DNA from: an uncultured Veillonellaceae bacterium
GTDB lineage: Bacteria; Bacillota; Negativicutes; Selenomonadales; Selenomonadaceae
Reading direction: 5' to 3'
NCBI GenBank assembly: GCA_902773295.1
Contig: CACYDT010000082.1
Coordinates: forward strand, 1-64,000
DNA: 64,000 nt
In this document: positions 1 to 64,000 of the stretch, piece after piece
Layout: the number at the start of each line of letters is the position of its first letter
How positions within the stretch are numbered: the stretch's first letter is position 1
The notes under the pieces: generated by a model
Databases searched by the model: none
What the model was told of the DNA's origin: nothing
What the model saw: the letters and a program-made list of their open reading frames with translations, nothing else
Made by a program: the position numbers and the translations under genes

Positions 1-7
1 ATAAGCT
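1..7 (+). CDS. dnaE: DnaE, last bases of the 5' exon (partial, continues left of window)
   Basis: The first seven bases read (c)AT AAG CT, which is H-K-L minus its third base. Joined to C1973-GGA-TAT-GAC they give H-K-L-G-Y-D-S-Y-F, which fits the conserved stretch before the catalytic aspartates in bacterial DnaE. The exon ends in T, as group I introns require for the U.G pair at the 5' splice site. The rest of the 5' exon (roughly the first third of dnaE) lies outside the window, so this assignment rests on the reading frame and on known DnaE sequence; it cannot be checked upstream from here. Confidence 0.6.
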
Positions 8-500
<493 letters not shown>

Positions 501-513
501 TTGCAAGAAAAAT

Positions 514-524
514 AAATTCCCTAG
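514..524 (+). repeat. Left arm of 11-bp inverted repeat bracketing tnpB
   Basis: AAATTCCCTAG here is the perfect reverse complement of CTAGGGAATTT at 1814-1824. The two arms lie outside the tnpB promoter and reading frame. In the intron RNA they would form an 11-bp helix that loops out the whole gene and brings the ribozyme core close to the 3' splice-site region. Confidence 0.7.
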
Positions 525-543
525 AGTTGTTAAGTTTGATATT

Positions 544-572
544 TTGACTTTCGATATATTCCATGATATAAT
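544..572 (+). promoter_or_regulatory. Sigma-A promoter of tnpB, -10 inside a palindrome
   Basis: TTGACT (544-549), 17 bases, TATAAT (567-572). The -10 box lies inside the perfect inverted repeat CCATGATA-TAATT-TATCATGG (561-581). tnpB starts 28 bases past the -10. The element can therefore express TnpB independently of dnaE transcription. Confidence 0.75.
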
Positions 573-581
573 TTATCATGG
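561..581. repeat. 21-bp palindrome over the tnpB -10 box
   Basis: CCATGATA and TATCATGG are perfect 8-bp arms around TAATT. The palindrome sits on the promoter, so it could be an operator. Alternatively, in the intron RNA it could form a hairpin just upstream of the tnpB ribosome-binding site. Confidence 0.6.
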
Positions 582-600
582 GAAGGTGGTGAAAGTCGAA

Positions 601-1770
601 ATGCAGAGAGCAGTAAAGATAAGGCTTCTGCCAACGAAGGAGCAGGAAATTCTTTTCTGGAAAAGTGCCGGTACTGCCCGTTGGGCGTATAACTACTTCC
701 TCACTGCCAACGAACAGGCGTACAAGGAAGGCAGACGCATAACTGATGGCGAAGTCCGCAAATATATCACCAATGTCCTGAAGAAGACAACGCATACATG
801 GCTGAAAGAAGTCGGCAGCAATGTCATGAAGCAGGGCGTGAAGGATGCAAACCTGGCACTCCAGAGATACATCAAAGGCATATCGGGCAAACCAAAGTTC
901 AAGAGCCGCAGGAAAAGCAAAATCAGTTTTTATGTCAACTATGAGAGCCTTGTGCGGAGACCCAACGGCTTTCAAGGAGAGAAGCTTGGCGTTGTGAAGA
1001 CTGCGACTGCCCTGCCGAAACTACCCAAGGGCAGGAAGTATGCAAACCCGCATATCTCATTTGATGGCAAGCATTGGTATTTGTCCGTGAGCTATGAGGT
1101 GGAGCAGAAAAAGGTGGAACTGACAGGCGAGAGCGTAGGTATCGACCTCGGCGTGAAGGAATTGGCGGTAGTTTCCAACCAGGACGCAAGCAGGACAAAG
1201 TTCTACAAGAACATCAACAAATCTGCCAAAGTCAGGAGATTGGAAAAGAAACTGCGGAGAGCACAGAGAAAAGCTTCCCGCAAGCTGGAAGCCAATAGTA
1301 AGAGCCGCGACAAGAACCACCGTCCGATATGGAAAAGACCGCTCCGGGAGTGCAGGAACATCCAAAGGCAGAACAAAGCCATCCGGCTTCTTCACAAAAA
1401 GCTGACCGACATTCGTAACAACCATCTTCATCAAATAACGGCTGAGATCGTGAAAACCAAGCCTTCTCAGATCGTCATGGAAGATTTGAATGTCAAAGGC
1501 ATGATGAAGAATAAGCACCTGTCAAAAGCTATTGCAAAACAGAAATTCTACGAATTTAAGCGACAGATGAAGTATAAGGCTGAAATGTATGGCATAAAGG
1601 TCGTAGAGGCAGATAGATTCTATGCAAGTTCGAAAACTTGCAGTCACTGCGGGCATATCAAGAAAGACCTAAAACTTTCTGATCGCACCTATGTCTGCCC
1701 TGTATGCGGAGCCAAGCTGGACAGAGATTTGAATGCTGCCATTAACTTAGCAAACTACAAAACAGCTTAG
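601..1770 (+). CDS. tnpB: TnpB, RNA-guided nuclease of IS200/IS605 type
   Basis: 389 residues. TnpB proteins are RNA-guided RuvC-type DNA nucleases encoded by IS200/IS605 elements; they cut the empty donor site and so favour element retention. The RuvC triad looks complete: D182 in GIDLGVKE, E294 in MEDLNVKG and D376 in DRDLNAA. The zinc ribbon has C347, C350, C366 and C369. The N-terminal region (RAVKIRLLPTKEQE, then WAYNYFL) is the usual helix-turn-helix-containing segment. I start at the ATG at 601, 10-16 bases behind GGTGG; an upstream in-frame TTG at 544 is the -35 box and is not the start. The gene sits inside the intron loop and in the same orientation as dnaE. No frameshift or missing catalytic residue is visible, so it is probably active. 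Confidence 0.92.
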   Translation: MQRAVKIRLLPTKEQEILFWKSAGTARWAYNYFLTANEQAYKEGRRITDGEVRKYITNVLKKTTHTWLKEVGSNVMKQGVKDANLALQRYIKGISGKPKFKSRRKSKISFYVNYESLVRRPNGFQGEKLGVVKTATALPKLPKGRKYANPHISFDGKHWYLSVSYEVEQKKVELTGESVGIDLGVKELAVVSNQDASRTKFYKNINKSAKVRRLEKKLRRAQRKASRKLEANSKSRDKNHRPIWKRPLRECRNIQRQNKAIRLLHKKLTDIRNNHLHQITAEIVKTKPSQIVMEDLNVKGMMKNKHLSKAIAKQKFYEFKRQMKYKAEMYGIKVVEADRFYASSKTCSHCGHIKKDLKLSDRTYVCPVCGAKLDRDLNAAINLANYKTA

Positions 1771-1972
1771 GAAATTTCACTCGCAAGAAAGCCTAAGTAT
1801 GTACCTATCGCTACTAGGGAATTTAAGCCTGTGGAGCGTTACATCAAACGAGAGTAGCCTGTTGTTTCGGCAACGGCAAAATCGGACGCAATGAATCAGG
1901 AAGATGTTTTGCGAAGAACATCACAGTATAAATATGTGCAATTCTGTATAGATTTGTATATGTTTATCGTAG
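1771..1972 (+). ncRNA. 3' end of IStron: probable omega RNA scaffold and intron 3' end
   Basis: In TnpB elements the guide RNA scaffold ends at the right element boundary and the guide is the flanking DNA. This stretch has the right place and is structured. GCCTGTTG pairs with CAACGGC around TTTCGG with one bulge (about 1858-1878), and GATGTT pairs with AACATC (about 1902-1922). It also holds the right arm of the 11-bp repeat (1814-1824). It ends ...TTATCGTAG at 1972, with the terminal G that group I introns use. A guide read past the end would match dnaE (GGATATGACAGC...). Assignment as omega RNA is by position and known family biology, not by recognised sequence. Confidence 0.6.
1814..1824 (+). 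repeat. Right arm of 11-bp inverted repeat bracketing tnpB
   Basis: CTAGGGAATTT, the perfect reverse complement of 514-524. Confidence 0.7.
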
Positions 1973-4367
1973 CGGATATGACAGCTATTTTCTCATTGTC
2001 TGGGATTTTATCAATTATGCGAGGGAGAATGGCATCGCCGTGGGGCCAGGAAGGGGATCTGCGGCGGGCAGCATCGTTGCCTATGCCTTGGGCATCACGG
2101 ATATCGATCCTTTGAAGTACGCCCTGCTCTTTGAGCGCTTCCTGAACCCGGAACGGGTGAGTATGCCGGATATTGATGTGGATTTTTGTTATATCCGGCG
2201 GGAGGAAGTCATTGATTACGTCAAGAAACGCTATGGATACGATCATGTGGCGCAGATTGTCACCTTTGGAACAATGGCGGCCAAAGGAGCCATCCGGGAT
2301 GTGGGACGCGCTCTCAGCATGAGCTATGCCGATGTGGATCGCGTGGCGAAGTTGGTTCCCAATGACCTCAAGATGACTTTGGATCGGGCGCTCAAGGAAT
2401 CGGCGGACTTCCGGAATGCCTATGCTGCCTCCCCGGAGGTGCAGAGGCTTGTGGACATGGCGAAGCGGGTGGAAGGGCTTCCGCGCCATTCCTCGACACA
2501 TGCGGCCGGTGTGGTGATTGCCAGGAAGCCCCTGACGGAGTATCTTCCCGTGCAGATTTCCGAGGGAACCCTTGTGACGGAATATGACAAGGATCATGTG
2601 GAGGAACTGGGGCTTCTCAAAATGGACTTCCTGGGGCTCAGGACATTGACGGTCATCAGTGATACCTTGGACAATATCAAGAAGAGCAGGGGGGAAACCG
2701 TGGACATCGGGGCGATTCCCCTGGTGGACGAATTGACGGCGAAGATGCTCTGCGAGGGAAAGACCGGAGGGGTGTTCCAGATGGAGTCCGGAGGCATGAC
2801 AGCTCTCGTGAAGGATTTGCAGCCCGAAGGCTTTGCAGATCTCATCCCCACGGTGGCTCTTTACCGGCCGGGGCCTCTGGGCAGCGGCATGGTGGAGGAT
2901 TTCATCGCCGGGCGTCACGGGAAGAAGCTGGTGACTTACATGCATCCGCTCCTGGAACCCATCCTGAAGGAAACCTTTGGCGTGGTGCTTTACCAGGAGC
3001 AGGTCATGCAGATTGTGCAGGTGCTCGCAGGTTTCAGCCTGGGACAGGCGGATCTTCTGCGCCGCGCTATGGGGAAGAAGAAGCACGAGATCTTGATGGC
3101 GCAGAAGGAGAACTTCCTTCAGGGGTGCAGGAAGAACGGCATAGACGGGGCTTTGGCAAATACGATTTTCGATCTCCTGACCCATTTCGCAGACTATGGC
3201 TTCAACAAATCCCACAGCGCAGCATATGCATTGGTCGCATGGCAGACGGCATGGCTCAAGGCGCACTATCCTCAGGAGTTCATGGCGGCAATTCTTTCCA
3301 GCGTCGCGGATTCCCAGAAAGTGGTGGGCTATATCGATCTTTGCCGGCGCATGGGAATCCGGATACTGTCGCCGGATATCAATGCGAGCTCCGCAAACTT
3401 CAGCGTGGACGGGGAGGCCATCCGCTTTGGAATGGCGGGAATCCGGAACATCGGCGAAGCTGCGATGCAGAATGTGTCGGAAATCCGTGAAGCAGGGGGA
3501 GCGTTCAAGTCCTTCCGGGACTTCTGCACCCGGGTGGATTCCCGCGTGGTCAATAAGCGCGCAGTGGAGAGCCTCATCAAATGCGGCGCTTTCGATGCCT
3601 TCGGCGCAAGGAGGAGCCAGCTTCTTGCCGTGATGGATCGCGTGATGGGGGACGCTGCCCGGCAGCAGAGGGATAGAGACAGCGGACAGATGGGACTGTT
3701 CACGGAGGAAATCATGGAGGAAACGGCAGAGATGGAGCTGCCGGATATTCCGGAGGCAGATATGAAGGAAATCCTTGCCTGGGAAAAGGAAATCACCGGC
3801 TTTTACATCACGGGGCATCCCTTGGATCGGTACCGAGACAAGCTCAGGAATTTCAACGGCATTGACAGATTGATCGGCGGCGGTGCAAAGGACAGGCAGC
3901 TGGTCCGCGTGGCCGGCATGGTGGCTATGGCAAAGCGCATCACTACGAAAAAAGGGGAGACCATGTGCTTCATCACGCTGGAAGATTTTTCTGCCAGTGT
4001 TGAGATTACGGTCTTTCCAAGGACGTTCTACCAGCATGTGAACCTTCTGGTGCCGGATATGCCCCTTGTAGTGCAGGGGCGCGTGGATGTCAGGGAGGAA
4101 GGCATCGTCCTGTTGGCGGATTCCATCTGGTCACTGGAAGAGTACCTTCCCGAATACTATCTGACCATTGCGCCGGAGCTTGCCAACAAGGCGGTTTACG
4201 ACAGGCTGAAAGCTGTGTTTTCAGAGCACCATGGCATGCATCCTGTCTATATGCATGCTAATGGGCGATGGCAAAAAGCGCAGGAGCAGTACTGGCTGGA
4301 CGGCTCGCCGGAAGCCTATGCGGAAGTCATGGGAATTCTCGGCGAGGGATCTGTGAGAGTGAGGTGA
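1973..4367 (+). CDS. dnaE: DNA polymerase III alpha subunit DnaE, 3' exon
   Basis: DnaE extends DNA primers. In bacteria that also have PolC it is usually the initiating or error-tolerant polymerase. After the splice junction the protein runs GYDSYFLIVWDF, then the GPGRGSAAGS loop, then the active-site PDIDVDF (about 2166-2186). Next come YRPGPLGSGM, the fingers, the helix-hairpin-helix region and a C-terminal OB fold (VRVAGMVAMAKR onward). The 3' exon codes for about 797 residues. The N-terminal PHP domain and the start of the palm lie in the 5' exon outside the window. A GTG at 2040 could be mistaken for a start but lies inside the conserved core. Without splicing the gene would give a truncated, inactive protein. 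Confidence 0.9.
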
Positions 4368-4377
4368 TTGCTGCAGG

Positions 4378-4406
4378 TTGAAAATCCAGTGGTTGAATGA
4401 TATACT
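4378..4406 (+). promoter_or_regulatory. Sigma-A promoter of the dacF-type gene
   Basis: TTGAAA (4378-4383), exactly 17 bases, TATACT (4401-4406), right after the dnaE stop. It leaves an untranslated leader of about 130 bases before the start at 4544, in which I see no clear structure. Confidence 0.75.
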
Positions 4407-4543
4407 AGATATACTAGAGCACGTTGGAGTTTTTCGCAGGAAGAGCTCTTACGTGCTTTGCATATACCGCGAACGGCATGAATCAAGAGGAATCTTTTTC
4501 CTTCGCGAGTATAAATCTTGACTTCGGGAGTTGGAACGGATTC

Positions 4544-5701
4544 ATGACGATAGCGAGGATATTGTTGGTGTGGGGGCTTTCTTTTCTCTGTCTGGCAATG
4601 CAAGTGTCGGCAGAGCCGCAGGAGGCAGATGAAATGGCGGGGCGGACGGATCCTGTCCTCCCGAATGTGACGGCCAGGTCTGCCGTGGTGATGGAGGCAT
4701 CCACGGGGAGGGTTCTTTACTCCCGGGATATGAAGGCGCGGAGGTTTCCGGCGAGCACGACAAAGGCCATGACTCTCATTGTGGCGCTGGAAAAGGGGAA
4801 TCCGGACGATATCGTTCTTGTGAGCGGCCATGCAGCTGGAACCGATGGCTCCACCCTTTGGCTGGAACAGGGGGACAGGATCCCTCTGGGAGATCTTCTC
4901 TATGGTATCATGATGGTGTCGGGGAATGACGGCACTGTGGCGATTGCAGAGCATATTGCCGGGAGCGTGGAATCCTTTGCCGGGATGATGACGAAGAAGG
5001 CACATGAAATCGGCGCATCGGACACCTTTTTCGTGAATTCCCATGGGCTTCCGGATGAACGCCACTATACCACGGCATATGATATGGCCCTGATTGCCTC
5101 CTATGGATACAGGAACCCGCGCTTCCTCGATATTGTGAGCACCAAGGAGAAGCCTGTTCCTTGGATCCGCGATCCGGAGAAGTTCTGGAGAAACGAGAAC
5201 CAGATGCTTTGGCTCTATGAAGGAGCCAATGGCGTCAAGACTGGCTACACGGAGGCCGCAGGGCGCTGCCTTGTGGCAGGGGCGAAGCGGAACGGTATCC
5301 AACTGGTATCGGTCGTCTTTGACAGCATTTACATGTGGAACGATACCATTGCCATGCTGGACTATGGATTTCAGCATATCAGGAAGGCGGAGTTTGTGAG
5401 AAAGGGCGAGACGGTCGCGGAGCTTCCCGTTCTGTCCGGGCGCAGGAAACGGATGCCCGTCAAGACGGCAGGAGAGCTTGATGTTCCGGTGGGGGACGAT
5501 GGCACGGCCAGCTACGAGAAGGTCTATGACCTTCCCAATCATCTGAAGGCGCCGGTCAGGGCCGGGGACATTGTGGGGACGATCAGGGTACTCTACGAAG
5601 GCAGGGAAATGGGAAGCGTGGAGCTCGTTGCAGCGGAATCCGCAGAGATGAAATCCTTTTTTATGACCGTGTATCAATTGGTGAGGAAATACATTCCTTG
5701 A
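4544..5701 (+). CDS. dacF: D-alanyl-D-alanine carboxypeptidase (DacF/PBP5 type)
   Basis: 385 residues. It removes the terminal D-alanine of peptidoglycan stem peptides outside the cytoplasmic membrane. A signal peptide (ILLVWGLSFLCLAMQVSA) is followed by the serine-peptidase S11 domain: the S71-T-T-K74 nucleophile motif, S126-G-N128, and K232-T-G234. The C-terminal part resembles the beta-rich PBP5 C-terminal domain and ends in a weakly amphipathic segment. I start at the ATG at 4544 because the signal peptide begins there; an upstream TTG at 4424 would add 40 uncharacteristic residues. It is preceded by its own promoter and followed six bases later by rluB. Confidence 0.9.
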   Translation: MTIARILLVWGLSFLCLAMQVSAEPQEADEMAGRTDPVLPNVTARSAVVMEASTGRVLYSRDMKARRFPASTTKAMTLIVALEKGNPDDIVLVSGHAAGTDGSTLWLEQGDRIPLGDLLYGIMMVSGNDGTVAIAEHIAGSVESFAGMMTKKAHEIGASDTFFVNSHGLPDERHYTTAYDMALIASYGYRNPRFLDIVSTKEKPVPWIRDPEKFWRNENQMLWLYEGANGVKTGYTEAAGRCLVAGAKRNGIQLVSVVFDSIYMWNDTIAMLDYGFQHIRKAEFVRKGETVAELPVLSGRRKRMPVKTAGELDVPVGDDGTASYEKVYDLPNHLKAPVRAGDIVGTIRVLYEGREMGSVELVAAESAEMKSFFMTVYQLVRKYIP

Positions 5702-5707
5702 GGGACT

Positions 5708-6430
5708 ATGGAAGAGCGATTGCAGAAAATCATCAGCCAGGCAGGGATTGCGTCCCGTCGGGCTTCAGAAAAACTCATACAGGCGGGCAGGGTGTCCGTA
5801 GACGGCAAGATCGTGACGGAGCTTGGCAGCAAGGCGGATGCCGTCAAGCAGGTCATCCGGGTGGACGGAAAGCCCATTGGGGCATCGGAGCAGAAGGTGT
5901 ATTTTCTGCTCAACAAGCCGAAAGGGTATTTTTCCACGGTGAAAGATGAGCGCGGAAGGCGTACAGTTCTGGATCTGCTGCCCAAGGCGGGGCACCGGGT
6001 CTATCCGGTGGGAAGGCTGGACGGCAACACGGAAGGGCTCTTGCTCATCACGAATGACGGCAAGCTGATGAACGGGCTTCTTCATCCCTGCCGCGAAGTG
6101 GAGAAGACCTATGTGGCGAAGATTGCAGGAATGGTGACGGAGGAGCTGCTTGACCGCCTGCGGCAGGGAATCTGTCTGGAGGATGGCATGACGGCGCCTG
6201 CCAGGGTTCGCCTGTTGGCGCGGGAAGGGAAGCTCTCCCGGGTGGAAATCACGATTCACGAGGGGCGCAACCGCCAGGTTCGCCGCATGTTTGCCGCCAT
6301 TGGATGCGATGTGAAATCCTTGCGGCGCATCGCTTTTGCCGGGCTGAGCCTGGAGGGCGTCGGGCGGGGACAGCACCGCGAGCTGACGGGGGAGGAAGTC
6401 GCAGGGCTCTATCATCTTGCCGGTCTTTGA
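5708..6430 (+). CDS. rluB: 23S rRNA pseudouridine synthase, RluB/RsuA family
   Basis: 240 residues. Isomerises a specific uridine in ribosomal RNA. The N-terminal S4 RNA-binding domain (residues 1-60, LQKIISQAGIASRR) is followed by the catalytic domain with GRLDGNTEGLLL, where D105 is the expected catalytic aspartate, and the closing motif EGRNRQVRRMF. Normal length for the family. It follows dacF with a 6-base gap and precedes a flavoprotein gene, probably in the same transcript. RluB versus RsuA substrate cannot be told from sequence alone; the Firmicute context favours RluB. Confidence 0.9.
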   Translation: MEERLQKIISQAGIASRRASEKLIQAGRVSVDGKIVTELGSKADAVKQVIRVDGKPIGASEQKVYFLLNKPKGYFSTVKDERGRRTVLDLLPKAGHRVYPVGRLDGNTEGLLLITNDGKLMNGLLHPCREVEKTYVAKIAGMVTEELLDRLRQGICLEDGMTAPARVRLLAREGKLSRVEITIHEGRNRQVRRMFAAIGCDVKSLRRIAFAGLSLEGVGRGQHRELTGEEVAGLYHLAGL

Positions 6431-6465
6431 CGTGCCGGTGCACTGATATGGAAATGAGGCATGGG

Positions 6466-7728
6466 ATGAACAAGAAGATTATCGTCATCGGTGGCGGGCC
6501 GGCCGGCATGATGGCCGCTGTCAAGGCAGCGGAGAATGGCGCGGAAGTGACGGTTCTGGAAAAAATGGGTCGTGCGGGGAAGAAAATGCTGATTACAGGC
6601 AAGGGGCGCTGCAATATCACAAATGCGTCGGAGGTGCCTGAGCTGATTTCCCATGTGATGGGAAACGGCGCTTTTCTCAACAGCTCCATGAGAGCTTTCG
6701 ACAATCGGGATGTGATCCGATTTTTCGAGGAGGCGGGAGTTCCGACGAAAGTGGAGCGGGGGAACCGGGTCTTTCCCGCAAGCGACCGGGCGGCAGATGT
6801 TGTGGATGCCATGCTTGCAAAGCTGCATGAGCTCGGCGTCCATGTCGTGACGGAGACGGCAGTGAAAGAGATTCTCGTGGCGGACGGCGCAGCCGTCGGC
6901 GCGCGTGCCGCAACGGGAGAGGAATGGCGCGGCGATGCCGTCATTCTTGCAGTGGGCGGCGCTTCCTATCCGGGGACAGGCTCTGCCGGCGATGGCTATG
7001 CCATGGCAAAACGCCTGGGACACAGCATCGTGAGGATACTTCCTGCCCTTGTTCCCCTGGAAACGGAGGAAGAATGGGTGAGGGAGGCGCAGGGGCTTTC
7101 CCTGCGGAATGTGCGGGCGGCTCTTTTTGCGGATGGAAAGAAGGAAGCGGAGCTTTTTGGCGAAATGATGTTCACGCATTTCGGGGTGACGGGTCCCATT
7201 GTCCTGTCCCTTTCGCGCAGGGCTGCAGAGGTTCTGGAGGACGGTGCTTTTGTGGAACTTGTTCTGAACCTGAAGCCGGCTCTCACGCCGGAAACCCTCG
7301 ATGCGCGGGTGCAGAGGGATTTTCTGAAATATGTCCGGAAACGCCTGAAAAACGGTCTGCAGGATCTTTTGCCCGGGAAAATGATCGCGCCTGTCCTGGA
7401 TGCTGCCTATCTTGATCCTGACAAGCCTGTCCATGAGGTGACGCAAGAGGAACGTGCCCGTTTGGTGGACGCGCTTCGGCATTTGCCGCTGACCGTGACG
7501 AAAACGCGTCCTCTCTCGGAAGCTATCGTGACGGCAGGCGGTGTCTCGGTGAAGGAAATCAATCCCAAAACCATGGAATCGAAGCTTGTGCCGGGGCTGT
7601 ATTTTGCCGGGGAGGTCGTGGATGTGGATGCCTGCACCGGGGGATACAATCTCCAGGCGGCGTTTTCCATGGGAGCGGCTGCAGGCTGCTGGAGTGTCTG
7701 GAACGAAAAAACAGGTGGTGTTGGATAG
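6466..7728 (+). CDS. HI0933/YhiN-family FAD-dependent oxidoreductase
   Basis: 420 residues. A flavoprotein of the BaiN/HI0933 family whose physiological substrate is unclear. It opens with the dinucleotide-binding motif GGGPAGMMAA, followed by GRAGKKMLITGKGRCNIT, a family signature. The C-terminal second nucleotide-binding part has YFAGEVVDVDACTGGYNLQ, also typical. I start at the ATG at 6466, seven bases behind GAGG; in-frame ATGs at 6448 and 6454 are less well placed. The stop is one base before aroA, so the two are translationally close. Confidence 0.87.
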   Translation: MNKKIIVIGGGPAGMMAAVKAAENGAEVTVLEKMGRAGKKMLITGKGRCNITNASEVPELISHVMGNGAFLNSSMRAFDNRDVIRFFEEAGVPTKVERGNRVFPASDRAADVVDAMLAKLHELGVHVVTETAVKEILVADGAAVGARAATGEEWRGDAVILAVGGASYPGTGSAGDGYAMAKRLGHSIVRILPALVPLETEEEWVREAQGLSLRNVRAALFADGKKEAELFGEMMFTHFGVTGPIVLSLSRRAAEVLEDGAFVELVLNLKPALTPETLDARVQRDFLKYVRKRLKNGLQDLLPGKMIAPVLDAAYLDPDKPVHEVTQEERARLVDALRHLPLTVTKTRPLSEAIVTAGGVSVKEINPKTMESKLVPGLYFAGEVVDVDACTGGYNLQAAFSMGAAAGCWSVWNEKTGGVG

Positions 7729-7729
7729 A

Positions 7730-9031
7730 ATGACAGAGAAACGAGAAATCAACCGGCTTTTGCACGGGCTTCGCGGAGAGATTCCCATTCCCGGCGACAA
7801 GTCCATATCCCATCGGAGCGTTATGTTTTCCGCTTTGGGGGATACGCCGGTCCATATCACGAATTTTTTGCATGCGCAGGACTGCCTCTCTACAGTGAAG
7901 TGCATGGAAGCCTTGGGCGCAACGGTGGAATTCCTGGGAGATGCAGAGCTTGTTGTGACAGGCCACGGGCTTCACGGATTGAAGGAACCTGCCACGATTC
8001 TCGATGCGGGAAATTCCGGCACGACATTGCGGCTGATGATGGGGATTCTGGCGCCGCAGCCCTTTCTCGCGACATTCACGGGGGATGCATCCCTTCACAA
8101 GCGCCCCATGGCGCGTGTGATCCGGCCGCTTTCCATGATGGGGGCGAAAATCGCGGGAAGGGATGGCAACCGCCTGCTTCCCATTACCGTGCTTCCCCCG
8201 GAGGGACAGCTTTCGGGCATGGTATATGATATGCCGGTCGCCAGCGCGCAAGTAAAATCTGCGGTTCTTTTGGCAGGCATGTATGCGAAAGGGGATACGA
8301 CGGTGGTGGAGCCCTTCACATCCCGTGACCATACGGAGCGCATGCTGGAAGCCTTCGGTGTCGTGACGGAGAAGCAGGGAACGGCGGTAACCATACATCC
8401 CGTCCGGGCATTTGCCGCTCCTCCGGAAATCGAAGTGCCGGGGGATATCAGCTCGGCAGCCTATTGGATGGTGGCAGCTTCCATTCTTCCCGGCAGCGAT
8501 GTTCTCCTGAAACATGTCGGTGTCAACCCGACGCGCACGGGAATTCTTGATGTACTCAGGGATATGGGCGCCAATATTGAGGTTCTGAACCGGCGGATAA
8601 GCGGCGGCGAGCCTGCCGCGGATATCCATGTGTGCTCTGCGAAGCTGCATGGAACCGATTTTGGCGCGGAAATCATGCCGAGGCTCATCGACGAGATTCC
8701 CATTCTTGCCGTGGCAGCTGCCTTTGCGGAAGGAACCACCGTGATCCGCGGGGCAGGGGAGCTCCGCGTGAAAGAGACGGACCGCCTGCAGGCTGTGACC
8801 GATGAATTCAACAAGCTTTCCCCGGGCTTAGTAGAGGCATCGGAGGATGGCATGGTGATTCATGGGGGGCGGCCGGTACGGAAGGCGGAAGCCGCGTCTT
8901 ATGACGATCATCGCATGGCCATGTCCCTGGCGATTTTTGGCGCGGCAGGGGAAGGCGTTGTTTTAGAGCGTCCGGATTGTGTCAGGATTTCTTATCCGGA
9001 GTTTTATGATATTCTTGGGAGGAATGCGTGA
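7730..9031 (+). CDS. aroA: 3-phosphoshikimate 1-carboxyvinyltransferase (EPSP synthase)
   Basis: 433 residues. It transfers the enolpyruvyl group of PEP to shikimate 3-phosphate, the penultimate step to chorismate. Visible motifs are PGDKSISHRS near the start, DAGNSGTTLRL, KRPM, and DDHRMAMSLA near the C terminus. The start at 7730 overlaps the end of the upstream flavoprotein by context and matches the usual N terminus. It is followed immediately by cmk, the common aroA-cmk pair of Firmicutes. Confidence 0.95.
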   Translation: MTEKREINRLLHGLRGEIPIPGDKSISHRSVMFSALGDTPVHITNFLHAQDCLSTVKCMEALGATVEFLGDAELVVTGHGLHGLKEPATILDAGNSGTTLRLMMGILAPQPFLATFTGDASLHKRPMARVIRPLSMMGAKIAGRDGNRLLPITVLPPEGQLSGMVYDMPVASAQVKSAVLLAGMYAKGDTTVVEPFTSRDHTERMLEAFGVVTEKQGTAVTIHPVRAFAAPPEIEVPGDISSAAYWMVAASILPGSDVLLKHVGVNPTRTGILDVLRDMGANIEVLNRRISGGEPAADIHVCSAKLHGTDFGAEIMPRLIDEIPILAVAAAFAEGTTVIRGAGELRVKETDRLQAVTDEFNKLSPGLVEASEDGMVIHGGRPVRKAEAASYDDHRMAMSLAIFGAAGEGVVLERPDCVRISYPEFYDILGRNA

Positions 9032-9688
9032 ATGAGTAATCTCGTAGTGGCGATTGACGGGCCTGCCGGTGCAGGCAAGAGCACTGTGGCCCAGCTGGCG
9101 GCAAAAGAACTGGGCTATACCTATATCGATACGGGTGCCATGTACCGGGCGGTGGCATGGAAGGCTTTGCAAAAGAAAGAACCTGTGACGGATGAGCTCA
9201 TTCTTTCCGTGCTTCCGGATATCGAAGTGGATCTGCAGTATGTGGACGGAAAGACGAAAGTGTTCGTGGATGGCAGGGACGTTACGGGGGAGATCCGGAC
9301 CCCGGAAATCAACAAGATTGTGTCCCAGGTGGCGAAGCTCGGTCCCGTGAGGGAAAAGATGGTGAATCTGCAGCGAAAGATGGGAGAACGGGGCGCTGTC
9401 CTCATGGACGGCAGGGACATTGCCACGAATGTCCTTCCCAATGCGGATGTGAAGATCTTCCTCACAGCTTCCATTGAGGAACGTGCGAAACGCCGCTGGA
9501 AGGAATTGAAGGAAAAAGGATACGATGTGGACATGGAAGAAATCCAGTCCGAGATTGCGGCGCGGGACAAGGCGGACAGCGAGCGGGAGATTTCCCCGCT
9601 GGTACAGGCGGAGGATGCGGTGCTTCTCGATACCACGGGGCTGTCGATTGACGAAGTTGTGAACAAAATCCTTGGAATGTGCAGGTGA
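9032..9688 (+). CDS. cmk: Cytidylate kinase
   Basis: 218 residues. Phosphorylates CMP and dCMP to the diphosphates. The N terminus reads VVAIDGPAGAGKSTVA with the P-loop at residues 10-18, followed by YIDTGAMYRA. The middle carries MDGRDIATNV, the family's nucleotide-binding signature. The ATG begins directly after the aroA stop, with GGAGG inside the aroA end as ribosome-binding site. Confidence 0.95.
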   Translation: MSNLVVAIDGPAGAGKSTVAQLAAKELGYTYIDTGAMYRAVAWKALQKKEPVTDELILSVLPDIEVDLQYVDGKTKVFVDGRDVTGEIRTPEINKIVSQVAKLGPVREKMVNLQRKMGERGAVLMDGRDIATNVLPNADVKIFLTASIEERAKRRWKELKEKGYDVDMEEIQSEIAARDKADSEREISPLVQAEDAVLLDTTGLSIDEVVNKILGMCR

Positions 9689-9692
9689 TATC

Positions 9693-10289
9693 ATGCTGTA
9701 TGCGTTGGCGAGATGCTTTTTCGTGCCCTTCTTCAAGATTTTTTTCCGCGCCCGTGTCCTTGGGGCAGAAAATCTTCCGGCAGAAGGCCCCGTGATTCTT
9801 GCCGCCAATCACTTGAGCAACTGGGATCCCCCGTTTCTCGCGTGTTTTTTGCCTCGTCCCGTGAGCTATATGGCGAAGATCGAGCTCTTCAAGAATCCGG
9901 TGTTTGCTGCGGCAATCCGTAGCTGCCATGCCTTTCCTGTGAAGCGGGGCGCAGCCGACCGGGGCGCCATCAAGACAGCGATGCAGGTGCTGAAGGAGGA
10001 GAGGGTGCTGGGGGTGTTCCCGGAAGGAACCAGGAGCCACACAGGGAAGATGCAGAAAGCGGAAGCCGGCGTGGCGCTGATCGCTTCCATGAGCGATGCC
10101 CCCGTGGTTCCGGCGGCCATCCTTGGAACCAATGAGATTTTTTCCAAGGGTCGGTATTTCCCGAAACTCACGATTGCTTACGGCAAGCCGATGAAATTCA
10201 CCGGGAATCGCAAGAACAAGGAAGATTTAGAAGAATTTTCCCAATCCATCCTAAATATCATTTCCGATATGAAAGAAAAAGTAAAATAA
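9693..10289 (+). CDS. plsC: 1-acyl-sn-glycerol-3-phosphate acyltransferase
   Basis: 198 residues. Adds the second acyl chain to lysophosphatidate at the membrane. The NHLSNWDP motif supplies H40 and D45 (HX4D), and PEGTRS lies at 110-115. A hydrophobic N-terminal segment (YALARCFFVPFFKIFF) should anchor it. The start at 9693 follows AGGTGA, which overlaps the cmk stop. The gene cmk-plsC-ispH-S1 order is widespread in clostridia and Negativicutes. Confidence 0.92.
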   Translation: MLYALARCFFVPFFKIFFRARVLGAENLPAEGPVILAANHLSNWDPPFLACFLPRPVSYMAKIELFKNPVFAAAIRSCHAFPVKRGAADRGAIKTAMQVLKEERVLGVFPEGTRSHTGKMQKAEAGVALIASMSDAPVVPAAILGTNEIFSKGRYFPKLTIAYGKPMKFTGNRKNKEDLEEFSQSILNIISDMKEKVK

Positions 10290-10292
10290 TGT

Positions 10293-10322
10293 TTGCTAGA
10301 CGTTGCTATTGTATGCTATACT
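10293..10322 (+). promoter_or_regulatory. Sigma-A promoter of ispH
   Basis: TTGCTA (10293-10298), 18 bases, TATACT (10317-10322), between plsC and ispH. The start codon follows 62 bases further on, behind AGGGTGG. Confidence 0.6.
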
Positions 10323-10384
10323 ATGTCTTAGGTTGCGAATTGCCCTGTAGACGCAGTCGAACAAAACAATAGGGTGGTCATGAT

Positions 10385-11215
10385 ATGGAAGTCATTTTAG
10401 CAGAGTATTTGGGATTCTGCTATGGGGTCAAGCGGGCGATCAAGATTGCCCGTGAGAACGCTTCGGATGAGCAGGGGGGCGCCTGCACGCTGGGGCCGAT
10501 TATCCATAATCCGCAGATGGTGGAACGCCTGAAAGAGGAAGGCGTAGGCACTGTGGATGCATTGGAGGAAATGGAGAGAGGAACTATCATCATCCGCTCT
10601 CATGGTGTCGGTCCGCAGATATATGAGGCTGCAGAGCAGAAGGGTCTGCGCCTGGTAGATGCCACTTGCCCGCATGTGCGGAAGGCACAGCTCTCATCCA
10701 AGGCACTGGCTGATGAAGGCTACAAGGTCGTCATCATTGGCGAGAAGAAGCATCCGGAAGTCCAAAGCATTTTTGAGTGGTCGGCTCATACGGCGTCCAT
10801 CGTCGAGAGTGTGGAAGAAGCGGAGGCGTTGGAGCCTTGTGCCAAGCTCGGCATTGTATCGCAGACGACGTTTTCCGGGGCGCGTTTCAAGGAAATCGTC
10901 CTGCGGCTTCTTGACAAGTCGCGGGAGGTCAAGATCGACCGTACAATCTGTACAGCGACAGACCAGCGTCAGGCAGCGGCCATGGATCTGGCATCTAAGG
11001 TGGATCTCATGCTGGTGATTGGCGGCAAGAACAGCGCGAATACGACGCGCTTGGCACAGCTTTGTGCAGAGAGATGTAGGACTTACCACATTGAGACGGC
11101 AGCAGAGCTGCAGGATCAGTGGTTTGATAAAATTGAAAAAATTGGTATTACAGCCGGTGCATCTACTCCCGACTGGATTATCAAGGAGGTATACAAACAG
11201 TGTCAGAAGAAATGA
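10385..11215 (+). CDS. ispH: 4-hydroxy-3-methylbut-2-enyl diphosphate reductase
   Basis: 276 residues. Last step of the MEP isoprenoid pathway, giving IPP and DMAPP with an iron-sulfur cluster. The three cluster cysteines are C12 (GFCYGVKRA), C95 (DATCPHVRK) and C189 (RTICTATDQRQ). GARFKE and GASTPDWIIKEV are further signatures. It is a stand-alone IspH, not the fused IspH-S1 form found in some clostridia, but its last 16 bases overlap the following S1 gene. Confidence 0.95.
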   Translation: MEVILAEYLGFCYGVKRAIKIARENASDEQGGACTLGPIIHNPQMVERLKEEGVGTVDALEEMERGTIIIRSHGVGPQIYEAAEQKGLRLVDATCPHVRKAQLSSKALADEGYKVVIIGEKKHPEVQSIFEWSAHTASIVESVEEAEALEPCAKLGIVSQTTFSGARFKEIVLRLLDKSREVKIDRTICTATDQRQAAAMDLASKVDLMLVIGGKNSANTTRLAQLCAERCRTYHIETAAELQDQWFDKIEKIGITAGASTPDWIIKEVYKQCQKK

Positions 11216-12360
11216 ACAATGATTTTGCCAGCATGCTGAAAGCAGAAGAGGAATCGATGCAGTCGGTCAATGTCGGGGATGTGGTGGAAGCAACGGTTGT
11301 TGCAGTGGAGAACTCCAGTGCAATGGTTACGATTTCCGGTCTCAAGTCGGATATTCCCATCCCCAAGCGCGAATTGGCTCGTCCGGAGCCGGATAGCGCT
11401 GAGGATGTTGTCAAAGTGGGCGATGTCATCGAGGTCGTCATTGTGTCCCTTGGCGGAGAGAATGGCGCGACCGTTTCCAAGGTCAAGGCGGATGCCCGCG
11501 TTGCATGGACAGAAATGGAAGGCATCCAGGAGCGCGGCGAGACAGTAGAGGCTCAGGTCAGCCAGGTGGTCAAGGGTGGCCTTGTCGCTTCTGTCAATGG
11601 CCTGCGCGGTTTCATTCCTGCCTCCCAGATGGAGCTTCATTTCGTGAAGGATCTCTCCGTGTATGTGGGGCAGACGGTGGAAGTGCTGCCGATTGAGATT
11701 GATGTGCACAAGCAGCGCCTCGTTCTTTCCCGCCGCCAGCTTCTCGAAGCAGAGCGCGACAAGAAGCAGGAAGAGGTGTTTGCCAACTTGGAGGCAGGCC
11801 AGACGGTTCGCGGCACTGTGAAGCGCCTCGTGGATTATGGAGCGTTCATTGATATCGGCGGTGTGGATGGGCTTGCCCATATTTCCGATATTTCCTGGGA
11901 GCGCGTGAAGCATCCTTCGGATGTGCTTCAGGTCGGTCAGGAGCTTGATGTTTATGTTAAGAGCGTCGATCCCGAAGCGAAGCGCATCTCGCTTTCTATC
12001 AAGGAGACCATGCGCGATCCGTGGCTGGATCGTGCGGAGCGCTATGCCGAGGGCGACTATATTGAGGGCGAGGTCATCAAGCTGACGGATTTCGGTGCCT
12101 TCATGCAGATCGAGCCGGGCTTCGATGGGCTCATTCCCATGGGCGAGCTCTGCGAGCGCCGTATCGAGCGCGCTGATGAGGCGGTTCATGTGGGCGATAT
12201 GGTCAAGGTCAAAGTTTTGCGTATCGATATGAAGAGGAAGCGCATCTCCCTCTCCATCACAAAGGCAAAGAAGGATGCAGATACGGCTGTATTCAAAAAA
12301 TATGTGGCTGAGCAGGAAGAGGCTGCACCGACAACTGTCGGTGACGAGGTCAATGAGTAA
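11200..12360 (+). CDS. Ribosomal protein S1-like protein with four S1 domains
   Basis: 386 residues. Four S1 RNA-binding domains follow one another: about 24-90, 108-174, 193-262 and 280-350, each with the GxV-x-G-x-V pattern (for example VRGTVKRLVDYGAFIDIGG). Such short S1 proteins bind mRNA and ribosomes in Firmicutes. The GTG at 11200 is the start, because AAGGAGGT (11183-11190) lies nine bases before it, while the next ATG at 11212 is too far. The gene therefore overlaps ispH by 16 bases and is probably translationally coupled to it. A terminator follows. Confidence 0.88.
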   Translation: MSEEMNNDFASMLKAEEESMQSVNVGDVVEATVVAVENSSAMVTISGLKSDIPIPKRELARPEPDSAEDVVKVGDVIEVVIVSLGGENGATVSKVKADARVAWTEMEGIQERGETVEAQVSQVVKGGLVASVNGLRGFIPASQMELHFVKDLSVYVGQTVEVLPIEIDVHKQRLVLSRRQLLEAERDKKQEEVFANLEAGQTVRGTVKRLVDYGAFIDIGGVDGLAHISDISWERVKHPSDVLQVGQELDVYVKSVDPEAKRISLSIKETMRDPWLDRAERYAEGDYIEGEVIKLTDFGAFMQIEPGFDGLIPMGELCERRIERADEAVHVGDMVKVKVLRIDMKRKRISLSITKAKKDADTAVFKKYVAEQEEAAPTTVGDEVNE

Positions 12361-12384
12361 TCGACCGGCTCGGTGAAGTTTGGA

Positions 12385-12414
12385 GGAGTGATGTGGATCA
12401 TCACTCCTTTCTTT
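12385..12414 (+). terminator. Rho-independent terminator after the ispH-S1 operon
   Basis: GGAGTGATG (12385-12393) pairs perfectly with CATCACTCC (12399-12407), loop TGGAT, followed by TTTCTTT. Confidence 0.8.
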
Positions 12415-12441
12415 GCAATATAGGATAGGGGGAAGATTCAT

Positions 12442-13818
12442 CTGGGAAAGATTATCCGTGTCCGGCCGGGAAGCCTGGCGGATGAGCTGGGATTGACGGC
12501 TGGTGACAAGGTACTGGAAATCAATGGAGAGGGGCTCAGGGATATTATTGACCTGAGCTTTTCCTTCGCTGAGGAAGAGATTGATATGCTCGTCGAGCAT
12601 GAGAACGGCGAGCAGGAAATGATTTCTTTTGACAAGGATGTGGATGAGGAGCTTGGGGCAGAGTTTGCATCGGCGGTGTTCGACGGCATGCGGAAATGTG
12701 CCAACAACTGTTATTTCTGCTTCGTGAACATGGTAGCCCCGGGCATGAGGAAAAGCCTTTCCGTCAAGGATGATGACTACCGCATGTCTTTCCTCTACGG
12801 CAATTTCATCACCATGACAAACATGGTGGAGGAAGATTTCAAGCGGATTGAGAAATACCATCTTTCGCCGCTTTTCATTTCCGTTCAGGCCATGAATCCG
12901 AGGCTGAGGGCGGAGATGATGCGCTGCGGGCGCGCGGCGGAGATCGTTGCCCAGCTGGACCGGCTGGAGCAGGCAGGGGCGGATTACCATACGCAGGTCG
13001 TTCTGTGTGCCGGGCTCAATGACGGGGAAGAACTGGAGCGCACCATCCGCGAGATCGCGGCCCGCCGTCCGCATGTGCTGTCCCTTGCCATTGTGCCTGT
13101 GGGAATCACGAGGCACCGCAGGGATCCCTATCCTCTGAAGCAGTTCGATCGGGAAGGGGCGGAGGCCGTCATCCTGCAGGTGAAGGAGTGGCAGGAAAAA
13201 AGCCGGAAGGAGACAGGGGAGACCTTTGTTTATCTGGGAGATGAGTTCTATTTCCTGGCGGGTCGGGATCTGCCGCCGGAGGAAGAATACGACGGTTTTC
13301 CCCAGCTGGACAACGGCATAGGGCTTACCAGGAACTTTCTTTGTGACTGGGAACAGGAGAAGGAGGAAATATCCTCCTTTTCCCGATGCCCCTGCCGTTT
13401 GGATGTCGTGAGCGGCACGGCGGTCGCTCCTGTGATGGAAGGACTGGCGGAACAGGCCATGGCATGTGGGGAGAATCTCCGGGTGCGCGTGGTTCCTGTT
13501 CCCAACCGTCATTTTGGCGAGACGGTCAATGTCTCTGGCCTGCTCACAGGCAGGGACATTTTGCGGGCTTTGCAGGAAGCCGGTGGGGAAAGGGACGGCA
13601 TTCTCCTTCCGGAATCCGCCCTGCGGGCGGGGGAGGATGTGTTCCTCGATGATATTTCCCTGAAGGATCTGCGGCAGGCCTTCCCGGAGGCGAGAATCGA
13701 GCCTGTGAGGACGGGGCGGGACTATTGCCGTGCCCTGCATGACTGGGAGAACTACCATAAGGAACGGGCCGGTGAAACGGATTATATGTGGCAGAGCAAT
13801 GCAGGCTATACAAAATAG
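12442..13818 (+). CDS. DUF512 radical SAM-like protein with N-terminal PDZ domain
   Basis: 458 residues from the proposed start. The N-terminal PDZ-like segment (GKIIRVRPGSLADELGLTAG) is followed by a radical SAM-type region with CANNCYFCF and then the DUF512 domain. The function of this Firmicute family is not established. The start is unusual: the family's first residues lie upstream of the TTG at 12493, and the only in-frame codon well spaced from the Shine-Dalgarno AGGGGG (12427-12432) is CTG at 12442. ATT at 12436 is too close. The downstream neighbour is der, 15 bases away, a common pairing. Confidence 0.8.
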   Translation: MGKIIRVRPGSLADELGLTAGDKVLEINGEGLRDIIDLSFSFAEEEIDMLVEHENGEQEMISFDKDVDEELGAEFASAVFDGMRKCANNCYFCFVNMVAPGMRKSLSVKDDDYRMSFLYGNFITMTNMVEEDFKRIEKYHLSPLFISVQAMNPRLRAEMMRCGRAAEIVAQLDRLEQAGADYHTQVVLCAGLNDGEELERTIREIAARRPHVLSLAIVPVGITRHRRDPYPLKQFDREGAEAVILQVKEWQEKSRKETGETFVYLGDEFYFLAGRDLPPEEEYDGFPQLDNGIGLTRNFLCDWEQEKEEISSFSRCPCRLDVVSGTAVAPVMEGLAEQAMACGENLRVRVVPVPNRHFGETVNVSGLLTGRDILRALQEAGGERDGILLPESALRAGEDVFLDDISLKDLRQAFPEARIEPVRTGRDYCRALHDWENYHKERAGETDYMWQSNAGYTK

Positions 13819-13833
13819 GGGGTGCAGGCAGGA

Positions 13834-15162
13834 ATGAGCAAGCCGATTGTGGCAATTGTCGGACGCCCGAATGTGGGAAAATCGACGCTGTTCAACAGGA
13901 TCGGGCAGAAGCGGGTATCCATTGTGGATGATATGCCGGGGGTGACCAGGGACAGGATCTATCTGGATGCACAGTGGCTCCAGCATGAGTTCACGATGAT
14001 CGATACGGGCGGCATCGAGTTTGATGAGGGAAGCCATATTCTGGCATCCATGCGGCAGCAGGCAGTCATTGCCATGGAGGAAGCGGATGTCATTGTTTTC
14101 GTCGTGGATGGCCGTGCCGGGCTGACGGCTTCGGATGAGGAAGTGGGGAAACTTCTGCGCGGGACGAAGAAGCCCGTGATTCTGGCAGTGAACAAGGTGG
14201 ACAGCCCTCAAAGGGAAATGGATATCTACGAGTTTTACAACCTTGGTCTGGGAGATCCCATTGGGATTTCCGCCTCCAATGCGCTGAACCTCGGGGATCT
14301 TCTGGATGCTATCGTGGCGGCCTTTCCCGCTGTGGAAGCGGAGGAAAAGGATGAAGATGAGATCAGCATCGCCGTGATTGGTCGCCCGAATGTCGGGAAA
14401 TCCTCAATGGTCAACCGGATCCTCGGGGAAGACCGGGTCATCGTGAGCGATATCCCCGGAACGACGCGGGATGCTATCGACACGCATTTCACAAAGGATG
14501 GCACAAAGTTTACCCTCATTGATACGGCGGGCATGCGACGCAGGGGGAAAATCGAGGAAGCCGTGGAACGGTACAGTGTCATGCGCTCCCTCCGCGCAAT
14601 TGACCGGGCGGATGTGGTACTCATGATGATCGATGCATCGGAAGGCATCAGCGAGCAGGACAAGAAGATTGCAGGATATGCCCATGATTCCGGTAAAGGC
14701 GTGGTCATCGTTGTCAACAAATGGGACATCTATCCGGGCAAGGATGACAAGTCTACCTTGCGCTTCACGGAAGAACTGCGGGACGAGATTGGCTTCCTGC
14801 AATATGCCCCGGTGCTTTATGCCTCGGCGCTCACGGGGCAGAGGGTCAACCGTGTGACGGAACTCGTGAAATACGTGGCGGAGCAGCAGTCTATGCGCAT
14901 CAAGACCAGCGTCCTGAACGAGCTCATCCGTGATGCGGTGTCAGTGAATCCGCCCCCCATGCACAAGGGCAGGCAGCTCAAGATTCTCTTCATGACACAG
15001 ACAGGCATCTGCCCGCCGAAATTCATTGTGTTTGTGAATGATGCCAACCTCATGCATTTTTCTTATCTGCGCTTCCTCGAGAATCGCCTGCGGGAAAGCT
15101 ACGGGTTCGAGGGGACGCCGCTCCGCTTTGTTGTCCGCAACCGTGAGGAGAAGGAGGAATGA
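13834..15162 (+). CDS. der: Ribosome biogenesis GTPase Der (EngA)
   Basis: 442 residues. Essential double GTPase for 50S subunit assembly. Two G domains in tandem each carry GRPNVGKS (about residues 9 and 182), DTAG/DTGG and NKxD motifs (VNKVDS, VNKWDI). A C-terminal KH-like domain follows with MTQTGICPPKFIVFVND. Start at the ATG at 13834; a GTG 12 bases upstream is less likely. plsY follows three bases after the stop. Confidence 0.96.
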   Translation: MSKPIVAIVGRPNVGKSTLFNRIGQKRVSIVDDMPGVTRDRIYLDAQWLQHEFTMIDTGGIEFDEGSHILASMRQQAVIAMEEADVIVFVVDGRAGLTASDEEVGKLLRGTKKPVILAVNKVDSPQREMDIYEFYNLGLGDPIGISASNALNLGDLLDAIVAAFPAVEAEEKDEDEISIAVIGRPNVGKSSMVNRILGEDRVIVSDIPGTTRDAIDTHFTKDGTKFTLIDTAGMRRRGKIEEAVERYSVMRSLRAIDRADVVLMMIDASEGISEQDKKIAGYAHDSGKGVVIVVNKWDIYPGKDDKSTLRFTEELRDEIGFLQYAPVLYASALTGQRVNRVTELVKYVAEQQSMRIKTSVLNELIRDAVSVNPPPMHKGRQLKILFMTQTGICPPKFIVFVNDANLMHFSYLRFLENRLRESYGFEGTPLRFVVRNREEKEE

Positions 15163-15165
15163 GGG

Positions 15166-15759
15166 ATGGGAGGCATCGTTGCCGGTTTTCTGAGTTATCT
15201 GATTGGGTCTGTTCCCAGCGGACTGATTTGCGGGAAACTGTTTTGGGGCGTGGATCTTCGGCAGCATGGCAGCCATAATATCGGCGCCACAAATGCCTGG
15301 CGGACTCTGGGCAAAGGGCCGGGAATCCTTGTGTTTCTTCTGGATTTCCTGAAGGGTTTCCTTGGCGTTTGGTTTGGCATGCACTTGGACGGGACGCCGC
15401 TTGTCATGCTGCTCTGCGGCATCCTTGCCATTCTCGGGCACTCCTGCTCCGTGTTCCTTCGCTTCCAGGGCGGGAAGGGGGTGGCGACCGGCCTCGGTGT
15501 CATTGCCATGCTGATGCCGAAAGTGACACTGGCGGTGTTTCTCCTTTGGCTGGGCATCGTCTTCGTTACGGGATATGTGTCCCTTGCCTCCTGCGTGGCA
15601 GCGGTTTTCGTTCCGATTCTGGCATGGCTGGTTGGCGCTCCGTCAGAGTACATTGGGTTTGGATTTTTGGCGGCCGTTCTCATTGTCGTGCGGCATAGAT
15701 CCAATATCATTCGCCTCATGAACGGGACAGAGAGCAAGATCCAGGCCGGGCATCGGTGA
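15166..15759 (+). CDS. plsY: Acyl-phosphate glycerol-3-phosphate acyltransferase
   Basis: 197 residues. Integral membrane enzyme making lysophosphatidate from acyl phosphate. The N terminus YLIGSVPSGLICGK, then GSHNIGATNAWRTLG, and later FLRFQGGKGVATGLG are the three conserved loops of PlsY. Five or so hydrophobic segments. Preceded by GAGG within the der stop region and followed by a strong terminator. Confidence 0.95.
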   Translation: MGGIVAGFLSYLIGSVPSGLICGKLFWGVDLRQHGSHNIGATNAWRTLGKGPGILVFLLDFLKGFLGVWFGMHLDGTPLVMLLCGILAILGHSCSVFLRFQGGKGVATGLGVIAMLMPKVTLAVFLLWLGIVFVTGYVSLASCVAAVFVPILAWLVGAPSEYIGFGFLAAVLIVVRHRSNIIRLMNGTESKIQAGHR

Positions 15760-15777
15760 ACTGTTGTACTGCGAACG

Positions 15778-15816
15778 AAAAATCCCCCCCAGTCGATAAG
15801 ACTGGGGGGGATTTTT
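15778..15816. terminator. Bidirectional terminator between plsY and the VanW-like gene
   Basis: A perfect 17-bp stem: AAAAATCCCCCCCAGTC (15778-15794) with GACTGGGGGGGATTTTT (15800-15816) and a five-base loop. A U-tract is available on both strands, as needed for two convergent genes. Confidence 0.9.
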
Positions 15817-15817
15817 C

Positions 15818-17053
15818 TCAACTGGCATAGGAATCCGTATGCATGTACTCGCGCTCAATCACTTGGCCATTGCGGCTGTATATGCGGTAGATTGTGGGAC
15901 GGAGGGCAGAGCCTTCCTGCTCCATGGAGATGGTGTTGCCGTTCAGGTCATTTTTGGTTCCGAGGACATAGATGGTAAGGGAAGATCCGTACGTCCTAGC
16001 AAGCAGATATACATTGTGCGGAAGCTGGTTCTTGAACTGGAAATCCAGCAGGCCGTCCGCAACCGTGGCATCCAGGCCGGGAGGGCAATAGGAGGAACGG
16101 AAGTAATGGGGCGTGCGCACCGTCGGGGTCAGACCGGAGAGAAGTACTGCATTGTAGAGCGTGGTGCTGACCTGGCAGACGCCGCCGCCGATTCCGGGTT
16201 CCGTCATGCCATCGACAATCACAGGCGCACTTTTGTAACCGGCGCTTGCCGTGCGTTCGCCGACCGTGTTGTTGAAAGAGAAGACTGTGCCGCTTCGGAT
16301 GAGAATGTCATTGAGATGCTCCGAGGCGAGGATGATATTGTCCCCGCGATTGCCATAGGAGAAATCCGTCGTATACGCTCCGAGGATGCAGTCAATGTTG
16401 GCGAGGTCTGCATCTGTGACATAGGGTTGGATTTCTTCCGGCTCCAGAGCGATGGTCTTGATGTGCTTCAGGGAAACGAGCTGCGGCTCAAGGGCTTCCG
16501 CGATGGGCGCGGGATCCAGTTTCTTGCCGATGGCGCCGGGGATGCGCCTCAATGAGCCATCTGCTTGGAAATCCATGGAAGCATTGACCGGCTGTGCATC
16601 GATGGCCTTGGCAACCTCCTGCAGCTTGGCGGCAAGAAGCTGACGGTCATAATCGGCAGTGAGCTCTACGTTGCATCCTGTGACGGCATATTTCATCTGG
16701 TTCAGGAGATTTTGCAGAAAAGAGCCTCCTCTGCCTATGGAATATGCGTTTTCCACGGCCTCTCCGGTATTGGCGGTGAGGTGAATGTCCTCAGGTGCGA
16801 TCGTCCATGTTTTATTGTCATATTCCAGGACAATGGGCATTTTCGAAATGCGATCTGCTCCGGCCTTTTCAAAAAAATGCTCGGCATCACTTTTTTTCAT
16901 GCCGGAGATGGAAGAACCCATAGCCTGCACTCCAATGATGACCCTGTCCTTGTTCGCGGCAGACAGAGAGACAACCCCGGCAACTATGATCAGGGCGCTG
17001 AAGGCAGCTGCGGCAATGATGGCAATCTTTCCGGTAGACATCGATGAATCCAT
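15818..17053 (-). CDS. VanW-family membrane-anchored protein
   Basis: 411 residues. An N-terminal transmembrane segment (IAIIAAAAFSALIIVAGVV) is followed by a YoaR-like region related to peptidoglycan-binding domain 4 and then the VanW domain. VanW shows SGTVFSFNNTVGERT, GIGGGVCQVSTTLYNA and the downstream PHYFRSSY. VanW domains occur with vancomycin-resistance genes, but here the gene is alone; a cell-wall role is inferred. The start at 17053 has AAGGAG 11 bases upstream. It is one of the few - strand genes and faces plsY through a shared terminator. Confidence 0.87.
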   Translation of the reverse strand: MDSSMSTGKIAIIAAAAFSALIIVAGVVSLSAANKDRVIIGVQAMGSSISGMKKSDAEHFFEKAGADRISKMPIVLEYDNKTWTIAPEDIHLTANTGEAVENAYSIGRGGSFLQNLLNQMKYAVTGCNVELTADYDRQLLAAKLQEVAKAIDAQPVNASMDFQADGSLRRIPGAIGKKLDPAPIAEALEPQLVSLKHIKTIALEPEEIQPYVTDADLANIDCILGAYTTDFSYGNRGDNIILASEHLNDILIRSGTVFSFNNTVGERTASAGYKSAPVIVDGMTEPGIGGGVCQVSTTLYNAVLLSGLTPTVRTPHYFRSSYCPPGLDATVADGLLDFQFKNQLPHNVYLLARTYGSSLTIYVLGTKNDLNGNTISMEQEGSALRPTIYRIYSRNGQVIEREYMHTDSYAS

Positions 17054-17093
17054 GCTTGACCAAACTCCTTGATAGTGAAATTTCCTTTGCTAT

Positions 17094-17122
17094 ATTATAG
17101 CGTTTCTTTAGGAATGGGGCAA
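17094..17122 (-). promoter_or_regulatory. Sigma-A promoter of the VanW-like gene
   Basis: On the - strand: TTGCCC (17122-17117), 17 bases, TATAAT (17099-17094). It lies about 40 bases before the start codon. Confidence 0.65.
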
Positions 17123-17293
17123 TAGGAAGATCATCGTTTTGAGCAAGAGAACCATAACCACAAAATGCCGGGGCTCATGTTCCTGACCGCATCGCAGGAA
17201 TCGTGGATTATGGGCGGAAAGAAGAGAAGGAAGGGCTTGCGCCGTTGTCAAAACAAGTGTCAAGCTACAGTATACACGGTCAAACAAATGTGA

Positions 17294-17299
17294 TATAAT
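17294..17299 (+). promoter_or_regulatory. Probable -10 box of the UPF0735-hom-thrB operon
   Basis: TATAAT with a weak -35 (TATACA, 17271-17276) at 17-base spacing. It leaves a leader of about 100 bases before 17405. Confidence 0.4.
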
Positions 17300-17404
17300 A
17301 TGAAGCACGCTGATATCCAGAGATTGCTGGAATTTGCTGCGGGCGGGGGAAGTTTTCAGTTCGCGGGCATGAATCAGCCGATTTATGAAGATGGGGGATA
17401 TTCC

Positions 17405-17851
17405 ATGAGCAAAAAGAAGAGCGGTTTTTTTCTTGTCAGGGAGGAAATTCTTCCGGAAGCGATAAAGAAGACAATCCGCGTCAAAGAGATGCTGAAGCGC
17501 GGCGATGCCCGCACAATCAATGAGGCGGTGGAGCGCATGAATCTCAGCCGCAGTGCCTATTACAAGTATAAGGATTACGTATTTCCCTTTTATGAGGCCA
17601 GCAAAAACAAGATTGTTACACTGACCCTTTTGCTGGAGCATAAGAAGGGGGTTCTTTCCAGCGTGCTCAATACGATTTCGTCGGATTCCGGCAGTGTTCT
17701 TACCATCAATCAGGGAATCCCTCTGCAGGGGATGGCGAATGTCACGATTTCCATTGAGACGGCAACCCTTTCCATTGATCTGGAAGCGCTTCTTGACAAA
17801 CTGCGTCTGGTGGATGGTGTCAAGCGATTGGAAGTTTTGGGGCAGGCATGA
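17405..17851 (+). CDS. UPF0735 ACT-domain protein (PheB-like)
   Basis: 148 residues. An N-terminal helical part (EEILPEAIKKTIRVKEMLKRG, then LSRSAYYKYKDYVFPFY) is followed by an ACT amino-acid-binding domain (IVTLTLLLEHKKGVLSSVLN). In Firmicutes this protein is regularly next to homoserine dehydrogenase, which suggests a regulatory role in threonine or aromatic amino-acid synthesis; the ligand is unknown. Start at 17405 behind GGGGGAT. Confidence 0.85.
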   Translation: MSKKKSGFFLVREEILPEAIKKTIRVKEMLKRGDARTINEAVERMNLSRSAYYKYKDYVFPFYEASKNKIVTLTLLLEHKKGVLSSVLNTISSDSGSVLTINQGIPLQGMANVTISIETATLSIDLEALLDKLRLVDGVKRLEVLGQA

Positions 17852-17870
17852 GGAAGAAAGGTGCAGTGAA

Positions 17871-19169
17871 ATGGAGAAACCGATTAAATTTGCCATGCTG
17901 GGATCTGGCACGGTAGGCACCGGTGTCATCAAAGTCCTGCAGGAGAATGCGCGCGAAATTGCAAAGAGGATCGGAGCACCTCTGGAACTGAAAAAGGTTC
18001 TTGTCCGTGATCTGGACAGGAAGCGCCCGCATCTCGAAGGTCTGGCTCTGACGGACAGGATAGAGGACATTCTTGAGGATGATGAGATTTCCGTTGTCGT
18101 GGAGGTCATGGGCGGTATCCACCCGGCAAGAGAGTACATGCTGCGAGCCATGGAAGCAGGAAAAAGCGTGGTTACGGCCAACAAGGACGTGGTGGCGCAG
18201 TTCGGCAAGGAAATGTTCGATATGTCGGAAAAACGGAATGTGGACTTCCTTTTTGAGGCAAGCGTGGGAGGCGGAATTCCCATCATCACTCCTTTGAAAC
18301 AATGCCTGACGGCGAACAAGATCACGGAGGTCATGGGCATTGTGAACGGGACGACGAATTATATGCTCACGAAGATGACGGAGTGCGGGGCAGAGTATGA
18401 TGCTGTGCTGAAGGAAGCTCAGGAGAAGGGGTATGCCGAGGCAAACCCTTCGGCTGATGTGGATGGGCTGGATGCTGCCCGCAAGGCGGCCATCCTTGCA
18501 TCTCTGGCTTTCAATACCAGGGTGCAGCTGGATGATGTTTCTGTGGAGGGCATTACGAAAATCACGCCGACAGACATCGAGTATGCGAGCACTCTCGGCT
18601 ATGCGGTGAAACTTCTGGCGGTGGGAAAGGATTCGCCGGAAAAAGGAGTGGATGTCAGGGTGCATCCGGTATTCCTTCCCAAGTCCCATCCGCTGGCTTC
18701 GGTGAACGGGGTATTCAATGCGATTTTCGTGAGGGGCAATGCCATTGGCGAGGCGATGTTCTACGGGCCCGGAGCCGGTTCCCTTCCTACGGCATCGGCC
18801 GTGGTTTCTGATGTTATCGATGCGGCAAGGGATATCGTTCACGAGGCCTTCGGGCGGATCCGCTGCACTTGCTATGGGCAGAAGAAGCTCTGTCCGTTGG
18901 ATGACACGGAATCCTCCTACTATGTGCGCTTGCTTGTGGATGACAAGCCCGGCGTGCTCGGCATGATTGCCACGGCTTTCGGAAAGGAAGGCGTCAGTCT
19001 CAAGTCTGTTGTCCAGACGAAGCGGTCCGTTGCGAACCATGCGGAAATTGTCGCAATCACGCATACGGTGGAACACAGGAAGATCTTGAATGCCCTGAGG
19101 ATTCTGGAAGGACTGCCGGTGGTGGATGAGATTCGTAACATGATACGAGTGGAAAACGACCGGGGGTAG
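17871..19169 (+). CDS. hom: Homoserine dehydrogenase
   Basis: 432 residues. Reduces aspartate semialdehyde to homoserine, the branch point to threonine and methionine. An N-terminal Rossmann motif (MLGSGTVGTGV) is followed by the catalytic domain (GIVNGTTNYMLTKM, ADVDGLDAARKAAILA) and a C-terminal ACT domain (about 350-430, SSYYVRLLVDDKPGVLG). The ACT domain indicates feedback control, probably by threonine. Start at the ATG at 17871, behind AAAGGTG. thrB follows seven bases downstream. Confidence 0.95.
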   Translation: MEKPIKFAMLGSGTVGTGVIKVLQENAREIAKRIGAPLELKKVLVRDLDRKRPHLEGLALTDRIEDILEDDEISVVVEVMGGIHPAREYMLRAMEAGKSVVTANKDVVAQFGKEMFDMSEKRNVDFLFEASVGGGIPIITPLKQCLTANKITEVMGIVNGTTNYMLTKMTECGAEYDAVLKEAQEKGYAEANPSADVDGLDAARKAAILASLAFNTRVQLDDVSVEGITKITPTDIEYASTLGYAVKLLAVGKDSPEKGVDVRVHPVFLPKSHPLASVNGVFNAIFVRGNAIGEAMFYGPGAGSLPTASAVVSDVIDAARDIVHEAFGRIRCTCYGQKKLCPLDDTESSYYVRLLVDDKPGVLGMIATAFGKEGVSLKSVVQTKRSVANHAEIVAITHTVEHRKILNALRILEGLPVVDEIRNMIRVENDRG

Positions 19170-19175
19170 AAACTT

Positions 19176-20105
19176 ATGGGAGAAAGAAGCATACGGGTTC
19201 GTGTGCCCGGGACTTCGGCCAATTGCGGACCGGGGTTTGATACCTTGGGAATTGCCTGCACGATATACAATGAGCTTGAGCTCACTCTTCGGGAGCGGCC
19301 GGGACTGGAATTCTTTGTGGACGGTGAAGGCGGGGATAATATCCCTCTGGATGATCGGAATATTGTTTGGCGTTCTGTCCGCTATCTCCTGGAGCGTGCC
19401 GGAATGGCAGAGAAATTCCAGGGCGGCGTCATTCGCATGAAGAACGACGTTCCTCTGTCCAGGGGGCTGGGCAGCAGTGCCGCGGCAATTGTGGCAGGGC
19501 TCAAGGCGGCAAATGTTCTCGTGGACAATGTCTTCAACCGCAGGGAACTGCTGCAGTTTGCGACGAAGATCGAGGGGCATCCCGACAATGTTGCGCCGGC
19601 GATTTTCGGCGGTTTTACCGTCAATATTGTGAGCAGGGGGAGAGCGCAGTGTTTTTCCTTCCTGCCGAAACTGCGGCTGAACATGGTGGCGGCGGTTCCG
19701 GATTTCCAGCTTTCCACGCGCATGGCCCGCGAAGTTTTGCCGGAAAAGGTTTCCAGGCAGGATGCCATTTTCAATATCGGCAGGGCGTCTCTTTTGGTGG
19801 CGGCGCTTTGCAAGGGAAATGAATATTTCCTGCGCCAGTCTTTCGAGGATGCCCTGCATCAACCCTATCGGGCGGAACTCGTTCCCGGGATGATGGAGGT
19901 ATTTTCCGCAGCAAGGGCGGCCGGGGCGCTGGGAGCGGCTTTGAGCGGCGCAGGACCGTGCCTTATGGCATATGTCCTGGAGCGCGACCGATGTGCTGGA
20001 GGTGTGGGAGAGGCCATGGTGGAAGCATTCCGGAAGAACGGCGTGAATGCAAAAGCCCTTGTCCTCGGCCTGGATACCCGTGGGGCGCATATCATAAATG
20101 AGTGA
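19176..20105 (+). CDS. thrB: Homoserine kinase
   Basis: 309 residues. GHMP kinase that phosphorylates homoserine for threonine synthesis. It has VPGTSANCGPGFDTLG near the start, the ATP loop PLSRGLGSSAAAIVAG and a C-terminal GAALSGAGPCLMAY. It forms an operon with hom. No thrC is seen nearby. Confidence 0.95.
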   Translation: MGERSIRVRVPGTSANCGPGFDTLGIACTIYNELELTLRERPGLEFFVDGEGGDNIPLDDRNIVWRSVRYLLERAGMAEKFQGGVIRMKNDVPLSRGLGSSAAAIVAGLKAANVLVDNVFNRRELLQFATKIEGHPDNVAPAIFGGFTVNIVSRGRAQCFSFLPKLRLNMVAAVPDFQLSTRMAREVLPEKVSRQDAIFNIGRASLLVAALCKGNEYFLRQSFEDALHQPYRAELVPGMMEVFSAARAAGALGAALSGAGPCLMAYVLERDRCAGGVGEAMVEAFRKNGVNAKALVLGLDTRGAHIINE

Positions 20106-20174
20106 CGGGAAAGCTGCTGCGGCGGTTCCTTCCTTGTGCATGGGCAGCAAAATGATTGCAGGAAGATGCATGTT

Positions 20175-21401
20175 ATGACGGAATATGAATTGGTGGAAAA
20201 GGCAAGAAGCTCAGGCGCTCGTGTATTTCGTGTGGGCGGATGTGTGAGGGATGCCTTCCTCGGAAGACAGCCCAAGGATCGGGATTATGTTTTTTGCGGC
20301 ATGGGGGAAGAAACGTTCCGTGGCGTGTTTCCCTGTGCAAAAAAGGTCGGGCGGTCCTTTCCTGTGTACCTGCTGGAAATCGACGGGGAAATGTGCGAGG
20401 TGTCCTTTGCGCGCCGTGAATGGAAGGCCGGGCATGGATATCGGGGGTTTCGCGTGGAATTCGATGATAGCGTGAGCATAGAAGAGGATCTTTTCCGCCG
20501 GGATACTACGATGAACAGCATGGCTCTGGAATTGCCGGAAGGAACCCTGATAGATCCCTATGGCGGCAGGGCAGACATTCGAGGGGGGCTTATCCGTGCT
20601 GTCTCGTATCATTTCAAAGAGGATCCCGTGCGCGCTTTGAGGGCAGCCCGGCAGTCTGCGGAGCATGGCTTTTCCATTGAGCCGGGAACCTTGGAATACA
20701 TGGGGCAATGCGGGGAGGAATTGGAGACAGAGCCGCAGGAACGGCTGGTGAATGAGATGAGCCTAGCGCTTTCTGCGAGACAGCCTTCCCTTTTCTTTCG
20801 GAATCTGCAGGCGGCGGGGCTGCTTTCCCGCGTGTTTCCGGAATTGTACCGGCTGATCGGGAAGACGCAGCCGAAGGACTTCCATCCGGAAGGGGATGCC
20901 TATGAGCATTCCCTGCTCGTACTGGATCGCGTGTCGGAAGAAACCGGGAATCCCGTGGCCCGTTTTGCGGCATTGGTGCATGATATCGGCAAGGGAATGA
21001 CGCCGGACGATATGCTTCCGCACCATTACGGGCATGAGAAGCGGGGCATCGAGGTTCTTGGACAATGGAACGAAAGGATGCGGATGCCAAAGCTCTGGTT
21101 GCAGGCCGGGGAATTCCTGATTTCCCAGCACATGCGGGCAGCCCGCATGGAGAAGCCGGGAAAAATCGTGGAGCTCCTGCTGGCCGTTGAGAAAGGGCCG
21201 TTGCCGTTTCCTGAGTTCAATGCCGTCATCCGTGCAGACCATGGGAGCCTCCCGGAATACCTGCGGCAGTATGGGAAGTATCTGTCGGCGATCCATGCTG
21301 TCCGGGGGGACAGCTGCCCCAGGCATATTCGAGGAAAGGCCGTTGGCGAGTGGCTTCGGGAAGCGCAGATACGGGCTTTTTTGAAAATATTTCCCTCTTG
21401 A
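20175..21401 (+). CDS. cca: CCA-adding/poly(A) polymerase-type tRNA nucleotidyltransferase with HD domain
   Basis: 408 residues. Class II nucleotidyltransferase fold: FRVGGCVRDAFLGRQPKDRDYV holds the signature, with D35 and D37 as metal ligands, and RRDTTMNSMAL follows. An HD domain (ALVHDIGKG, residues about 270-275) lies in the C-terminal half, as in the bifunctional E. coli-type CCA enzyme. Start at 20175, nine bases behind AGGAAG; ATG at 20166 is the alternative. Whether it adds the whole CCA or only part of it cannot be told. Confidence 0.87.
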   Translation: MTEYELVEKARSSGARVFRVGGCVRDAFLGRQPKDRDYVFCGMGEETFRGVFPCAKKVGRSFPVYLLEIDGEMCEVSFARREWKAGHGYRGFRVEFDDSVSIEEDLFRRDTTMNSMALELPEGTLIDPYGGRADIRGGLIRAVSYHFKEDPVRALRAARQSAEHGFSIEPGTLEYMGQCGEELETEPQERLVNEMSLALSARQPSLFFRNLQAAGLLSRVFPELYRLIGKTQPKDFHPEGDAYEHSLLVLDRVSEETGNPVARFAALVHDIGKGMTPDDMLPHHYGHEKRGIEVLGQWNERMRMPKLWLQAGEFLISQHMRAARMEKPGKIVELLLAVEKGPLPFPEFNAVIRADHGSLPEYLRQYGKYLSAIHAVRGDSCPRHIRGKAVGEWLREAQIRAFLKIFPS

Positions 21402-21477
21402 TGCAGGAGTTGGAGGATCTATGTCAAATAACTGTCTTTTGGGAGTTTCGGCAGACGTATTTTGGGAGGGATGATTT

Positions 21478-22020
21478 ATGAGTTGCATCATGCCGTATCA
21501 GTCGGCTTTTCCGCAGATTGCCCAGGGAGTGTTTGTGGCGCCGACAGCATCCGTGGTTGGCGGTGTGACCATCGGGAAGGGGTCCAGCGTTTGGTTTGGG
21601 GCTCATGTCCGCGGAGATTTCCAGCCGCTCTCCATCGGCGAGTACACGAATATCCAGGATAATGCCACGGTGCATGTCATGGGGGATGTTCCGACGGAAA
21701 TCGGCAGCTATGTGACCATTGGCCATAATGCCATTGTCCACTGCAGAACCATCGGGGACAACTGCCTGATCGGAATGGGCTCCATTGTCCTGGGGTATTC
21801 TGAGATTGGGGACAACTGCATCATCGGCGCAGGGACACTTCTCACGCAGTACAAGAAGATCCCGGCGAATTCACTGGTGTATGGGAATCCTGCCCGCATC
21901 ATCCGGGCACTGCGGGATGATGAGATTGAGGCATTGAAGGAATCCGCCATGAATTACCATCTTCTCGCAGTGGATTACCTGAAGGATCTGGCAAGGAGCG
22001 CTGCAAGTCCGGAAAAATAA
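21478..22020 (+). CDS. Gamma-class carbonic anhydrase-like hexapeptide protein
   Basis: 180 residues. A left-handed beta-helix of hexapeptide repeats (IGKGSSVW, IGSYVTIGHNAIVH, IGDNCLIGMG, IGDNCIIGAG). Metal-binding histidines are in the expected places (ATVHV, IGHNAIVH). YGNPARIIR closes the helix. Homologues are often annotated as gamma-carbonic anhydrase or YrdA; activity is not certain. Start at 21478 behind GGGAGGG. Confidence 0.85.
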   Translation: MSCIMPYQSAFPQIAQGVFVAPTASVVGGVTIGKGSSVWFGAHVRGDFQPLSIGEYTNIQDNATVHVMGDVPTEIGSYVTIGHNAIVHCRTIGDNCLIGMGSIVLGYSEIGDNCIIGAGTLLTQYKKIPANSLVYGNPARIIRALRDDEIEALKESAMNYHLLAVDYLKDLARSAASPEK

Positions 22021-22044
22021 CGACGGAGGAAAGGAAATGATTTC

Positions 22045-22461
22045 ATGGAAAAGACATTGGTGCTGATCAAGCCGGATGCTGTCCAAAAGCATCATATCGG
22101 TGAGATCATCCGCAGATATGAGCAGGAGGGGTTCCGCATCGTAGCGATGAAGCTCATGCAGATGACGAAGAAGGTGGCGGCCCGGCATTATGAGGAGCAT
22201 ATCGGCCGGCAGTATTATGATGATCTGGAAGGATTCATGACTTCGGCTCCTATCGTTGCCATGGTGCTGGAAGGCGAGGATGCCATTGCCCGTGTGCGGA
22301 AGATCAATGGCAAGACGAATCCGGAAGAGGCAGATGAGGGGACCATACGGAAGCTCTTCGCCGAGAGCGTGAGACGCAATGCCGTGCATGCCTCGGACAG
22401 CACGGAAAGCGCGGCGAGGGAGATTCCTATTTTCTTCAATGCGGCGGAAATGTACGACTGA
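22045..22461 (+). CDS. ndk: Nucleoside diphosphate kinase
   Basis: 138 residues, normal length. Equilibrates nucleoside di- and triphosphates through phosphohistidine H115 in RNAVHASDS. The N terminus (KTLVLIKPDAVQK) is canonical. It is followed nine bases later by the adenosyltransferase gene. Confidence 0.96.
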   Translation: MEKTLVLIKPDAVQKHHIGEIIRRYEQEGFRIVAMKLMQMTKKVAARHYEEHIGRQYYDDLEGFMTSAPIVAMVLEGEDAIARVRKINGKTNPEEADEGTIRKLFAESVRRNAVHASDSTESAAREIPIFFNAAEMYD

Positions 22462-22470
22462 GGTGATTGT

Positions 22471-22971
22471 ATGGGAGTCTATACCAAAACAGGTGACCAT
22501 GGGGAGACCGGGCTTTACACGGGGGAGCGGGTGAGGAAATCCTCCCTTCGCGTGGAAGCCTATGGCGCTGTGGACGAACTGGATTCTGCACTGGCCATGG
22601 GACGGGCGTTTTGCCGGAAAGAGGAGGTACGCCAGAAAATTTTTGCGTTGCAGAAGGTGCTTCCGCTCCTCATGGCGGATCTGGCAAGCATGGGGCAAAA
22701 GCCCATGATCCGTGCGGAGCATGCAAGTGAACTGGAACATGGGATGGATGAGATGGAGGCTGCATTGCCGCCGCTCAAGTCGTTCCTGATACCGGGAGAT
22801 ACGCAGGGCGGCGCAGCCCTGGATCTTGCCCGTACAGTTGCCCGCCGCGCGGAACGCTGTTTCTGCAGATTGTCGGAGCAGGAGGAAACCCATGAGGAGG
22901 ACAGGATTCTCCTCAATCGCATTTCGGACTACTGCTTCCTGCTCATGCGCATGGAAGAACAAGAGAACTGA
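22471..22971 (+). CDS. Cob(I)alamin adenosyltransferase, PduO type
   Basis: 166 residues. Converts cob(I)alamin to adenosylcobalamin. It has YTKTGDHGETGLYTGERVRKSS at the N terminus and VEAYGAVDELDSALA, both PduO/CobO-type signatures, and RRAERCFCRL in the C-terminal helix. It implies vitamin B12 use. A terminator follows eight bases after the stop. Confidence 0.92.
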   Translation: MGVYTKTGDHGETGLYTGERVRKSSLRVEAYGAVDELDSALAMGRAFCRKEEVRQKIFALQKVLPLLMADLASMGQKPMIRAEHASELEHGMDEMEAALPPLKSFLIPGDTQGGAALDLARTVARRAERCFCRLSEQEETHEEDRILLNRISDYCFLLMRMEEQEN

Positions 22972-22978
22972 TGGCCGG

Positions 22979-23012
22979 AGTCGATGGAACTTTGCGGGTT
23001 CCATCGACTTTT
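22979..23012 (+). terminator. Rho-independent terminator after ndk-adenosyltransferase
   Basis: AGTCGATGGAAC (22979-22990) and GTTCCATCGACT (22998-23009) pair perfectly around TTTGCGG, followed by a T-rich run. Confidence 0.88.
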
Positions 23013-23158
23013 TTGTTTTTTTTTTGCCGCAGGGAGGTTTTTGCGGAATTTTGTCTAATAACAATACAGTTTCAAAGAAAAAGCGAGCGTGCTGGCGCAA
23101 AGGAGGGGCTGGGGGTTCCAGCAAGAATTGAAACGAATATCATATGAGGTGAAAAAAC

Positions 23159-24595
23159 ATGATTACATTCCTGATTGCCTTATGTGCACTTATTGTCGGT
23201 TATTTCATTTATGGTAAGATTGTGGACACGGTGTTCCATCCTACGGATCGCCCGACACCGGCATTGGTGCACAATGATGGCGTCGATTACATCCCGCTTC
23301 CCACATGGAGGGTATTTTTGATCCAGCTTCTCAATATCGCGGGGCTCGGCCCGATTTTCGGAGCCTTGGGCGGCGCGCTCTGGGGGCCGAGTGTTTATCT
23401 TTGGATTGTCCTTGGGACGATCTTTGCCGGTGGTGTCCATGACTATCTTTCCGGCATGATTTCCCTTCGCGAGGACGGCAAGAGCATCTCCGAAGTGGTG
23501 GGCAACCACCTCGGGCCGGTCATGCTGCTCATCATGCGCATTTTCTCCGTGGTGCTCCTGGTTCTCGTGGGAACTGTTTTCATGACAGGCCCTGCCGGGC
23601 TTCTTGCGAAACTTACGGGCGTGGCCGTGACTTATGTGCTGCCCTGTGTCCTTTTCTATTATTTCCTGGCAACGCTGTTACCCATTGATGCATTGATTGC
23701 CCGCTTTTACCCATTGTTCGGCGCATGCCTGATCATCATGGCTCTGGGCATCATGGGAGGCATGCTCTTCGGTGTCGGCGGCCATACCATGCCTGAGATG
23801 CAGCTGGCGAATCTGCATCCGAAAGGGGATGCCATGCCGATCTGGCCTCTGATGTTCATCACGGTGGCCTGCGGCGCGATTTCCGGTTTCCATTCCACGC
23901 AGTCCCCCATCATGTCACGCTGCCTGAAGGATGAGCGCCTGGGGCGCCCCGTCTTCTATGGCGCGATGGTAGCGGAGGGCATCATTGCGCTGATTTGGGC
24001 TACGGCAGGCATTACCTTCTATGACGGCACGGGCGGTCTTGCCAAGGCCATGGCAGCCGGCGGCGCTGGTACTGTGGTCTATGATATCTGCGTCGGCTTC
24101 CTCGGCGGCAGCGGCATTGGCGGATATATCGGAGCGACGCTCGCGATGCTCGGCGTTATTGCCTGCCCCATTACTTCCGGCGATACGGCATTCCGTTCTG
24201 CCCGCCTGACGCTGGCAGACTGGATCGGCCTTGACCAGAAGACGGGCCCGAAGCGCCTGATGCTTGCGGTTCCACTTCTGGCAATCGGTGGCATCCTGTC
24301 CCAGATGGACTTCAATATCATCTGGCGTTATTTCTCCTGGTCCAACCAGACCCTGGCCATGATTGTGCTCTGGACAGGCGCGGTATATCTCTACCGTACG
24401 AAAAAGGGGAGCAAGGCATTCCTTCTGCCTGCAATCCCGGCGACCTTCATGGCGGCCGTGACCTTTACGTATATCCTGCAAGCTCCGGAAGGGTTCCAGC
24501 TCCCAACCAGCATTACCTATCCGGCAGGCTTTGTTTTTGCTGCGGTTTGCGTTGTTCTTTTCCTCAAGGCAACTGTGACGAAGAAGACGGCATGA
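23159..24595 (+). CDS. cstA: CstA-family carbon starvation / peptide or pyruvate transporter
   Basis: 478 residues, with about a dozen hydrophobic segments. CstA/BtsT proteins take up peptides or pyruvate. The protein shows family motifs such as NIAGLGPIFGALGGALWGP, GGVHDYLSGM and SGFHSTQSPIMSRCL. It is shorter than E. coli CstA (about 700 residues), as is common in Negativicutes. A weak promoter (TTGCGG / TACAGT) can be drawn at 23041-23070. The gene is flanked by terminators on both sides, so it is monocistronic. Confidence 0.88.
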   Translation: MITFLIALCALIVGYFIYGKIVDTVFHPTDRPTPALVHNDGVDYIPLPTWRVFLIQLLNIAGLGPIFGALGGALWGPSVYLWIVLGTIFAGGVHDYLSGMISLREDGKSISEVVGNHLGPVMLLIMRIFSVVLLVLVGTVFMTGPAGLLAKLTGVAVTYVLPCVLFYYFLATLLPIDALIARFYPLFGACLIIMALGIMGGMLFGVGGHTMPEMQLANLHPKGDAMPIWPLMFITVACGAISGFHSTQSPIMSRCLKDERLGRPVFYGAMVAEGIIALIWATAGITFYDGTGGLAKAMAAGGAGTVVYDICVGFLGGSGIGGYIGATLAMLGVIACPITSGDTAFRSARLTLADWIGLDQKTGPKRLMLAVPLLAIGGILSQMDFNIIWRYFSWSNQTLAMIVLWTGAVYLYRTKKGSKAFLLPAIPATFMAAVTFTYILQAPEGFQLPTSITYPAGFVFAAVCVVLFLKATVTKKTA

Positions 24596-24607
24596 TATGC
24601 CCGTCCG

Positions 24608-24651
24608 GCAGGGTTCTGCGCAGATTTTTGCGCAGAACCCTGCTTTTTTTG
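24608..24651 (+). terminator. Rho-independent terminator after cstA
   Basis: GCAGGGTTCTGCGCA (24608-24622) pairs perfectly with TGCGCAGAACCCTGC (24629-24643), followed by TTTTTTT. Confidence 0.92.
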
Positions 24652-24729
24652 TTTGAGAGGAAGGAGTATTGCCATGATTCAGAGAATATAGGTAAGACGT
24701 GAGGCGAAATCCGTAAGGAGGGAATTGGA

Positions 24730-26778
24730 ATGAAAGAGTATAAAAGTACGAATATCCACAATGTGGCAGTCATTGGACATGGCAAGACCGGAAAGACGAG
24801 CCTCCTGGAAGCCTGTCTGTTCAACGCAGGTGCAGTCAAACGTCTGGGGAAAGTGGATGACAGCACTGGCGTGTTGGATTACGAGCAGGAGGAAACGAAG
24901 CGGAAGATGACCATCAACGATACGCTGGCGGTTTCGGAATGGAAGGGCTACAAGCTGAATTTCATCGATACGCCGGGGTATCCGGATTTCGTTGGAGAAG
25001 TGCGCGGTGCATTGACGGCTGCGGACAGCGCACTCATTGTCATCTCCGCTCCTGCCGGCATAGAAGTGGAAACGGAGAAAGCCTGGGGACTTTGCGAGGA
25101 AATGGATTTGCCCAGGGCATTCTTTGTGAACAAGATGGATCGCGAGCATGCGGATTTCCAGCATGTGGTGGAAGAGCTCCGCGTGAAGTTCGGTGACGGC
25201 GTTGTTCCCGTGCAGGTTCCCATCGGTAAGGAGGCTGCCTTCCAGGGGGTGGCGGATCTTTTGTCGCTCCGCATGAAGATTGTGCGTCATGAGGAGGATG
25301 AGATTCCGGAGTATGTCAAGGGTGAAGTGGAGGAGGCCCGCCAGAAGCTTATCGAAGCGGTTGCGGAATTCAATAACGAGCTTTTGGAGAAGTATATTGA
25401 AGGGGCTGATATCACAGAGGTTGAGGTTGCGGCAGCCATGATCGAAGGCATCCAGGCAGGGAAGATATTCCCTGTTTTCTGCGGTTCGGCGCTTCAGAAT
25501 GCGGGCATCAAGAAGCTTATGGACGGCATCGTGGAATACATGCCGACCCCATATTTCAAGGTATCCATCGGCGTCCATCCCCAGACGGATGAGCTTCTGG
25601 AGCGCAAGACGGAGGATTCCTTCTCGGCACAGGTATTCAAGACCATTGTGGATCCTTTCGTTGGCCGCCTTTCCTTTTTGCGTATCCTCTCCGGCGACAT
25701 GAAAGGGGATGCTTCTTACTACAACCCCAACAGCGATGCCACAGAGCGCATCGGCAATATCTTCACCATGGTCGGGAAGCAGCAGCAGGGACTGACAGTG
25801 GCACATGCAGGGGATATTGTCGTGGCGGCGAAGCTCCAGGAAACTTCTACGGGAGATACGCTCTGCGACAAGGCAGCCCCCATCCGCTACGAGAAGATCG
25901 AATATCCGGAAGCGATGCTTGCCATGGCGGTGTCGGCGAAGAAGAAAGGCGAGGAGGACAAGGTATTCAGCGCGATTGCCAGGCAGTGCGAGGAGGATCC
26001 CTCCCTGCTTCTGGAGAAGAACAAGGAAACCCGCCAGACCATCATTCGCGGCATCGGCGAGGTGCATCTGGAGATTCTGGCAGACAAGCTGAAGCGCAAG
26101 TTCGGCGTGGAGATGGAGCTTTCGGCTCCGCGGGTTCCCTACCGCGAGACCATCCGCAAGAGCGTCAAGGTGGAAGGGAAGCACAAGAAGCAGAGCGGCG
26201 GGCATGGCCAGTATGGGCATGTCTGGCTGGAACTCAGTCCTCAGCCGGCAGGGGAGGGCAATGCCTTCAGCGAAACCATTTTCGGCGGCAGCGTGCCGCG
26301 CCAGTTTATCCCGGCGGTGGAAAAGGGCACGGCAGAAACCTTGGCGGCAGGAATCCTGGCCGGCTATCCCGTGGTGGACGTGAAGGTCAACCTCTACGAT
26401 GGCTCCTACCATAGCGTGGATTCCTCGGAGGCTGCCTTCAAGACGGCAACGGCCATTGCTCTCAAGAAGGGGGTCATGGATGCGTCCCCTGTTCTTCTGG
26501 AACCTATTGATGAGATTACCGTGCTTGCGCCGGAGTACTACATGGGCGATGTCATGGGCAAGCTCAATTCCAAGCGCGCCAAGATACTTGGCATGGAAGG
26601 CAAGGGGAAGGACTTCAGCGAGGTCAAGGCATATATCCCGGAATCGGAACTCTATAAATACGCGACGGAGCTTCGCTCCCAGACGCAGGGGCGCGGCTCG
26701 TATTCCCTGAGGTTCGACCATTACGAAGTAGTTCCGGAGAAACTGGCGGAAAAGATCATCGAGGAATCGAAAAAATAA
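24730..26778 (+). CDS. Elongation factor G-like GTPase (FusA paralogue)
   Basis: 682 residues with the EF-G domain order: GTPase (1-265), domain II, domain III, the split domain IV and domain V. The P-loop is GHGKTGKTS rather than the AHIDAGKTT of canonical EF-G; G3 is DTPGYPDF and G4 is NKMD. The EF-G paralogues of this type in Firmicutes have no agreed function (candidates are recycling or ribosome-associated regulation). It is not next to rpsL/rpsG/tufA, where the true fusA sits. Start at 24730 behind AAGGAGGG. Confidence 0.85.
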   Translation: MKEYKSTNIHNVAVIGHGKTGKTSLLEACLFNAGAVKRLGKVDDSTGVLDYEQEETKRKMTINDTLAVSEWKGYKLNFIDTPGYPDFVGEVRGALTAADSALIVISAPAGIEVETEKAWGLCEEMDLPRAFFVNKMDREHADFQHVVEELRVKFGDGVVPVQVPIGKEAAFQGVADLLSLRMKIVRHEEDEIPEYVKGEVEEARQKLIEAVAEFNNELLEKYIEGADITEVEVAAAMIEGIQAGKIFPVFCGSALQNAGIKKLMDGIVEYMPTPYFKVSIGVHPQTDELLERKTEDSFSAQVFKTIVDPFVGRLSFLRILSGDMKGDASYYNPNSDATERIGNIFTMVGKQQQGLTVAHAGDIVVAAKLQETSTGDTLCDKAAPIRYEKIEYPEAMLAMAVSAKKKGEEDKVFSAIARQCEEDPSLLLEKNKETRQTIIRGIGEVHLEILADKLKRKFGVEMELSAPRVPYRETIRKSVKVEGKHKKQSGGHGQYGHVWLELSPQPAGEGNAFSETIFGGSVPRQFIPAVEKGTAETLAAGILAGYPVVDVKVNLYDGSYHSVDSSEAAFKTATAIALKKGVMDASPVLLEPIDEITVLAPEYYMGDVMGKLNSKRAKILGMEGKGKDFSEVKAYIPESELYKYATELRSQTQGRGSYSLRFDHYEVVPEKLAEKIIEESKK

Positions 26779-26833
26779 GGAACTGCAGCGAAATAAACCA
26801 GACAAGATGTCTAGTTTATAAGTCTACAGTTCC
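26779..26833. repeat. 55-bp nested inverted repeat right after the EF-G-like gene
   Basis: Outer arms GGAACTGCAG (26779-26788) and CTACAGTTCC (26824-26833) pair at nine of ten positions. Inner arms AAACCAGACA (26795-26804) and TGTCTAGTTT (26808-26817) also pair at nine of ten. TAA flanks both sides. It has no U-tract, so it is not the terminator, which lies just downstream. Confidence 0.5.
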
Positions 26834-26850
26834 TAAGACGTATCCGTTTG

Positions 26851-26890
26851 AAGCACACCTTCTATTTTCAAGAAGGTGTGCTTATTTTAT
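26851..26890 (+). terminator. Rho-independent terminator after the EF-G-like gene
   Basis: AAGCACACCTTCT (26851-26863) pairs perfectly with AGAAGGTGTGCTT (26871-26883), followed by ATTTTAT. The tail overlaps the -35 region of the next promoter. Confidence 0.82.
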
Positions 26891-26918
26891 TGCGTTTCAG
26901 GCAATATGATGGTATGAT
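26890..26918 (+). promoter_or_regulatory. Sigma-A promoter of the L,D-transpeptidase gene
   Basis: TTGCGT (26890-26895), 17 bases, TATGAT (26913-26918). Confidence 0.6.
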
Positions 26919-26964
26919 TAGGAAATGATTGTTTGGATTTATAGACTTCATAGGAAAAGAGTGT

Positions 26965-28374
26965 ATGCAAATGTGGAAAAAAGTATGTGCCGGTTTGTTG
27001 GGATGTTCCATGGCTGCCAGTGTTTCCCTGGGTGCTGCTTTTGCAGCCCCGGAACAGGCGGATGCTCCTAAAAATGTTCAGGCTGAAGTACCGAAGATTC
27101 CGGGTGGCGTGAATACCGGAAATGTTGTGTCGGCTCCTGCGGTGCAGCAGCCGGCAGTGCAACCTCCGGCAACGCAGCAGCCTGTGACGCAACCTCCGGC
27201 AACAACGCAACCTCCGGCAGCGCAGCAGCCTGCAACGCAACAGCCGGCAACGCAGCAGCCCAAGGCAGAGACACCTGCGGCAAAGACAAGTCAGGAGAAA
27301 AAGATTGTCATCAATATCGCCAGCCGGTCTTTGGCATTGTATCAGGGGACGGAGAAGATACGCCTCTATCCTTTGGGGCTTGGCAAGCCATATACGCCGA
27401 CGCCGACCGGGTATTACAAGATCAGCAGCAAGGATGTCAATCCTACCTGGTCAGATCCCTCGGATCCCTCTGTGGTCATCCCTTCGGGGGAGAGCAATCC
27501 GCTGGGATACCGCTGGATGCTCCTCTATGGCAATTACGGCATCCATGGTACAAACCGTCCGGACAGCATAGGGCATTATGTGTCCAACGGCTGCGTCCGC
27601 ATGAAAGAATCCGATGTGGAGGCTCTCTTTGATTTGGTAGAAGTGGGAACTCCTGTGGAAATCACCTATAATCGCATCGTTGTGGAAAAGGCGCCAGATG
27701 ATACGGTGGTCTATTACATCTATCCCGATGGCTATGACTGCCAGCCTGTGGATGTCGCTCTGGTGAACCGGTGGCTGGAAGGATATGGTGTCAGCGCTTT
27801 TGTGAGCGATGAGGCGATCCAGCAGAAGATTGCCGCATCCGATGGCGAGCCGACATTTATCGGAAAGGTATACAATACCTTCGTGAATGGGAACAAACTT
27901 GTGGGCAAGACTGTGGTTGTGGACAATGTGACGTATCTTCCAGCAGTCGATGTGGCCCAGGCCGTGAAGCTTGACCTGCAATGGAAGCAGGACGCCGGGA
28001 CTCTTGTGACTCCCTATGGGCAAGCCAAGGGATACAATAAGAAGAACGTGCTCTACTGCAATGCCGCAGATGCAGCAACGCTGTTTCGTCTGAAGGGGAC
28101 GCTGGAATCCACGAAATCGTATGTGTTGAAGTCGGAGAAACCGGTGGCTCCAGCAGCGGTTCCTGCCAATCCCGGCACGGCAGCAACGGCTCCAGCAGCG
28201 GTTCCTGCCAATCCCGGCACGGCAGCAGCGGCTCCAGCAGCGGTTCCTGCTAATCCCGGCACGGCAGCAGCGGCTTCTCCTGCCCAGAAGGATGCGGAGC
28301 TTTCCGTGGTGCATGAGGATAAGCCTGTTCTCATCTATGAGAAGCAGGACTTGGCAAAGGAGGCAATCCGTTGA
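26965..28374 (+). CDS. Secreted L,D-transpeptidase (YkuD domain)
   Basis: 469 residues. A signal peptide (LLGCSMAASVSLGAAFA) is followed by a Pro/Gln/Ala-rich linker (about 50-110, PPATQQP units). The YkuD domain has GIHGTNRPDSIGHYVSNGC with catalytic C210 in NGCVRM. The C-terminal half is unassigned up to three exact 14-residue APAAVPANPGTAA units. YkuD enzymes form 3-3 cross-links or attach proteins to peptidoglycan. Start at the ATG at 26965 behind AGGAAAAG; the next ATG at 26971 is possible. The last base-pairs overlap the polA start. Confidence 0.88.
   Translation: MQMWKKVCAGLLGCSMAASVSLGAAFAAPEQADAPKNVQAEVPKIPGGVNTGNVVSAPAVQQPAVQPPATQQPVTQPPATTQPPAAQQPATQQPATQQPKAETPAAKTSQEKKIVINIASRSLALYQGTEKIRLYPLGLGKPYTPTPTGYYKISSKDVNPTWSDPSDPSVVIPSGESNPLGYRWMLLYGNYGIHGTNRPDSIGHYVSNGCVRMKESDVEALFDLVEVGTPVEITYNRIVVEKAPDDTVVYYIYPDGYDCQPVDVALVNRWLEGYGVSAFVSDEAIQQKIAASDGEPTFIGKVYNTFVNGNKLVGKTVVVDNVTYLPAVDVAQAVKLDLQWKQDAGTLVTPYGQAKGYNKKNVLYCNAADAATLFRLKGTLESTKSYVLKSEKPVAPAAVPANPGTAATAPAAVPANPGTAAAAPAAVPANPGTAAAASPAQKDAELSVVHEDKPVLIYEKQDLAKEAIR
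28147..28272 (+). repeat. Three 42-bp tandem repeats in the L,D-transpeptidase gene
   Basis: Units at 28147-28188, 28189-28230 and 28231-28272 differ at only a few bases. Each codes for APAAVPANPGTAA plus one more residue, a Pro/Ala-rich, probably flexible C-terminal segment. Confidence 0.9.
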
Positions 28375-30983
28375 AACGGAGATTCGTAATTCTTGATGGC
28401 AGCAGCCTGATGTACCGGGCATTCTATGCGTTGCCATTGCTGACAGCCTCTACCGGTGAATATACGAATGCAATCTACGGTTTTTCCAATATGCTTGCGA
28501 AACTTCTGCAGGAGCTTCAGCCGGATGCCCTGGTCATTGCTTTCGACAAGGGAAAGAAGACCTTTCGGAACGAGATGTTCCCGGAGTATAAGGGAACCCG
28601 CCAGAAGACGCCGGAAGAACTCAGTTCGCAGATCCCCTTGCTGCACGATTTCATCCGGTTCTATGGCATTGCATGGATAGAACAGGCAGGCTATGAGGCT
28701 GATGATATTATCGGTACGCTTGCCACCCAAGCGGCAGGAGAGGGCTTCGAGACCTTTGTGGTCACGGGGGATCGCGATGCCTTGCAGCTTGTGAGGGAGA
28801 ACCTGAAGGTAATGCTCACGAAAAAAGGCATCAGCGAGATGAAGATTTACGATGAACCGGCCTTCCTGGAGGAGTATCAATTACGGCCATTGTCTCTCAT
28901 TGACCTTAAGGGGCTTATGGGGGATGCTTCCGACAATATACCGGGAGTTCCCGGCGTGGGACAGAAAACGGCAACCAAGCTTTTGGCAGAATATGGTTCC
29001 CTGGAGAATGTGCTGGAGCATGTCCATGATATTTCCGGTAAGAAACTCAGGGAACGGCTGATGGAAAACAAGGAGCTGGCGCTTCTTTCGAAGCGGCTTG
29101 CAACCATTGAGTGCCATGTGCCGGATGTAAAGTTCCTTTCGGAGGAGTATGTTGTCCGCCCAGATCGAAAGGGCATGCAGGATTTTTGCCGGCGGTATGA
29201 TCTGCGGACGGTCTGGAAGAACTATGAGCGTTTGTTTCCAGAGACGGAATCGGCGGAATTGCCGGTGGCAGGGAAGGAGGATTCCCTGCCACTGGACTAT
29301 GAAAGATTGGATCGGCCGGAAGGACTGGAGGAGCTTGCAGCTGCGGAGCAGGCAGCTCTTGCAGTGGGGAGTTCCGGGAAAGCCCCGTTTTTTGATGTTT
29401 CCGGAGCGATGCTCATGGTGCTGCCCCGGAAAAAACTGTTTTATATCCCGAAGGAATCGGCGCTTTGGGAAAACGTGCCGGATATCCTCGCTTCTTTGAA
29501 GGAAGTCTGGGTATTTGATGCAAAGAGGCTCTACCATGAAGGGTTTCACTGCCAAAAGAATTTTTTTGACGTATCCCTGGCGGCCTATCTTCTGAATCCG
29601 GAGGCTTCCGATTACGGGATTCCGTCTCTGGCGGAGGAATTTTGTCCGGAGCTTGCGATTCCGGCATCTTTTTCCGGCGAGGAGGAGCTTCTGGCTTGGA
29701 ATGCTTCCATTCTTCTCAGGCTGGGGGAAACCCTTCGCCGCAAGCTGGAGGCGGAAGGGCTCTGCAAGCTGTACACGGATATGGAGCTTCCCTTGGCAGA
29801 AGTTCTGGCCGTCATGGAAGAGAACGGCGTTTATGTGAACCGGGAGCACCTTTCCAGGAAGTCCGAGGAAGTAGATGCGAAGGTAGCTGCCTTGGAGAAG
29901 GAGATCCATCTGCTGGCGGGGAAAGAATTCAATATCAATTCTCCCAAGCAGTTGGGGGAAGTCCTTTTTGACGATCTTGGGCTTCCGCCGCTCAAAAAGA
30001 CAAAGACCGGGTATTCTACCAATGCAGAGGTTCTGGAATCTCTTCGTGATCGGCATCCCATTGTGGGGCAGATCCTTTCTTACCGGCTTTGGGGGAAAAT
30101 CAGATCCACATATCTGGAGAGCATTGATGAGCTCATTGACGGGAGAACGAAGCGGGTGCATACGAGTTTCAACCAGACCGTCACAGCGACGGGACGGCTG
30201 AGCAGCTCGGATCCGAACCTGCAGAATATTCCTGTGCGCACAGAGGAAGGCAGGGAAATCCGGGCATTGTTTGAGCCGGGGGAGGGATATGACGGGCTCC
30301 TTTCTGCGGATTATTCCCAGATTGAGCTGAGGTTGCTGGCACACATGTCGGGGGATTCCGGTTTTATCCGGGCGTTCCTGGATGGCGAGGATATCCATGC
30401 CCGCACAGCGGCAGAGGTATTCGGCATTCCCTTGGAGAATGTGACACCGGATCTGCGGCGCAAGGCCAAAGCCGTGAATTTCGGCATTGTGTATGGCATC
30501 AGTGACTACGGGCTGTCAAGGGATCTTCGGATTCCGAGGAAAGAAGCGGCGGAATACATCCACCGCTATTTTGAGAGATATCCCGGCGTGAAGGCTTTTC
30601 TCGATGCCATGGTGGAGAAGGCGCATCGAGATGGCTTCGTCACCACGATGTTCGGGCGCCGACGCAGCCTGCCCGGAATCAAGAGCAGCAATTTCCATCA
30701 GAGGAGCCTGGCAGAGAGGATGGCGATGAATACGCCGATTCAGGGAACCGCTGCAGATATCATCAAGCTGGCCATGGCTGCCGCTTACAGGAACCTCAGG
30801 AAGGCCGGCGTGGCGAGCAGGATTATCCTCCAGGTTCATGACGAGCTTGTCCTGGAAGTGGTGGATTCTGAGGTGGAGCAGGTATCAGCGATTCTCAGGA
30901 AATCCATGGAGCATGTGGTGGAGCTCTCGGTTCCCCTTCTCATCGATATTCATGTTGGAAAGAACTGGGCGGAGGCGAAGTAG
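28371..30983 (+). CDS. polA: DNA polymerase I, 3'-5' exonuclease degenerate
   Basis: 870 residues. The N-terminal 5' nuclease domain (LDGSSLMYRAFYALP, DKGKKTFRNE, GVGQKTATKLL) and C-terminal polymerase domain are intact: motif A ADYSQIELRLLAH, motif B RRKAKAVNFGIVYG, motif C QVHDELVLEV. The middle domain (about 305-470) lacks the DxE, NxxxD and YxxxD residues of a working proofreading exonuclease, as in Bacillus stearothermophilus Pol I. The TTG start overlaps the previous stop (TTGA), with AAGGAGG eight bases upstream. coaE follows immediately. Confidence 0.95.
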   Translation: MKRRFVILDGSSLMYRAFYALPLLTASTGEYTNAIYGFSNMLAKLLQELQPDALVIAFDKGKKTFRNEMFPEYKGTRQKTPEELSSQIPLLHDFIRFYGIAWIEQAGYEADDIIGTLATQAAGEGFETFVVTGDRDALQLVRENLKVMLTKKGISEMKIYDEPAFLEEYQLRPLSLIDLKGLMGDASDNIPGVPGVGQKTATKLLAEYGSLENVLEHVHDISGKKLRERLMENKELALLSKRLATIECHVPDVKFLSEEYVVRPDRKGMQDFCRRYDLRTVWKNYERLFPETESAELPVAGKEDSLPLDYERLDRPEGLEELAAAEQAALAVGSSGKAPFFDVSGAMLMVLPRKKLFYIPKESALWENVPDILASLKEVWVFDAKRLYHEGFHCQKNFFDVSLAAYLLNPEASDYGIPSLAEEFCPELAIPASFSGEEELLAWNASILLRLGETLRRKLEAEGLCKLYTDMELPLAEVLAVMEENGVYVNREHLSRKSEEVDAKVAALEKEIHLLAGKEFNINSPKQLGEVLFDDLGLPPLKKTKTGYSTNAEVLESLRDRHPIVGQILSYRLWGKIRSTYLESIDELIDGRTKRVHTSFNQTVTATGRLSSSDPNLQNIPVRTEEGREIRALFEPGEGYDGLLSADYSQIELRLLAHMSGDSGFIRAFLDGEDIHARTAAEVFGIPLENVTPDLRRKAKAVNFGIVYGISDYGLSRDLRIPRKEAAEYIHRYFERYPGVKAFLDAMVEKAHRDGFVTTMFGRRRSLPGIKSSNFHQRSLAERMAMNTPIQGTAADIIKLAMAAAYRNLRKAGVASRIILQVHDELVLEVVDSEVEQVSAILRKSMEHVVELSVPLLIDIHVGKNWAEAK

Positions 30984-31613
30984 ATGCCTGGCATGAGGAT
31001 TTTTGCCCTTACGGGCGGCATTGCCAGCGGCAAGAGCACGGTTTCCAAGCATTTGCACAGATTGGGGGCGGCGATTGTCGATGCGGACAGGATTGCCCAT
31101 AGGCTGGCCATGCCGCACCAACCTCTTTGGGAGGCCTATATGAATCATTTTGGCGCAGGCATTCTGCTGCCGGATGGCACTTTGAACCGCAGAGCCATAG
31201 GACGGGCGATTTTCCATGATGCATTGGAGAGAAAATGGTTGGATGAAGTATCCCATCCTCTCATCCGTTCACAGATGGAAAAGCAATTGGAAAAGCATCG
31301 TGCTTCCGGGAAGGGGGCGGTTTTCCTGGATGTGCCGCTCCTTTATGAAGTGGGTTGGGATGCCATTGCGGAGGAAGTCTGGGTGGTCTATGTGCCTTTT
31401 GATGTGCAGCTTGCCCGACTGATGGCCAGGGATGCCTGTGATGAGACGGCGGCACGGGAACGGATTTCCTCGCAGATGAGCCTGGATGAGAAACGCAGGA
31501 GAGCGGATTTCGTGATTGATAATTCCGGGACATGGAACAGCACCAGGCGGCAAGTGGAGATTGCCTGGGAAAGATTGGGTCAGGAGAAGCAGGATGAAGG
31601 AGAAGTTCCTTGA
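30984..31613 (+). CDS. coaE: Dephospho-CoA kinase
   Basis: 209 residues. Last step of coenzyme A synthesis. The P-loop GGIASGKST lies at 11-19 in the usual TGGIASGKST start; FLDVPLLYE and DNSGTW are further CoaE motifs. polA-coaE is a common Firmicute pair. Its last 20 bases overlap the next gene. Confidence 0.95.
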   Translation: MPGMRIFALTGGIASGKSTVSKHLHRLGAAIVDADRIAHRLAMPHQPLWEAYMNHFGAGILLPDGTLNRRAIGRAIFHDALERKWLDEVSHPLIRSQMEKQLEKHRASGKGAVFLDVPLLYEVGWDAIAEEVWVVYVPFDVQLARLMARDACDETAARERISSQMSLDEKRRRADFVIDNSGTWNSTRRQVEIAWERLGQEKQDEGEVP

Positions 31614-32205
31614 GCGTATGCGCAGGAAGAATGCGGAACAAAAGCGGATCAATTATTCCCTGTTGGCAGGTCTTGCGATCCTGTTGATCAGTTTGGGACT
31701 GTATGTCCTTTTTCAATTCAGTTCCGTGCAGAGGAGTTATCTCTATCCGTATCCTTACCAGGACGAGGTAAGGCAGTATGCAGAGGAATATGAGGTAGAC
31801 AGCGACTTGGTGATAGCAGTGATCAAGACGGAGAGCAATTTCAAGGAAAAGGCAAAGTCCCACCGCGGTGCAGTGGGGCTTATGCAGATTATGCCGGATA
31901 CGGCAAAGTGGATTGCCAAGCAAATCGGTGACAGGGATTATTCCGTGAAAAAGCTGCATGAGCCGGAAACGAATATCCGTTACGGAATCTGGTATCTTTC
32001 GGAGCTGCAGAAGGAATTCGAACACAATCCTGTCCTTGTGCTGGCTGCTTATAATGCCGGGCGGGGAAATGTGAAATCGTGGATGAAGAAAAATCACTGG
32101 GACATGGATTTCGAGGATATCAATGAAATTCCTTTCGGCGAGACCAGGGAGTATGTCCGCAGGGTGCTGAAGAACCGGGAAAAATACCGGGAGCTCTATC
32201 GTTGA
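31594..32205 (+). CDS. Membrane-anchored lytic transglycosylase (SLT domain)
   Basis: 203 residues. A single transmembrane segment (YSLLAGLAILLISLGLYVLF) places the rest outside the membrane. The SLT domain has catalytic E80 in IKTESNF, HRGAVGLMQIMPDTA and AAYNAGRGNV. It would cleave glycan strands in the wall. Start at 31594 behind CAGGAG, overlapping coaE; earlier in-frame starts lie inside coaE and are less likely. Confidence 0.92.
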   Translation: MKEKFLERMRRKNAEQKRINYSLLAGLAILLISLGLYVLFQFSSVQRSYLYPYPYQDEVRQYAEEYEVDSDLVIAVIKTESNFKEKAKSHRGAVGLMQIMPDTAKWIAKQIGDRDYSVKKLHEPETNIRYGIWYLSELQKEFEHNPVLVLAAYNAGRGNVKSWMKKNHWDMDFEDINEIPFGETREYVRRVLKNREKYRELYR

Positions 32206-32229
32206 TGAAGGGACAGGAGCCGGGTGCAG

Positions 32230-35200
32230 ATGAAGAAGTATTGTATTGTTCCTGATCGGGAGAATATGTTTTGGCAGCTTGTCCAAGGGATGGAAATGAC
32301 AGAGGATGAGAAGAATCTCTTGAAGTCATGCAGCATCAAGCATGTGGAGATTTCTCCGGGGACAAATTGCTGGGAGATTCTGTTGCAGACGCAGGAACTC
32401 GTGGGTGAGGATCTCATCCGCCGGGCATCGCTCCATCTCAGGAAAATGTGCAGGCTGTCGGATGTCATCTTCTATCAGCATGTCATTGATATCGAGACTT
32501 CGGTCAACAAGGCATGGGCGAGACTGTCAGAACTTGTGGCTGACGGGAATCCGACCGTCGCCTATCTTTTGCGCAGGGCGGAGCACGCGATGGATGGCAG
32601 CCGATTGGTCCTTGCAGTGCCGGGGGAGCTCGGCGGGGAGATTCTCAGGGCCCATTCCGTGCCGCTTATGCTCCAAAAGGCAATCAAGAAGCTTCTGGGC
32701 TTTTCCTGCCATGTCGAATGCAATGCGCTGGGCGGGGAGTGGGAGCCGGAGGAACCTTGTGGTACGCAGGAGCCTCTTCCTATAGTGCGCAAAGAAGCTG
32801 TTAAGAAAACAAAGGCTTCTGGGACTTCCGGGAAGGAGAACGCAGGCGGCGGGAAGAAAGCAGCCGATCGTGCTGACGATGCACCTCCTGTGCGGATCGC
32901 TGCTTCTGGCAACGTGATTTTTGGAAAGCCGGTGCTAGGAGAGGCCGTGGACATCGATTCTCTGGAAGGAGAAACGAAGAGCGTTGTTCTGGAGGGCATG
33001 ATCGGGGAAGGACAGATTTCCGGAATCCGCACCAATGAATTCAAGACAGGGACGAAACTGCTGTCCTTCTGCATTGCTGATCGCACCAACGGCATCAGCT
33101 GCAAGAAGTTTTTCAAGGAAAAGGAGAAGGAGGACTTCGACCGCGTCCTCCAAGAGCTCAAGGGCGGCATGGAGGTCAGGGCGCATGGATCCGTCCGCTT
33201 CGATACTTACCAGAATGAGTACGTGCTGTTTCTTGACAGCCTTGCAAAGAAAGAGACGGTCCAAAGAGCGGACACGGCGAAGGAGAAGCGGGTGGAGCTT
33301 CATGCCCATACGACGATGAGCAATATGGATGCCGTGGTATCCGTGAAAAAGCTCATCAAGACAGCCGCGCAATGGGGGTGGCCTGCCATTGCCATTACGG
33401 ATCATGGTGTGGTGCAAGCGTTTCCGGATGCAGCGAAGGCCGTCAAGGATGGGAAGCTGGATATCAAGGTCATCTATGGCATGGAAGGCTATCTTACGGG
33501 AGATGATTATGAGCAGAAACATGCGAACCATATCATTCTTCTGGCGAAGAATCCTGTGGGGCTCAGGAACCTCTACCAGCTGGTATCTCTGTCTCATTTG
33601 AAATACCTGCACCGCCAGCCGCGTCTTCCCAAGCGTATCCTCAAGGAATTCAGGGAAGGACTCATCCTTGGATCTGCCTGCGAGGCCGGGGAACTGGTGC
33701 GGGCAATCGTGGAGGGCAGGAGCGATGAGGAACTTTTGGAAATCGCGGATTTCTATGATTACCTTGAAATCCAGCCCATCGGCAACAATGAATTCCTCAA
33801 GCGGAGCGACAGATTTCCCGATATCCGGACGGATGACGATTTGAGAAAGGTCAATCTCAAAGTTGCGGAACTTGCGAAAATCCAAGGAAAAATGCTGATC
33901 GCGACCTGTGATGTCCATTTCCTGAACCCGGAGGATTCCATTTATCGCGCCATACTCATGAAGGGAAAAGGCTATGAGGATGCAGAGCTGCAGCCACCCC
34001 TGTTTCTTCGCACAACGGAAGAAATGCTGGCGGAATTTGATTACTTGGGTGAGGAGCTGGCCTATGAAGCCGTGGTGGAAAATCCCCGCAAGGTCGCCGA
34101 GATGGTGGAGACGTTCCAGCCGATTCCCGATGATCTCTATTCGCCTATGATGCCCGGAGCCGATGAGGAAATACAGGAGATGTCCTATGGCAAAGCCAGG
34201 GAGCTCTATGGGGACAATCTGCCGGAAATCGTGGAAAAACGCCTGAAGCAGGAACTGACTCCAATCATTGGACACGGCTTTTCTGTGCTGTATCTGATTG
34301 CCCAAAAACTTGTGAAAAAGTCGAATGTGGATGGCTATCTGGTAGGATCCCGTGGTTCGGTCGGTTCGTCCTTTGTCGCAACGATGACGGGCATCACGGA
34401 GGTCAATCCGCTGCCGCCCCATTGGCGCTGCCCGCATTGCCAGTATTCGAAATTCATTGAGGATGGTTCCGTGGGCTGTGGCTACGACCTTCCGGATAAG
34501 GACTGCCCTGTTTGCAAGACACCTCTCATCAAGGACGGGCATGATATTCCTTTTGCGGTGTTCATGGGATTTGACGGCGACAAAGTGCCGGATATCGATC
34601 TCAATTTTTCCGGGGTGTACCAGCCGACGGCCCACAAGTTCACGGAAGTCATGTTCGGCAAGGATTTTGCCTATCGGGCGGGAACTATAGCCACGGTGGC
34701 AGATAAGACGGCCTATGGCTATGTCATGAAGTTCTATGAGGAAAAAGGTGTCAAGAAGCACAAGGCGTTCATTGAGAGGATTGCCCAGGGTTGCATGGGG
34801 GTCAAGCGGACGACGGGGCAGCACCCGGCAGGCATCATGGTGGTGCCGCGCAATATGGACGTGCATTTTTTCACGCCGATACAGAGGCCCGCGGATGACA
34901 AGACGACGACGACCATCACGACGCATTTCGACTATCATTCCATCAGTAGCCGCCTGGTCAAGCTGGATATCCTCGGCCATGATGACCCGACCGTGATCAA
35001 GATGTTGGAAGACCTTACCCATCGCGACCCGAAGACCATTCCTTTTGATGACAAAGCAACGCTTTCCATTTTTTCTTCTACGGAAGCGTTGGGCGTTACG
35101 CCGGAGGAATTGGGCGCCAATTCCGGAACCTTCGGGATACCGGAATTCCGTACGAGTTTCACCCGGCAGATGATCGATGATACGCATCCGGATTGTTTCA

Positions 35201-36021
35201 GCGACCTGGTACGCATTTCCGGGTTTTCCCATGGAACGGATGTATGGCTGGGGAACGCCCAGGAACTCATCCGCGCGAAGACCTGCACGCTTCATGATGC
35301 GATTTCCGCCCGCGATGACATTATGATGTATCTCATCCATAATGGCATCGACCCGCTTCTTTCTTTCAAGACCATGGAGAATGTGCGGAAGGGGAAGGGG
35401 ATTTCCGAGGAAGTGGTGGAGATTCTCAGAAAAGGCGGCATACCGGAGTGGTACATCCAGTCCTGCCAGAAGATCAAATATCTTTTTCCAAGGGCGCATG
35501 CCACGGCCTATGTCATGATGGCTTACCGCATCGCTTTCTGCAAGGTGCATTATCCTCTGGCTTATTATGCGGCATATTTTTCCATTCGGGCGGCGGAATT
35601 TGATGCCAATGTGGTGGCAAAGGGCAAGGATTTTGTCCATGAGAGGATCCGGGAATTGGAGGAAAAATCCAGGGAAAAAAAGCTTGATGTGAAGGACAGC
35701 GGCACTTTGGTGGTTTTGCAGCTGGCCTGGGAGATGTACCTGCGCGGCTATCGGGTGGAATATGCCGATATTTATCGCTCCGAGGCGGAAAAATTCGTCA
35801 TTCTGGAAGATTCCCTTCTTCCTCCCCTGGCATCCCTGGCAGGCATGAGCAGCTCGGCGGCAAAGGGGATTGTGGAGGCGAGAAAGGATGGGGCATTCAC
35901 GTCCGTGGATGATCTCCGCAAGCGTTCCGGCATATCCAAAACGAATGTGGAAGTCCTTCGGGAACATGGGTGTTTGGAAGGCATGAGCGAAAGCGACCAG
36001 ATGGAACTTTTCAGTATGTGA
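32230..36021 (+). CDS. polC: DNA polymerase III PolC without the DnaQ-type exonuclease domain
   Basis: 1263 residues, against 1437 in B. subtilis. PolC is the main replicase of Firmicutes. The order seen is an N-terminal domain (1-200), OB fold (240-350), PHP from about 355 (VELHAHTTMSNMD, ITDHGVVQAFP), zinc finger CPHCQY...CPVCK, and the palm with catalytic D788 and D790 in VPDIDLNFSG; the fingers follow. In standard PolC an exonuclease of about 170 residues splits PHP after YGME. Here YGMEGYLTGDDYEQKH runs straight into HIILLAKNPVGLRNLY at residue 424 or so, with no DxE motif anywhere. The rest is full length. Start at the ATG at 32230, ten bases behind CAGGAG. Confidence 0.95.
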   Translation: MKKYCIVPDRENMFWQLVQGMEMTEDEKNLLKSCSIKHVEISPGTNCWEILLQTQELVGEDLIRRASLHLRKMCRLSDVIFYQHVIDIETSVNKAWARLSELVADGNPTVAYLLRRAEHAMDGSRLVLAVPGELGGEILRAHSVPLMLQKAIKKLLGFSCHVECNALGGEWEPEEPCGTQEPLPIVRKEAVKKTKASGTSGKENAGGGKKAADRADDAPPVRIAASGNVIFGKPVLGEAVDIDSLEGETKSVVLEGMIGEGQISGIRTNEFKTGTKLLSFCIADRTNGISCKKFFKEKEKEDFDRVLQELKGGMEVRAHGSVRFDTYQNEYVLFLDSLAKKETVQRADTAKEKRVELHAHTTMSNMDAVVSVKKLIKTAAQWGWPAIAITDHGVVQAFPDAAKAVKDGKLDIKVIYGMEGYLTGDDYEQKHANHIILLAKNPVGLRNLYQLVSLSHLKYLHRQPRLPKRILKEFREGLILGSACEAGELVRAIVEGRSDEELLEIADFYDYLEIQPIGNNEFLKRSDRFPDIRTDDDLRKVNLKVAELAKIQGKMLIATCDVHFLNPEDSIYRAILMKGKGYEDAELQPPLFLRTTEEMLAEFDYLGEELAYEAVVENPRKVAEMVETFQPIPDDLYSPMMPGADEEIQEMSYGKARELYGDNLPEIVEKRLKQELTPIIGHGFSVLYLIAQKLVKKSNVDGYLVGSRGSVGSSFVATMTGITEVNPLPPHWRCPHCQYSKFIEDGSVGCGYDLPDKDCPVCKTPLIKDGHDIPFAVFMGFDGDKVPDIDLNFSGVYQPTAHKFTEVMFGKDFAYRAGTIATVADKTAYGYVMKFYEEKGVKKHKAFIERIAQGCMGVKRTTGQHPAGIMVVPRNMDVHFFTPIQRPADDKTTTTITTHFDYHSISSRLVKLDILGHDDPTVIKMLEDLTHRDPKTIPFDDKATLSIFSSTEALGVTPEELGANSGTFGIPEFRTSFTRQMIDDTHPDCFSDLVRISGFSHGTDVWLGNAQELIRAKTCTLHDAISARDDIMMYLIHNGIDPLLSFKTMENVRKGKGISEEVVEILRKGGIPEWYIQSCQKIKYLFPRAHATAYVMMAYRIAFCKVHYPLAYYAAYFSIRAAEFDANVVAKGKDFVHERIRELEEKSREKKLDVKDSGTLVVLQLAWEMYLRGYRVEYADIYRSEAEKFVILEDSLLPPLASLAGMSSSAAKGIVEARKDGAFTSVDDLRKRSGISKTNVEVLREHGCLEGMSESDQMELFSM

Positions 36022-36041
36022 CATTTTATTTCATTTGACAG

Positions 36042-36070
36042 TTTACAAGGTCTTTTGCAAGTGCTATAAT
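36042..36070 (+). promoter_or_regulatory. Sigma-A promoter of the rimP-ribF operon
   Basis: TTTACA (36042-36047), 17 bases, TATAAT (36065-36070). A TTGACA at 36035-36040 is nearby but would give 24-base spacing. Confidence 0.7.
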
Positions 36071-36097
36071 AGATACGTTAATTTAAGTTGGTATTTG

Positions 36098-36121
36098 AAG
36101 AGTGGGTGCGAACCCACTCTT
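36098..36121 (+). promoter_or_regulatory. Leader hairpin upstream of rimP with a GNRA loop
   Basis: AAGAGTGGGT (36098-36107) pairs perfectly with ACCCACTCTT (36112-36121), closed by the tetraloop GCGA. It lies about 28 bases after the -10 box, 45 bases before rimP, and is not followed by a U-run. Confidence 0.55.
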
Positions 36122-36166
36122 TACTCTTATGTCCATCATCAAGATTTTGGAAAATGGAGGTGCTGT

Positions 36167-36619
36167 ATGGCTGCAAGGCATGTGGAAGAGGCCGTGGAAA
36201 GGATTGTGGCGGAACTTTTGTCCGGACAGGATGTGATTGAGCTTGTAGATGTGGAATATGTCAAGGAACATGATTGGTATCTTCGGGTCTTTATCGACAG
36301 GGAGGGCGGCATAGAGATCGATGATTGCCAGAATCTCAGTGAGCGCCTCGAGAAGGAGCTGGACAAGCAGGATCTCATTCCGGACAGCTATATCCTGGAG
36401 GTTTCCTCTCCTGGGTTGGATCGTGTGCTCAGGAAGGAACGGGATTTCCGGAGGGAGATGGGGAAGCCTGTGGATGTTGCCCTTTATGCACCAATGGATG
36501 GCAAAAAGCTTCTGGTGGGAACCTTGACGGCGTACGGCGATGGAAAGATCGTACTGGACGGGACACGGGAAATTCCTCTGGACAAGGTTTCTCTTGTGCG
36601 CCTGCACATAGATTTTTAG
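36167..36619 (+). CDS. rimP: Ribosome maturation factor RimP
   Basis: 150 residues. Needed for 30S maturation. It has ELVDVEYVKEHDWYLRVFID and the family motif YILEVSSPGLDRVL. The start at 36167 has ATGGAGGTG as ribosome-binding site. It opens the conserved rimP-nusA-ylxR-ylxQ-infB operon. Confidence 0.94.
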   Translation: MAARHVEEAVERIVAELLSGQDVIELVDVEYVKEHDWYLRVFIDREGGIEIDDCQNLSERLEKELDKQDLIPDSYILEVSSPGLDRVLRKERDFRREMGKPVDVALYAPMDGKKLLVGTLTAYGDGKIVLDGTREIPLDKVSLVRLHIDF

Positions 36620-36644
36620 TGGAAGAAGAATTGGAGGATATAAA

Positions 36645-37781
36645 TTGATCAGAAAAAAAACCAAGGCACAGGACAATGGCCAAAGCTTCCTGGAAGCTTT
36701 GAAGGAACTTGGGCGGGAGAAAGGCATTGCCCCCGAGATCCTGTTTGATGCCATCGAGGCGGCGCTTATCTCTGCCTACAAGAGGAACTTTGGTTCTGCC
36801 CAGAACGTGCGCGTGACATTGAACCGGGAAACGGGGAGCTACCACGTCTATGCAATCAAGACGGTAGTGGAGGAAGTGGAGAATGATGTCACCGAGATTT
36901 CCCTGGGGCAGGCCAAGGCCATCAAGACGGAATACGAGGTGGGCGATGTCCTTGAGATTGAGGTCACGCCGGCGAATTTCGGCCGCATTGCAGCGCAGAC
37001 GGCGAAGCAGGTCGTGGTGCAGAGAGTCCGTGAGGCTGAGCGGGGCATTATCTATGAGGAATTCATGAGCAGGGAGAGCGATATCATCACGGGTCTTGTC
37101 CAGCGCGTGGAGAATCGCAATGTGTTCATTGACCTTGGAAGGACGGAAGCCGTTCTGACACCGGCAGAGCAGATCCCCACAGAAAGCTACAATCACGGGG
37201 ATCGCATCAAGGCGTATATCGTTGAAGTCAAGAAAACGAACAAGGGTCCCCAGGTTGTGGTTTCCCGTACGCATCCCGGTCTCCTGAAGCGTCTTTTTGA
37301 ACTGGAAGTGCCGGAGATACAGGAAGGTGTCGTGGAAATCAAGTCCGTGGCACGGGAGCCGGGGATGCGCTCCAAGATTGCAGTCTATTCCAGGGATGAG
37401 AACGTGGATCCTGTCGGCTCCTGTGTCGGGCAGAAAGGCATGCGCGTCCAGGCCATTGTGGATGAGCTTGGCAGTGAGAAGATTGACATCGTGAAGTGGA
37501 ACGAGGATTCCGCGAAATATATTGCCAATGCGCTCAGCCCGGCAAAGGTTGTTTCCGTGGCGGTCAACGAGGAGGAAAAGGTGTCCCGTGTCGTGGTGCC
37601 GGATTACCAGCTTTCCCTCGCCATCGGCAAGGAAGGGCAGAATGCCCGCCTGGCTGCGAAGCTCACCGGATGGAAGATCGATATCAAGAGCGAGTCCCAG
37701 GCTGTAGGCGAGGTGCTGGATGAAAGCATGAACGAGGTAGAAGTGACAGGGGACGAATCTTTTACAGCAGAAGGTGAATGA
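36645..37781 (+). CDS. nusA: Transcription termination/antitermination protein NusA
   Basis: 378 residues, the short Firmicute form. The N-terminal RNA polymerase-binding domain (1-125) is followed by S1 (135-200, GLVQRVENRNVFIDLGRTEAV) and two KH domains (GSCVGQKGMRVQAIV, LAIGKEGQNARLAAKLTGWK). No C-terminal acidic repeats as in E. coli. The TTG start is supported by TTGGAGGATA seven bases before it. The stop overlaps the ylxR ribosome-binding region. Confidence 0.95.
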   Translation: MIRKKTKAQDNGQSFLEALKELGREKGIAPEILFDAIEAALISAYKRNFGSAQNVRVTLNRETGSYHVYAIKTVVEEVENDVTEISLGQAKAIKTEYEVGDVLEIEVTPANFGRIAAQTAKQVVVQRVREAERGIIYEEFMSRESDIITGLVQRVENRNVFIDLGRTEAVLTPAEQIPTESYNHGDRIKAYIVEVKKTNKGPQVVVSRTHPGLLKRLFELEVPEIQEGVVEIKSVAREPGMRSKIAVYSRDENVDPVGSCVGQKGMRVQAIVDELGSEKIDIVKWNEDSAKYIANALSPAKVVSVAVNEEEKVSRVVVPDYQLSLAIGKEGQNARLAAKLTGWKIDIKSESQAVGEVLDESMNEVEVTGDESFTAEGE

Positions 37782-37782
37782 G

Positions 37783-38058
37783 TTGGCAGCAAAGAAGATA
37801 CCGGAACGCATGTGCACTGGCTGTCAGACGAAGCATCCCAAAAAGGAAATGATCCGGATCGTGCGCAGTCCGGAAGGGGAATATTTTGTGGATGCCACGG
37901 GAAAGAAATCAGGACGCGGGGCGTACATCTGCCGCAAGAAAGAGTGTTTTGAAGCGGCGAAAAAGAACCGCGGATTTGAGCGGTCGTTCAAGAGCAGTAT
38001 CCATCGTTCGGTATACGACAATCTGGAACAGCAGCTTCTCTCAATGGAGGAATCGTGA
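37783..38058 (+). CDS. ylxR: YlxR (DUF448) RNA-binding protein
   Basis: 91 residues. It contains CTGCQTKHPKKEMIRIVR and GRGAYICRKKECFE, the YlxR signatures. Work in other Firmicutes suggests nucleoid or RNase P modulation; not established here. The TTG at 37783 is chosen because AAGGTG lies six bases before it; the GTG at 37774 is inside that site. It sits between nusA and ylxQ as usual. Confidence 0.9.
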   Translation: MAAKKIPERMCTGCQTKHPKKEMIRIVRSPEGEYFVDATGKKSGRGAYICRKKECFEAAKKNRGFERSFKSSIHRSVYDNLEQQLLSMEES

Positions 38059-38384
38059 TGGGGGCGCCGGCAACGGGGCAGCGCGTCATGAATCTTCTGG
38101 GCATGGCGCAGAAGGCCGGCCGCATAGTTTCCGGCAGCACTGCCGTGGAGCAGGCCGTCAAGGGGAAACATGCGAAAAGCCTGCTGGTGGCTGCCGATGC
38201 GGCAGAGGAAACCAGGGGAGATTATGAGGAACTGGCAAGGAGATATCACATCCCTCTTTTTGTATGCCTGACCAAGGAATTCTTGGGCAGATGCCTCGGC
38301 AAAGAGCAGCGGGCAGCAGTGGCATTGCTGGATGAAGGATTCAGCAGGGCGCTGTCGAAACTGATGGAAGAGGGGAAAGATTGA
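38058..38384 (+). CDS. ylxQ: YlxQ, L7Ae-family RNA-binding protein
   Basis: 108 residues. L7Ae/L30e fold: [24 protein letters not shown], then [10 protein letters not shown]. Proteins of this family bind kink-turn RNA. Start at the ATG at 38058, overlapping the ylxR stop, with GGAGG seven bases upstream. Confidence 0.9.
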
Positions 38385-38397
38385 TGGGGGTGGATCA

Positions 38398-40923
38398 ATG
38401 TCGAAATACAGAGTGTATGAATTGGCAAAGAAATTCAATATAGACAGCAAGACAGTGCTGGAGATCTTGAAAAAGAAGAAATTCAAGGTGGCAAACAATT
38501 TCACAAGTGTTGGTGATGAGGAGTACAATGCGGTGAAAGAGGCCTTGGCGAAGGGCACGGAGGACAAGCCGAAGAAGCCTGAGCTGTCCCAGAAGCCCGA
38601 GGAAAAGCCGGCGCAGAAACCGGTGCCGAAGAACGAGAAAAAACAGGCTGTGCAAGAGAAGCGGGCGGAAAAACCGGCAGAGCCGAAACAAACGGCCGAG
38701 AAAAAGCCGTCGGAGCAGAAGAGTGTTCCGGCGCGCAAGCCGCAGGAGCAGCCGCGGCAGGGAAGATCCGAGCGTGATGGCAATGCCGGAAAGCAGGGGC
38801 GCAACGAAGGGGCTTCCCGCCGCAATGCTCCCGCACGGAACGACAGCGGAGCTGCCAAGGCAGGCAGTAGCGGACGATCCGGTGGCAATGCCAACGGCGG
38901 GAGCCGTACCGATCGGGATCGCCGCAGCCGTGACGGCAACAACAGCGAACGTGGCGGCAATCGTGGCGGGCGCGACCGGAACAACCGCGGTGGGCGCGAT
39001 GAAAACAGGAATGATGGACGGAATGATCGTTCCGGCGGCAATCGCAAGGATCGCCGTAACAAACGTGCAGCGCAGTCAGTGCCGCAGAAGGTGGAAATTG
39101 CCCGCCCGAAGCACATCAAAGTAGGCGAATCTATTGCTGTGAAAGACCTGGCCAGCAAGATGAGCTGCACGGCGGCAGAGGTCATCAAGAAGCTGATGCT
39201 CATGGGCGTCATGGCGAGCATCAACCAGGAAATCGATTTCGATACCGCGGCACTTGTGGCATCGGAGTTTGGCGTGACAGCGGAAGAACTGCCGCCCGAA
39301 GTGGATCCGACAGAGATTCCGGAGATTGAGGATGACCCGAAGTCCTTGAAGCTTCGTCCTCCTGTGGTTACCGTCATGGGACATGTCGATCATGGCAAGA
39401 CATCCCTTCTTGATGTCATTCGCAAGACTTCCGTGTCTGCGCATGAGGCCGGCGGCATCACCCAGCATATCGGCGCCTACCAGGTCATTTGCAAGGACAA
39501 GAAGATCGTCTTCCTCGATACGCCGGGCCATGAGGCATTCACGGCTATGCGTGCCCGCGGGGCACAGGTGACGGATATTGCCATCCTCGTGGTTGCGGCC
39601 GATGACGGTGTCATGCCCCAGACGGTGGAAGCCATTCATCATGCGAAGTCCGCTAATGTGCCCATTATTGTGGCAATCAACAAGATCGACAAGCCCGGTG
39701 CGAACCCGGATCGTGTGAAGCAGGAACTCATGGAGAAAGGGCTTGTGCCTGAGGAATATGGCGGAGATACCATCATGGTGCCGGTTTCGGCAAAGAAGCA
39801 GATGGGCATCAACGATCTTCTGGAAATGATCCTTTTGGTCGCAGAGGTGCAAGAGCTCAAGGCCAATCCGAGCCGCGAGGCCAGGGGCGTCATCATCGAG
39901 GCGGAGCTGGACAAGGGGCGCGGCCCGGTGGCAACCGTATTGGTGCAGAGCGGTACGCTTCGCATTGGGGATTCCATCGTCGCAGGAACGACCTATGGAA
40001 AGGTCCGCGCCATGGTCAATGACCGCGGGGACAATGTGAAAAAGGCGGGGCCTTCCGTGCCTGTGGAGGTTCTCGGCTTCAATGACGTGCCGGCGGCAGG
40101 CGATCTCCTTGCTGTCCTGGATGAGAAGCAGGCGCGTTCCATTGCGGATGCCCGCATCGAGCGCCAGCGCACGAAGCTCATGAAGTCCAAGAAGGTTTCC
40201 CTGGATGATCTCTTCCAGCAGATACAGGAAGGAAGCATCAAGGATCTCAATATTGTCGTCAAGGCGGATGTGCAGGGATCCGTGGAAGCGCTCAACAGCT
40301 CTCTCCTGTCCCTCAACAAGAACGATGAAGTGCGTGTGAGCATTGTTCATTCCGGCGTCGGTGCAGTCAACGAGTCCGATGTCATGCTGGCATCTGCCTC
40401 CAACGCGCTCATCATTGCCTTCAATGTGCGTCCTGATGCCAATGCGCGCCGCATGGCGGATGCCGAGGATATTGATATCCGCACTTACCGCGTCATCTAC
40501 GATGCCCTCAATGATGTGAAAGACGCCATGTCCGGCATGCTGGCACCGAAGTATAAGGAGGTTGTCCAGGGGCATGTGGAGATCCGCAAGGTCATGAAAT
40601 TCTCCAAGGCTCTTGTGGCCGGCTCCTATGTACTGGACGGGAAGATCTACAACAATTCAAAGATACGGATCATCCGTGATAACATCGAAATCTTTGACGG
40701 GGAGATCGATTCCCTGCGTCGTTTCAAGGATGAAGTCAAGGAAGTCGCGGCCGGCTACGAGTGCGGCATTTCCATTGTGGACTTCCGTGATTTCCGCGAA
40801 GGCGATATCATTGAGCCATATACCATGGAGGAAATCGAGACTTCCATTACAGAAGCGAACAAGGCTGCTGCCAAACGCCGTGAGGAAGAGCAGCAGGCAA
40901 AGGAGAAGGATGGGGCAGAGTAA
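38398..40923 (+). CDS. infB: Translation initiation factor IF-2
   Basis: 841 residues. Places initiator tRNA on the 30S subunit and promotes subunit joining. The N-terminal IF2_N domain ([22 protein letters not shown]) is followed by a disordered Lys/Pro/Glu-rich part and an Arg/Gly/Asn/Asp-rich part (about 150-225, [11 protein letters not shown] units). A second IF2_N domain comes next, then the GTPase with [20 protein letters not shown] and NKID, then the C1 and C2 domains. The length of the low-complexity region is the only variable part. Confidence 0.97.
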
Positions 40924-40964
40924 GGAAGGAACTGCTGCTCCGATGAGAAAGGAGGCGGGGCTCG

Positions 40965-41333
40965 ATGAGCCAGCTTCGTGTGGAAAAACTCCAGGAGCTC
41001 ATGAAGCAGGAAATCAGCCAGATTATCCTGCGGGAGCTCAAGGATCCCCGCATTGGCTTCGTGACCGTCACGCAGGTGGAGGTTACGGGAGACTTGCGCG
41101 AGGCAAAGGTGTATGTAAGCCTTATGGGGAATGAGAAGCAGGTGGAAGACTGCTGGAAAGGATTGCAGTCTTCCCTAGGCTATATCCGGCGTGAAATCGG
41201 GAAGCGGATCCGCCTTCGGTTCACACCTGAGCTTTCCTTTGCCCTTGACAAGTCCCTGGACTACAGTGCCCATATACAGGAATTGCTCCTGCAGGTCAGC
41301 AGGGAAGACCATCAGAAAGAAGAAGAGACATGA
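40965..41333 (+). CDS. rbfA: Ribosome-binding factor A
   Basis: 122 residues. KH-like fold that assists late 30S assembly. Typical elements are LMKQEISQIILRELKDPRIGFVTVT and GYIRREIGKRIRLRFTPEL. Its end overlaps the next gene by four bases. Confidence 0.95.
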   Translation: MSQLRVEKLQELMKQEISQIILRELKDPRIGFVTVTQVEVTGDLREAKVYVSLMGNEKQVEDCWKGLQSSLGYIRREIGKRIRLRFTPELSFALDKSLDYSAHIQELLLQVSREDHQKEEET

Positions 41334-42277
41334 ATATTTCATTGAAGGAAGCGGCAAGGAACCTGCTCGAAGCGGAAAAAATCGTGATTGCCTCCCATGT
41401 GAATCCCGATGGCGATGCCATCGGGTCTTCCCTGGGGCTCATGTATGCGCTTCAGGGCATGGGAAAAGAAGTCATGGTCTTCATTGATGACGATATCCCG
41501 GCAATATTCTCTGTATTGCCGGGATATGAGGTTATAAGAAGACCCGAAAAAGGCGTTGAGAAGATACGGGCGGATTTGTTCGTCATTCTGGATACTTCCC
41601 CGGATCGCATAGGGATTTCCGGGGATGTTGTGGAGGCGCATGTCCTCAACATCGATCACCATGTCACGAATAAGGGAGAGGCAGAATTTTCCTATGTGGA
41701 TTCCGGACGTGCTGCGACAGCAGAGATTGTCTATGAACTCATCAGGGAAATGGGAAGAGAGTTCACCGGTGAGATCGCTTCCTGCATCTATACGGGAATT
41801 GCCACGGATACGGGATTTTTCCGTTATTCCAATACAACGCCTTTCACCATGCGGACGGCAGCGGAACTGATGGAACATGGCGCTAGGCCCCATATCATTT
41901 CGGAGGCCATGGAGCAAAAATCCTATGCGGTGGTCAAGGGCATGGCAGCGGCCATGCAGACCATCGAGCGTTTCTGCAACGGCAGGGCAGCGGGATTGTT
42001 CATGGACAGGGAACTTACGGCCGGCATTGAGAATACGGAAGGCTTTATCGACATGGTGCGCGTCATCGAGGGAGTGGATGTGGCGGTTCTTCTGAAATGC
42101 AAGGAGGAGAAGCTTTGCCGCGTGAGCATGCGCTCCAAGGGATTGGATGTGGCGAAAATTGCTGCGGGATTTGGCGGCGGCGGCCATGTGCGGGCAGCAG
42201 GATGCACTTTGGAGATGGATTTTGCCGATGCGAAGAGGGCGGTCATGCAGGCGATTGAGGAGGCGATGGGAGCGTGA
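41330..42277 (+). CDS. nrnA: DHH/DHHA1 phosphoesterase, NrnA-like
   Basis: 315 residues. NrnA degrades short oligoribonucleotides and pAp. The DHH domain shows ASHVNPDGDAIGSSLGL and NIDHHVTN, the latter with the D-H-H triad. The C-terminal DHHA1 domain has FGGGGHVRAAGC. The position between rbfA and truB is conserved in Firmicutes. ATG overlaps the rbfA stop. Confidence 0.92.
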   Translation: MNISLKEAARNLLEAEKIVIASHVNPDGDAIGSSLGLMYALQGMGKEVMVFIDDDIPAIFSVLPGYEVIRRPEKGVEKIRADLFVILDTSPDRIGISGDVVEAHVLNIDHHVTNKGEAEFSYVDSGRAATAEIVYELIREMGREFTGEIASCIYTGIATDTGFFRYSNTTPFTMRTAAELMEHGARPHIISEAMEQKSYAVVKGMAAAMQTIERFCNGRAAGLFMDRELTAGIENTEGFIDMVRVIEGVDVAVLLKCKEEKLCRVSMRSKGLDVAKIAAGFGGGGHVRAAGCTLEMDFADAKRAVMQAIEEAMGA

Positions 42278-43155
42278 TGGAAGGCTTCCTGAACATCTTG
42301 AAGCCGCCGGGGATGTCATCCCATGATGTTGTCAATGCCGTGCGGAAAATCCTTCAGGCCAGACGCGTGGGGCATGCGGGCACACTGGATCCCGCTGCTG
42401 CGGGCGTGCTTCCCGTGGCCGTGGGACGTGCGGCTCGCTTCATCGAGTATCTTTCGATGTCGGACAAGTCCTATCGTGCAGAAATCTTGCTGGGGGCAGA
42501 AACGGACAGCGGCGATCTCATGGGAAGGATAACGCGGCAGAGGACAGATTTTTCCATGCCGTCCATGGAGGAGCTCCGTGGGGCGTTGGAGGAATTCCGT
42601 GGAAAGATCATGCAACGCCCGTCGGTATTTTCTGCTATCAAGGTGAAGGGGAGAAAGGCCTGCGATCTGGCAAGAAGGGAAGAATCTGTAGAGATTCCTG
42701 CACGCCAGGTGGAAATTTACCGCATTGCGCTTCTGGAGGCATGTCCGGAGGAAAGGAAATTTCTCATGGATGTGGATTGTTCCAAGGGAACCTATATCCG
42801 AAGCCTTTGCATGGACATCGGAAATCGATTGGGGATTCCATCGGTCCTGTCCTTCCTGCTCCGGACAAGAGTGGGAGGCTTCTGCCTGCCACAGGCCTGC
42901 ACATTGGAAGAGTTGTCCGAGCAAAAGGAAGGGGCACTGCTCGCGGTAGGAGACTGCCTTTCGCATATTCCGGCCTACGAGCTTCCGGAACATCGCGTCA
43001 AGCCTTTTTGCAACGGACTTCCGACCGGGGTACATGAAAAGGAACTGCCCGCATTGCTGCGGGTCTGCAGCGCAGGTGAATTTTTGGGGATTGCCCGATA
43101 CGATTCGAAAGAACAGTCGGTCTGTCCTGTGAAGATATACAGGGAATGCACATGA
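42277..43155 (+). CDS. truB: tRNA pseudouridine-55 synthase
   Basis: 292 residues. Makes pseudouridine 55 in the T-loop of tRNA. It has LNILKPPGMSSHDVVNAVRK, then RVGHAGTLDPAAAGVLPV with the catalytic aspartate in GTLD, and CSKGTYIRSLCMD. Start at the ATG overlapping the nrnA stop (GTGATG). Confidence 0.95.
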   Translation: MEGFLNILKPPGMSSHDVVNAVRKILQARRVGHAGTLDPAAAGVLPVAVGRAARFIEYLSMSDKSYRAEILLGAETDSGDLMGRITRQRTDFSMPSMEELRGALEEFRGKIMQRPSVFSAIKVKGRKACDLARREESVEIPARQVEIYRIALLEACPEERKFLMDVDCSKGTYIRSLCMDIGNRLGIPSVLSFLLRTRVGGFCLPQACTLEELSEQKEGALLAVGDCLSHIPAYELPEHRVKPFCNGLPTGVHEKELPALLRVCSAGEFLGIARYDSKEQSVCPVKIYRECT

Positions 43156-44093
43156 AGATATATACGAAGCTCACTGACATTACAAAAGAATATCCACGGG
43201 CAGTGGTAGCACTGGGCATGTTCGATGGCATGCATGTCGGGCATCAGAGCATTGTGCGCAGGGCAATGGAACTCGCAAGGGAAGTGGATGGGACGAGTGT
43301 GGTGTTCACGTTCCATAACCATCCGCTGTCTATCCTAGCGAAAGACAGGATGCCGCTTCAGATCGGCAGCCCGGAGCTTCGGGCTGCCGTGCTGGAAGAC
43401 ATGGGTGTGGATCTGCTGTTCAATATCTCTTTTACCAGGGAATTTTCTAAAATCTTGCCGGAGAAGTTCCTGGAACTCCTTCAGAGGAATCTTGCGCCTG
43501 TCTATGTCGTGACAGGTGCGAACTTCACCTTCGGGCGTCAGGGAAAGGGCAACCAGCGCCTTTTGCAGCGGGTAGGGGCGGATTATGGCTTCCATGCGGA
43601 AATCTGCCCGACTGTCCTGGCAGACGGCCATCCCGTCAGCAGCACGCGCATCCGGGAATTGCTCAAGGAAGGGAACCTGGAACTGGTGAACTCTTTCCTT
43701 GGGCGGCCCTTCGCCTTTGCAGGCAGGGTGGTCCATGGAGATCGCCGGGGCCGTACCCTGGGGTTCCCGACCGCAAATCTCCAAATCCCGGAGAATCGTG
43801 CCATGCTTCCCAATGGCGCTTATGCTGCCCAGGTGGTCTATCAGGGAAAGTCCTACCATGGCCTGGCGAACATCGGGAACAATCCTACGTTTGATGGATG
43901 CGATCACCGCTTGGAGGTGAACATCCGGGATTTCCATGAGAATATTTACGATCAGCTCCTTCAGGTGTTTTTCTTGAAGAAATTGAGGGAGGAACGGAAA
44001 TTTTCTTCTGTGGATCATCTTGTCCAGCAGCTTCATCGGGACAGGGAGGCTGCAGAAAAAGTCTGGAAAAAATCTGTCAGTATATTTGGATAG
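43152..44093 (+). CDS. ribF: Bifunctional riboflavin kinase / FAD synthetase
   Basis: 313 residues. Makes FMN and FAD. The N-terminal nucleotidyltransferase has LGMFDGMHVGHQSIV and TGANFTFGRQGKGN; the C-terminal kinase has GDRRGRTLGFPTANL and NIGNNPTF. ATGA overlap with truB, ribosome-binding site AGGGAA. Confidence 0.95.
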   Translation: MKIYTKLTDITKEYPRAVVALGMFDGMHVGHQSIVRRAMELAREVDGTSVVFTFHNHPLSILAKDRMPLQIGSPELRAAVLEDMGVDLLFNISFTREFSKILPEKFLELLQRNLAPVYVVTGANFTFGRQGKGNQRLLQRVGADYGFHAEICPTVLADGHPVSSTRIRELLKEGNLELVNSFLGRPFAFAGRVVHGDRRGRTLGFPTANLQIPENRAMLPNGAYAAQVVYQGKSYHGLANIGNNPTFDGCDHRLEVNIRDFHENIYDQLLQVFFLKKLREERKFSSVDHLVQQLHRDREAAEKVWKKSVSIFG

Positions 44094-44177
44094 ACAGGAA
44101 GGAACTGCATTTTTTGTGTCGAATACAACTAAATAGAACAGGGATGGCTGTACAATAAAGGCATAGGAGATGGTAAC

Positions 44178-46151
44178 ATGGGCATTCGACAAAAATTCTT
44201 TGTTCTGGCTGGAATCGTGGGCGTATTTCTCGCTCTCGTTTCCGTTATTGGGTACTACACAGCGAATTCCAATCTGGAAGACAGCGTGGAGCACGAGCTT
44301 ACCACCACGATTGGGGAAGAAGGAGCAGACCTCAATGGGTGGCTGCTGGAGAAAGGAGCTTCTGCCACGCATACTGCCAATCTCATGACAGCCTTCAACG
44401 GTGATGTGGCGCGCATCAAGACGAAGGAAGCCCTGGCATTGGGTACATCGGACAAGCAGATACTCGACATCAATGTCGGCATGGAAGATGGCTACTTTGC
44501 TTCCTATTTCACGGGAGATGGCACGGGACGTCTGGATCCGCGCCAGCGGCCTTGGTACAATGATGCGAAAAAAGCCGGCAAGATGGTGTTCACGGATCCT
44601 TATGTGGACAAGAACACGAACAAGCTCGTGGTTTCTGCAGTTGCGCCCTTTACAGCGAATGGGCAGTTTTTGGGAACCATCTGCACGGATATTGCCCTGG
44701 ATGCTTTGAACGAATGGATTTCCCATGCAAAATATCGTGGGGAGGCCGGTTCCGGAATCCTCTTTGACAAGAAAGGCCAGATTCTTGCCACGGCCGGAAG
44801 CGAGACATTGATGTCCGCTGCCAAGGACATTGAGGGCATCGGCACCCATGCGGATGAAATCCTGAAGAAGGACAACGGCTATTTCACCTATGAGAACAAG
44901 GAAGGAAAGATGGTTTTCGCCTATACGACGCTTCCTTCCACCGGATGGATCTTCGGACTTTCCGTTCCCTATGACTATGTGTTTTCCTCTGTCAATGCTA
45001 TGCGTTTTACCTATTTGCTGGTGACGATTGTCGGCGTTGTCATCATCGTTCTCGTTTGCCTCCAGTTCTCCGGAAGGATCACGGATCCCCTTGTCGAACT
45101 GGAGCAGCGGGCTGCGGAGCTTTCCAAGGGGAATCTCCATATCCAGGATGCCGTGGTGATGTCCTCGGACGAGATTGGGTCGCTTACCAAGGCGTTCAAC
45201 ACCATGAGCGCGAATCTCCGGAATCTCATATCGAAGATGGCAGCTACGGCAGAGCAGGTGGCGGCTTCTTCGGAGGAACTCACGGCGAATGCCCAGCAGT
45301 CGGCGGATGCTTCCGTCCATGTAGCGGAGACGGTCAGCGAGGTCACGGGCAATGTGGATCAGCAGCTCAGCGATATCGATGGGGCGAAGTCCAGCGTGGA
45401 TTCGGTTTATCATGATATGGCCGATATGATGCAGAAGGCGCGGGAAGTCACGGAAGCATCCCTTCAGACTTCCGAGGCAGCGAAGCGCGGATCCGAGCTC
45501 ATGGAGGATGCCATCCAGAAGATGGGGAACATCGAGCAGAGCGTCATGGCATCTGCCCAAGTAGTGAAGACCTTGGGCGAGAATTCTCAGCAGATAGGGC
45601 AGATTGTCGAGGCGATTTCCTCGATTGCCGAGCAGACGAACCTTCTTTCCCTCAATGCTGCCATTGAGGCGGCAAGAGCCGGGGAGCAGGGCCGTGGCTT
45701 TGCTGTGGTAGCTGATGAGGTCAGGAAGCTCGCTGCGGAGTCCCAGCAGTCCGCAGAGCAGATCAAGGCACGCATCGCTTCCATCCAGCAGGATACGGCT
45801 CAGGCCGTGGAGTCCATGAACAACGGCACCGCAGAGGTGGGGCACGGGACAAAGGCCATCCGCGATGTCGGTGTCCAGTTCGAGGATATCCTGTCGAAAG
45901 TGGACAGCATCAACCGTCAGATGGAAGCCATCAATCTGTCGGTGCAGAAGGTTACCACGGGTGCGGAACGCATTGTGGAGGCGGTGGATTCCATTGACAC
46001 CGTGAGCCGCAAGACAGCGGATCATACCCAGACAATTTCCTCGGCTACCGAAGAGCAGTCCGCTTCCAATGAGGAGATTGCGGCAGCTTCCCATGCATTG
46101 GCAACGCTTGCGGGTGACATGCAGGCAGCGGTGGGGCAGTTCCGTTTGTAA
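44178..46151 (+). CDS. Methyl-accepting chemotaxis protein (dCache-type sensor)
   Basis: 657 residues. TM1 (about 8-28) and TM2 (about 274-296, [16 protein letters not shown]) enclose a periplasmic dCache-type domain ([19 protein letters not shown] is typical). HAMP follows, then the signalling domain with the hairpin [20 protein letters not shown]. It implies chemotaxis and probably motility. The ligand is unknown. The gene is single, with a terminator after it. Confidence 0.93.
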
Positions 46152-46167
46152 AAAGAAACAGGATGAC

Positions 46168-46206
46168 AAAAAGAGTCTGCCATATCTTGTGCGGCAGGCT
46201 CTTTTT
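46168..46206 (+). terminator. Rho-independent terminator after the chemoreceptor gene
   Basis: AAAAAGAGTCTGCC (46168-46181) pairs with GGCAGGCTCTTTTT (46193-46206) with one G.U pair. Confidence 0.9.
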
Positions 46207-46293
46207 ATCCTTTCAACTGTTCAGTGAGCAGGGAACTGTCGTTTGCCTCATGAATTTTTACTCGTTGTTCTTATAGGAAAAATGGATGAAATG

Positions 46294-46302
46294 TGGTATG
46301 AT
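46294..46302 (+). promoter_or_regulatory. Extended -10 promoter of ireB
   Basis: TGGTATGAT, an extended -10 of the TGn type, with no good -35 at 17 bases. It lies 33 bases before the ireB start. Confidence 0.5.
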
Positions 46303-46335
46303 ATTCATAGACACGATTTCATTTGGAGGTATATC

Positions 46336-46587
46336 ATGGTCAAAGATGAAACGATGATGTTCCGTTTTGGGGCAGAGGAGAATAAAGCCGAGCATATCAT
46401 CCATCATGTCTGCAACGCAATGGAGGAAAAAGGCTACAATCCAATCAATCAGCTGGTAGGCTACCTTTTGTCGGGAGACCCGGCTTATGTGACGAGCCAC
46501 AAGGATGCCCGCAATCAGATCCGATCGCTGGAACGCGATGAGATCTTGGAAGAACTCGTGCGCTCGTATTTGGAGAATGATGAATGA
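46336..46587 (+). CDS. ireB: IreB (UPF0297) regulatory phosphoprotein
   Basis: 83 residues. In enterococci IreB is a substrate of the IreK Ser/Thr kinase that affects cephalosporin resistance. The conserved [28 protein letters not shown] is present; the N-terminal threonine in KDETMMF is the family's phosphorylation region. Start at 46336 behind TTTGGAGGT. ruvX overlaps its end by four bases. Confidence 0.93.
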
Positions 46588-47030
46588 AGAGATACCTGTC
46601 CCTTGATGTAGGCGATGCTACGGTAGGAGTTGCAGTGAGCGACCCCTTGGGGCTTACAGCGCAAGGTGTGGAGACAATCCGCCGCAAGGATCTGTCATCG
46701 GACATAAAGCGCCTGGAAGAGCTTATGGAGCAGTACGAGACAAAATCTTTGGTCATAGGGCTGCCAAGGAATATGAACGGCACTCAGGGAGAACGCTGTG
46801 AGGTTGTCCGTGGATTTGCGGAAGAGATTGGGAAGGCCGTTCCTGATGTCGAAATCGAGTTCTGGGATGAGCGATTGTCCACGGTGGCTGCTTCGCGCTC
46901 CCTGCTGGAAGCCGATTTGAGCCGGCGCAAGCGACGGAAGGTGATCGACAAAATGGCAGCGGTATTCATATTGCAAGGTTTTTTGGACAGGATATCCATG
47001 AAACGGGAGAGCGTGACCTGTGAGCAGTAA
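46584..47030 (+). CDS. ruvX: Putative pre-16S rRNA nuclease YqgF/RuvX
   Basis: 148 residues. RNase H-like fold acting in 16S rRNA 5' maturation. It has [33 protein letters not shown] and the acidic DERLST. One departure: the usual DxGxKRIG start is DVGDATVG. Confidence 0.92.
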
Positions 47031-47135
47031 TCCATCACAGGGAGCCGTTCATGGATTCTGTATATATCGAAATGCAGGCAGCGAGCGGATGGTTTTGTCT
47101 GCTCGCAGGTAATCGTGACAGAAAGGATGTTTTTT

Positions 47136-47486
47136 ATGTCAGAAAAGGAAACAAAAGCTTTGGAAGAGGAAGAAGATGCAATTGTTGTTGAATTTACGGA
47201 CGAGAAGGGGAATTCTTGCCTGTATGAGCAGGAACTGATCATTCCTGTCAATGGTGAGAAATTTGCCCTGCTTGTCGGCATCCAGGAAGAGGACCATGAG
47301 CATGAGCATGGCTGCGGATGTGGATGTGGCTGCGAGGATGACGATGGTGATGTGATCATCGCAAAGATCGTAGTCAATGAAGATGGGGAAGAAGAATATG
47401 TCGAGCCATCGGATGAGGAATTCGAAGCCGTGCAGAAGGCATATGATGCACTTTATGAAGAAGCGGCGGAAGAAGCAGAGTCATGA
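47136..47486 (+). CDS. DUF1292 protein with a His/Cys cluster
   Basis: 116 residues, strongly acidic (YrzB family, function unknown). The DUF1292 core (VVEFTDEKGNSCLYEQELIIPVNGEKFALLV) is interrupted by HEHEHGCGCGCGC, a dense metal-ligand-like tract, flanked by acidic residues. Start at 47136 behind AAAGG. It keeps the conserved ireB-ruvX-DUF1292-mltG order. A terminator follows. Confidence 0.82.
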   Translation: MSEKETKALEEEEDAIVVEFTDEKGNSCLYEQELIIPVNGEKFALLVGIQEEDHEHEHGCGCGCGCEDDDGDVIIAKIVVNEDGEEEYVEPSDEEFEAVQKAYDALYEEAAEEAES

Positions 47487-47498
47487 TTGGTTCCGGTT

Positions 47499-47538
47499 GG
47501 CTGTCCCTTGCAGGTTCGGGGGCAGCTTTTGTTTTTTC
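47499..47538 (+). terminator. Rho-independent terminator after DUF1292 gene
   Basis: GCTGTCCC (47500-47507) pairs with GGGGGCAGC region (47518-47526) using one G.U pair, followed by TTTTGTTTTTT. Confidence 0.7.
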
Positions 47539-47607
47539 TGTGGAAAGTCCGCCACGTTGATCGTGGATTGTCCGAATTCGCCTGTGGCGAAATTTGGTTA
47601 TTTGCGG

Positions 47608-47613
47608 TATAAT
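47608..47613 (+). promoter_or_regulatory. Probable -10 box of mltG
   Basis: TATAAT 45 bases before the start; the -35 at 17 bases (TGGCGA) is poor. Confidence 0.4.
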
Positions 47614-47657
47614 ATTATATCAGGAATCATCATTTTGCGGGAAAGGAAGAGGTGCGT

Positions 47658-48806
47658 TTGTTCCCTAATATGCCAAGGAACTTTGAGGAACTGAAGGAGT
47701 TTTTTGAGGAACTGAAGGAGTTTTTTAAGGAACGGAAGGAGTTTTTGGCTGAGAGGTTTTCTGAATTGTCCGTGGAGAAGGTAAAGGATTTCTTTGGGAA
47801 TCTCACATGGAAGCAGCTGGCTGCAGGTGCGGGGGGGATTTTCGCAGCCGTCCTGATTTTGGCGGCTCTTCTTTTTGGCCGGGGAGGATCCTCAAGAGAA
47901 GAACTGGAAGGCGGGATTCCCATCTATGCGAAGGTGCGCCCCGGGATGAGCGCACGGGAAATCGGAGAGGAATTCCAACGGCGCGGCATCGTGAGAAACA
48001 AGTATGAATTTTGGCTCATGGCGAAATTTTACGGCTATGAGAGCAAGTTTCTTGCAGGAAATTATGCGTTTCGCGCAGGAATGGATACCAAGGAAGTCCT
48101 GGAGAAGCTCATGCAAGGGGATGTATCGGAGTTCAAGTTTGTCATTCCGGAAGGCTTCACGGTTATGGATATCGCCAAACGCCTTGAGTCGGAGGGGATT
48201 GTCAACCGGGAGGAGTTCTTGGAAGAAGCGGAGGATTTTGCCCCGTATGATTACATGGAGGATGCCAAGGGAATCCGTTATCGCGCTGAAGGCTTTCTCT
48301 TCCCGGCTACCTATGAATTGAGCCCGGATATAAGTTCCCGGGAAATCCTGGAGACGATGTCCCGTACGTTCGATCAGCGCCTTACGTCTTCCATGCGGAA
48401 CAGAGCCAGGAAGATGGGGCTTTCCATCTATGATCTGGTGATATTGGCATCTCTGGTGGAAAAGGAAGCCTTGTATGAGGAGGATCGTCCTATTATTGCC
48501 CAGGTGCTTTTCAAGCGACTGGAGATTGGGATGCCGCTTCAGTGCGATGCATCTCTGCAATATCTGATGGATGCTCCGAAAGAGGATGTTTCCATTGCCG
48601 ATACGAAAATAGAATCTCCTTACAATACCTACCAGAACAAGGGGTTGCCGCCGGGACCGATTGCGAATCCGGGCATGGATTCCATCAAAGCAGTGCTTTA
48701 TCCTGCGGACACGGATTACCTGTATTTTGTGGCGGATCGGGACGGGCACAACTACTACAGCTATACGTATGATGAGCACCTTGAGATTGTGGAGAAGGTA
48801 CGGTAA
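47658..48806 (+). CDS. mltG: Endolytic transglycosylase MltG (YceG-like)
   Basis: 382 residues. Cleaves nascent glycan strands at the membrane. The N-terminal 30 residues form a charged heptad array (FEELKEF x2, FKERKEF), then a transmembrane segment (QLAAGAGGIFAAVLILAALLF), a LysM-like subdomain and the YceG domain. That domain has catalytic glutamate in ASLVEKEAL, then PLQCDASLQY and SPYNTYQNKGLPPGPIANPG. Start is TTG at 47658 behind GGAAGAGG; GTG at 47652 is the alternative. It is followed directly by trmR. Confidence 0.93.
   Translation: MFPNMPRNFEELKEFFEELKEFFKERKEFLAERFSELSVEKVKDFFGNLTWKQLAAGAGGIFAAVLILAALLFGRGGSSREELEGGIPIYAKVRPGMSAREIGEEFQRRGIVRNKYEFWLMAKFYGYESKFLAGNYAFRAGMDTKEVLEKLMQGDVSEFKFVIPEGFTVMDIAKRLESEGIVNREEFLEEAEDFAPYDYMEDAKGIRYRAEGFLFPATYELSPDISSREILETMSRTFDQRLTSSMRNRARKMGLSIYDLVILASLVEKEALYEEDRPIIAQVLFKRLEIGMPLQCDASLQYLMDAPKEDVSIADTKIESPYNTYQNKGLPPGPIANPGMDSIKAVLYPADTDYLYFVADRDGHNYYSYTYDEHLEIVEKVR
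47685..47747 (+). repeat. Three 21-bp tandem repeats at the start of mltG
   Basis: Units at 47685-47705, 47706-47726 (identical) and 47727-47747 (four changes) code for heptads EELKEFF, EELKEFF, KERKEFL, a probable amphipathic cytosolic helix or coiled coil. Confidence 0.85.
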
Positions 48807-49396
48807 TGGAGGCATTGCTGGGAGAGATGGAGTCCTATGCCCTAGAGCATTATATACCGATTCTTCGGGAAAAGGAACGGCATGCCTTTTGCCGGATTGT
48901 GGAGGAGGCGAAGCCGCACCGCATACTGGAGATCGGGACGGCCATCGGCTATTCCGCCCTTCTCATGGCGATGTTCGGTGCAGAGGACGTTGAAGTGGTA
49001 TCGCTGGAACGCAAGGAAGACCGTGCGGCAAAAGCGAAGGAATTCATTTGCCGTTCCCCCTATCGGGATCATATCACAGTCATGACAGGGGATGCGGCAG
49101 AGCTTTTGAGGATGCTGCAGGGTCCCTTTGATGTTGTCTTTATTGATGCGGCAAAAGGACAATATGTTCGCTATTTTCGTCGGATACTTCCCATGCTTTC
49201 TGCACGGGCTGTGGTTCTGGCTGACAATGTGCTCTTTCGGGGATATGTATGTTCGGACGTGAAGCCGCCGAGAAGGTACAAGACGATTGTGAAGCGGCTC
49301 AGGGAATATCTTGATTTGGTTCGCCATACGCCCGGATTTGCCACGGAATTGCTGGAAGATGGGGACGGGATGGCGGTGTCCGGGAGATTGGGATAG
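48806..49396 (+). CDS. trmR: tRNA 5-hydroxyuridine methyltransferase-like O-methyltransferase
   Basis: 196 residues. Class I SAM methyltransferase of the catechol-O-methyltransferase type: ILEIGTAIGYSALLMA binds SAM and VFIDAAKGQY, VLADNVLFRG follow. In B. subtilis the orthologue YrrM/TrmR makes 5-methoxyuridine in tRNA wobble positions, and its neighbour is a U32 peptidase as here. The start overlaps the mltG stop (TAATG). Confidence 0.88.
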   Translation: MEALLGEMESYALEHYIPILREKERHAFCRIVEEAKPHRILEIGTAIGYSALLMAMFGAEDVEVVSLERKEDRAAKAKEFICRSPYRDHITVMTGDAAELLRMLQGPFDVVFIDAAKGQYVRYFRRILPMLSARAVVLADNVLFRGYVCSDVKPPRRYKTIVKRLREYLDLVRHTPGFATELLEDGDGMAVSGRLG

Positions 49397-49397
49397 G

Positions 49398-50621
49398 ATG
49401 AAGAAACCAGAATTGCTGGCTCCGGCCGGAAACATGGAAAAACTGAAGATGGCATTGCTCTATGGCGCAGACGCGGTTTATCTGGGAGGCAAGTCCTTCG
49501 GACTCCGTGCACTGGGGGGGAATTTTTCGCGGGAGGAGCTGGAGGAAGGAATCTCTTTTGCCCACGGAATGGGAAAGAAAGCTTATGTGACGGTCAATAT
49601 TTTTCCTCATAACAGCGATTTGGACGGCCTGCCGGACTATCTGCATTTTCTTTCGGAGGCCGGGGCAGATGCTTTGCTCATAGCCGATCTGGGGGCGTTC
49701 CTGATGGCAAGGGAGATGGTTCCGGAACTGCCAATCCATGTGAGCACCCAGGCGAATGCCACGAATTGGGCTGCCGTGGATGGATGGAGGAAGCTGGGGG
49801 CAAGCCGCGTGGTTCTGGCAAGGGAATTGTCCCTGCAGGAGATCCGGGAAATCCGGGAGAAATGTCCTGTGGAATTGGAGTTGTTTGTGCATGGGGCAAT
49901 GTGTATCTCCTATTCCGGGCGCTGCCTTATGAGCAATTACTTCACGGGCCGGGATGCCAACCGGGGGAATTGTGCCCAAGCCTGCCGATGGAGTTACCGT
50001 CTTGTGGAGGAGAAGCGTCCCGGGCAATACATTCCGGTGGCAGAAGACGAGAGAGGAACCTATATTTTCAACTCGAAAGACCTGTGTCTTTTGCCCCATC
50101 TCAAGGAAGTTCTTCTAAGCGGTGTGGACAGCCTGAAGATAGAGGGGCGCATGAAAAGCGTGCATTATGTGGCCAGTGTGGTAAAGGCGTATCGTGAGGC
50201 GATCGATGCCTGTGCCGATAATCCGGAAGGGTTCAGTATTCGGAAAGAATGGCTGGAAGAACTGGAAAAAGTCTCCCACCGCCCCTATACGTCAGGATTC
50301 TTTTTCCATAGGCCTGCGGCAAAAGACCAGATTTATGGGACTTCTTCTTATGTGCAAACCTCTGATTTTGTCGGGCTCGTGCTCGATTATGAGGAAAGTT
50401 CCGGGCTTGCCACAGTGGAACAGCGCAACAATATGAAGAAGGGGCAGGAAATCGAGGTGTTCCGGCCCAAAGGAAATCTGTTCCGTCAGGAATTGGAAGA
50501 GATGTACGATGAGGAGGGTCATTCGATTGACGTAGCGCCGCATCCACAGCAAATTGTGAAAATCCGCATGAAGCAGCCGGTGGAGCCTTTCGCCATTCTG
50601 CGGAGGGATGTGGTGCAGTAG
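49398..50621 (+). CDS. trhP: Peptidase U32-family tRNA 5-hydroxyuridine synthesis protein (TrhP-like)
   Basis: 407 residues. U32 proteins of this type hydroxylate uridine 34 in tRNA using prephenate-derived input; TrhP1/P2 in B. subtilis. It shows ELLAPAGNMEKLKMALLYGADAVYLGG, HVSTQANATN and the cysteine-rich VHGAMCISYSGRCLMSN. Start at 49398, one base after the trmR stop. Together with trmR it gives a mo5U34 pathway in two adjacent genes. Confidence 0.88.
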   Translation: MKKPELLAPAGNMEKLKMALLYGADAVYLGGKSFGLRALGGNFSREELEEGISFAHGMGKKAYVTVNIFPHNSDLDGLPDYLHFLSEAGADALLIADLGAFLMAREMVPELPIHVSTQANATNWAAVDGWRKLGASRVVLARELSLQEIREIREKCPVELELFVHGAMCISYSGRCLMSNYFTGRDANRGNCAQACRWSYRLVEEKRPGQYIPVAEDERGTYIFNSKDLCLLPHLKEVLLSGVDSLKIEGRMKSVHYVASVVKAYREAIDACADNPEGFSIRKEWLEELEKVSHRPYTSGFFFHRPAAKDQIYGTSSYVQTSDFVGLVLDYEESSGLATVEQRNNMKKGQEIEVFRPKGNLFRQELEEMYDEEGHSIDVAPHPQQIVKIRMKQPVEPFAILRRDVVQ

Positions 50622-50660
50622 TGTTCATACTCACGAGCACAGAAGGGAGGCGGTATCAGA

Positions 50661-51794
50661 ATGATCAACTTGCCGTTGAATCGTTTGAAACCGGGCATGG
50701 TCATGGCGCAGAGCGTGTTCAATTCCAGCGGGGCAAGTTACCTTTCACGCGGCCAGAGATTGACCATCAGCTATATCGAGAAACTCCGTCACATGGGAAT
50801 CCGGGATATCCATGTGAGCTCTACCGTTCCGGACGGGCCGGATATCCCGCTTCCGGAGGACGTTCTGGAGGAACGGACAAGAGCCATTGCAGTAAAGCGC
50901 GTCTATGATATGTTCGAGCAGGTCAGAGGAGAGGGGACTTTCGATCCCGTTCCCTTGGGAAAGGCTTCTGCGGCTATCATCAATGACATCACGGAGAGGC
51001 GCAACAATTTGGTCCAGCTTACGGATCTTCGGGTTCATGATATGTATACCTTTGCCCACAGCGTGAACGTGGCAATGCTTTCCTCGCTGTTGGGAATGCT
51101 TTGCGGCCTGTCGGAAAGGGAACTGTCCGAGCTGGCCATGGGAACCCTGATGCATGACATTGGAAAACTGGACATCCCGAAGGAGATCCTCAATAAGCCG
51201 GGACGGCTGGATGACGGCGAATTCCGTACCATCCAGCGCCATCCCATCATCGGCAGCGAAATCATCCGTTCCATGAAGGTTTCCAATGCGGAGCAGCTTT
51301 CCATCGTGGCGCGCCAGCACCATGAGCGTGTGGACGGCAAGGGCTATCCCGATCATCGTCAAGGAAAGCAGATCCATATCTATGGGAAGATTGTTGCCCT
51401 TGCCGATGTGTACGATGCGCTCACGAGCGTCCGCCCCTACAAGAAAGCCTATGCACCGTCGGTTGCCTATCATATTATGACGAATTGCTCTGCAGGGCAT
51501 TTCGATGAGGAACTCTCGCGGCTGTTCTTCTCCAATGTGGCGATTTATCCGGTGGGGACCGTGCTTGACACAACCATGGGGTATGGTATCGTGCGCAAAG
51601 TGGAATTCGGAAAAACGGATCGTCCGGTGGTCTGCGTGTTCGCGGACAAAGATTTAAGATGTCTGGAAAAGCCGTTTGACGTGGATTTCAGTGAGGAAGC
51701 CAGAGAGACCATCCACAAGGTGCTCAATGATACGGAACTCCTCCATTTCATCCATCAAATGCAATTTGACCCGGCTTCGCTGCTGGAAGAATAA
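50661..51794 (+). CDS. HD-GYP domain protein (c-di-GMP phosphodiesterase type)
   Basis: 377 residues. An N-terminal DUF3391-like region is followed by an HD-GYP domain with H165-D166-IGK, HPIIGSEIIRSM, and HHERVDGKGYPD. It lacks a receiver or transmembrane segment. The GYP motif is present, so cleavage of cyclic di-GMP is likely. It goes with the chemoreceptor as a sign of a motile, signalling-rich cell. Confidence 0.9.
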   Translation: MINLPLNRLKPGMVMAQSVFNSSGASYLSRGQRLTISYIEKLRHMGIRDIHVSSTVPDGPDIPLPEDVLEERTRAIAVKRVYDMFEQVRGEGTFDPVPLGKASAAIINDITERRNNLVQLTDLRVHDMYTFAHSVNVAMLSSLLGMLCGLSERELSELAMGTLMHDIGKLDIPKEILNKPGRLDDGEFRTIQRHPIIGSEIIRSMKVSNAEQLSIVARQHHERVDGKGYPDHRQGKQIHIYGKIVALADVYDALTSVRPYKKAYAPSVAYHIMTNCSAGHFDEELSRLFFSNVAIYPVGTVLDTTMGYGIVRKVEFGKTDRPVVCVFADKDLRCLEKPFDVDFSEEARETIHKVLNDTELLHFIHQMQFDPASLLEE

Positions 51795-51838
51795 GGAAAC
51801 TGTGCGAAAATAATCGCTGCAATCGTTCCTGGGCACAA

Positions 51839-52885
51839 TCAATCGCTTTTCCTGTGGAGCCAGCGGGAGCTGGCTAGGTTTGCTTTCATCTGCTCCCGAT
51901 CTTCATGGATGTCCTCAATGACAATCTTGCAGATGGTGATGATGGGGACAGCCAGGAACATGCCTGCGGCATCGAGGAGCTCCCCGCCGAGAATGATTCC
52001 GAGGATGATGGCGATCGGATGCAGGTCCAGGGACTTGCCGATGAGCGTGGGATAGACGATGTTGTGATTGACCTGAGTCAGGATGAGATAGAACCCGGCA
52101 GTCTGCAGCGCAACGATGGGGGAATAGGTGGTCATGAGGATGACACCAAAGGCAGAGGCAATGGTAGGGCCAAGCACGGGAATGAATTCCGCAATGCTGG
52201 ATACCACAGCAAAGACGGAGGCATAGGGAAGATCCCGCACGGTGTAATAGGAGAAGACAATGATGCCGGTGATGCAGCAGATGGCCAGCTGGCTGGCGAT
52301 ATAGATGCGGAGGGAATTGAGGATCCGATTGAAGAGCTTCACTACCCGCTCATGGCTGCTGTTCGGGAACCGGGTGGCCAGATAGTCCTTGATGGTGTCC
52401 CCATCTTTGAGCAGGTAGAACGTGACAAACAGGATGACGACGAAATCAATGAACTTGTTGAAGAGGGATAAGAGCAAGCCCAGGGACGATTTCAGGGCCG
52501 TCACGCTGGCATTGACGAGTTCGTTCCACAGAGTGTCCATTTCTCCCATGAGGAACGAGGAATTCTCCACAATGGAGAACTGGTAGATCCGCTCCGTGAG
52601 ATTGGGAAAATCCTTTACAAAGGCTGTAAAAGTAGGAAGGAAGGAATTGGACACAAGGAACAGGAGTCCCGTGGCAAATGCGAGGAAGAGTGTCAGGACA
52701 ATGCCGGAAGCAACCGATCTTGGCATGCGTTTTTCCAGGACGCTCACCGGCGGCTTCAGCAATAGATGCAGCAAAAGGGAAATGAAGACGATAAATGCAA
52801 GGGATTGCATGAACCAGAAGGCTGAGAGTACGAACAGGAATGTGATGCCCAAAAGTATGGATGTGCGATAATTTCGTATGCGCAT
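51839..52885 (-). CDS. AI-2E family transporter (TqsA/YdiK type)
   Basis: 348 residues. Seven or eight hydrophobic segments with the family pattern FLLLHLLLKPP near the start and, later, VSSIAEFIPVLGPTIAS and HPIAIILGIILGGELLDAAGMFLAVP. Family members export small signals or ions; the substrate is not known. On the - strand, converging on the HD-GYP gene and diverging from the thioredoxin gene. Start at 52885 has GGGGGGA upstream. Confidence 0.9.
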   Translation of the reverse strand: MRIRNYRTSILLGITFLFVLSAFWFMQSLAFIVFISLLLHLLLKPPVSVLEKRMPRSVASGIVLTLFLAFATGLLFLVSNSFLPTFTAFVKDFPNLTERIYQFSIVENSSFLMGEMDTLWNELVNASVTALKSSLGLLLSLFNKFIDFVVILFVTFYLLKDGDTIKDYLATRFPNSSHERVVKLFNRILNSLRIYIASQLAICCITGIIVFSYYTVRDLPYASVFAVVSSIAEFIPVLGPTIASAFGVILMTTYSPIVALQTAGFYLILTQVNHNIVYPTLIGKSLDLHPIAIILGIILGGELLDAAGMFLAVPIITICKIVIEDIHEDREQMKANLASSRWLHRKSD

Positions 52886-53001
52886 AAGGATCCCCCCAAA
52901 AAGAACCGAATTACGATATATTATAACGCTGCTTGGAAAGTTTTGCCAGAGGCAAAGCTGGAAATCAGGAATTGTTCATCAGTAGAAAGGCGGTCCAGGT
53001 A

Positions 53002-53553
53002 ATGAAAGCAAATAGGAAGATCTGCGGAGCGGTTATGATGGCAGCGGCCATTCTTTTGTCCGGCTGTGTTTCCGAGGGGGGCGAAGAAGCGAAAGCCAGC
53101 GTGGCTGCCAAGGAATCGCAGGGCGCATTCCCTGCCTTCCGCACGAAGTCCTTGTCTGGCGAAGATGTGACAAATGAGGTGTTCGCCCGGAAGAAAATCA
53201 CGGTCATCAATATCTGGGGAACCTTCTGCCCGCCATGTATCGGAGAAATGCCGGAACTGGGGGAATGGGCGAAGAACATGCCCAAGGACGCGCAGCTGAT
53301 AGGGATTGTATGTGATGCCAATGGTGAGCAGGACAAGGACACAATCGCGGAGGCCAGAAGGATTCTGAAGGAAGCGGATGCGGACTTCCTGAATCTCGTG
53401 CCGAACAGTGGGCTCCTGCAATATCTGGAAGGTGTGCAGGCAGTGCCCACGACGATTTTCGTGGATGCGGAAGGAAAGATTGTGGCGCAGCCGGTGGTAG
53501 GTGCGGATGTCCAGAGATACAAGAACGTCGTGAAGGAATATTTGGGGGAATAG
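53002..53553 (+). CDS. Lipoprotein thioredoxin-like protein (TlpA/ResA type)
   Basis: 183 residues. Lipobox LSGC with lipidated C22, then a TlpA-type thioredoxin domain with the active site WGTFCPPC (C76, C79), and the cis-proline region VQAVPTTIFVD. It is a membrane-attached, envelope-facing dithiol oxidoreductase. It precedes a CXXC small protein and a polyferredoxin gene, an arrangement seen in clostridia. Confidence 0.9.
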   Translation: MKANRKICGAVMMAAAILLSGCVSEGGEEAKASVAAKESQGAFPAFRTKSLSGEDVTNEVFARKKITVINIWGTFCPPCIGEMPELGEWAKNMPKDAQLIGIVCDANGEQDKDTIAEARRILKEADADFLNLVPNSGLLQYLEGVQAVPTTIFVDAEGKIVAQPVVGADVQRYKNVVKEYLGE

Positions 53554-53554
53554 C

Positions 53555-53698
53555 GTGGAGCTGGAAAGAAGGATGGCACAGGCCATTGCCCTCCTGCTGG
53601 CCTTGGGCGGCATCTTCTATGGCACGAGCCGGGGGGAAGCCTCCCTTGTGCTTGGCAAGGCCATCCGCGTCTGCATGGAATGCATTGGATTGGGGTGA
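53555..53698 (+). CDS. 47-residue CD1871A-type CXXC membrane peptide
   Basis: A small gene between the thioredoxin and ferredoxin genes, with GTG start five bases behind GGGGGA. It reads MELERRMAQAIALLLALGG, then FYGTSRGEASLVLGKAIRVC, then MECIGLG. One hydrophobic helix is followed by the C-terminal pair C-M-E-C. This matches the small CXXC family (CD1871A) known between TlpA and 4Fe-4S genes. Role unknown; probably electron or thiol relay with its neighbours. Confidence 0.85.
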   Translation: MELERRMAQAIALLLALGGIFYGTSRGEASLVLGKAIRVCMECIGLG

Positions 53699-53707
53699 GA
53701 TAGCGAG

Positions 53708-54583
53708 TTGAGCCAATCCCTTCGAAGAAAACTGGTGCAGGTGGCAGTTTTTGTCTTCACGAATTTTCATCTTGCAAATTTTATGACGGGGAAGATTTAC
53801 AAGGGAGATTGGAAGTCGGCTTGCGTGCCGGGCTTGAACTGCTATTCCTGTCCCGGGGCGGTATTTTCCTGTCCGCTGGGGGCGTTGCAGGCAGTTGCCG
53901 GCGCACCGGGCCATCGGTTCAGCTTTTATGCGGCGGGCTTTCTCCTGGCCGTTGGGACGATGATGGGAAGGGCTGTCTGCGCCTTTTTCTGTCCTTTCGG
54001 CTTGTTCCAGGAACTTCTGTACAAAGTCCCCGTGCCCAAGATGGGGATTTGGAAACGCCTGGTCTATCTGAAATACGTCCTCCTTTTGGTGTTTGTGCTC
54101 TTTCTGCCCATGACATGGAGGAATTATGCCGATGCCGGCGCTCCTGCCTATTGCGAGTATATCTGTCCGGCAGGCACTCTGGAGGGCGGACTGCCGCTTC
54201 TGGCGACACATCCGGAATTCCGGCAGGCATTGGGACTGCTCTTCGCTTGGAAATTGACGGTTCTCCTGCTGGTGCTTTTCGGAAGCATGGTGCATTACCG
54301 ATTTTTTTGCAAAATCCTTTGCCCTCTGGGAGCTATCTACGGCCTCTTGAACCGCATCAGCGTGTATCGTCTGCATGTGGATCAGGAGCGTTGCGTGAAT
54401 TGCGGTAGATGCGGAAGAAGTTGCCGTATGGGGGTCGATCCTTTGCGGCATCCGGATGCGGCGGAATGCATTCGCTGCGGGGAATGCGTGACGGCCTGCC
54501 CAAAGGGAGCTATTTCCATGAAGGCAGACCTGATAGTTCCATGGACGAAGAGCCATTCGTCCATGCGGCAAAAACAGGAATGA
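53708..54583 (+). CDS. Membrane 4Fe-4S ferredoxin protein (NapH/YccM-like)
   Basis: 291 residues. About five hydrophobic segments with CAFFCPFGLFQE and CKILCPLGAIYGLLN, the cysteine-proline motifs of NapH/CcoG-type proteins, and a C-terminal pair of clusters (CVNCGRCGRSCRMG, CIRCGECVTACPKG). It would move electrons across or within the membrane. The TTG start lies behind GGGGTGAG. The likely partner of the upstream thioredoxin and CXXC peptide. Confidence 0.88.
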   Translation: MSQSLRRKLVQVAVFVFTNFHLANFMTGKIYKGDWKSACVPGLNCYSCPGAVFSCPLGALQAVAGAPGHRFSFYAAGFLLAVGTMMGRAVCAFFCPFGLFQELLYKVPVPKMGIWKRLVYLKYVLLLVFVLFLPMTWRNYADAGAPAYCEYICPAGTLEGGLPLLATHPEFRQALGLLFAWKLTVLLLVLFGSMVHYRFFCKILCPLGAIYGLLNRISVYRLHVDQERCVNCGRCGRSCRMGVDPLRHPDAAECIRCGECVTACPKGAISMKADLIVPWTKSHSSMRQKQE

Positions 54584-54606
54584 GCCAAGGGAAAGAGGGA
54601 AGAACG

Positions 54607-55209
54607 TTGAAAAGTTTCATGAGAATTGTAGCTGTTGCAGCAATGCTGTTGCTTCTGGTGATTTCCGGCTGTGCCAGGGCAGACGAAGCGTCCTCTGGCA
54701 GCAGTGCCGGCAAGCCGCAGGTGGTTTCGGAAACATCCTCGTCGAAGAATGTTGCAGGTGTTTCTTCCAAGTACAAGATCAAGGACATCACTCATCTTAA
54801 AAATACGCAGAATTTTGCCAAGGGTGCATTGGAGCATATCTTTGACGGCACCATCAACAAGAAGGGAAAAGCTACGGGCTATCATTATTCCATGATAGAG
54901 GACAGCAAGGGACAGATTCTGGAGGGAACACGGAGCCATCCGGATGCCCATGGCGTATTCACCGCTAAGGTTCGTGTCGGGGATGTAAGGAAGAACGGGT
55001 TCAGTTCTTTCTACCCGGAAACATGGTCACCGCAGGAGGTCGTGGATGCCATCAACGAGGCATACAAGGATGCCGTGAACAATCCGGAGAATCCTCGCGG
55101 AGATTTGTGGATCGGTCATTCCGGGAAGCTTGAGATAGATATGTATCTGAATGAGAAAAAGAAGATTGTTACGGCATATCCGATTTTTCAGGAAAACAAA
55201 GCGAAATAA
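54607..55209 (+). CDS. Lipoprotein with EndoU-type RNase domain
   Basis: 200 residues. The N terminus KSFMRIVAVAAMLLLLVISG then C22 is a lipoprotein signal (ISGC). After a Ser-rich spacer (25-55) the EndoU domain runs from about 60. It shows EHIFDGTINKKGKATGYHYS (H77, H93), GTRSHPDAHGVFTAKV (H111, H115, K121), SSFYPETWSPQEVVDAINEAY and IDMYLNEKKKIVTAYP. In known EndoU toxins two histidines and one lysine are catalytic; which ones apply here needs a model. EndoU domains usually sit at the C terminus of CdiA/WapA-type toxins. Here the domain is stand-alone and lipidated. TTG start eight bases behind GAGGG. A terminator follows. Confidence 0.78.
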   Translation: MKSFMRIVAVAAMLLLLVISGCARADEASSGSSAGKPQVVSETSSSKNVAGVSSKYKIKDITHLKNTQNFAKGALEHIFDGTINKKGKATGYHYSMIEDSKGQILEGTRSHPDAHGVFTAKVRVGDVRKNGFSSFYPETWSPQEVVDAINEAYKDAVNNPENPRGDLWIGHSGKLEIDMYLNEKKKIVTAYPIFQENKAK

Positions 55210-55210
55210 A

Positions 55211-55234
55211 GAGGCCGGGAGACCGGCCTTTTTT
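55211..55234 (+). terminator. Rho-independent terminator after the EndoU gene
   Basis: AGGCCGG (55212-55218) pairs with CCGGCCT (55223-55229), loop GAGA, followed by a T-run. The fic ribosome-binding site AAGGAG starts four bases after it. Confidence 0.88.
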
Positions 55235-55251
55235 GGTAAGGAGCCTTGCTT

Positions 55252-55863
55252 ATGACTATCCAAAATAAATTAGGCATTACTGATCCCATAGAATTGGCGC
55301 ATATAGAAGAACGCCTGACTAAGAAACGTGCGCTGGAATTGTATGATGCTGGAATTCTCGATCAATACCCTGTGGGAACTTTGGCAGGCCTGCAATCTAT
55401 ACATGGCTATTTATTTCAAGATATCTACGAGTTTGCCGGTCAGCTCCGTACGGTCAACATAGCTAAAGGTCATTTCCGTTTTGCTCCGGTGTTGTATCTG
55501 GAGGCTGCGTTACACAACATAGATAAAATGCCTCAGGATACCTACGAACATATCATCGAGAAATATATCGAAATGAACGTTGCCCATCCTTTTCGTGAGG
55601 GAAATGGCCGGAGCACACGAATTTGGCTTGATTGCATCCTAAAAAAAGAGCTGGGCATGGTTATTGACTGGAGCAAAGTAGATAAAGAAGATTATCTTTT
55701 TGCTATGGAGCGCAGTCCCGTACGCAATAAGGAACTCATGTCTTTGCTGAAAGAAGCCTTGACCAGCCAGATAAATGACCGTCAGGTTTATATGAAGGGG
55801 ATAGATGCCTCTTACCAATATGAAGGATACAGCGCCTACAAAACCGAGAATACATCGTTATAA
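55252..55863 (+). CDS. Fic/DOC family AMP-transferase, class III autoinhibited
   Basis: 203 residues. Fic enzymes transfer AMP (or another nucleotide) to protein hydroxyls. The active site is H112-P-F-R-E-G-N-G-R120 with S121, the canonical HxFxEGNGR. The C-terminal tail holds S187-Y-Q-Y-E191-G192, which fits the inhibitory motif [S/T]xxxE[G/N] of class III Fic proteins; no separate antitoxin would be required. Base composition is visibly AT-richer than its neighbours, suggesting transfer. ATG at 55252, eight bases behind AAGGAG. Confidence 0.9.
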   Translation: MTIQNKLGITDPIELAHIEERLTKKRALELYDAGILDQYPVGTLAGLQSIHGYLFQDIYEFAGQLRTVNIAKGHFRFAPVLYLEAALHNIDKMPQDTYEHIIEKYIEMNVAHPFREGNGRSTRIWLDCILKKELGMVIDWSKVDKEDYLFAMERSPVRNKELMSLLKEALTSQINDRQVYMKGIDASYQYEGYSAYKTENTSL

Positions 55864-55883
55864 AATTTTCAGGAGGAGAGCCG

Positions 55884-56219
55884 ATGATAAAATATGAAAT
55901 CAAGAGGAGTGGGGAAGCCCACCCGGTTCCGGTTGTGGTGTTCGAGGAAGAAGCTTATGGATTGGCAGGTACTTTTCTCTTGGCAGAGGCCAGGAGTTTT
56001 GGCGCTGAAATATTGTCTGCAATGGATGAGGTTTGTGTGGGCGGAAGGTCATGCAGTTTTTTTTCAGGCAATGCATTCAGCTTGGAAATTACTCCAAGCT
56101 TCACAAAGGTCGTGGATGATATCCTTGGAAAGGAGTGCAGGATATCCACGAAGGATTTCAGGGAAATCGCGGGAGAATATTGCCGGGCATGCGAGAAAAT
56201 CAGCGGAATGCCAAAATAA
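55884..56219 (+). CDS. Hypothetical protein, 111 residues
   Basis: I do not recognise this protein. It starts at 55884 with AGGAGG six bases before the ATG, 20 bases after the fic stop, so it is probably co-transcribed with fic. It has no signal peptide or transmembrane segment. It contains four cysteines (C51, C57, and in the C-terminal YCRACEKISG) and a hydrophobic central beta-like segment (CSFFSGNAFSLEITPSF). A small cytosolic immunity or antitoxin role for EndoU or Fic is a guess only. Confidence 0.6.
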   Translation: MIKYEIKRSGEAHPVPVVVFEEEAYGLAGTFLLAEARSFGAEILSAMDEVCVGGRSCSFFSGNAFSLEITPSFTKVVDDILGKECRISTKDFREIAGEYCRACEKISGMPK

Positions 56220-56283
56220 TTTGGAAAATTCTGTCCGGCAGGTCTGTGGTTTCTTGCATGGAAATACGGATAAAAAAAGAAAC

Positions 56284-56312
56284 TTGCAAAACCTTCCGGA
56301 TTGTGTTAGCAT
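56284..56312 (+). promoter_or_regulatory. Sigma-A promoter of the T-box-pheST operon
   Basis: TTGCAA (56284-56289), 17 bases, TAGCAT (56307-56312). An overlapping TATTAT at 56318-56323 is a weaker option. Confidence 0.55.
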
Positions 56313-56324
56313 GTGTGTATTATG

Positions 56325-56546
56325 GCGATGAAGAAGCGCAGTAGCTTATCGGATGCATGTCCAGAGAATCCTGCCTGGGCTGGGAGCAGGAGCGTGCAGA
56401 TGAGCGAAGATTCCCTTTGGAGCTTTCCGGTGAAGAGGATGCAAGGAGTGTAGCCGGAACGTGCGGCAGCGTTAATGCCATGGAGCATCAATTAGGGTGG
56501 TACCGCGAAATGACCTTCGCCCCTTGCAGGGCGGAGGCTTTATTTT
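56325..56546 (+). ncRNA. T-box riboswitch of pheST (Phe specifier)
   Basis: The T-box core AGGGTGGTACCGCG is at 56494-56507. Upstream is a long Stem I with AGTA (56348 or so), a distal hairpin CCTGC...GCAGG, and on its 3' side CGAAGATTCCC, where TTC at 56411-56413 fits a Phe specifier. Downstream, CCTTCGCCC (56514-56522) pairs with GGGCGGAGG (56529-56537), followed by CTTTATTTTTT, the terminator that competes with the T-box antiterminator. Uncharged tRNA-Phe should allow read-through into pheST. The specifier is my reading; the T-box call is firm. Confidence 0.93.
56514..56546 (+). terminator. T-box-controlled terminator
   Basis: Nine-base-pair stem with one G.U and a six-base loop, then T-rich CTTTATTTTTT. 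Confidence 0.85.
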
Positions 56547-56567
56547 TTGGGGGAGGCAAAGCTTTTG

Positions 56568-57596
56568 ATGAAAGAAAAGATTGAAAAACTGAGGCAGGAT
56601 GCTGCCGAGGCTATCAAGGAAAAGGTTGCGAACCTGACAGATCTCAACGATATCCGTGTCAAGTACCTTGGAAAGAAGGGGGAGCTCACGGCAATCCTGC
56701 GGGGCATGAGCCAATTGGGCGCCGAGGACCGTCCGAAGATCGGGAAAATCGTCAATGAGGCGCGGGCGCAGCTCGAGGCCCTCATCACGGAGAAAAACGA
56801 GCAGCTCAAAGCGCGGGAACTGGCTGACAAGCTGTCCAGCGAGAGGATTGACGTGACCCTTCCGGGGAGGCAGTTCCGCGTAGGGCATTTGCATCCCCTG
56901 ACTCTTACGATGGGACGCATCAAGAACATCTTTTTGAATATGGGATTCAGCATCGAGGAAGGACCGGAAATCGAGACGGATTATTTCAATTTTGAGGCAT
57001 TGAACCTTCCCAAGGACCATCCGGCTCGTGATATGCAGGATTCCTTCTATATTACGGAGGAAATCCTCATGCGTACCCAGACTTCTCCGGTTCAGGCACG
57101 CACCATGCAGTCCCGCGAGCCGAACAGTCCCATCCGCATGATTGCGCCGGGCCGGGTCTATCGCCGGGATGACTACGATGCCACGCATTCCCCCATGTTC
57201 ACGCAGGTGGAGGGGCTTGTCATCGATAAGGGAATCAGTTTTGCCGACCTCAAGGGCACATTGGAGGTTGCTCTGCGCCAGATCTTCGATGAAAAGGTTG
57301 GCGTGCGGTTCCGTCCGAGCTTCTTCCCCTTCACGGAGCCGAGCACGGAGGTGGACATTTCCTGTGTCATGTGCCATGGAGCGGGCTGCCGTGTCTGCAA
57401 GGGCACGGGCTGGCTGGAGATTCTTGGCGCAGGAATGGTGCATCCCCATGTCCTGGAAATGAGCGGCTACGATCCTGCAAAAGTCAGCGGCTTTGCTTTT
57501 GGGCTTGGCGTGGAACGCATCGCCATGCTTTCCTATGGCATCGATGATCTGCGTTTGTTCTATGACAATGATGTGCGTTTCTTGCGCCAGTTTTAA
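56568..57596 (+). CDS. pheS: Phenylalanyl-tRNA synthetase alpha chain
   Basis: 342 residues. The catalytic subunit of the alpha2-beta2 enzyme. An N-terminal coiled coil is followed by the class II core with [35 protein letters not shown] and, near the end, [12 protein letters not shown] CxxC pair before the last motifs ([15 protein letters not shown]) is common in bacterial PheS. Start at 56568; GGGGGAGG is 11 bases upstream. Confidence 0.97.
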
Positions 57597-57616
57597 GGGA
57601 GCGGAAGGGGATAGTT

Positions 57617-60049
57617 ATGCAAGTTTCTGTGAAATGGCTGAAGGATTATATCGATTTTGACTGGTCGGCAGAGGAACTGGCCGACAGGCTTACCATGGCA
57701 GGGGTGCCGGTAGAGCATGTGATTCGCGCCGATGAGGGGATGGAAAAGGTTGTGACGGGACGCATCGAGAAGCTTGTTGCCCATCCGGATTCCGACCATC
57801 TGCAGGTCTGCACCATGAACGTGGGGCAGGAGGAGCCCATTCAGATTGTCACGGGCGCACAGAACGTGGCGGAAGGGCAGGTGGTTCCCGTGGCGCTTGT
57901 GGGGGCACATCTTCCCAATGGGCAGAAGATTTCCAAGGGAAAGCTGCGCGGAGTGGCATCCAACGGCATGCTTTGTTCTGCCGGTGAGCTCAAGATGGAT
58001 CTTTCCAAGCTGACCGAGGAGCAGAAGGATGGTATTTACCTTCTTCCTGCAGATACGCCCGTGGGAGTTCCCGTAAAGGATGTTCTGGGGATGGATGATG
58101 TCATCCTGGAATTCGAGCTTACGGCAAACCGTGGGGATTGCTTCAGCGTTTTCGGGCTGGTGCGGGAGATTTCCGTGCTTTCCGGCAATGCGCCGAAGTG
58201 GCCCGATATCTCCGTGAAGGAGGATGACCCGGCCAAGGCGGAAGAGCTGGTGAAGATCGGCATCGAGGCAGAGGATCTCTGCGACCGTTTTTCTGCCCGC
58301 GTGATCCGCAACGTGAAGATCGGTCCGTCGCCGGAATGGATGCAGCAGCGTTTGGAAGGTGCCGGGATTCGCGCCATCAACAATGTGGTGGACGTGACGA
58401 ATTTCGTCATGGTGGAGCTTGGGCAGCCCATGCATGCCTATGATTACGACCATGTGGCGGGGCACAGCCTCACGGCCCGTCGTGCCATGGCGGGTGAGAG
58501 GCTGCATACGCTGGATGATTCCTCGCGCCTGGCCAAAGGGGACGAGCTGGTGATTGCCGATGCAGAGAAGGCTGCCGGGCTGGCCGGGGTCATGGGAGGA
58601 TTGGAGAGCGAGGTCGTGGATACGACGACATCCATTATCTTGGAGGCTGCTTCCTTCCAGGGAGCGAGCATCCGGAGAACTTCCCGTGCCTGCGGGCTCC
58701 ACACCGAGGCTTCCGGTCGCTTTGAGCGCGGCGTGGACGTGTGCAATACAAAGCGGGCATTGGATCGCGCCGCCCAGCTTCTCCAGGAGATGGGAGCCTG
58801 TACGGTGACGCAGGGCATTGTGGATGTCTATCCCCATCCGAAGGAGCAGGCTGTTGTGGAATTCACTGCAGAGCAGGTCAATAACCGTCTGGGGACGGAT
58901 ATTTCCGGCAAGCGCATGGAAGAGATCTTGGAGCATCTTGGTTTCGAGGTTTCCGGGGACGGAGAGAACTACCGGGTGGTTGTGCCTTCCTGGCGCAACG
59001 ATGTCTCTCTCATGGATGACATTTCCGAGGAGGTTGCCCGCATCCACGGTTTTGAGAACATTGCCGCCACCATGCCCCGGGGCAATGTTGTGCAGGGCTA
59101 TCAGAGTCCCAGGCAGACGTTTATGGACGAGATCCGGAAGATTTTTGTGAGCCTGGGATTGAGTGAGGAGCTTTCCTTCAGCTTCACGCATCCTTCTATG
59201 TTCGACAAGCTCAGGGTGCCGAAGGACAGCAGCCTCCGCAGGGCCATCGAGATTATGAATCCTCTGACGGATGAATATCCTCTGGTGCGTACGACCCTTC
59301 TTTCCAGTATCATGGAGAACACGGTGCGGAATTTTTCCCGCAAGAACGAGGATATCCAGCTCTTCGAGATTGCCCCGGTTTTCTATCCCAAGGCTCTTCC
59401 CGTGACGGAGCAGCCGGTGGAGGTCATGAAGCTGGCGGGCATCATGACGGGGCGGCGCCACAGCATTGCCTGGAACCAAGGCAATGAGATGGTGGATTTC
59501 TACGATGCCAAGGGCGTGGTGGAAACACTGTTCGAGTGCCTTTCCATTTCCAAGTATACGGTGGAGGCAGGGGAGCACTACATGATGCACCCGGGCAAGA
59601 CGGCGGTGTTCCGGAAAGGAAAAGAAGTCATCGCGACGATCGGGGAAGTGCATCCCGCTGTTGCCGATGCCTTCGGCATCAAACAGAAAATGTACGTCTT
59701 TGAGATGGACATCGAGACACTCATGAAGTACACGGCCAGGAATTTCCACTTCGAGGCTCTTCCAAAGTACCCTGCTATCAGCCGGGATCTTGCTATGCTG
59801 GTGGATGCCGATGTGAATGCCGGGGATGTGGAGAAGGTCATTGAGAAGAACGGCGGGAAGTATTTCAAGGAGGTCACTTTGTTCGATGTCTATACGGGCA
59901 AGCAGATTGCAGACGGGAAGAAGAGCCTGGCTTTCACCATGCAGTTCCAGTCGAATGACAAGACATTGACGGACGAGGAAGCGGACGAGGCCTTCCGGAA
60001 CATTCTCAAGGCAGTGGAAAAGAACTTCCGGGCGGAGCTTCGCGCCTGA
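57617..60049 (+). CDS. pheT: Phenylalanyl-tRNA synthetase beta chain
   Basis: 810 residues. It has the N-terminal EMAP-like tRNA-binding domain (VVTGRIEKLVAHPDSDHLQVC), B3/B4 and B5 domains, and the C-terminal ferredoxin-like anticodon-binding domain (YPAISRDLAMLVD). B3/B4 editing residues look present (AINNVVDVTNFVM). It follows pheS by 20 bases under T-box control. Confidence 0.97.
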   Translation: MQVSVKWLKDYIDFDWSAEELADRLTMAGVPVEHVIRADEGMEKVVTGRIEKLVAHPDSDHLQVCTMNVGQEEPIQIVTGAQNVAEGQVVPVALVGAHLPNGQKISKGKLRGVASNGMLCSAGELKMDLSKLTEEQKDGIYLLPADTPVGVPVKDVLGMDDVILEFELTANRGDCFSVFGLVREISVLSGNAPKWPDISVKEDDPAKAEELVKIGIEAEDLCDRFSARVIRNVKIGPSPEWMQQRLEGAGIRAINNVVDVTNFVMVELGQPMHAYDYDHVAGHSLTARRAMAGERLHTLDDSSRLAKGDELVIADAEKAAGLAGVMGGLESEVVDTTTSIILEAASFQGASIRRTSRACGLHTEASGRFERGVDVCNTKRALDRAAQLLQEMGACTVTQGIVDVYPHPKEQAVVEFTAEQVNNRLGTDISGKRMEEILEHLGFEVSGDGENYRVVVPSWRNDVSLMDDISEEVARIHGFENIAATMPRGNVVQGYQSPRQTFMDEIRKIFVSLGLSEELSFSFTHPSMFDKLRVPKDSSLRRAIEIMNPLTDEYPLVRTTLLSSIMENTVRNFSRKNEDIQLFEIAPVFYPKALPVTEQPVEVMKLAGIMTGRRHSIAWNQGNEMVDFYDAKGVVETLFECLSISKYTVEAGEHYMMHPGKTAVFRKGKEVIATIGEVHPAVADAFGIKQKMYVFEMDIETLMKYTARNFHFEALPKYPAISRDLAMLVDADVNAGDVEKVIEKNGGKYFKEVTLFDVYTGKQIADGKKSLAFTMQFQSNDKTLTDEEADEAFRNILKAVEKNFRAELRA

Positions 60050-60065
60050 GCAAGCAGGTGGTCTT

Positions 60066-60320
60066 ATGGAGAAGAAAGAATCGAAAAAAGTCCCTGTGGA
60101 GATTTTCGGTACAACCTATCCTCTCCGCACAGACGGGGATCCCGACTATTTGCGAAAACTTGCAAAGATGGTGGATGACCACATGAAATCTGTATCCCAG
60201 AGGACACGAAGTTTTTCCGGCCCGCGCATAGGCGTATTGGCAGCCTTGGAGCTGGCAGATGAGTACTGCAAGCTCAAGAAGGATTATGATGAGTTGTTGG
60301 CACTTTTGGAAGAGAAATAA
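60066..60320 (+). CDS. zapA: Cell division protein ZapA
   Basis: 84 residues. Binds FtsZ and promotes bundling. The N-terminal beta part (KVPVEIFGTTYPLRTDGDPDYLRKLAKMVD) and C-terminal helix match Firmicute ZapA. It follows pheT in the usual order. Confidence 0.92.
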   Translation: MEKKESKKVPVEIFGTTYPLRTDGDPDYLRKLAKMVDDHMKSVSQRTRSFSGPRIGVLAALELADEYCKLKKDYDELLALLEEK

Positions 60321-60346
60321 TGTATCCTGAGGAAGGACGGTTGGCA

Positions 60347-60616
60347 ATGAAACTCGTAGTTACTGTTGTCGGAAAGGATCGCGTTGGCATTATCGCGATG
60401 GTCAGCCAGATTCTGGCGGAAAACAATGTGAACATCCTGAGCATCAACCAGAATATCATGGACGGCTTTTTCAATATGATTCTCCTTGCGGAGATCAGCG
60501 AAAGCAAAATAAAGCTCACGGAGCTCCAGAAGATTCTCAAGGAGCGCGGAGAGGAAATCAATGTACAGATCAAGGCGCAGCATGAGGATATCTTCAATGT
60601 CATGCATCAGGTGTGA
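60347..60616 (+). CDS. ACT domain protein, UPF0237
   Basis: 89 residues, one ACT domain: KLVVTVVGKDRVGIIAMVSQILAE with INQNIMDGFFNM. It is always next to a UPF0210 protein, and the pair is suspected to sense an amino acid or related ligand; function is not established. Start at 60347 behind GGAAGGA. Confidence 0.9.
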   Translation: MKLVVTVVGKDRVGIIAMVSQILAENNVNILSINQNIMDGFFNMILLAEISESKIKLTELQKILKERGEEINVQIKAQHEDIFNVMHQV

Positions 60617-60631
60617 TGGAGGGGTGTTTCA

Positions 60632-61993
60632 GTGATCACGATAGATGATATTTTGGAAACAAACCGGATGATTACGGAGAACAAGCTGGATGTGCGTACC
60701 ATCACCATGGGGATTTCCCTTCGGGATTGCGCCCATCCGAATATCAGCCAGTTCTGCCGCAATATCTATGACAAGATTACGACCTCGGCGGAGTTCCTCG
60801 TGAAGACGGGGGAGGACATCGAGGCGGAATACGGCATTCCCATCATCCACAAACGCATTTCCGTGACGCCCATTGCCATCGCGGCAGATGCCTGCAAGAC
60901 GGATACCTATGTTCCTGTAGCGGAGGCCTTGGACAAGGCGGCCAAGGAAGTAGGGGTGAATTTCATCGGCGGCTTTTCGGCTCTGGTGGAAAAAGGATTC
61001 ACGAATGGGGACTGCATCCTGATCGATTCCATTCCCCAGGCTCTTGCGACCACGGAGCTGGTATGCTCTTCGGTGAATCTGGGCTCTACGAAGACTGGCA
61101 TCAATATGGACTGCGTGCGTGAAATGGGAGAGGTGATCAAGCGCACGGCAGAGCTTACCCGTGACCGGCAGGCCATTGGCTGTGCCAAGCTTGTGGTCTT
61201 CTGCAATGCTCCGGGAGACAATCCTTTCATGGCCGGGGCTTTCCATGGTGTCAGCGAAGCGGACAAAGTTGTCAGTGTCGGTGTCAGCGGGCCGGGGGTT
61301 GTGAAGCATGCCTTGGAAGAGCTCAAGGGTGCGGATTTCACGGCCATCGCGGAAACCATCAAGAAGACGGCCTTCAAGATCACTCGTGTCGGGCAGCTGG
61401 TGGCAAGGGAGGCATCGAAGCGGCTGGGTGTGCCCTTCGGCATCATAGATCTCTCTCTTGCGCCTACTCCGGCCGTGGGGGACAGCGTAGCGCGCATCAT
61501 TGAGGAACTGGGCATTGAGAGCTGCGGTGCGCCGGGGACAACGGCGGCATTGGCGCTTCTGAACGATGCAGTGAAAAAGGGAGGGCTTATGGCATCTTCC
61601 CATGTCGGGGGTCTGTCCGGCGCCTTTATCCCCGTGAGCGAGGACGAAGGCATGATCCATGCGGTGCAGCAGGGCAGTCTTTCCATAGAGAAACTGGAAG
61701 CCATGACCTGTGTATGTTCCGTGGGGCTGGATATGATTGCCATTGAGGGAGATACCTCTGCGGCGACGATTTCCGGCATTATTGCGGACGAAGCAGCTAT
61801 CGGCATGGTCAACAACAAGACGACCGCAGTGCGCGTGATTCCCGTGCCGGGCAAGAAAGTCGGGGAAATGGTGGAATACGGGGGGCTCCTGGGGTATTGC
61901 CCCATCGTTCCCCTTCGCAACCAGTACAGCTCGGAGGCATTCATTGCCCGCGGCGGGCGCATCCCTGCACCGATTCGCAGTCTCACGAACTGA
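60632..61993 (+). CDS. UPF0210 (PFL family) protein
   Basis: 453 residues. It has [28 protein letters not shown], and the C-terminal [20 protein letters not shown]. The fold is related to pyruvate formate-lyase-like proteins, without the glycyl radical loop seen in true PFL. GTG start behind GGAGGGG. Partnered with the preceding ACT protein. Confidence 0.92.
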
Positions 61994-62009
61994 ATTGAGG
62001 GATATCCGG

Positions 62010-62858
62010 ATGAAACAGATCATCATGAATGCAGATGATTTTGGACGCCATGCTCGGATCAATGAAGCAGTGGAGCAGGCAGTCATGTATGGCTGCCTGC
62101 GTTCTGCTACCTTGATGCCGGGAGGGAAAGCCTTTGACGGGGCGGTGCAGGTTGCAAGACGGTGTCCTTCCCTGGGCGTTGGCATCCATTTTACGTTGGC
62201 AAACGGTTTCCCTGTTCTCCCTGCAAAAGAAATCCCAAGCCTTGTCACGGAAGAAGGCGTGTTCTACGATGACTATATGGCCTTTTTGAAGCGCTTCATG
62301 CGAGGGCTCATCCGTCTTTCCGAAGTGCGCTCCGAATTGTCGGCGCAGCTTGGAAAGATGGAACGGGCGGGACTCAAATTGACCCATGTGGACAGCCATC
62401 AGCATCTTCACCATGTTCCCGGGATTCTCGGGATTGTTCTGGATTTGGCGGAATCCGCAGGGATCCATGCCCTTCGCATCTCCCATACCCATGTGTTTGA
62501 TGGGGATTTGGGGAGCGTTGGGCAGCTGGTGGGGCGATTGGGGCTCGGCTCTCTTTCCAGGTATGCGGCAAGGGCAGCGCGGAAGAGGGGATTTTTCATG
62601 CCGGACCATTTTGCGGGGATTGTTGCAGGGGAAGCCGTCAGCGAGAAAGCCATTGAGCGCTTCCTTGACCATCTCGAAGAGGGAACGACGGAGATCATGA
62701 TGCATCCCGGGACAGACAATGCTGCATTGCAAAGGGATTGCTTATGGCAACATGATTTCGAAGCGGAGCTTCATGCCCTGACATCCTCGGAGATTCTTGG
62801 GAAATTGGAGGCGCATGGCATTGCCGCAGTGAATTTTTCTTCTTGCATGATAAGTTGA
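62010..62858 (+). CDS. ChbG/YdjC-type carbohydrate deacetylase
   Basis: 282 residues. YdjC proteins remove acetyl groups from chito-oligosaccharides or hopanoid-linked sugars. It has MNADDFGRHARINEAV at the N terminus and THVDSHQHLHHVPGIL with the metal histidines; MMHPG follows. Start at the ATG at 62010. The end overlaps the promoter of the next gene. Confidence 0.9.
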   Translation: MKQIIMNADDFGRHARINEAVEQAVMYGCLRSATLMPGGKAFDGAVQVARRCPSLGVGIHFTLANGFPVLPAKEIPSLVTEEGVFYDDYMAFLKRFMRGLIRLSEVRSELSAQLGKMERAGLKLTHVDSHQHLHHVPGILGIVLDLAESAGIHALRISHTHVFDGDLGSVGQLVGRLGLGSLSRYAARAARKRGFFMPDHFAGIVAGEAVSEKAIERFLDHLEEGTTEIMMHPGTDNAALQRDCLWQHDFEAELHALTSSEILGKLEAHGIAAVNFSSCMIS

Positions 62859-62883
62859 CAGATTATTAGGTAAACGATATAAT
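62855..62883 (+). promoter_or_regulatory. Perfect consensus sigma-A promoter
   Basis: TTGACA (62855-62860), exactly 17 bases, TATAAT (62878-62883). Its -35 overlaps the YdjC stop. A strong ribosome-binding site (AGGGGAGAGG) follows, so high expression is expected. Confidence 0.85.
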
Positions 62884-62935
62884 ATCATCATGAAGAAGAT
62901 ATTTCTTTTGGGAGATAAGAAAGGGGAGAGGTAGT

Positions 62936-63874
62936 ATGAAGAAATGTGGTTTTCTGCCTTGCCTGGCGGCGGTGCTGCTGGCAGGCGCAATGTTGCTTGG
63001 CAGCATGTCACAGGTTTCGGCCAAGGCGATGGTCAGGACGGGGGAACTGCTGGATGCAGCGAAAATCATGGTGGCAGGCGCTCAGAACAAGGCAAAGGAA
63101 ATCAATGTGCCAATGGTAATCTCTGTAGTGGACATGGACGGCAATCTCGTTCTGCTTCACCGGATGGAAGGCTCGTTGCTGGCGAGCTTGGAGATTTCCC
63201 CCAATAAGGCATATACGGCTGTTGCATTGAAGATGCCAAGCTCCGATGTGAAGAAGCTGGCACAGGAAGGCCAGGAACTGCAGGGAGTTGCCATTCAGCA
63301 TGCGGGACGCTTGGTTGAATTCGGCGGTGGCCTTCCCATCTACGACGCGAACGGGAAACAGATCGGCGGCATTGGCGTGTCGGGCGGCAGCGTGGCTGAG
63401 GATACCTCGGTCGCCCAAGCAGGATTGGATGCCTACAAGGAAGGCCAGCAGATAGGTGCTGCATCCGGTGGGATATTGCTGGACAAGGCAATGCTGGCAG
63501 TAGTAGCTGCTGAGAGGAAGGCCATCGAGATCCATGTGCCGATGGTGATCTCCTTTGTGGATATGGGCGGCAATCTGGTGCTTTTGCATAGGATGGAGAA
63601 CTCCCTTCTTGCGAGCCTTGAAATCGCTCCCAACAAGGCATTCACCTCCGTGGCATTGAAGATGCCCAGCGCGAAGGTGAAGGAGCTTGCGCAGCAGGGG
63701 CAGGAACTCCAGGGAATCGCAGTACAGCATGCGGGTCGTCTCGTGGAGTTCGGCGGTGGCATCCCCGTCTATAACAAGCACGGGAAGCAAATCGGTGCCA
63801 TCGGCGTGTCGGGCGGCAGCGTCGCAGAGGATACCAGCGTTGCAGAAGCAGCTGTCGCTGCCATGAAGGATTGA
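62936..63874 (+). CDS. Secreted protein with two GlcG/HbpS-type domains
   Basis: 312 residues. A signal peptide (LAAVLLAGAMLLGSMSQVSA) is followed by two copies of the GlcG/HbpS domain (about 35-165 and 175-308). The copies share most residues, for example VPMVISVVDMDGNLVLLHRM against VPMVISFVDMGGNLVLLHRM. HbpS proteins bind heme or cobalamin-like ligands and act in redox stress; here the ligand is unknown. It has its own strong promoter and terminator. Tandem duplication within one protein is unusual. Confidence 0.85.
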   Translation: MKKCGFLPCLAAVLLAGAMLLGSMSQVSAKAMVRTGELLDAAKIMVAGAQNKAKEINVPMVISVVDMDGNLVLLHRMEGSLLASLEISPNKAYTAVALKMPSSDVKKLAQEGQELQGVAIQHAGRLVEFGGGLPIYDANGKQIGGIGVSGGSVAEDTSVAQAGLDAYKEGQQIGAASGGILLDKAMLAVVAAERKAIEIHVPMVISFVDMGGNLVLLHRMENSLLASLEIAPNKAFTSVALKMPSAKVKELAQQGQELQGIAVQHAGRLVEFGGGIPVYNKHGKQIGAIGVSGGSVAEDTSVAEAAVAAMKD

Positions 63875-63905
63875 AGAACGGAAAAGAAGGAAGGCAGGCT
63901 ATGCC

Positions 63906-63940
63906 AAAGGCTCCCATCGGAAGGATGGGAGCCTTTTCTT
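63906..63940. terminator. Rho-independent terminator after the GlcG/HbpS gene
   Basis: AAAGGCTCCCATC (63906-63918) pairs perfectly with GATGGGAGCCTTT (63924-63936), followed by TCTT. It may also serve the convergent gene at the right edge. Confidence 0.88.
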
Positions 63941-64000
63941 CATGGTTCATTCAGGAGTACATATCCCGGGAAAATGACGAACAGGAACATCGCGCCCACA
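63940..64000 (-). CDS. C-terminal end of an unidentified gene, partial
   Basis: Read on the - strand the last 61 bases give VGAMFLFVIFPGYVLLNEP followed by TGA (stop at 63942-63940). The hydrophobic content suggests a membrane protein. Too short to identify. Confidence 0.45.
   Translation of the reverse strand, partial: VGAMFLFVIFPGYVLLNEP

Follow-up and report, generated by a model that had tools for sequence, protein, structure and literature searches.

A lipoprotein-borne EndoU RNase and its candidate immunity partner in rumen Selenomonadaceae

The described systems closest to the locus studied here are the type VIIb LXG-EndoU toxins, such as those of Priestia megaterium (NZ_CP085444) and Listeria innocua (NZ_CP095725). 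Their EndoU domains belong to the same clade as the domain reported here (34-42% identity), carry the same active-site pattern and are followed by a homologue of the gene that we call c1. The CdiA-CT/CdiI pair of Escherichia coli STEC_O31 (5HKQ) shares the EndoU toxin fold, and its CdiI ranks first, in a tie with unrelated folds, among the structures compared with the c1 model, although its active-site residues are different (H187, H204, K261, T262 and H321; PMC9086364). The SitA/SitI system of myxobacteria also combines a lipobox with a C-terminal nuclease and has its immunity gene immediately downstream. SitA, however, has escort domains at its N-terminus and depends on outer-membrane exchange by TraAB (PMC8546572, PMC5562445), and its homologues have been reported from Myxococcales only. 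As a more general likeness, the pair can be compared with barnase, an exported RNase of the related BECR fold, and barstar, its cytoplasmic inhibitor.

The present locus differs from each of these systems. A lipoprotein signal takes the place of the LXG carrier, and EssC did not exceed the cut-off in the genomes tested. Compared with the STEC_O31 system, the EndoU protein is only 200 aa long, its own genome has no CdiA-type TPS protein, and c1 is unlike CdiI_4 in sequence. Where SitA has escort domains, a 33-aa low-complexity linker is all that precedes EndoU, in a class without Lol. Barnase is secreted in soluble form and belongs to another clade, whereas the EndoU protein carries a predicted lipid anchor. 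By its domain and its partner, EndoU-c1 is a polymorphic toxin-immunity pair, but by the defining features of those systems it is neither an LXG effector nor a CDI system.

A predicted lipoprotein with a C-terminal EndoU domain

The window analyzed here is a stretch of 64,000 nucleotides from an uncultured Veillonellaceae bacterium, and the closest named relatives of its EndoU locus come from rumen Selenomonadaceae/Veillonellaceae MAGs. The EndoU gene comprises the following features.

54607-55209, + strand: lipoprotein-EndoU open reading frame, product of 200 aa
54607-54672, + strand: type II (lipoprotein) signal peptide ending in the lipobox VISG-C22, read from the sequence and from conservation of the Cys in relatives
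54673-54771, + strand: disordered Ser/Ala-rich low-complexity linker of 33 aa, from AlphaFold2 pLDDT
54772-55206, + strand: EndoU RNase domain, residues 56-200, from PF14436, residue conservation and fold matches

The reading frame begins with TTG, preceded by GAGGG, and an alternative ATG lies at 54619. A K/R-rich n-region and a hydrophobic stretch lead to the lipobox, whose Cys is kept in all 17 other N-terminally complete copies of the family (16 from Selenomonadaceae and one from a Clostridia MAG); C22 is also the only Cys of the protein. Residues 74-193 matched PF14436.11 (E 4.4e-26; 92.2 bits against a cut-off of 25.3). The proposal that this is a stand-alone EndoU with a lipoprotein signal is thus confirmed, with one PF14436 domain, lipobox C22 and a short linker. 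The linker, with a pLDDT below 50 over residues 32-51, is 33 aa long, compared with 34-68 aa in relatives. No second EndoU was found in the genome, of which the assembly is 88% complete. The upstream region (52933-54583) encodes two proteins that look like a redox pair unrelated to the toxin, namely a thioredoxin lipoprotein of the TlpA/ResA type and a 4Fe-4S membrane protein resembling NapH.

An AlphaFold2 model built on an alignment of 20 relatives showed a confident domain from about residue 56, preceded by the disordered linker. Using Foldseek, the best solved match was 5hkq_A, the EndoU toxin of the E. coli STEC_O31 CDI system (E 1.3e-3), and VIA-align gave coronavirus nsp15 (Z 9.0), the calcium-activated metazoan EndoU (8.4) and 5hkq_A (7.9). 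The structure comparison thus bears out the EndoU fold, with 5hkq_A, nsp15 and EndoU heading the lists. Searches of the PDB with the toxin by phmmer and by profile returned nothing meaningful, and solved EndoU structures were reached only by fold search.

Across the 20 relatives, H77, H93, K129 and S133 are invariant; position 189 holds Thr or Ser and position 191 Tyr or Phe. From the alignment, the catalytic set is predicted to be H77/H93/K129/S133/T189/Y191, so that the two catalytic histidines, the lysine and the C-terminal Ser/Thr that an EndoU enzyme requires have counterparts in H77, H93, K129, S133 and T189. By order and spacing, we take the nsp15 equivalents of the set to be H235, H250, K290, S294, T341 and Y343. 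The set thus resembles that of the uridylate-specific EndoU/nsp15 enzymes. Among the residues that the initial annotation had named for mutation, H93 belongs to this set, whereas H111 and H115 vary freely; the other histidine is H77.

In a tree of EndoU domains, the lipoprotein versions form one group, close to the LXG and other large-carrier versions. Several other EndoU proteins were encountered. In genome G575 (locus L117, 4447-5142), a stand-alone EndoU protein has a hydrophobic anchor at its N-terminus but neither a lipobox nor an adjacent c1, so an EndoU can be extracytoplasmic with no partner encoded beside it. In genus g11 of the same family, four loci (L018, L019, L021 and L022) encode short EndoU-like proteins, 155-164 aa where complete, that begin with MGTGK(S/T)GRC and have no signal; lacking a lipobox, they were rejected as examples of the same architecture. 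The EndoU toxins at three further loci (L085, L115 and L116) are more divergent and have a different immunity-like family behind them; the one such gene scanned, after the L115 toxin, proved to be PF18624 CdiI_4.

The downstream gene c1 and the intervening Fic gene

To characterize the neighborhood, we gathered related EndoU loci from 189 Selenomonadales genomes and other sources and clustered their neighboring genes. A single family, c1, sits directly downstream of EndoU. In the window, the region beyond the toxin gene is arranged as follows.

55212-55234, + strand: terminator-like hairpin AGGCCGG-GAGA-CCGGCCT with a T run, in the interval between EndoU and Fic, read from the sequence and listed on the - strand too
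55252-55863, + strand: class III (NmFic-type) Fic adenylyltransferase (NF046029, 295 bits; cut-off 230)
55884-56219, + strand: c1, candidate cytoplasmic immunity protein for EndoU, 111 aa, from HMM, alignment, co-occurrence and fold

With the window member left out of its training set, a c1 HMM recovered 55884-56219 with an E value of 5e-39, and the product was also aligned with the other family members (alignment A1). Downstream of EndoU, c1 was found in 21 of the 21 loci read past the toxin, including the window with its intervening Fic gene. The distance from the toxin stop to the c1 start was -4 to +6 bp in 17 loci (16 from other Selenomonadaceae and one from Clostridia) and 14-29 bp in three Lachnospiraceae-type loci, compared with 674 bp in the window. 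The initial annotation held that no nearby gene is a recognised immunity protein; although no database names one, a conserved partner is present, and it had been overlooked because the Fic gene had come between it and the toxin.

Close relatives of EndoU are patchily distributed, occurring in 18 of the 189 Selenomonadales genomes and five of 30 genera. c1 accompanies them in 17 of the 18 genomes, and in the remaining one (G138) the toxin gene is cut off by the edge of the contig. Outside these genomes, the 189 Selenomonadales yielded one weak c1 match in one further genome. The genes flanking the pair vary between loci. Mean identity is 50% for c1 and 75% for the EndoU domain, so the partner diverges faster; toxin and c1 co-diverge, a pattern that plain vertical descent would also give.

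The pairing extends to other carriers. A plasmid search with the EndoU toxin identified, in Priestia and Listeria, seven genes that bear the annotation "T7SS effector LXG polymorphic toxin". We read the downstream genes at three LXG-EndoU loci and found a c1 homologue immediately after the toxin in Priestia megaterium (E 3e-14), P. koreensis (E 2e-13) and Listeria innocua (E 8e-8), while 2000 shuffled decoys reached no better than E 0.1. c1 also lies downstream of an 878-aa EndoU toxin in a genome of another family (G329), and a more distant c1 relative follows a 614-aa EndoU toxin. The EndoU domain and its c1 partner therefore occur on a lipoprotein, on LXG proteins and on the 878-aa carrier.

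The model of c1 (pLDDT 93) placed 5hkq_I, the CdiI of the STEC_O31 complex, first among 999 chains (Z 8.1, rmsd 3.4 over 93 residues), a weak rank in that T7SS chaperone LcpA-type folds, at Z 7.7-8.0, and PURA folds were tied with it. This chain is the CdiI paired with the very EndoU toxin that tops the toxin's own Foldseek search. The rank of the predicted fold supports c1 as an immunity protein without proving it. Searched with c1, Foldseek returned nothing at E 0.001 or better; viral polymerases, its top rows, had low TM and were dismissed as a common arrangement. Pfam, NCBIfam and PADLOC gave chance-level matches and no curated family; searches of viral contigs and phage records, and of plasmids with c1, gave no match. 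Using hhalign, no sequence link was found to CdiI_4, the family to which 5hkq_I belongs and whose members go with other EndoU toxins. Given the pairing as well, c1 appears to be the immunity family belonging to this group of EndoU toxins, one that is so far unnamed.

The Fic protein matches a described family, NmFic-type class III Fic, but it is a neighbor outside the toxin-immunity unit. It contains HPFREGNGR and a C-terminal SYQYEG, and relatives occur in 93 of the 189 Selenomonadales genomes, on other contigs where the EndoU pair is also present. Among the loci read, Fic stands between EndoU and c1 in the window alone. The Fic gene has a G+C content of 42.6%, lower than that of the toxin gene (48%), of c1 (47%) and of the window (54%). 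The motif ATTTT(T)CAGGA is found twice, at the 3' end of the toxin gene and just ahead of c1, as if an originally coupled junction had opened there. Fic is thus probably a bystander that was inserted later and uncoupled toxin from immunity in this lineage. With the Fic gene and, ahead of it, the terminator-like hairpin lying between the two partners, expression of c1 may have become separate from that of the toxin in this genome. A role for Fic as immunity protein or co-toxin was rejected, since relatives keep Fic elsewhere and have EndoU pairs without it.

Two loci show variants of the cassette. In G129 (L034, about 2470-2480), TGA stands in place of the lipobox Cys codon, the EndoU frame being otherwise open, and c1 is intact. 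The toxin has possibly been lost and the immunity gene kept, an outcome expected if immunity is worth keeping after toxin loss, or the TGA is possibly an assembly error. In a Lachnospiraceae MAG (L027, 3237-6001), a 563-aa EndoU protein is followed by c1, an EndoU-like fragment of 70 aa and another copy of c1, identical to the first in its C-terminal part; this is an orphan cassette array.

Localization and secretion routes

Display in the outer membrane or on vesicles, as suggested by the initial annotation, is unsupported by our searches. A LolA profile matched nothing in five genomes of the family, while the control set was positive in six known genomes. In published surveys, neither LolA nor LolB turned up in any Negativicute, and no outer-membrane lipoprotein of this class had been proven (PMC5007114, PMC5491611, PMC10665443). 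Because Lol is absent, the default site of the EndoU lipoprotein is the outer face of the cytoplasmic membrane, and its exposure on the surface of a diderm cell is doubtful.

Searches for known carriers were similarly negative. LXG is absent from the EndoU lipoprotein and from the seven genomes searched. For EssC, the genomes tested gave only sub-cut-off FtsK-domain matches, as does E. coli, the window's own genome being 88% complete. CdiA-type TPS proteins (PF05860) were found neither in this genome nor in the congener G187. G167 holds several large TPS proteins, and on its contig C15 (98371-100473) a 5037-aa open frame with TPS domains shares the contig with the EndoU pair. The EndoU lipoprotein has no delivery domain: ahead of EndoU there are only the signal and the low-complexity linker.

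Proposed role of the pair and alternatives

Very probably, the pair as such is an RNase with its cytoplasmic inhibitor. Because c1 pairs with EndoU both here and on LXG toxins, we interpret the locus as a polymorphic-toxin EndoU-immunity cassette placed on a lipoprotein signal, and we favor, on balance, a function in antagonizing neighboring non-kin cells. In this scheme, c1 would bind the newly made EndoU domain in the cytoplasm and keep it inactive. Export and lipidation, through Sec, Lgt and Lsp, would follow, so that the RNase ends up outside the cytoplasmic membrane, held by a flexible tether. On entering neighboring non-kin cells, EndoU would cut RNA, probably 3' of uridylates, and kin would be spared because they express c1. 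We infer the RNase activity, its inhibition by c1, export and lipidation; delivery into other cells is the most conjectural step of the scheme.

Antagonism is preferred because the same module arms LXG toxins, its distribution is patchy, its flanks vary, and divergence is faster in the partner than in the toxin domain; the repeated EndoU-c1 pieces of L027 and the TGA codon of G129 also fit polymorphic-toxin behavior. The contact toxin proposed initially remains the leading reading, although the absence of an immunity protein that accompanied this proposal did not stand, as the c1 family lies directly downstream in relatives. Against it, there is no delivery domain, unlike in SitA, with its escort domain, or CdiA, with its cytoplasm-entry region; the lack of Lol and the EndoU of G575 with no adjacent c1 count against it as well. 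That rumen Selenomonadaceae without Lol, LXG or EssC kill by contact, using a lipid-anchored, carrier-free EndoU and a new immunity family, is a tentative proposal to which we give somewhat less than even weight. If true, it implies an undescribed lipoprotein-toxin route out of one envelope and into another.

The lack of a delivery domain, of Lol and LXG, and of a TPS protein in the same genome would suit a housekeeping role resembling that of barnase and barstar, in which a lipid-anchored RNase facing the periplasm or the surface degrades extracellular RNA, either for nutrient scavenging or as RNA of phages or lysed neighbors, and c1 protects the cytoplasm before export. With no Cys other than C22, EndoU could fold and act before export, so that an inhibitor would be needed; the membrane-anchored EndoU of G575 lacks an adjacent c1, and the catalytic set resembles that of uridylate-specific EndoU/nsp15. 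We regard this role as the main and a serious rival, yet a clearly less likely one than antagonism, because domain and partner are homologous to the EndoU-immunity module that ends injected LXG toxins, distribution is patchy with varied location, and the partner diverges faster than the toxin.

Two other explanations have much lower probability. EndoU held by c1 might turn on the cell that makes it, acting in its cytoplasm upon failed export or disturbance of the envelope by a phage, as a defense or suicide system that includes Fic. Toxin and cytoplasmic partner do form an operon-like unit in relatives, and the Fic protein matches the PADLOC candidate family PDC-S04, but a conserved export signal is unexpected for a cytoplasmic suicide toxin, PADLOC gives no match for EndoU or c1, and relatives have Fic elsewhere, making this reading highly improbable. 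Least probable of all is that c1 serves as an export chaperone of the EndoU lipoprotein and not as an immunity protein. While the LcpA-type chaperone folds tied with CdiI suggest such a role, T7SS targeting factors act on LXG N-terminal regions, of which the lipoprotein has none; c1 tracks the EndoU domain alone across lipoprotein, LXG and other carriers, and immunity genes usually stand where c1 does, downstream of the toxin gene.

The c1 genes appear to make up an immunity family, as yet without a name, for EndoU toxins of both LXG effectors and lipoproteins, and the locus presents an EndoU-immunity cassette on a very small carrier. It also demonstrates that a toxin-immunity pair can escape gene-neighbor reading because of a single inserted gene. 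If the lipoprotein does not kill, this case would show a weapon module turned into a tethered housekeeping RNase. If it kills neighbors, diderm Firmicutes would have a contact-toxin route that uses no known carrier.
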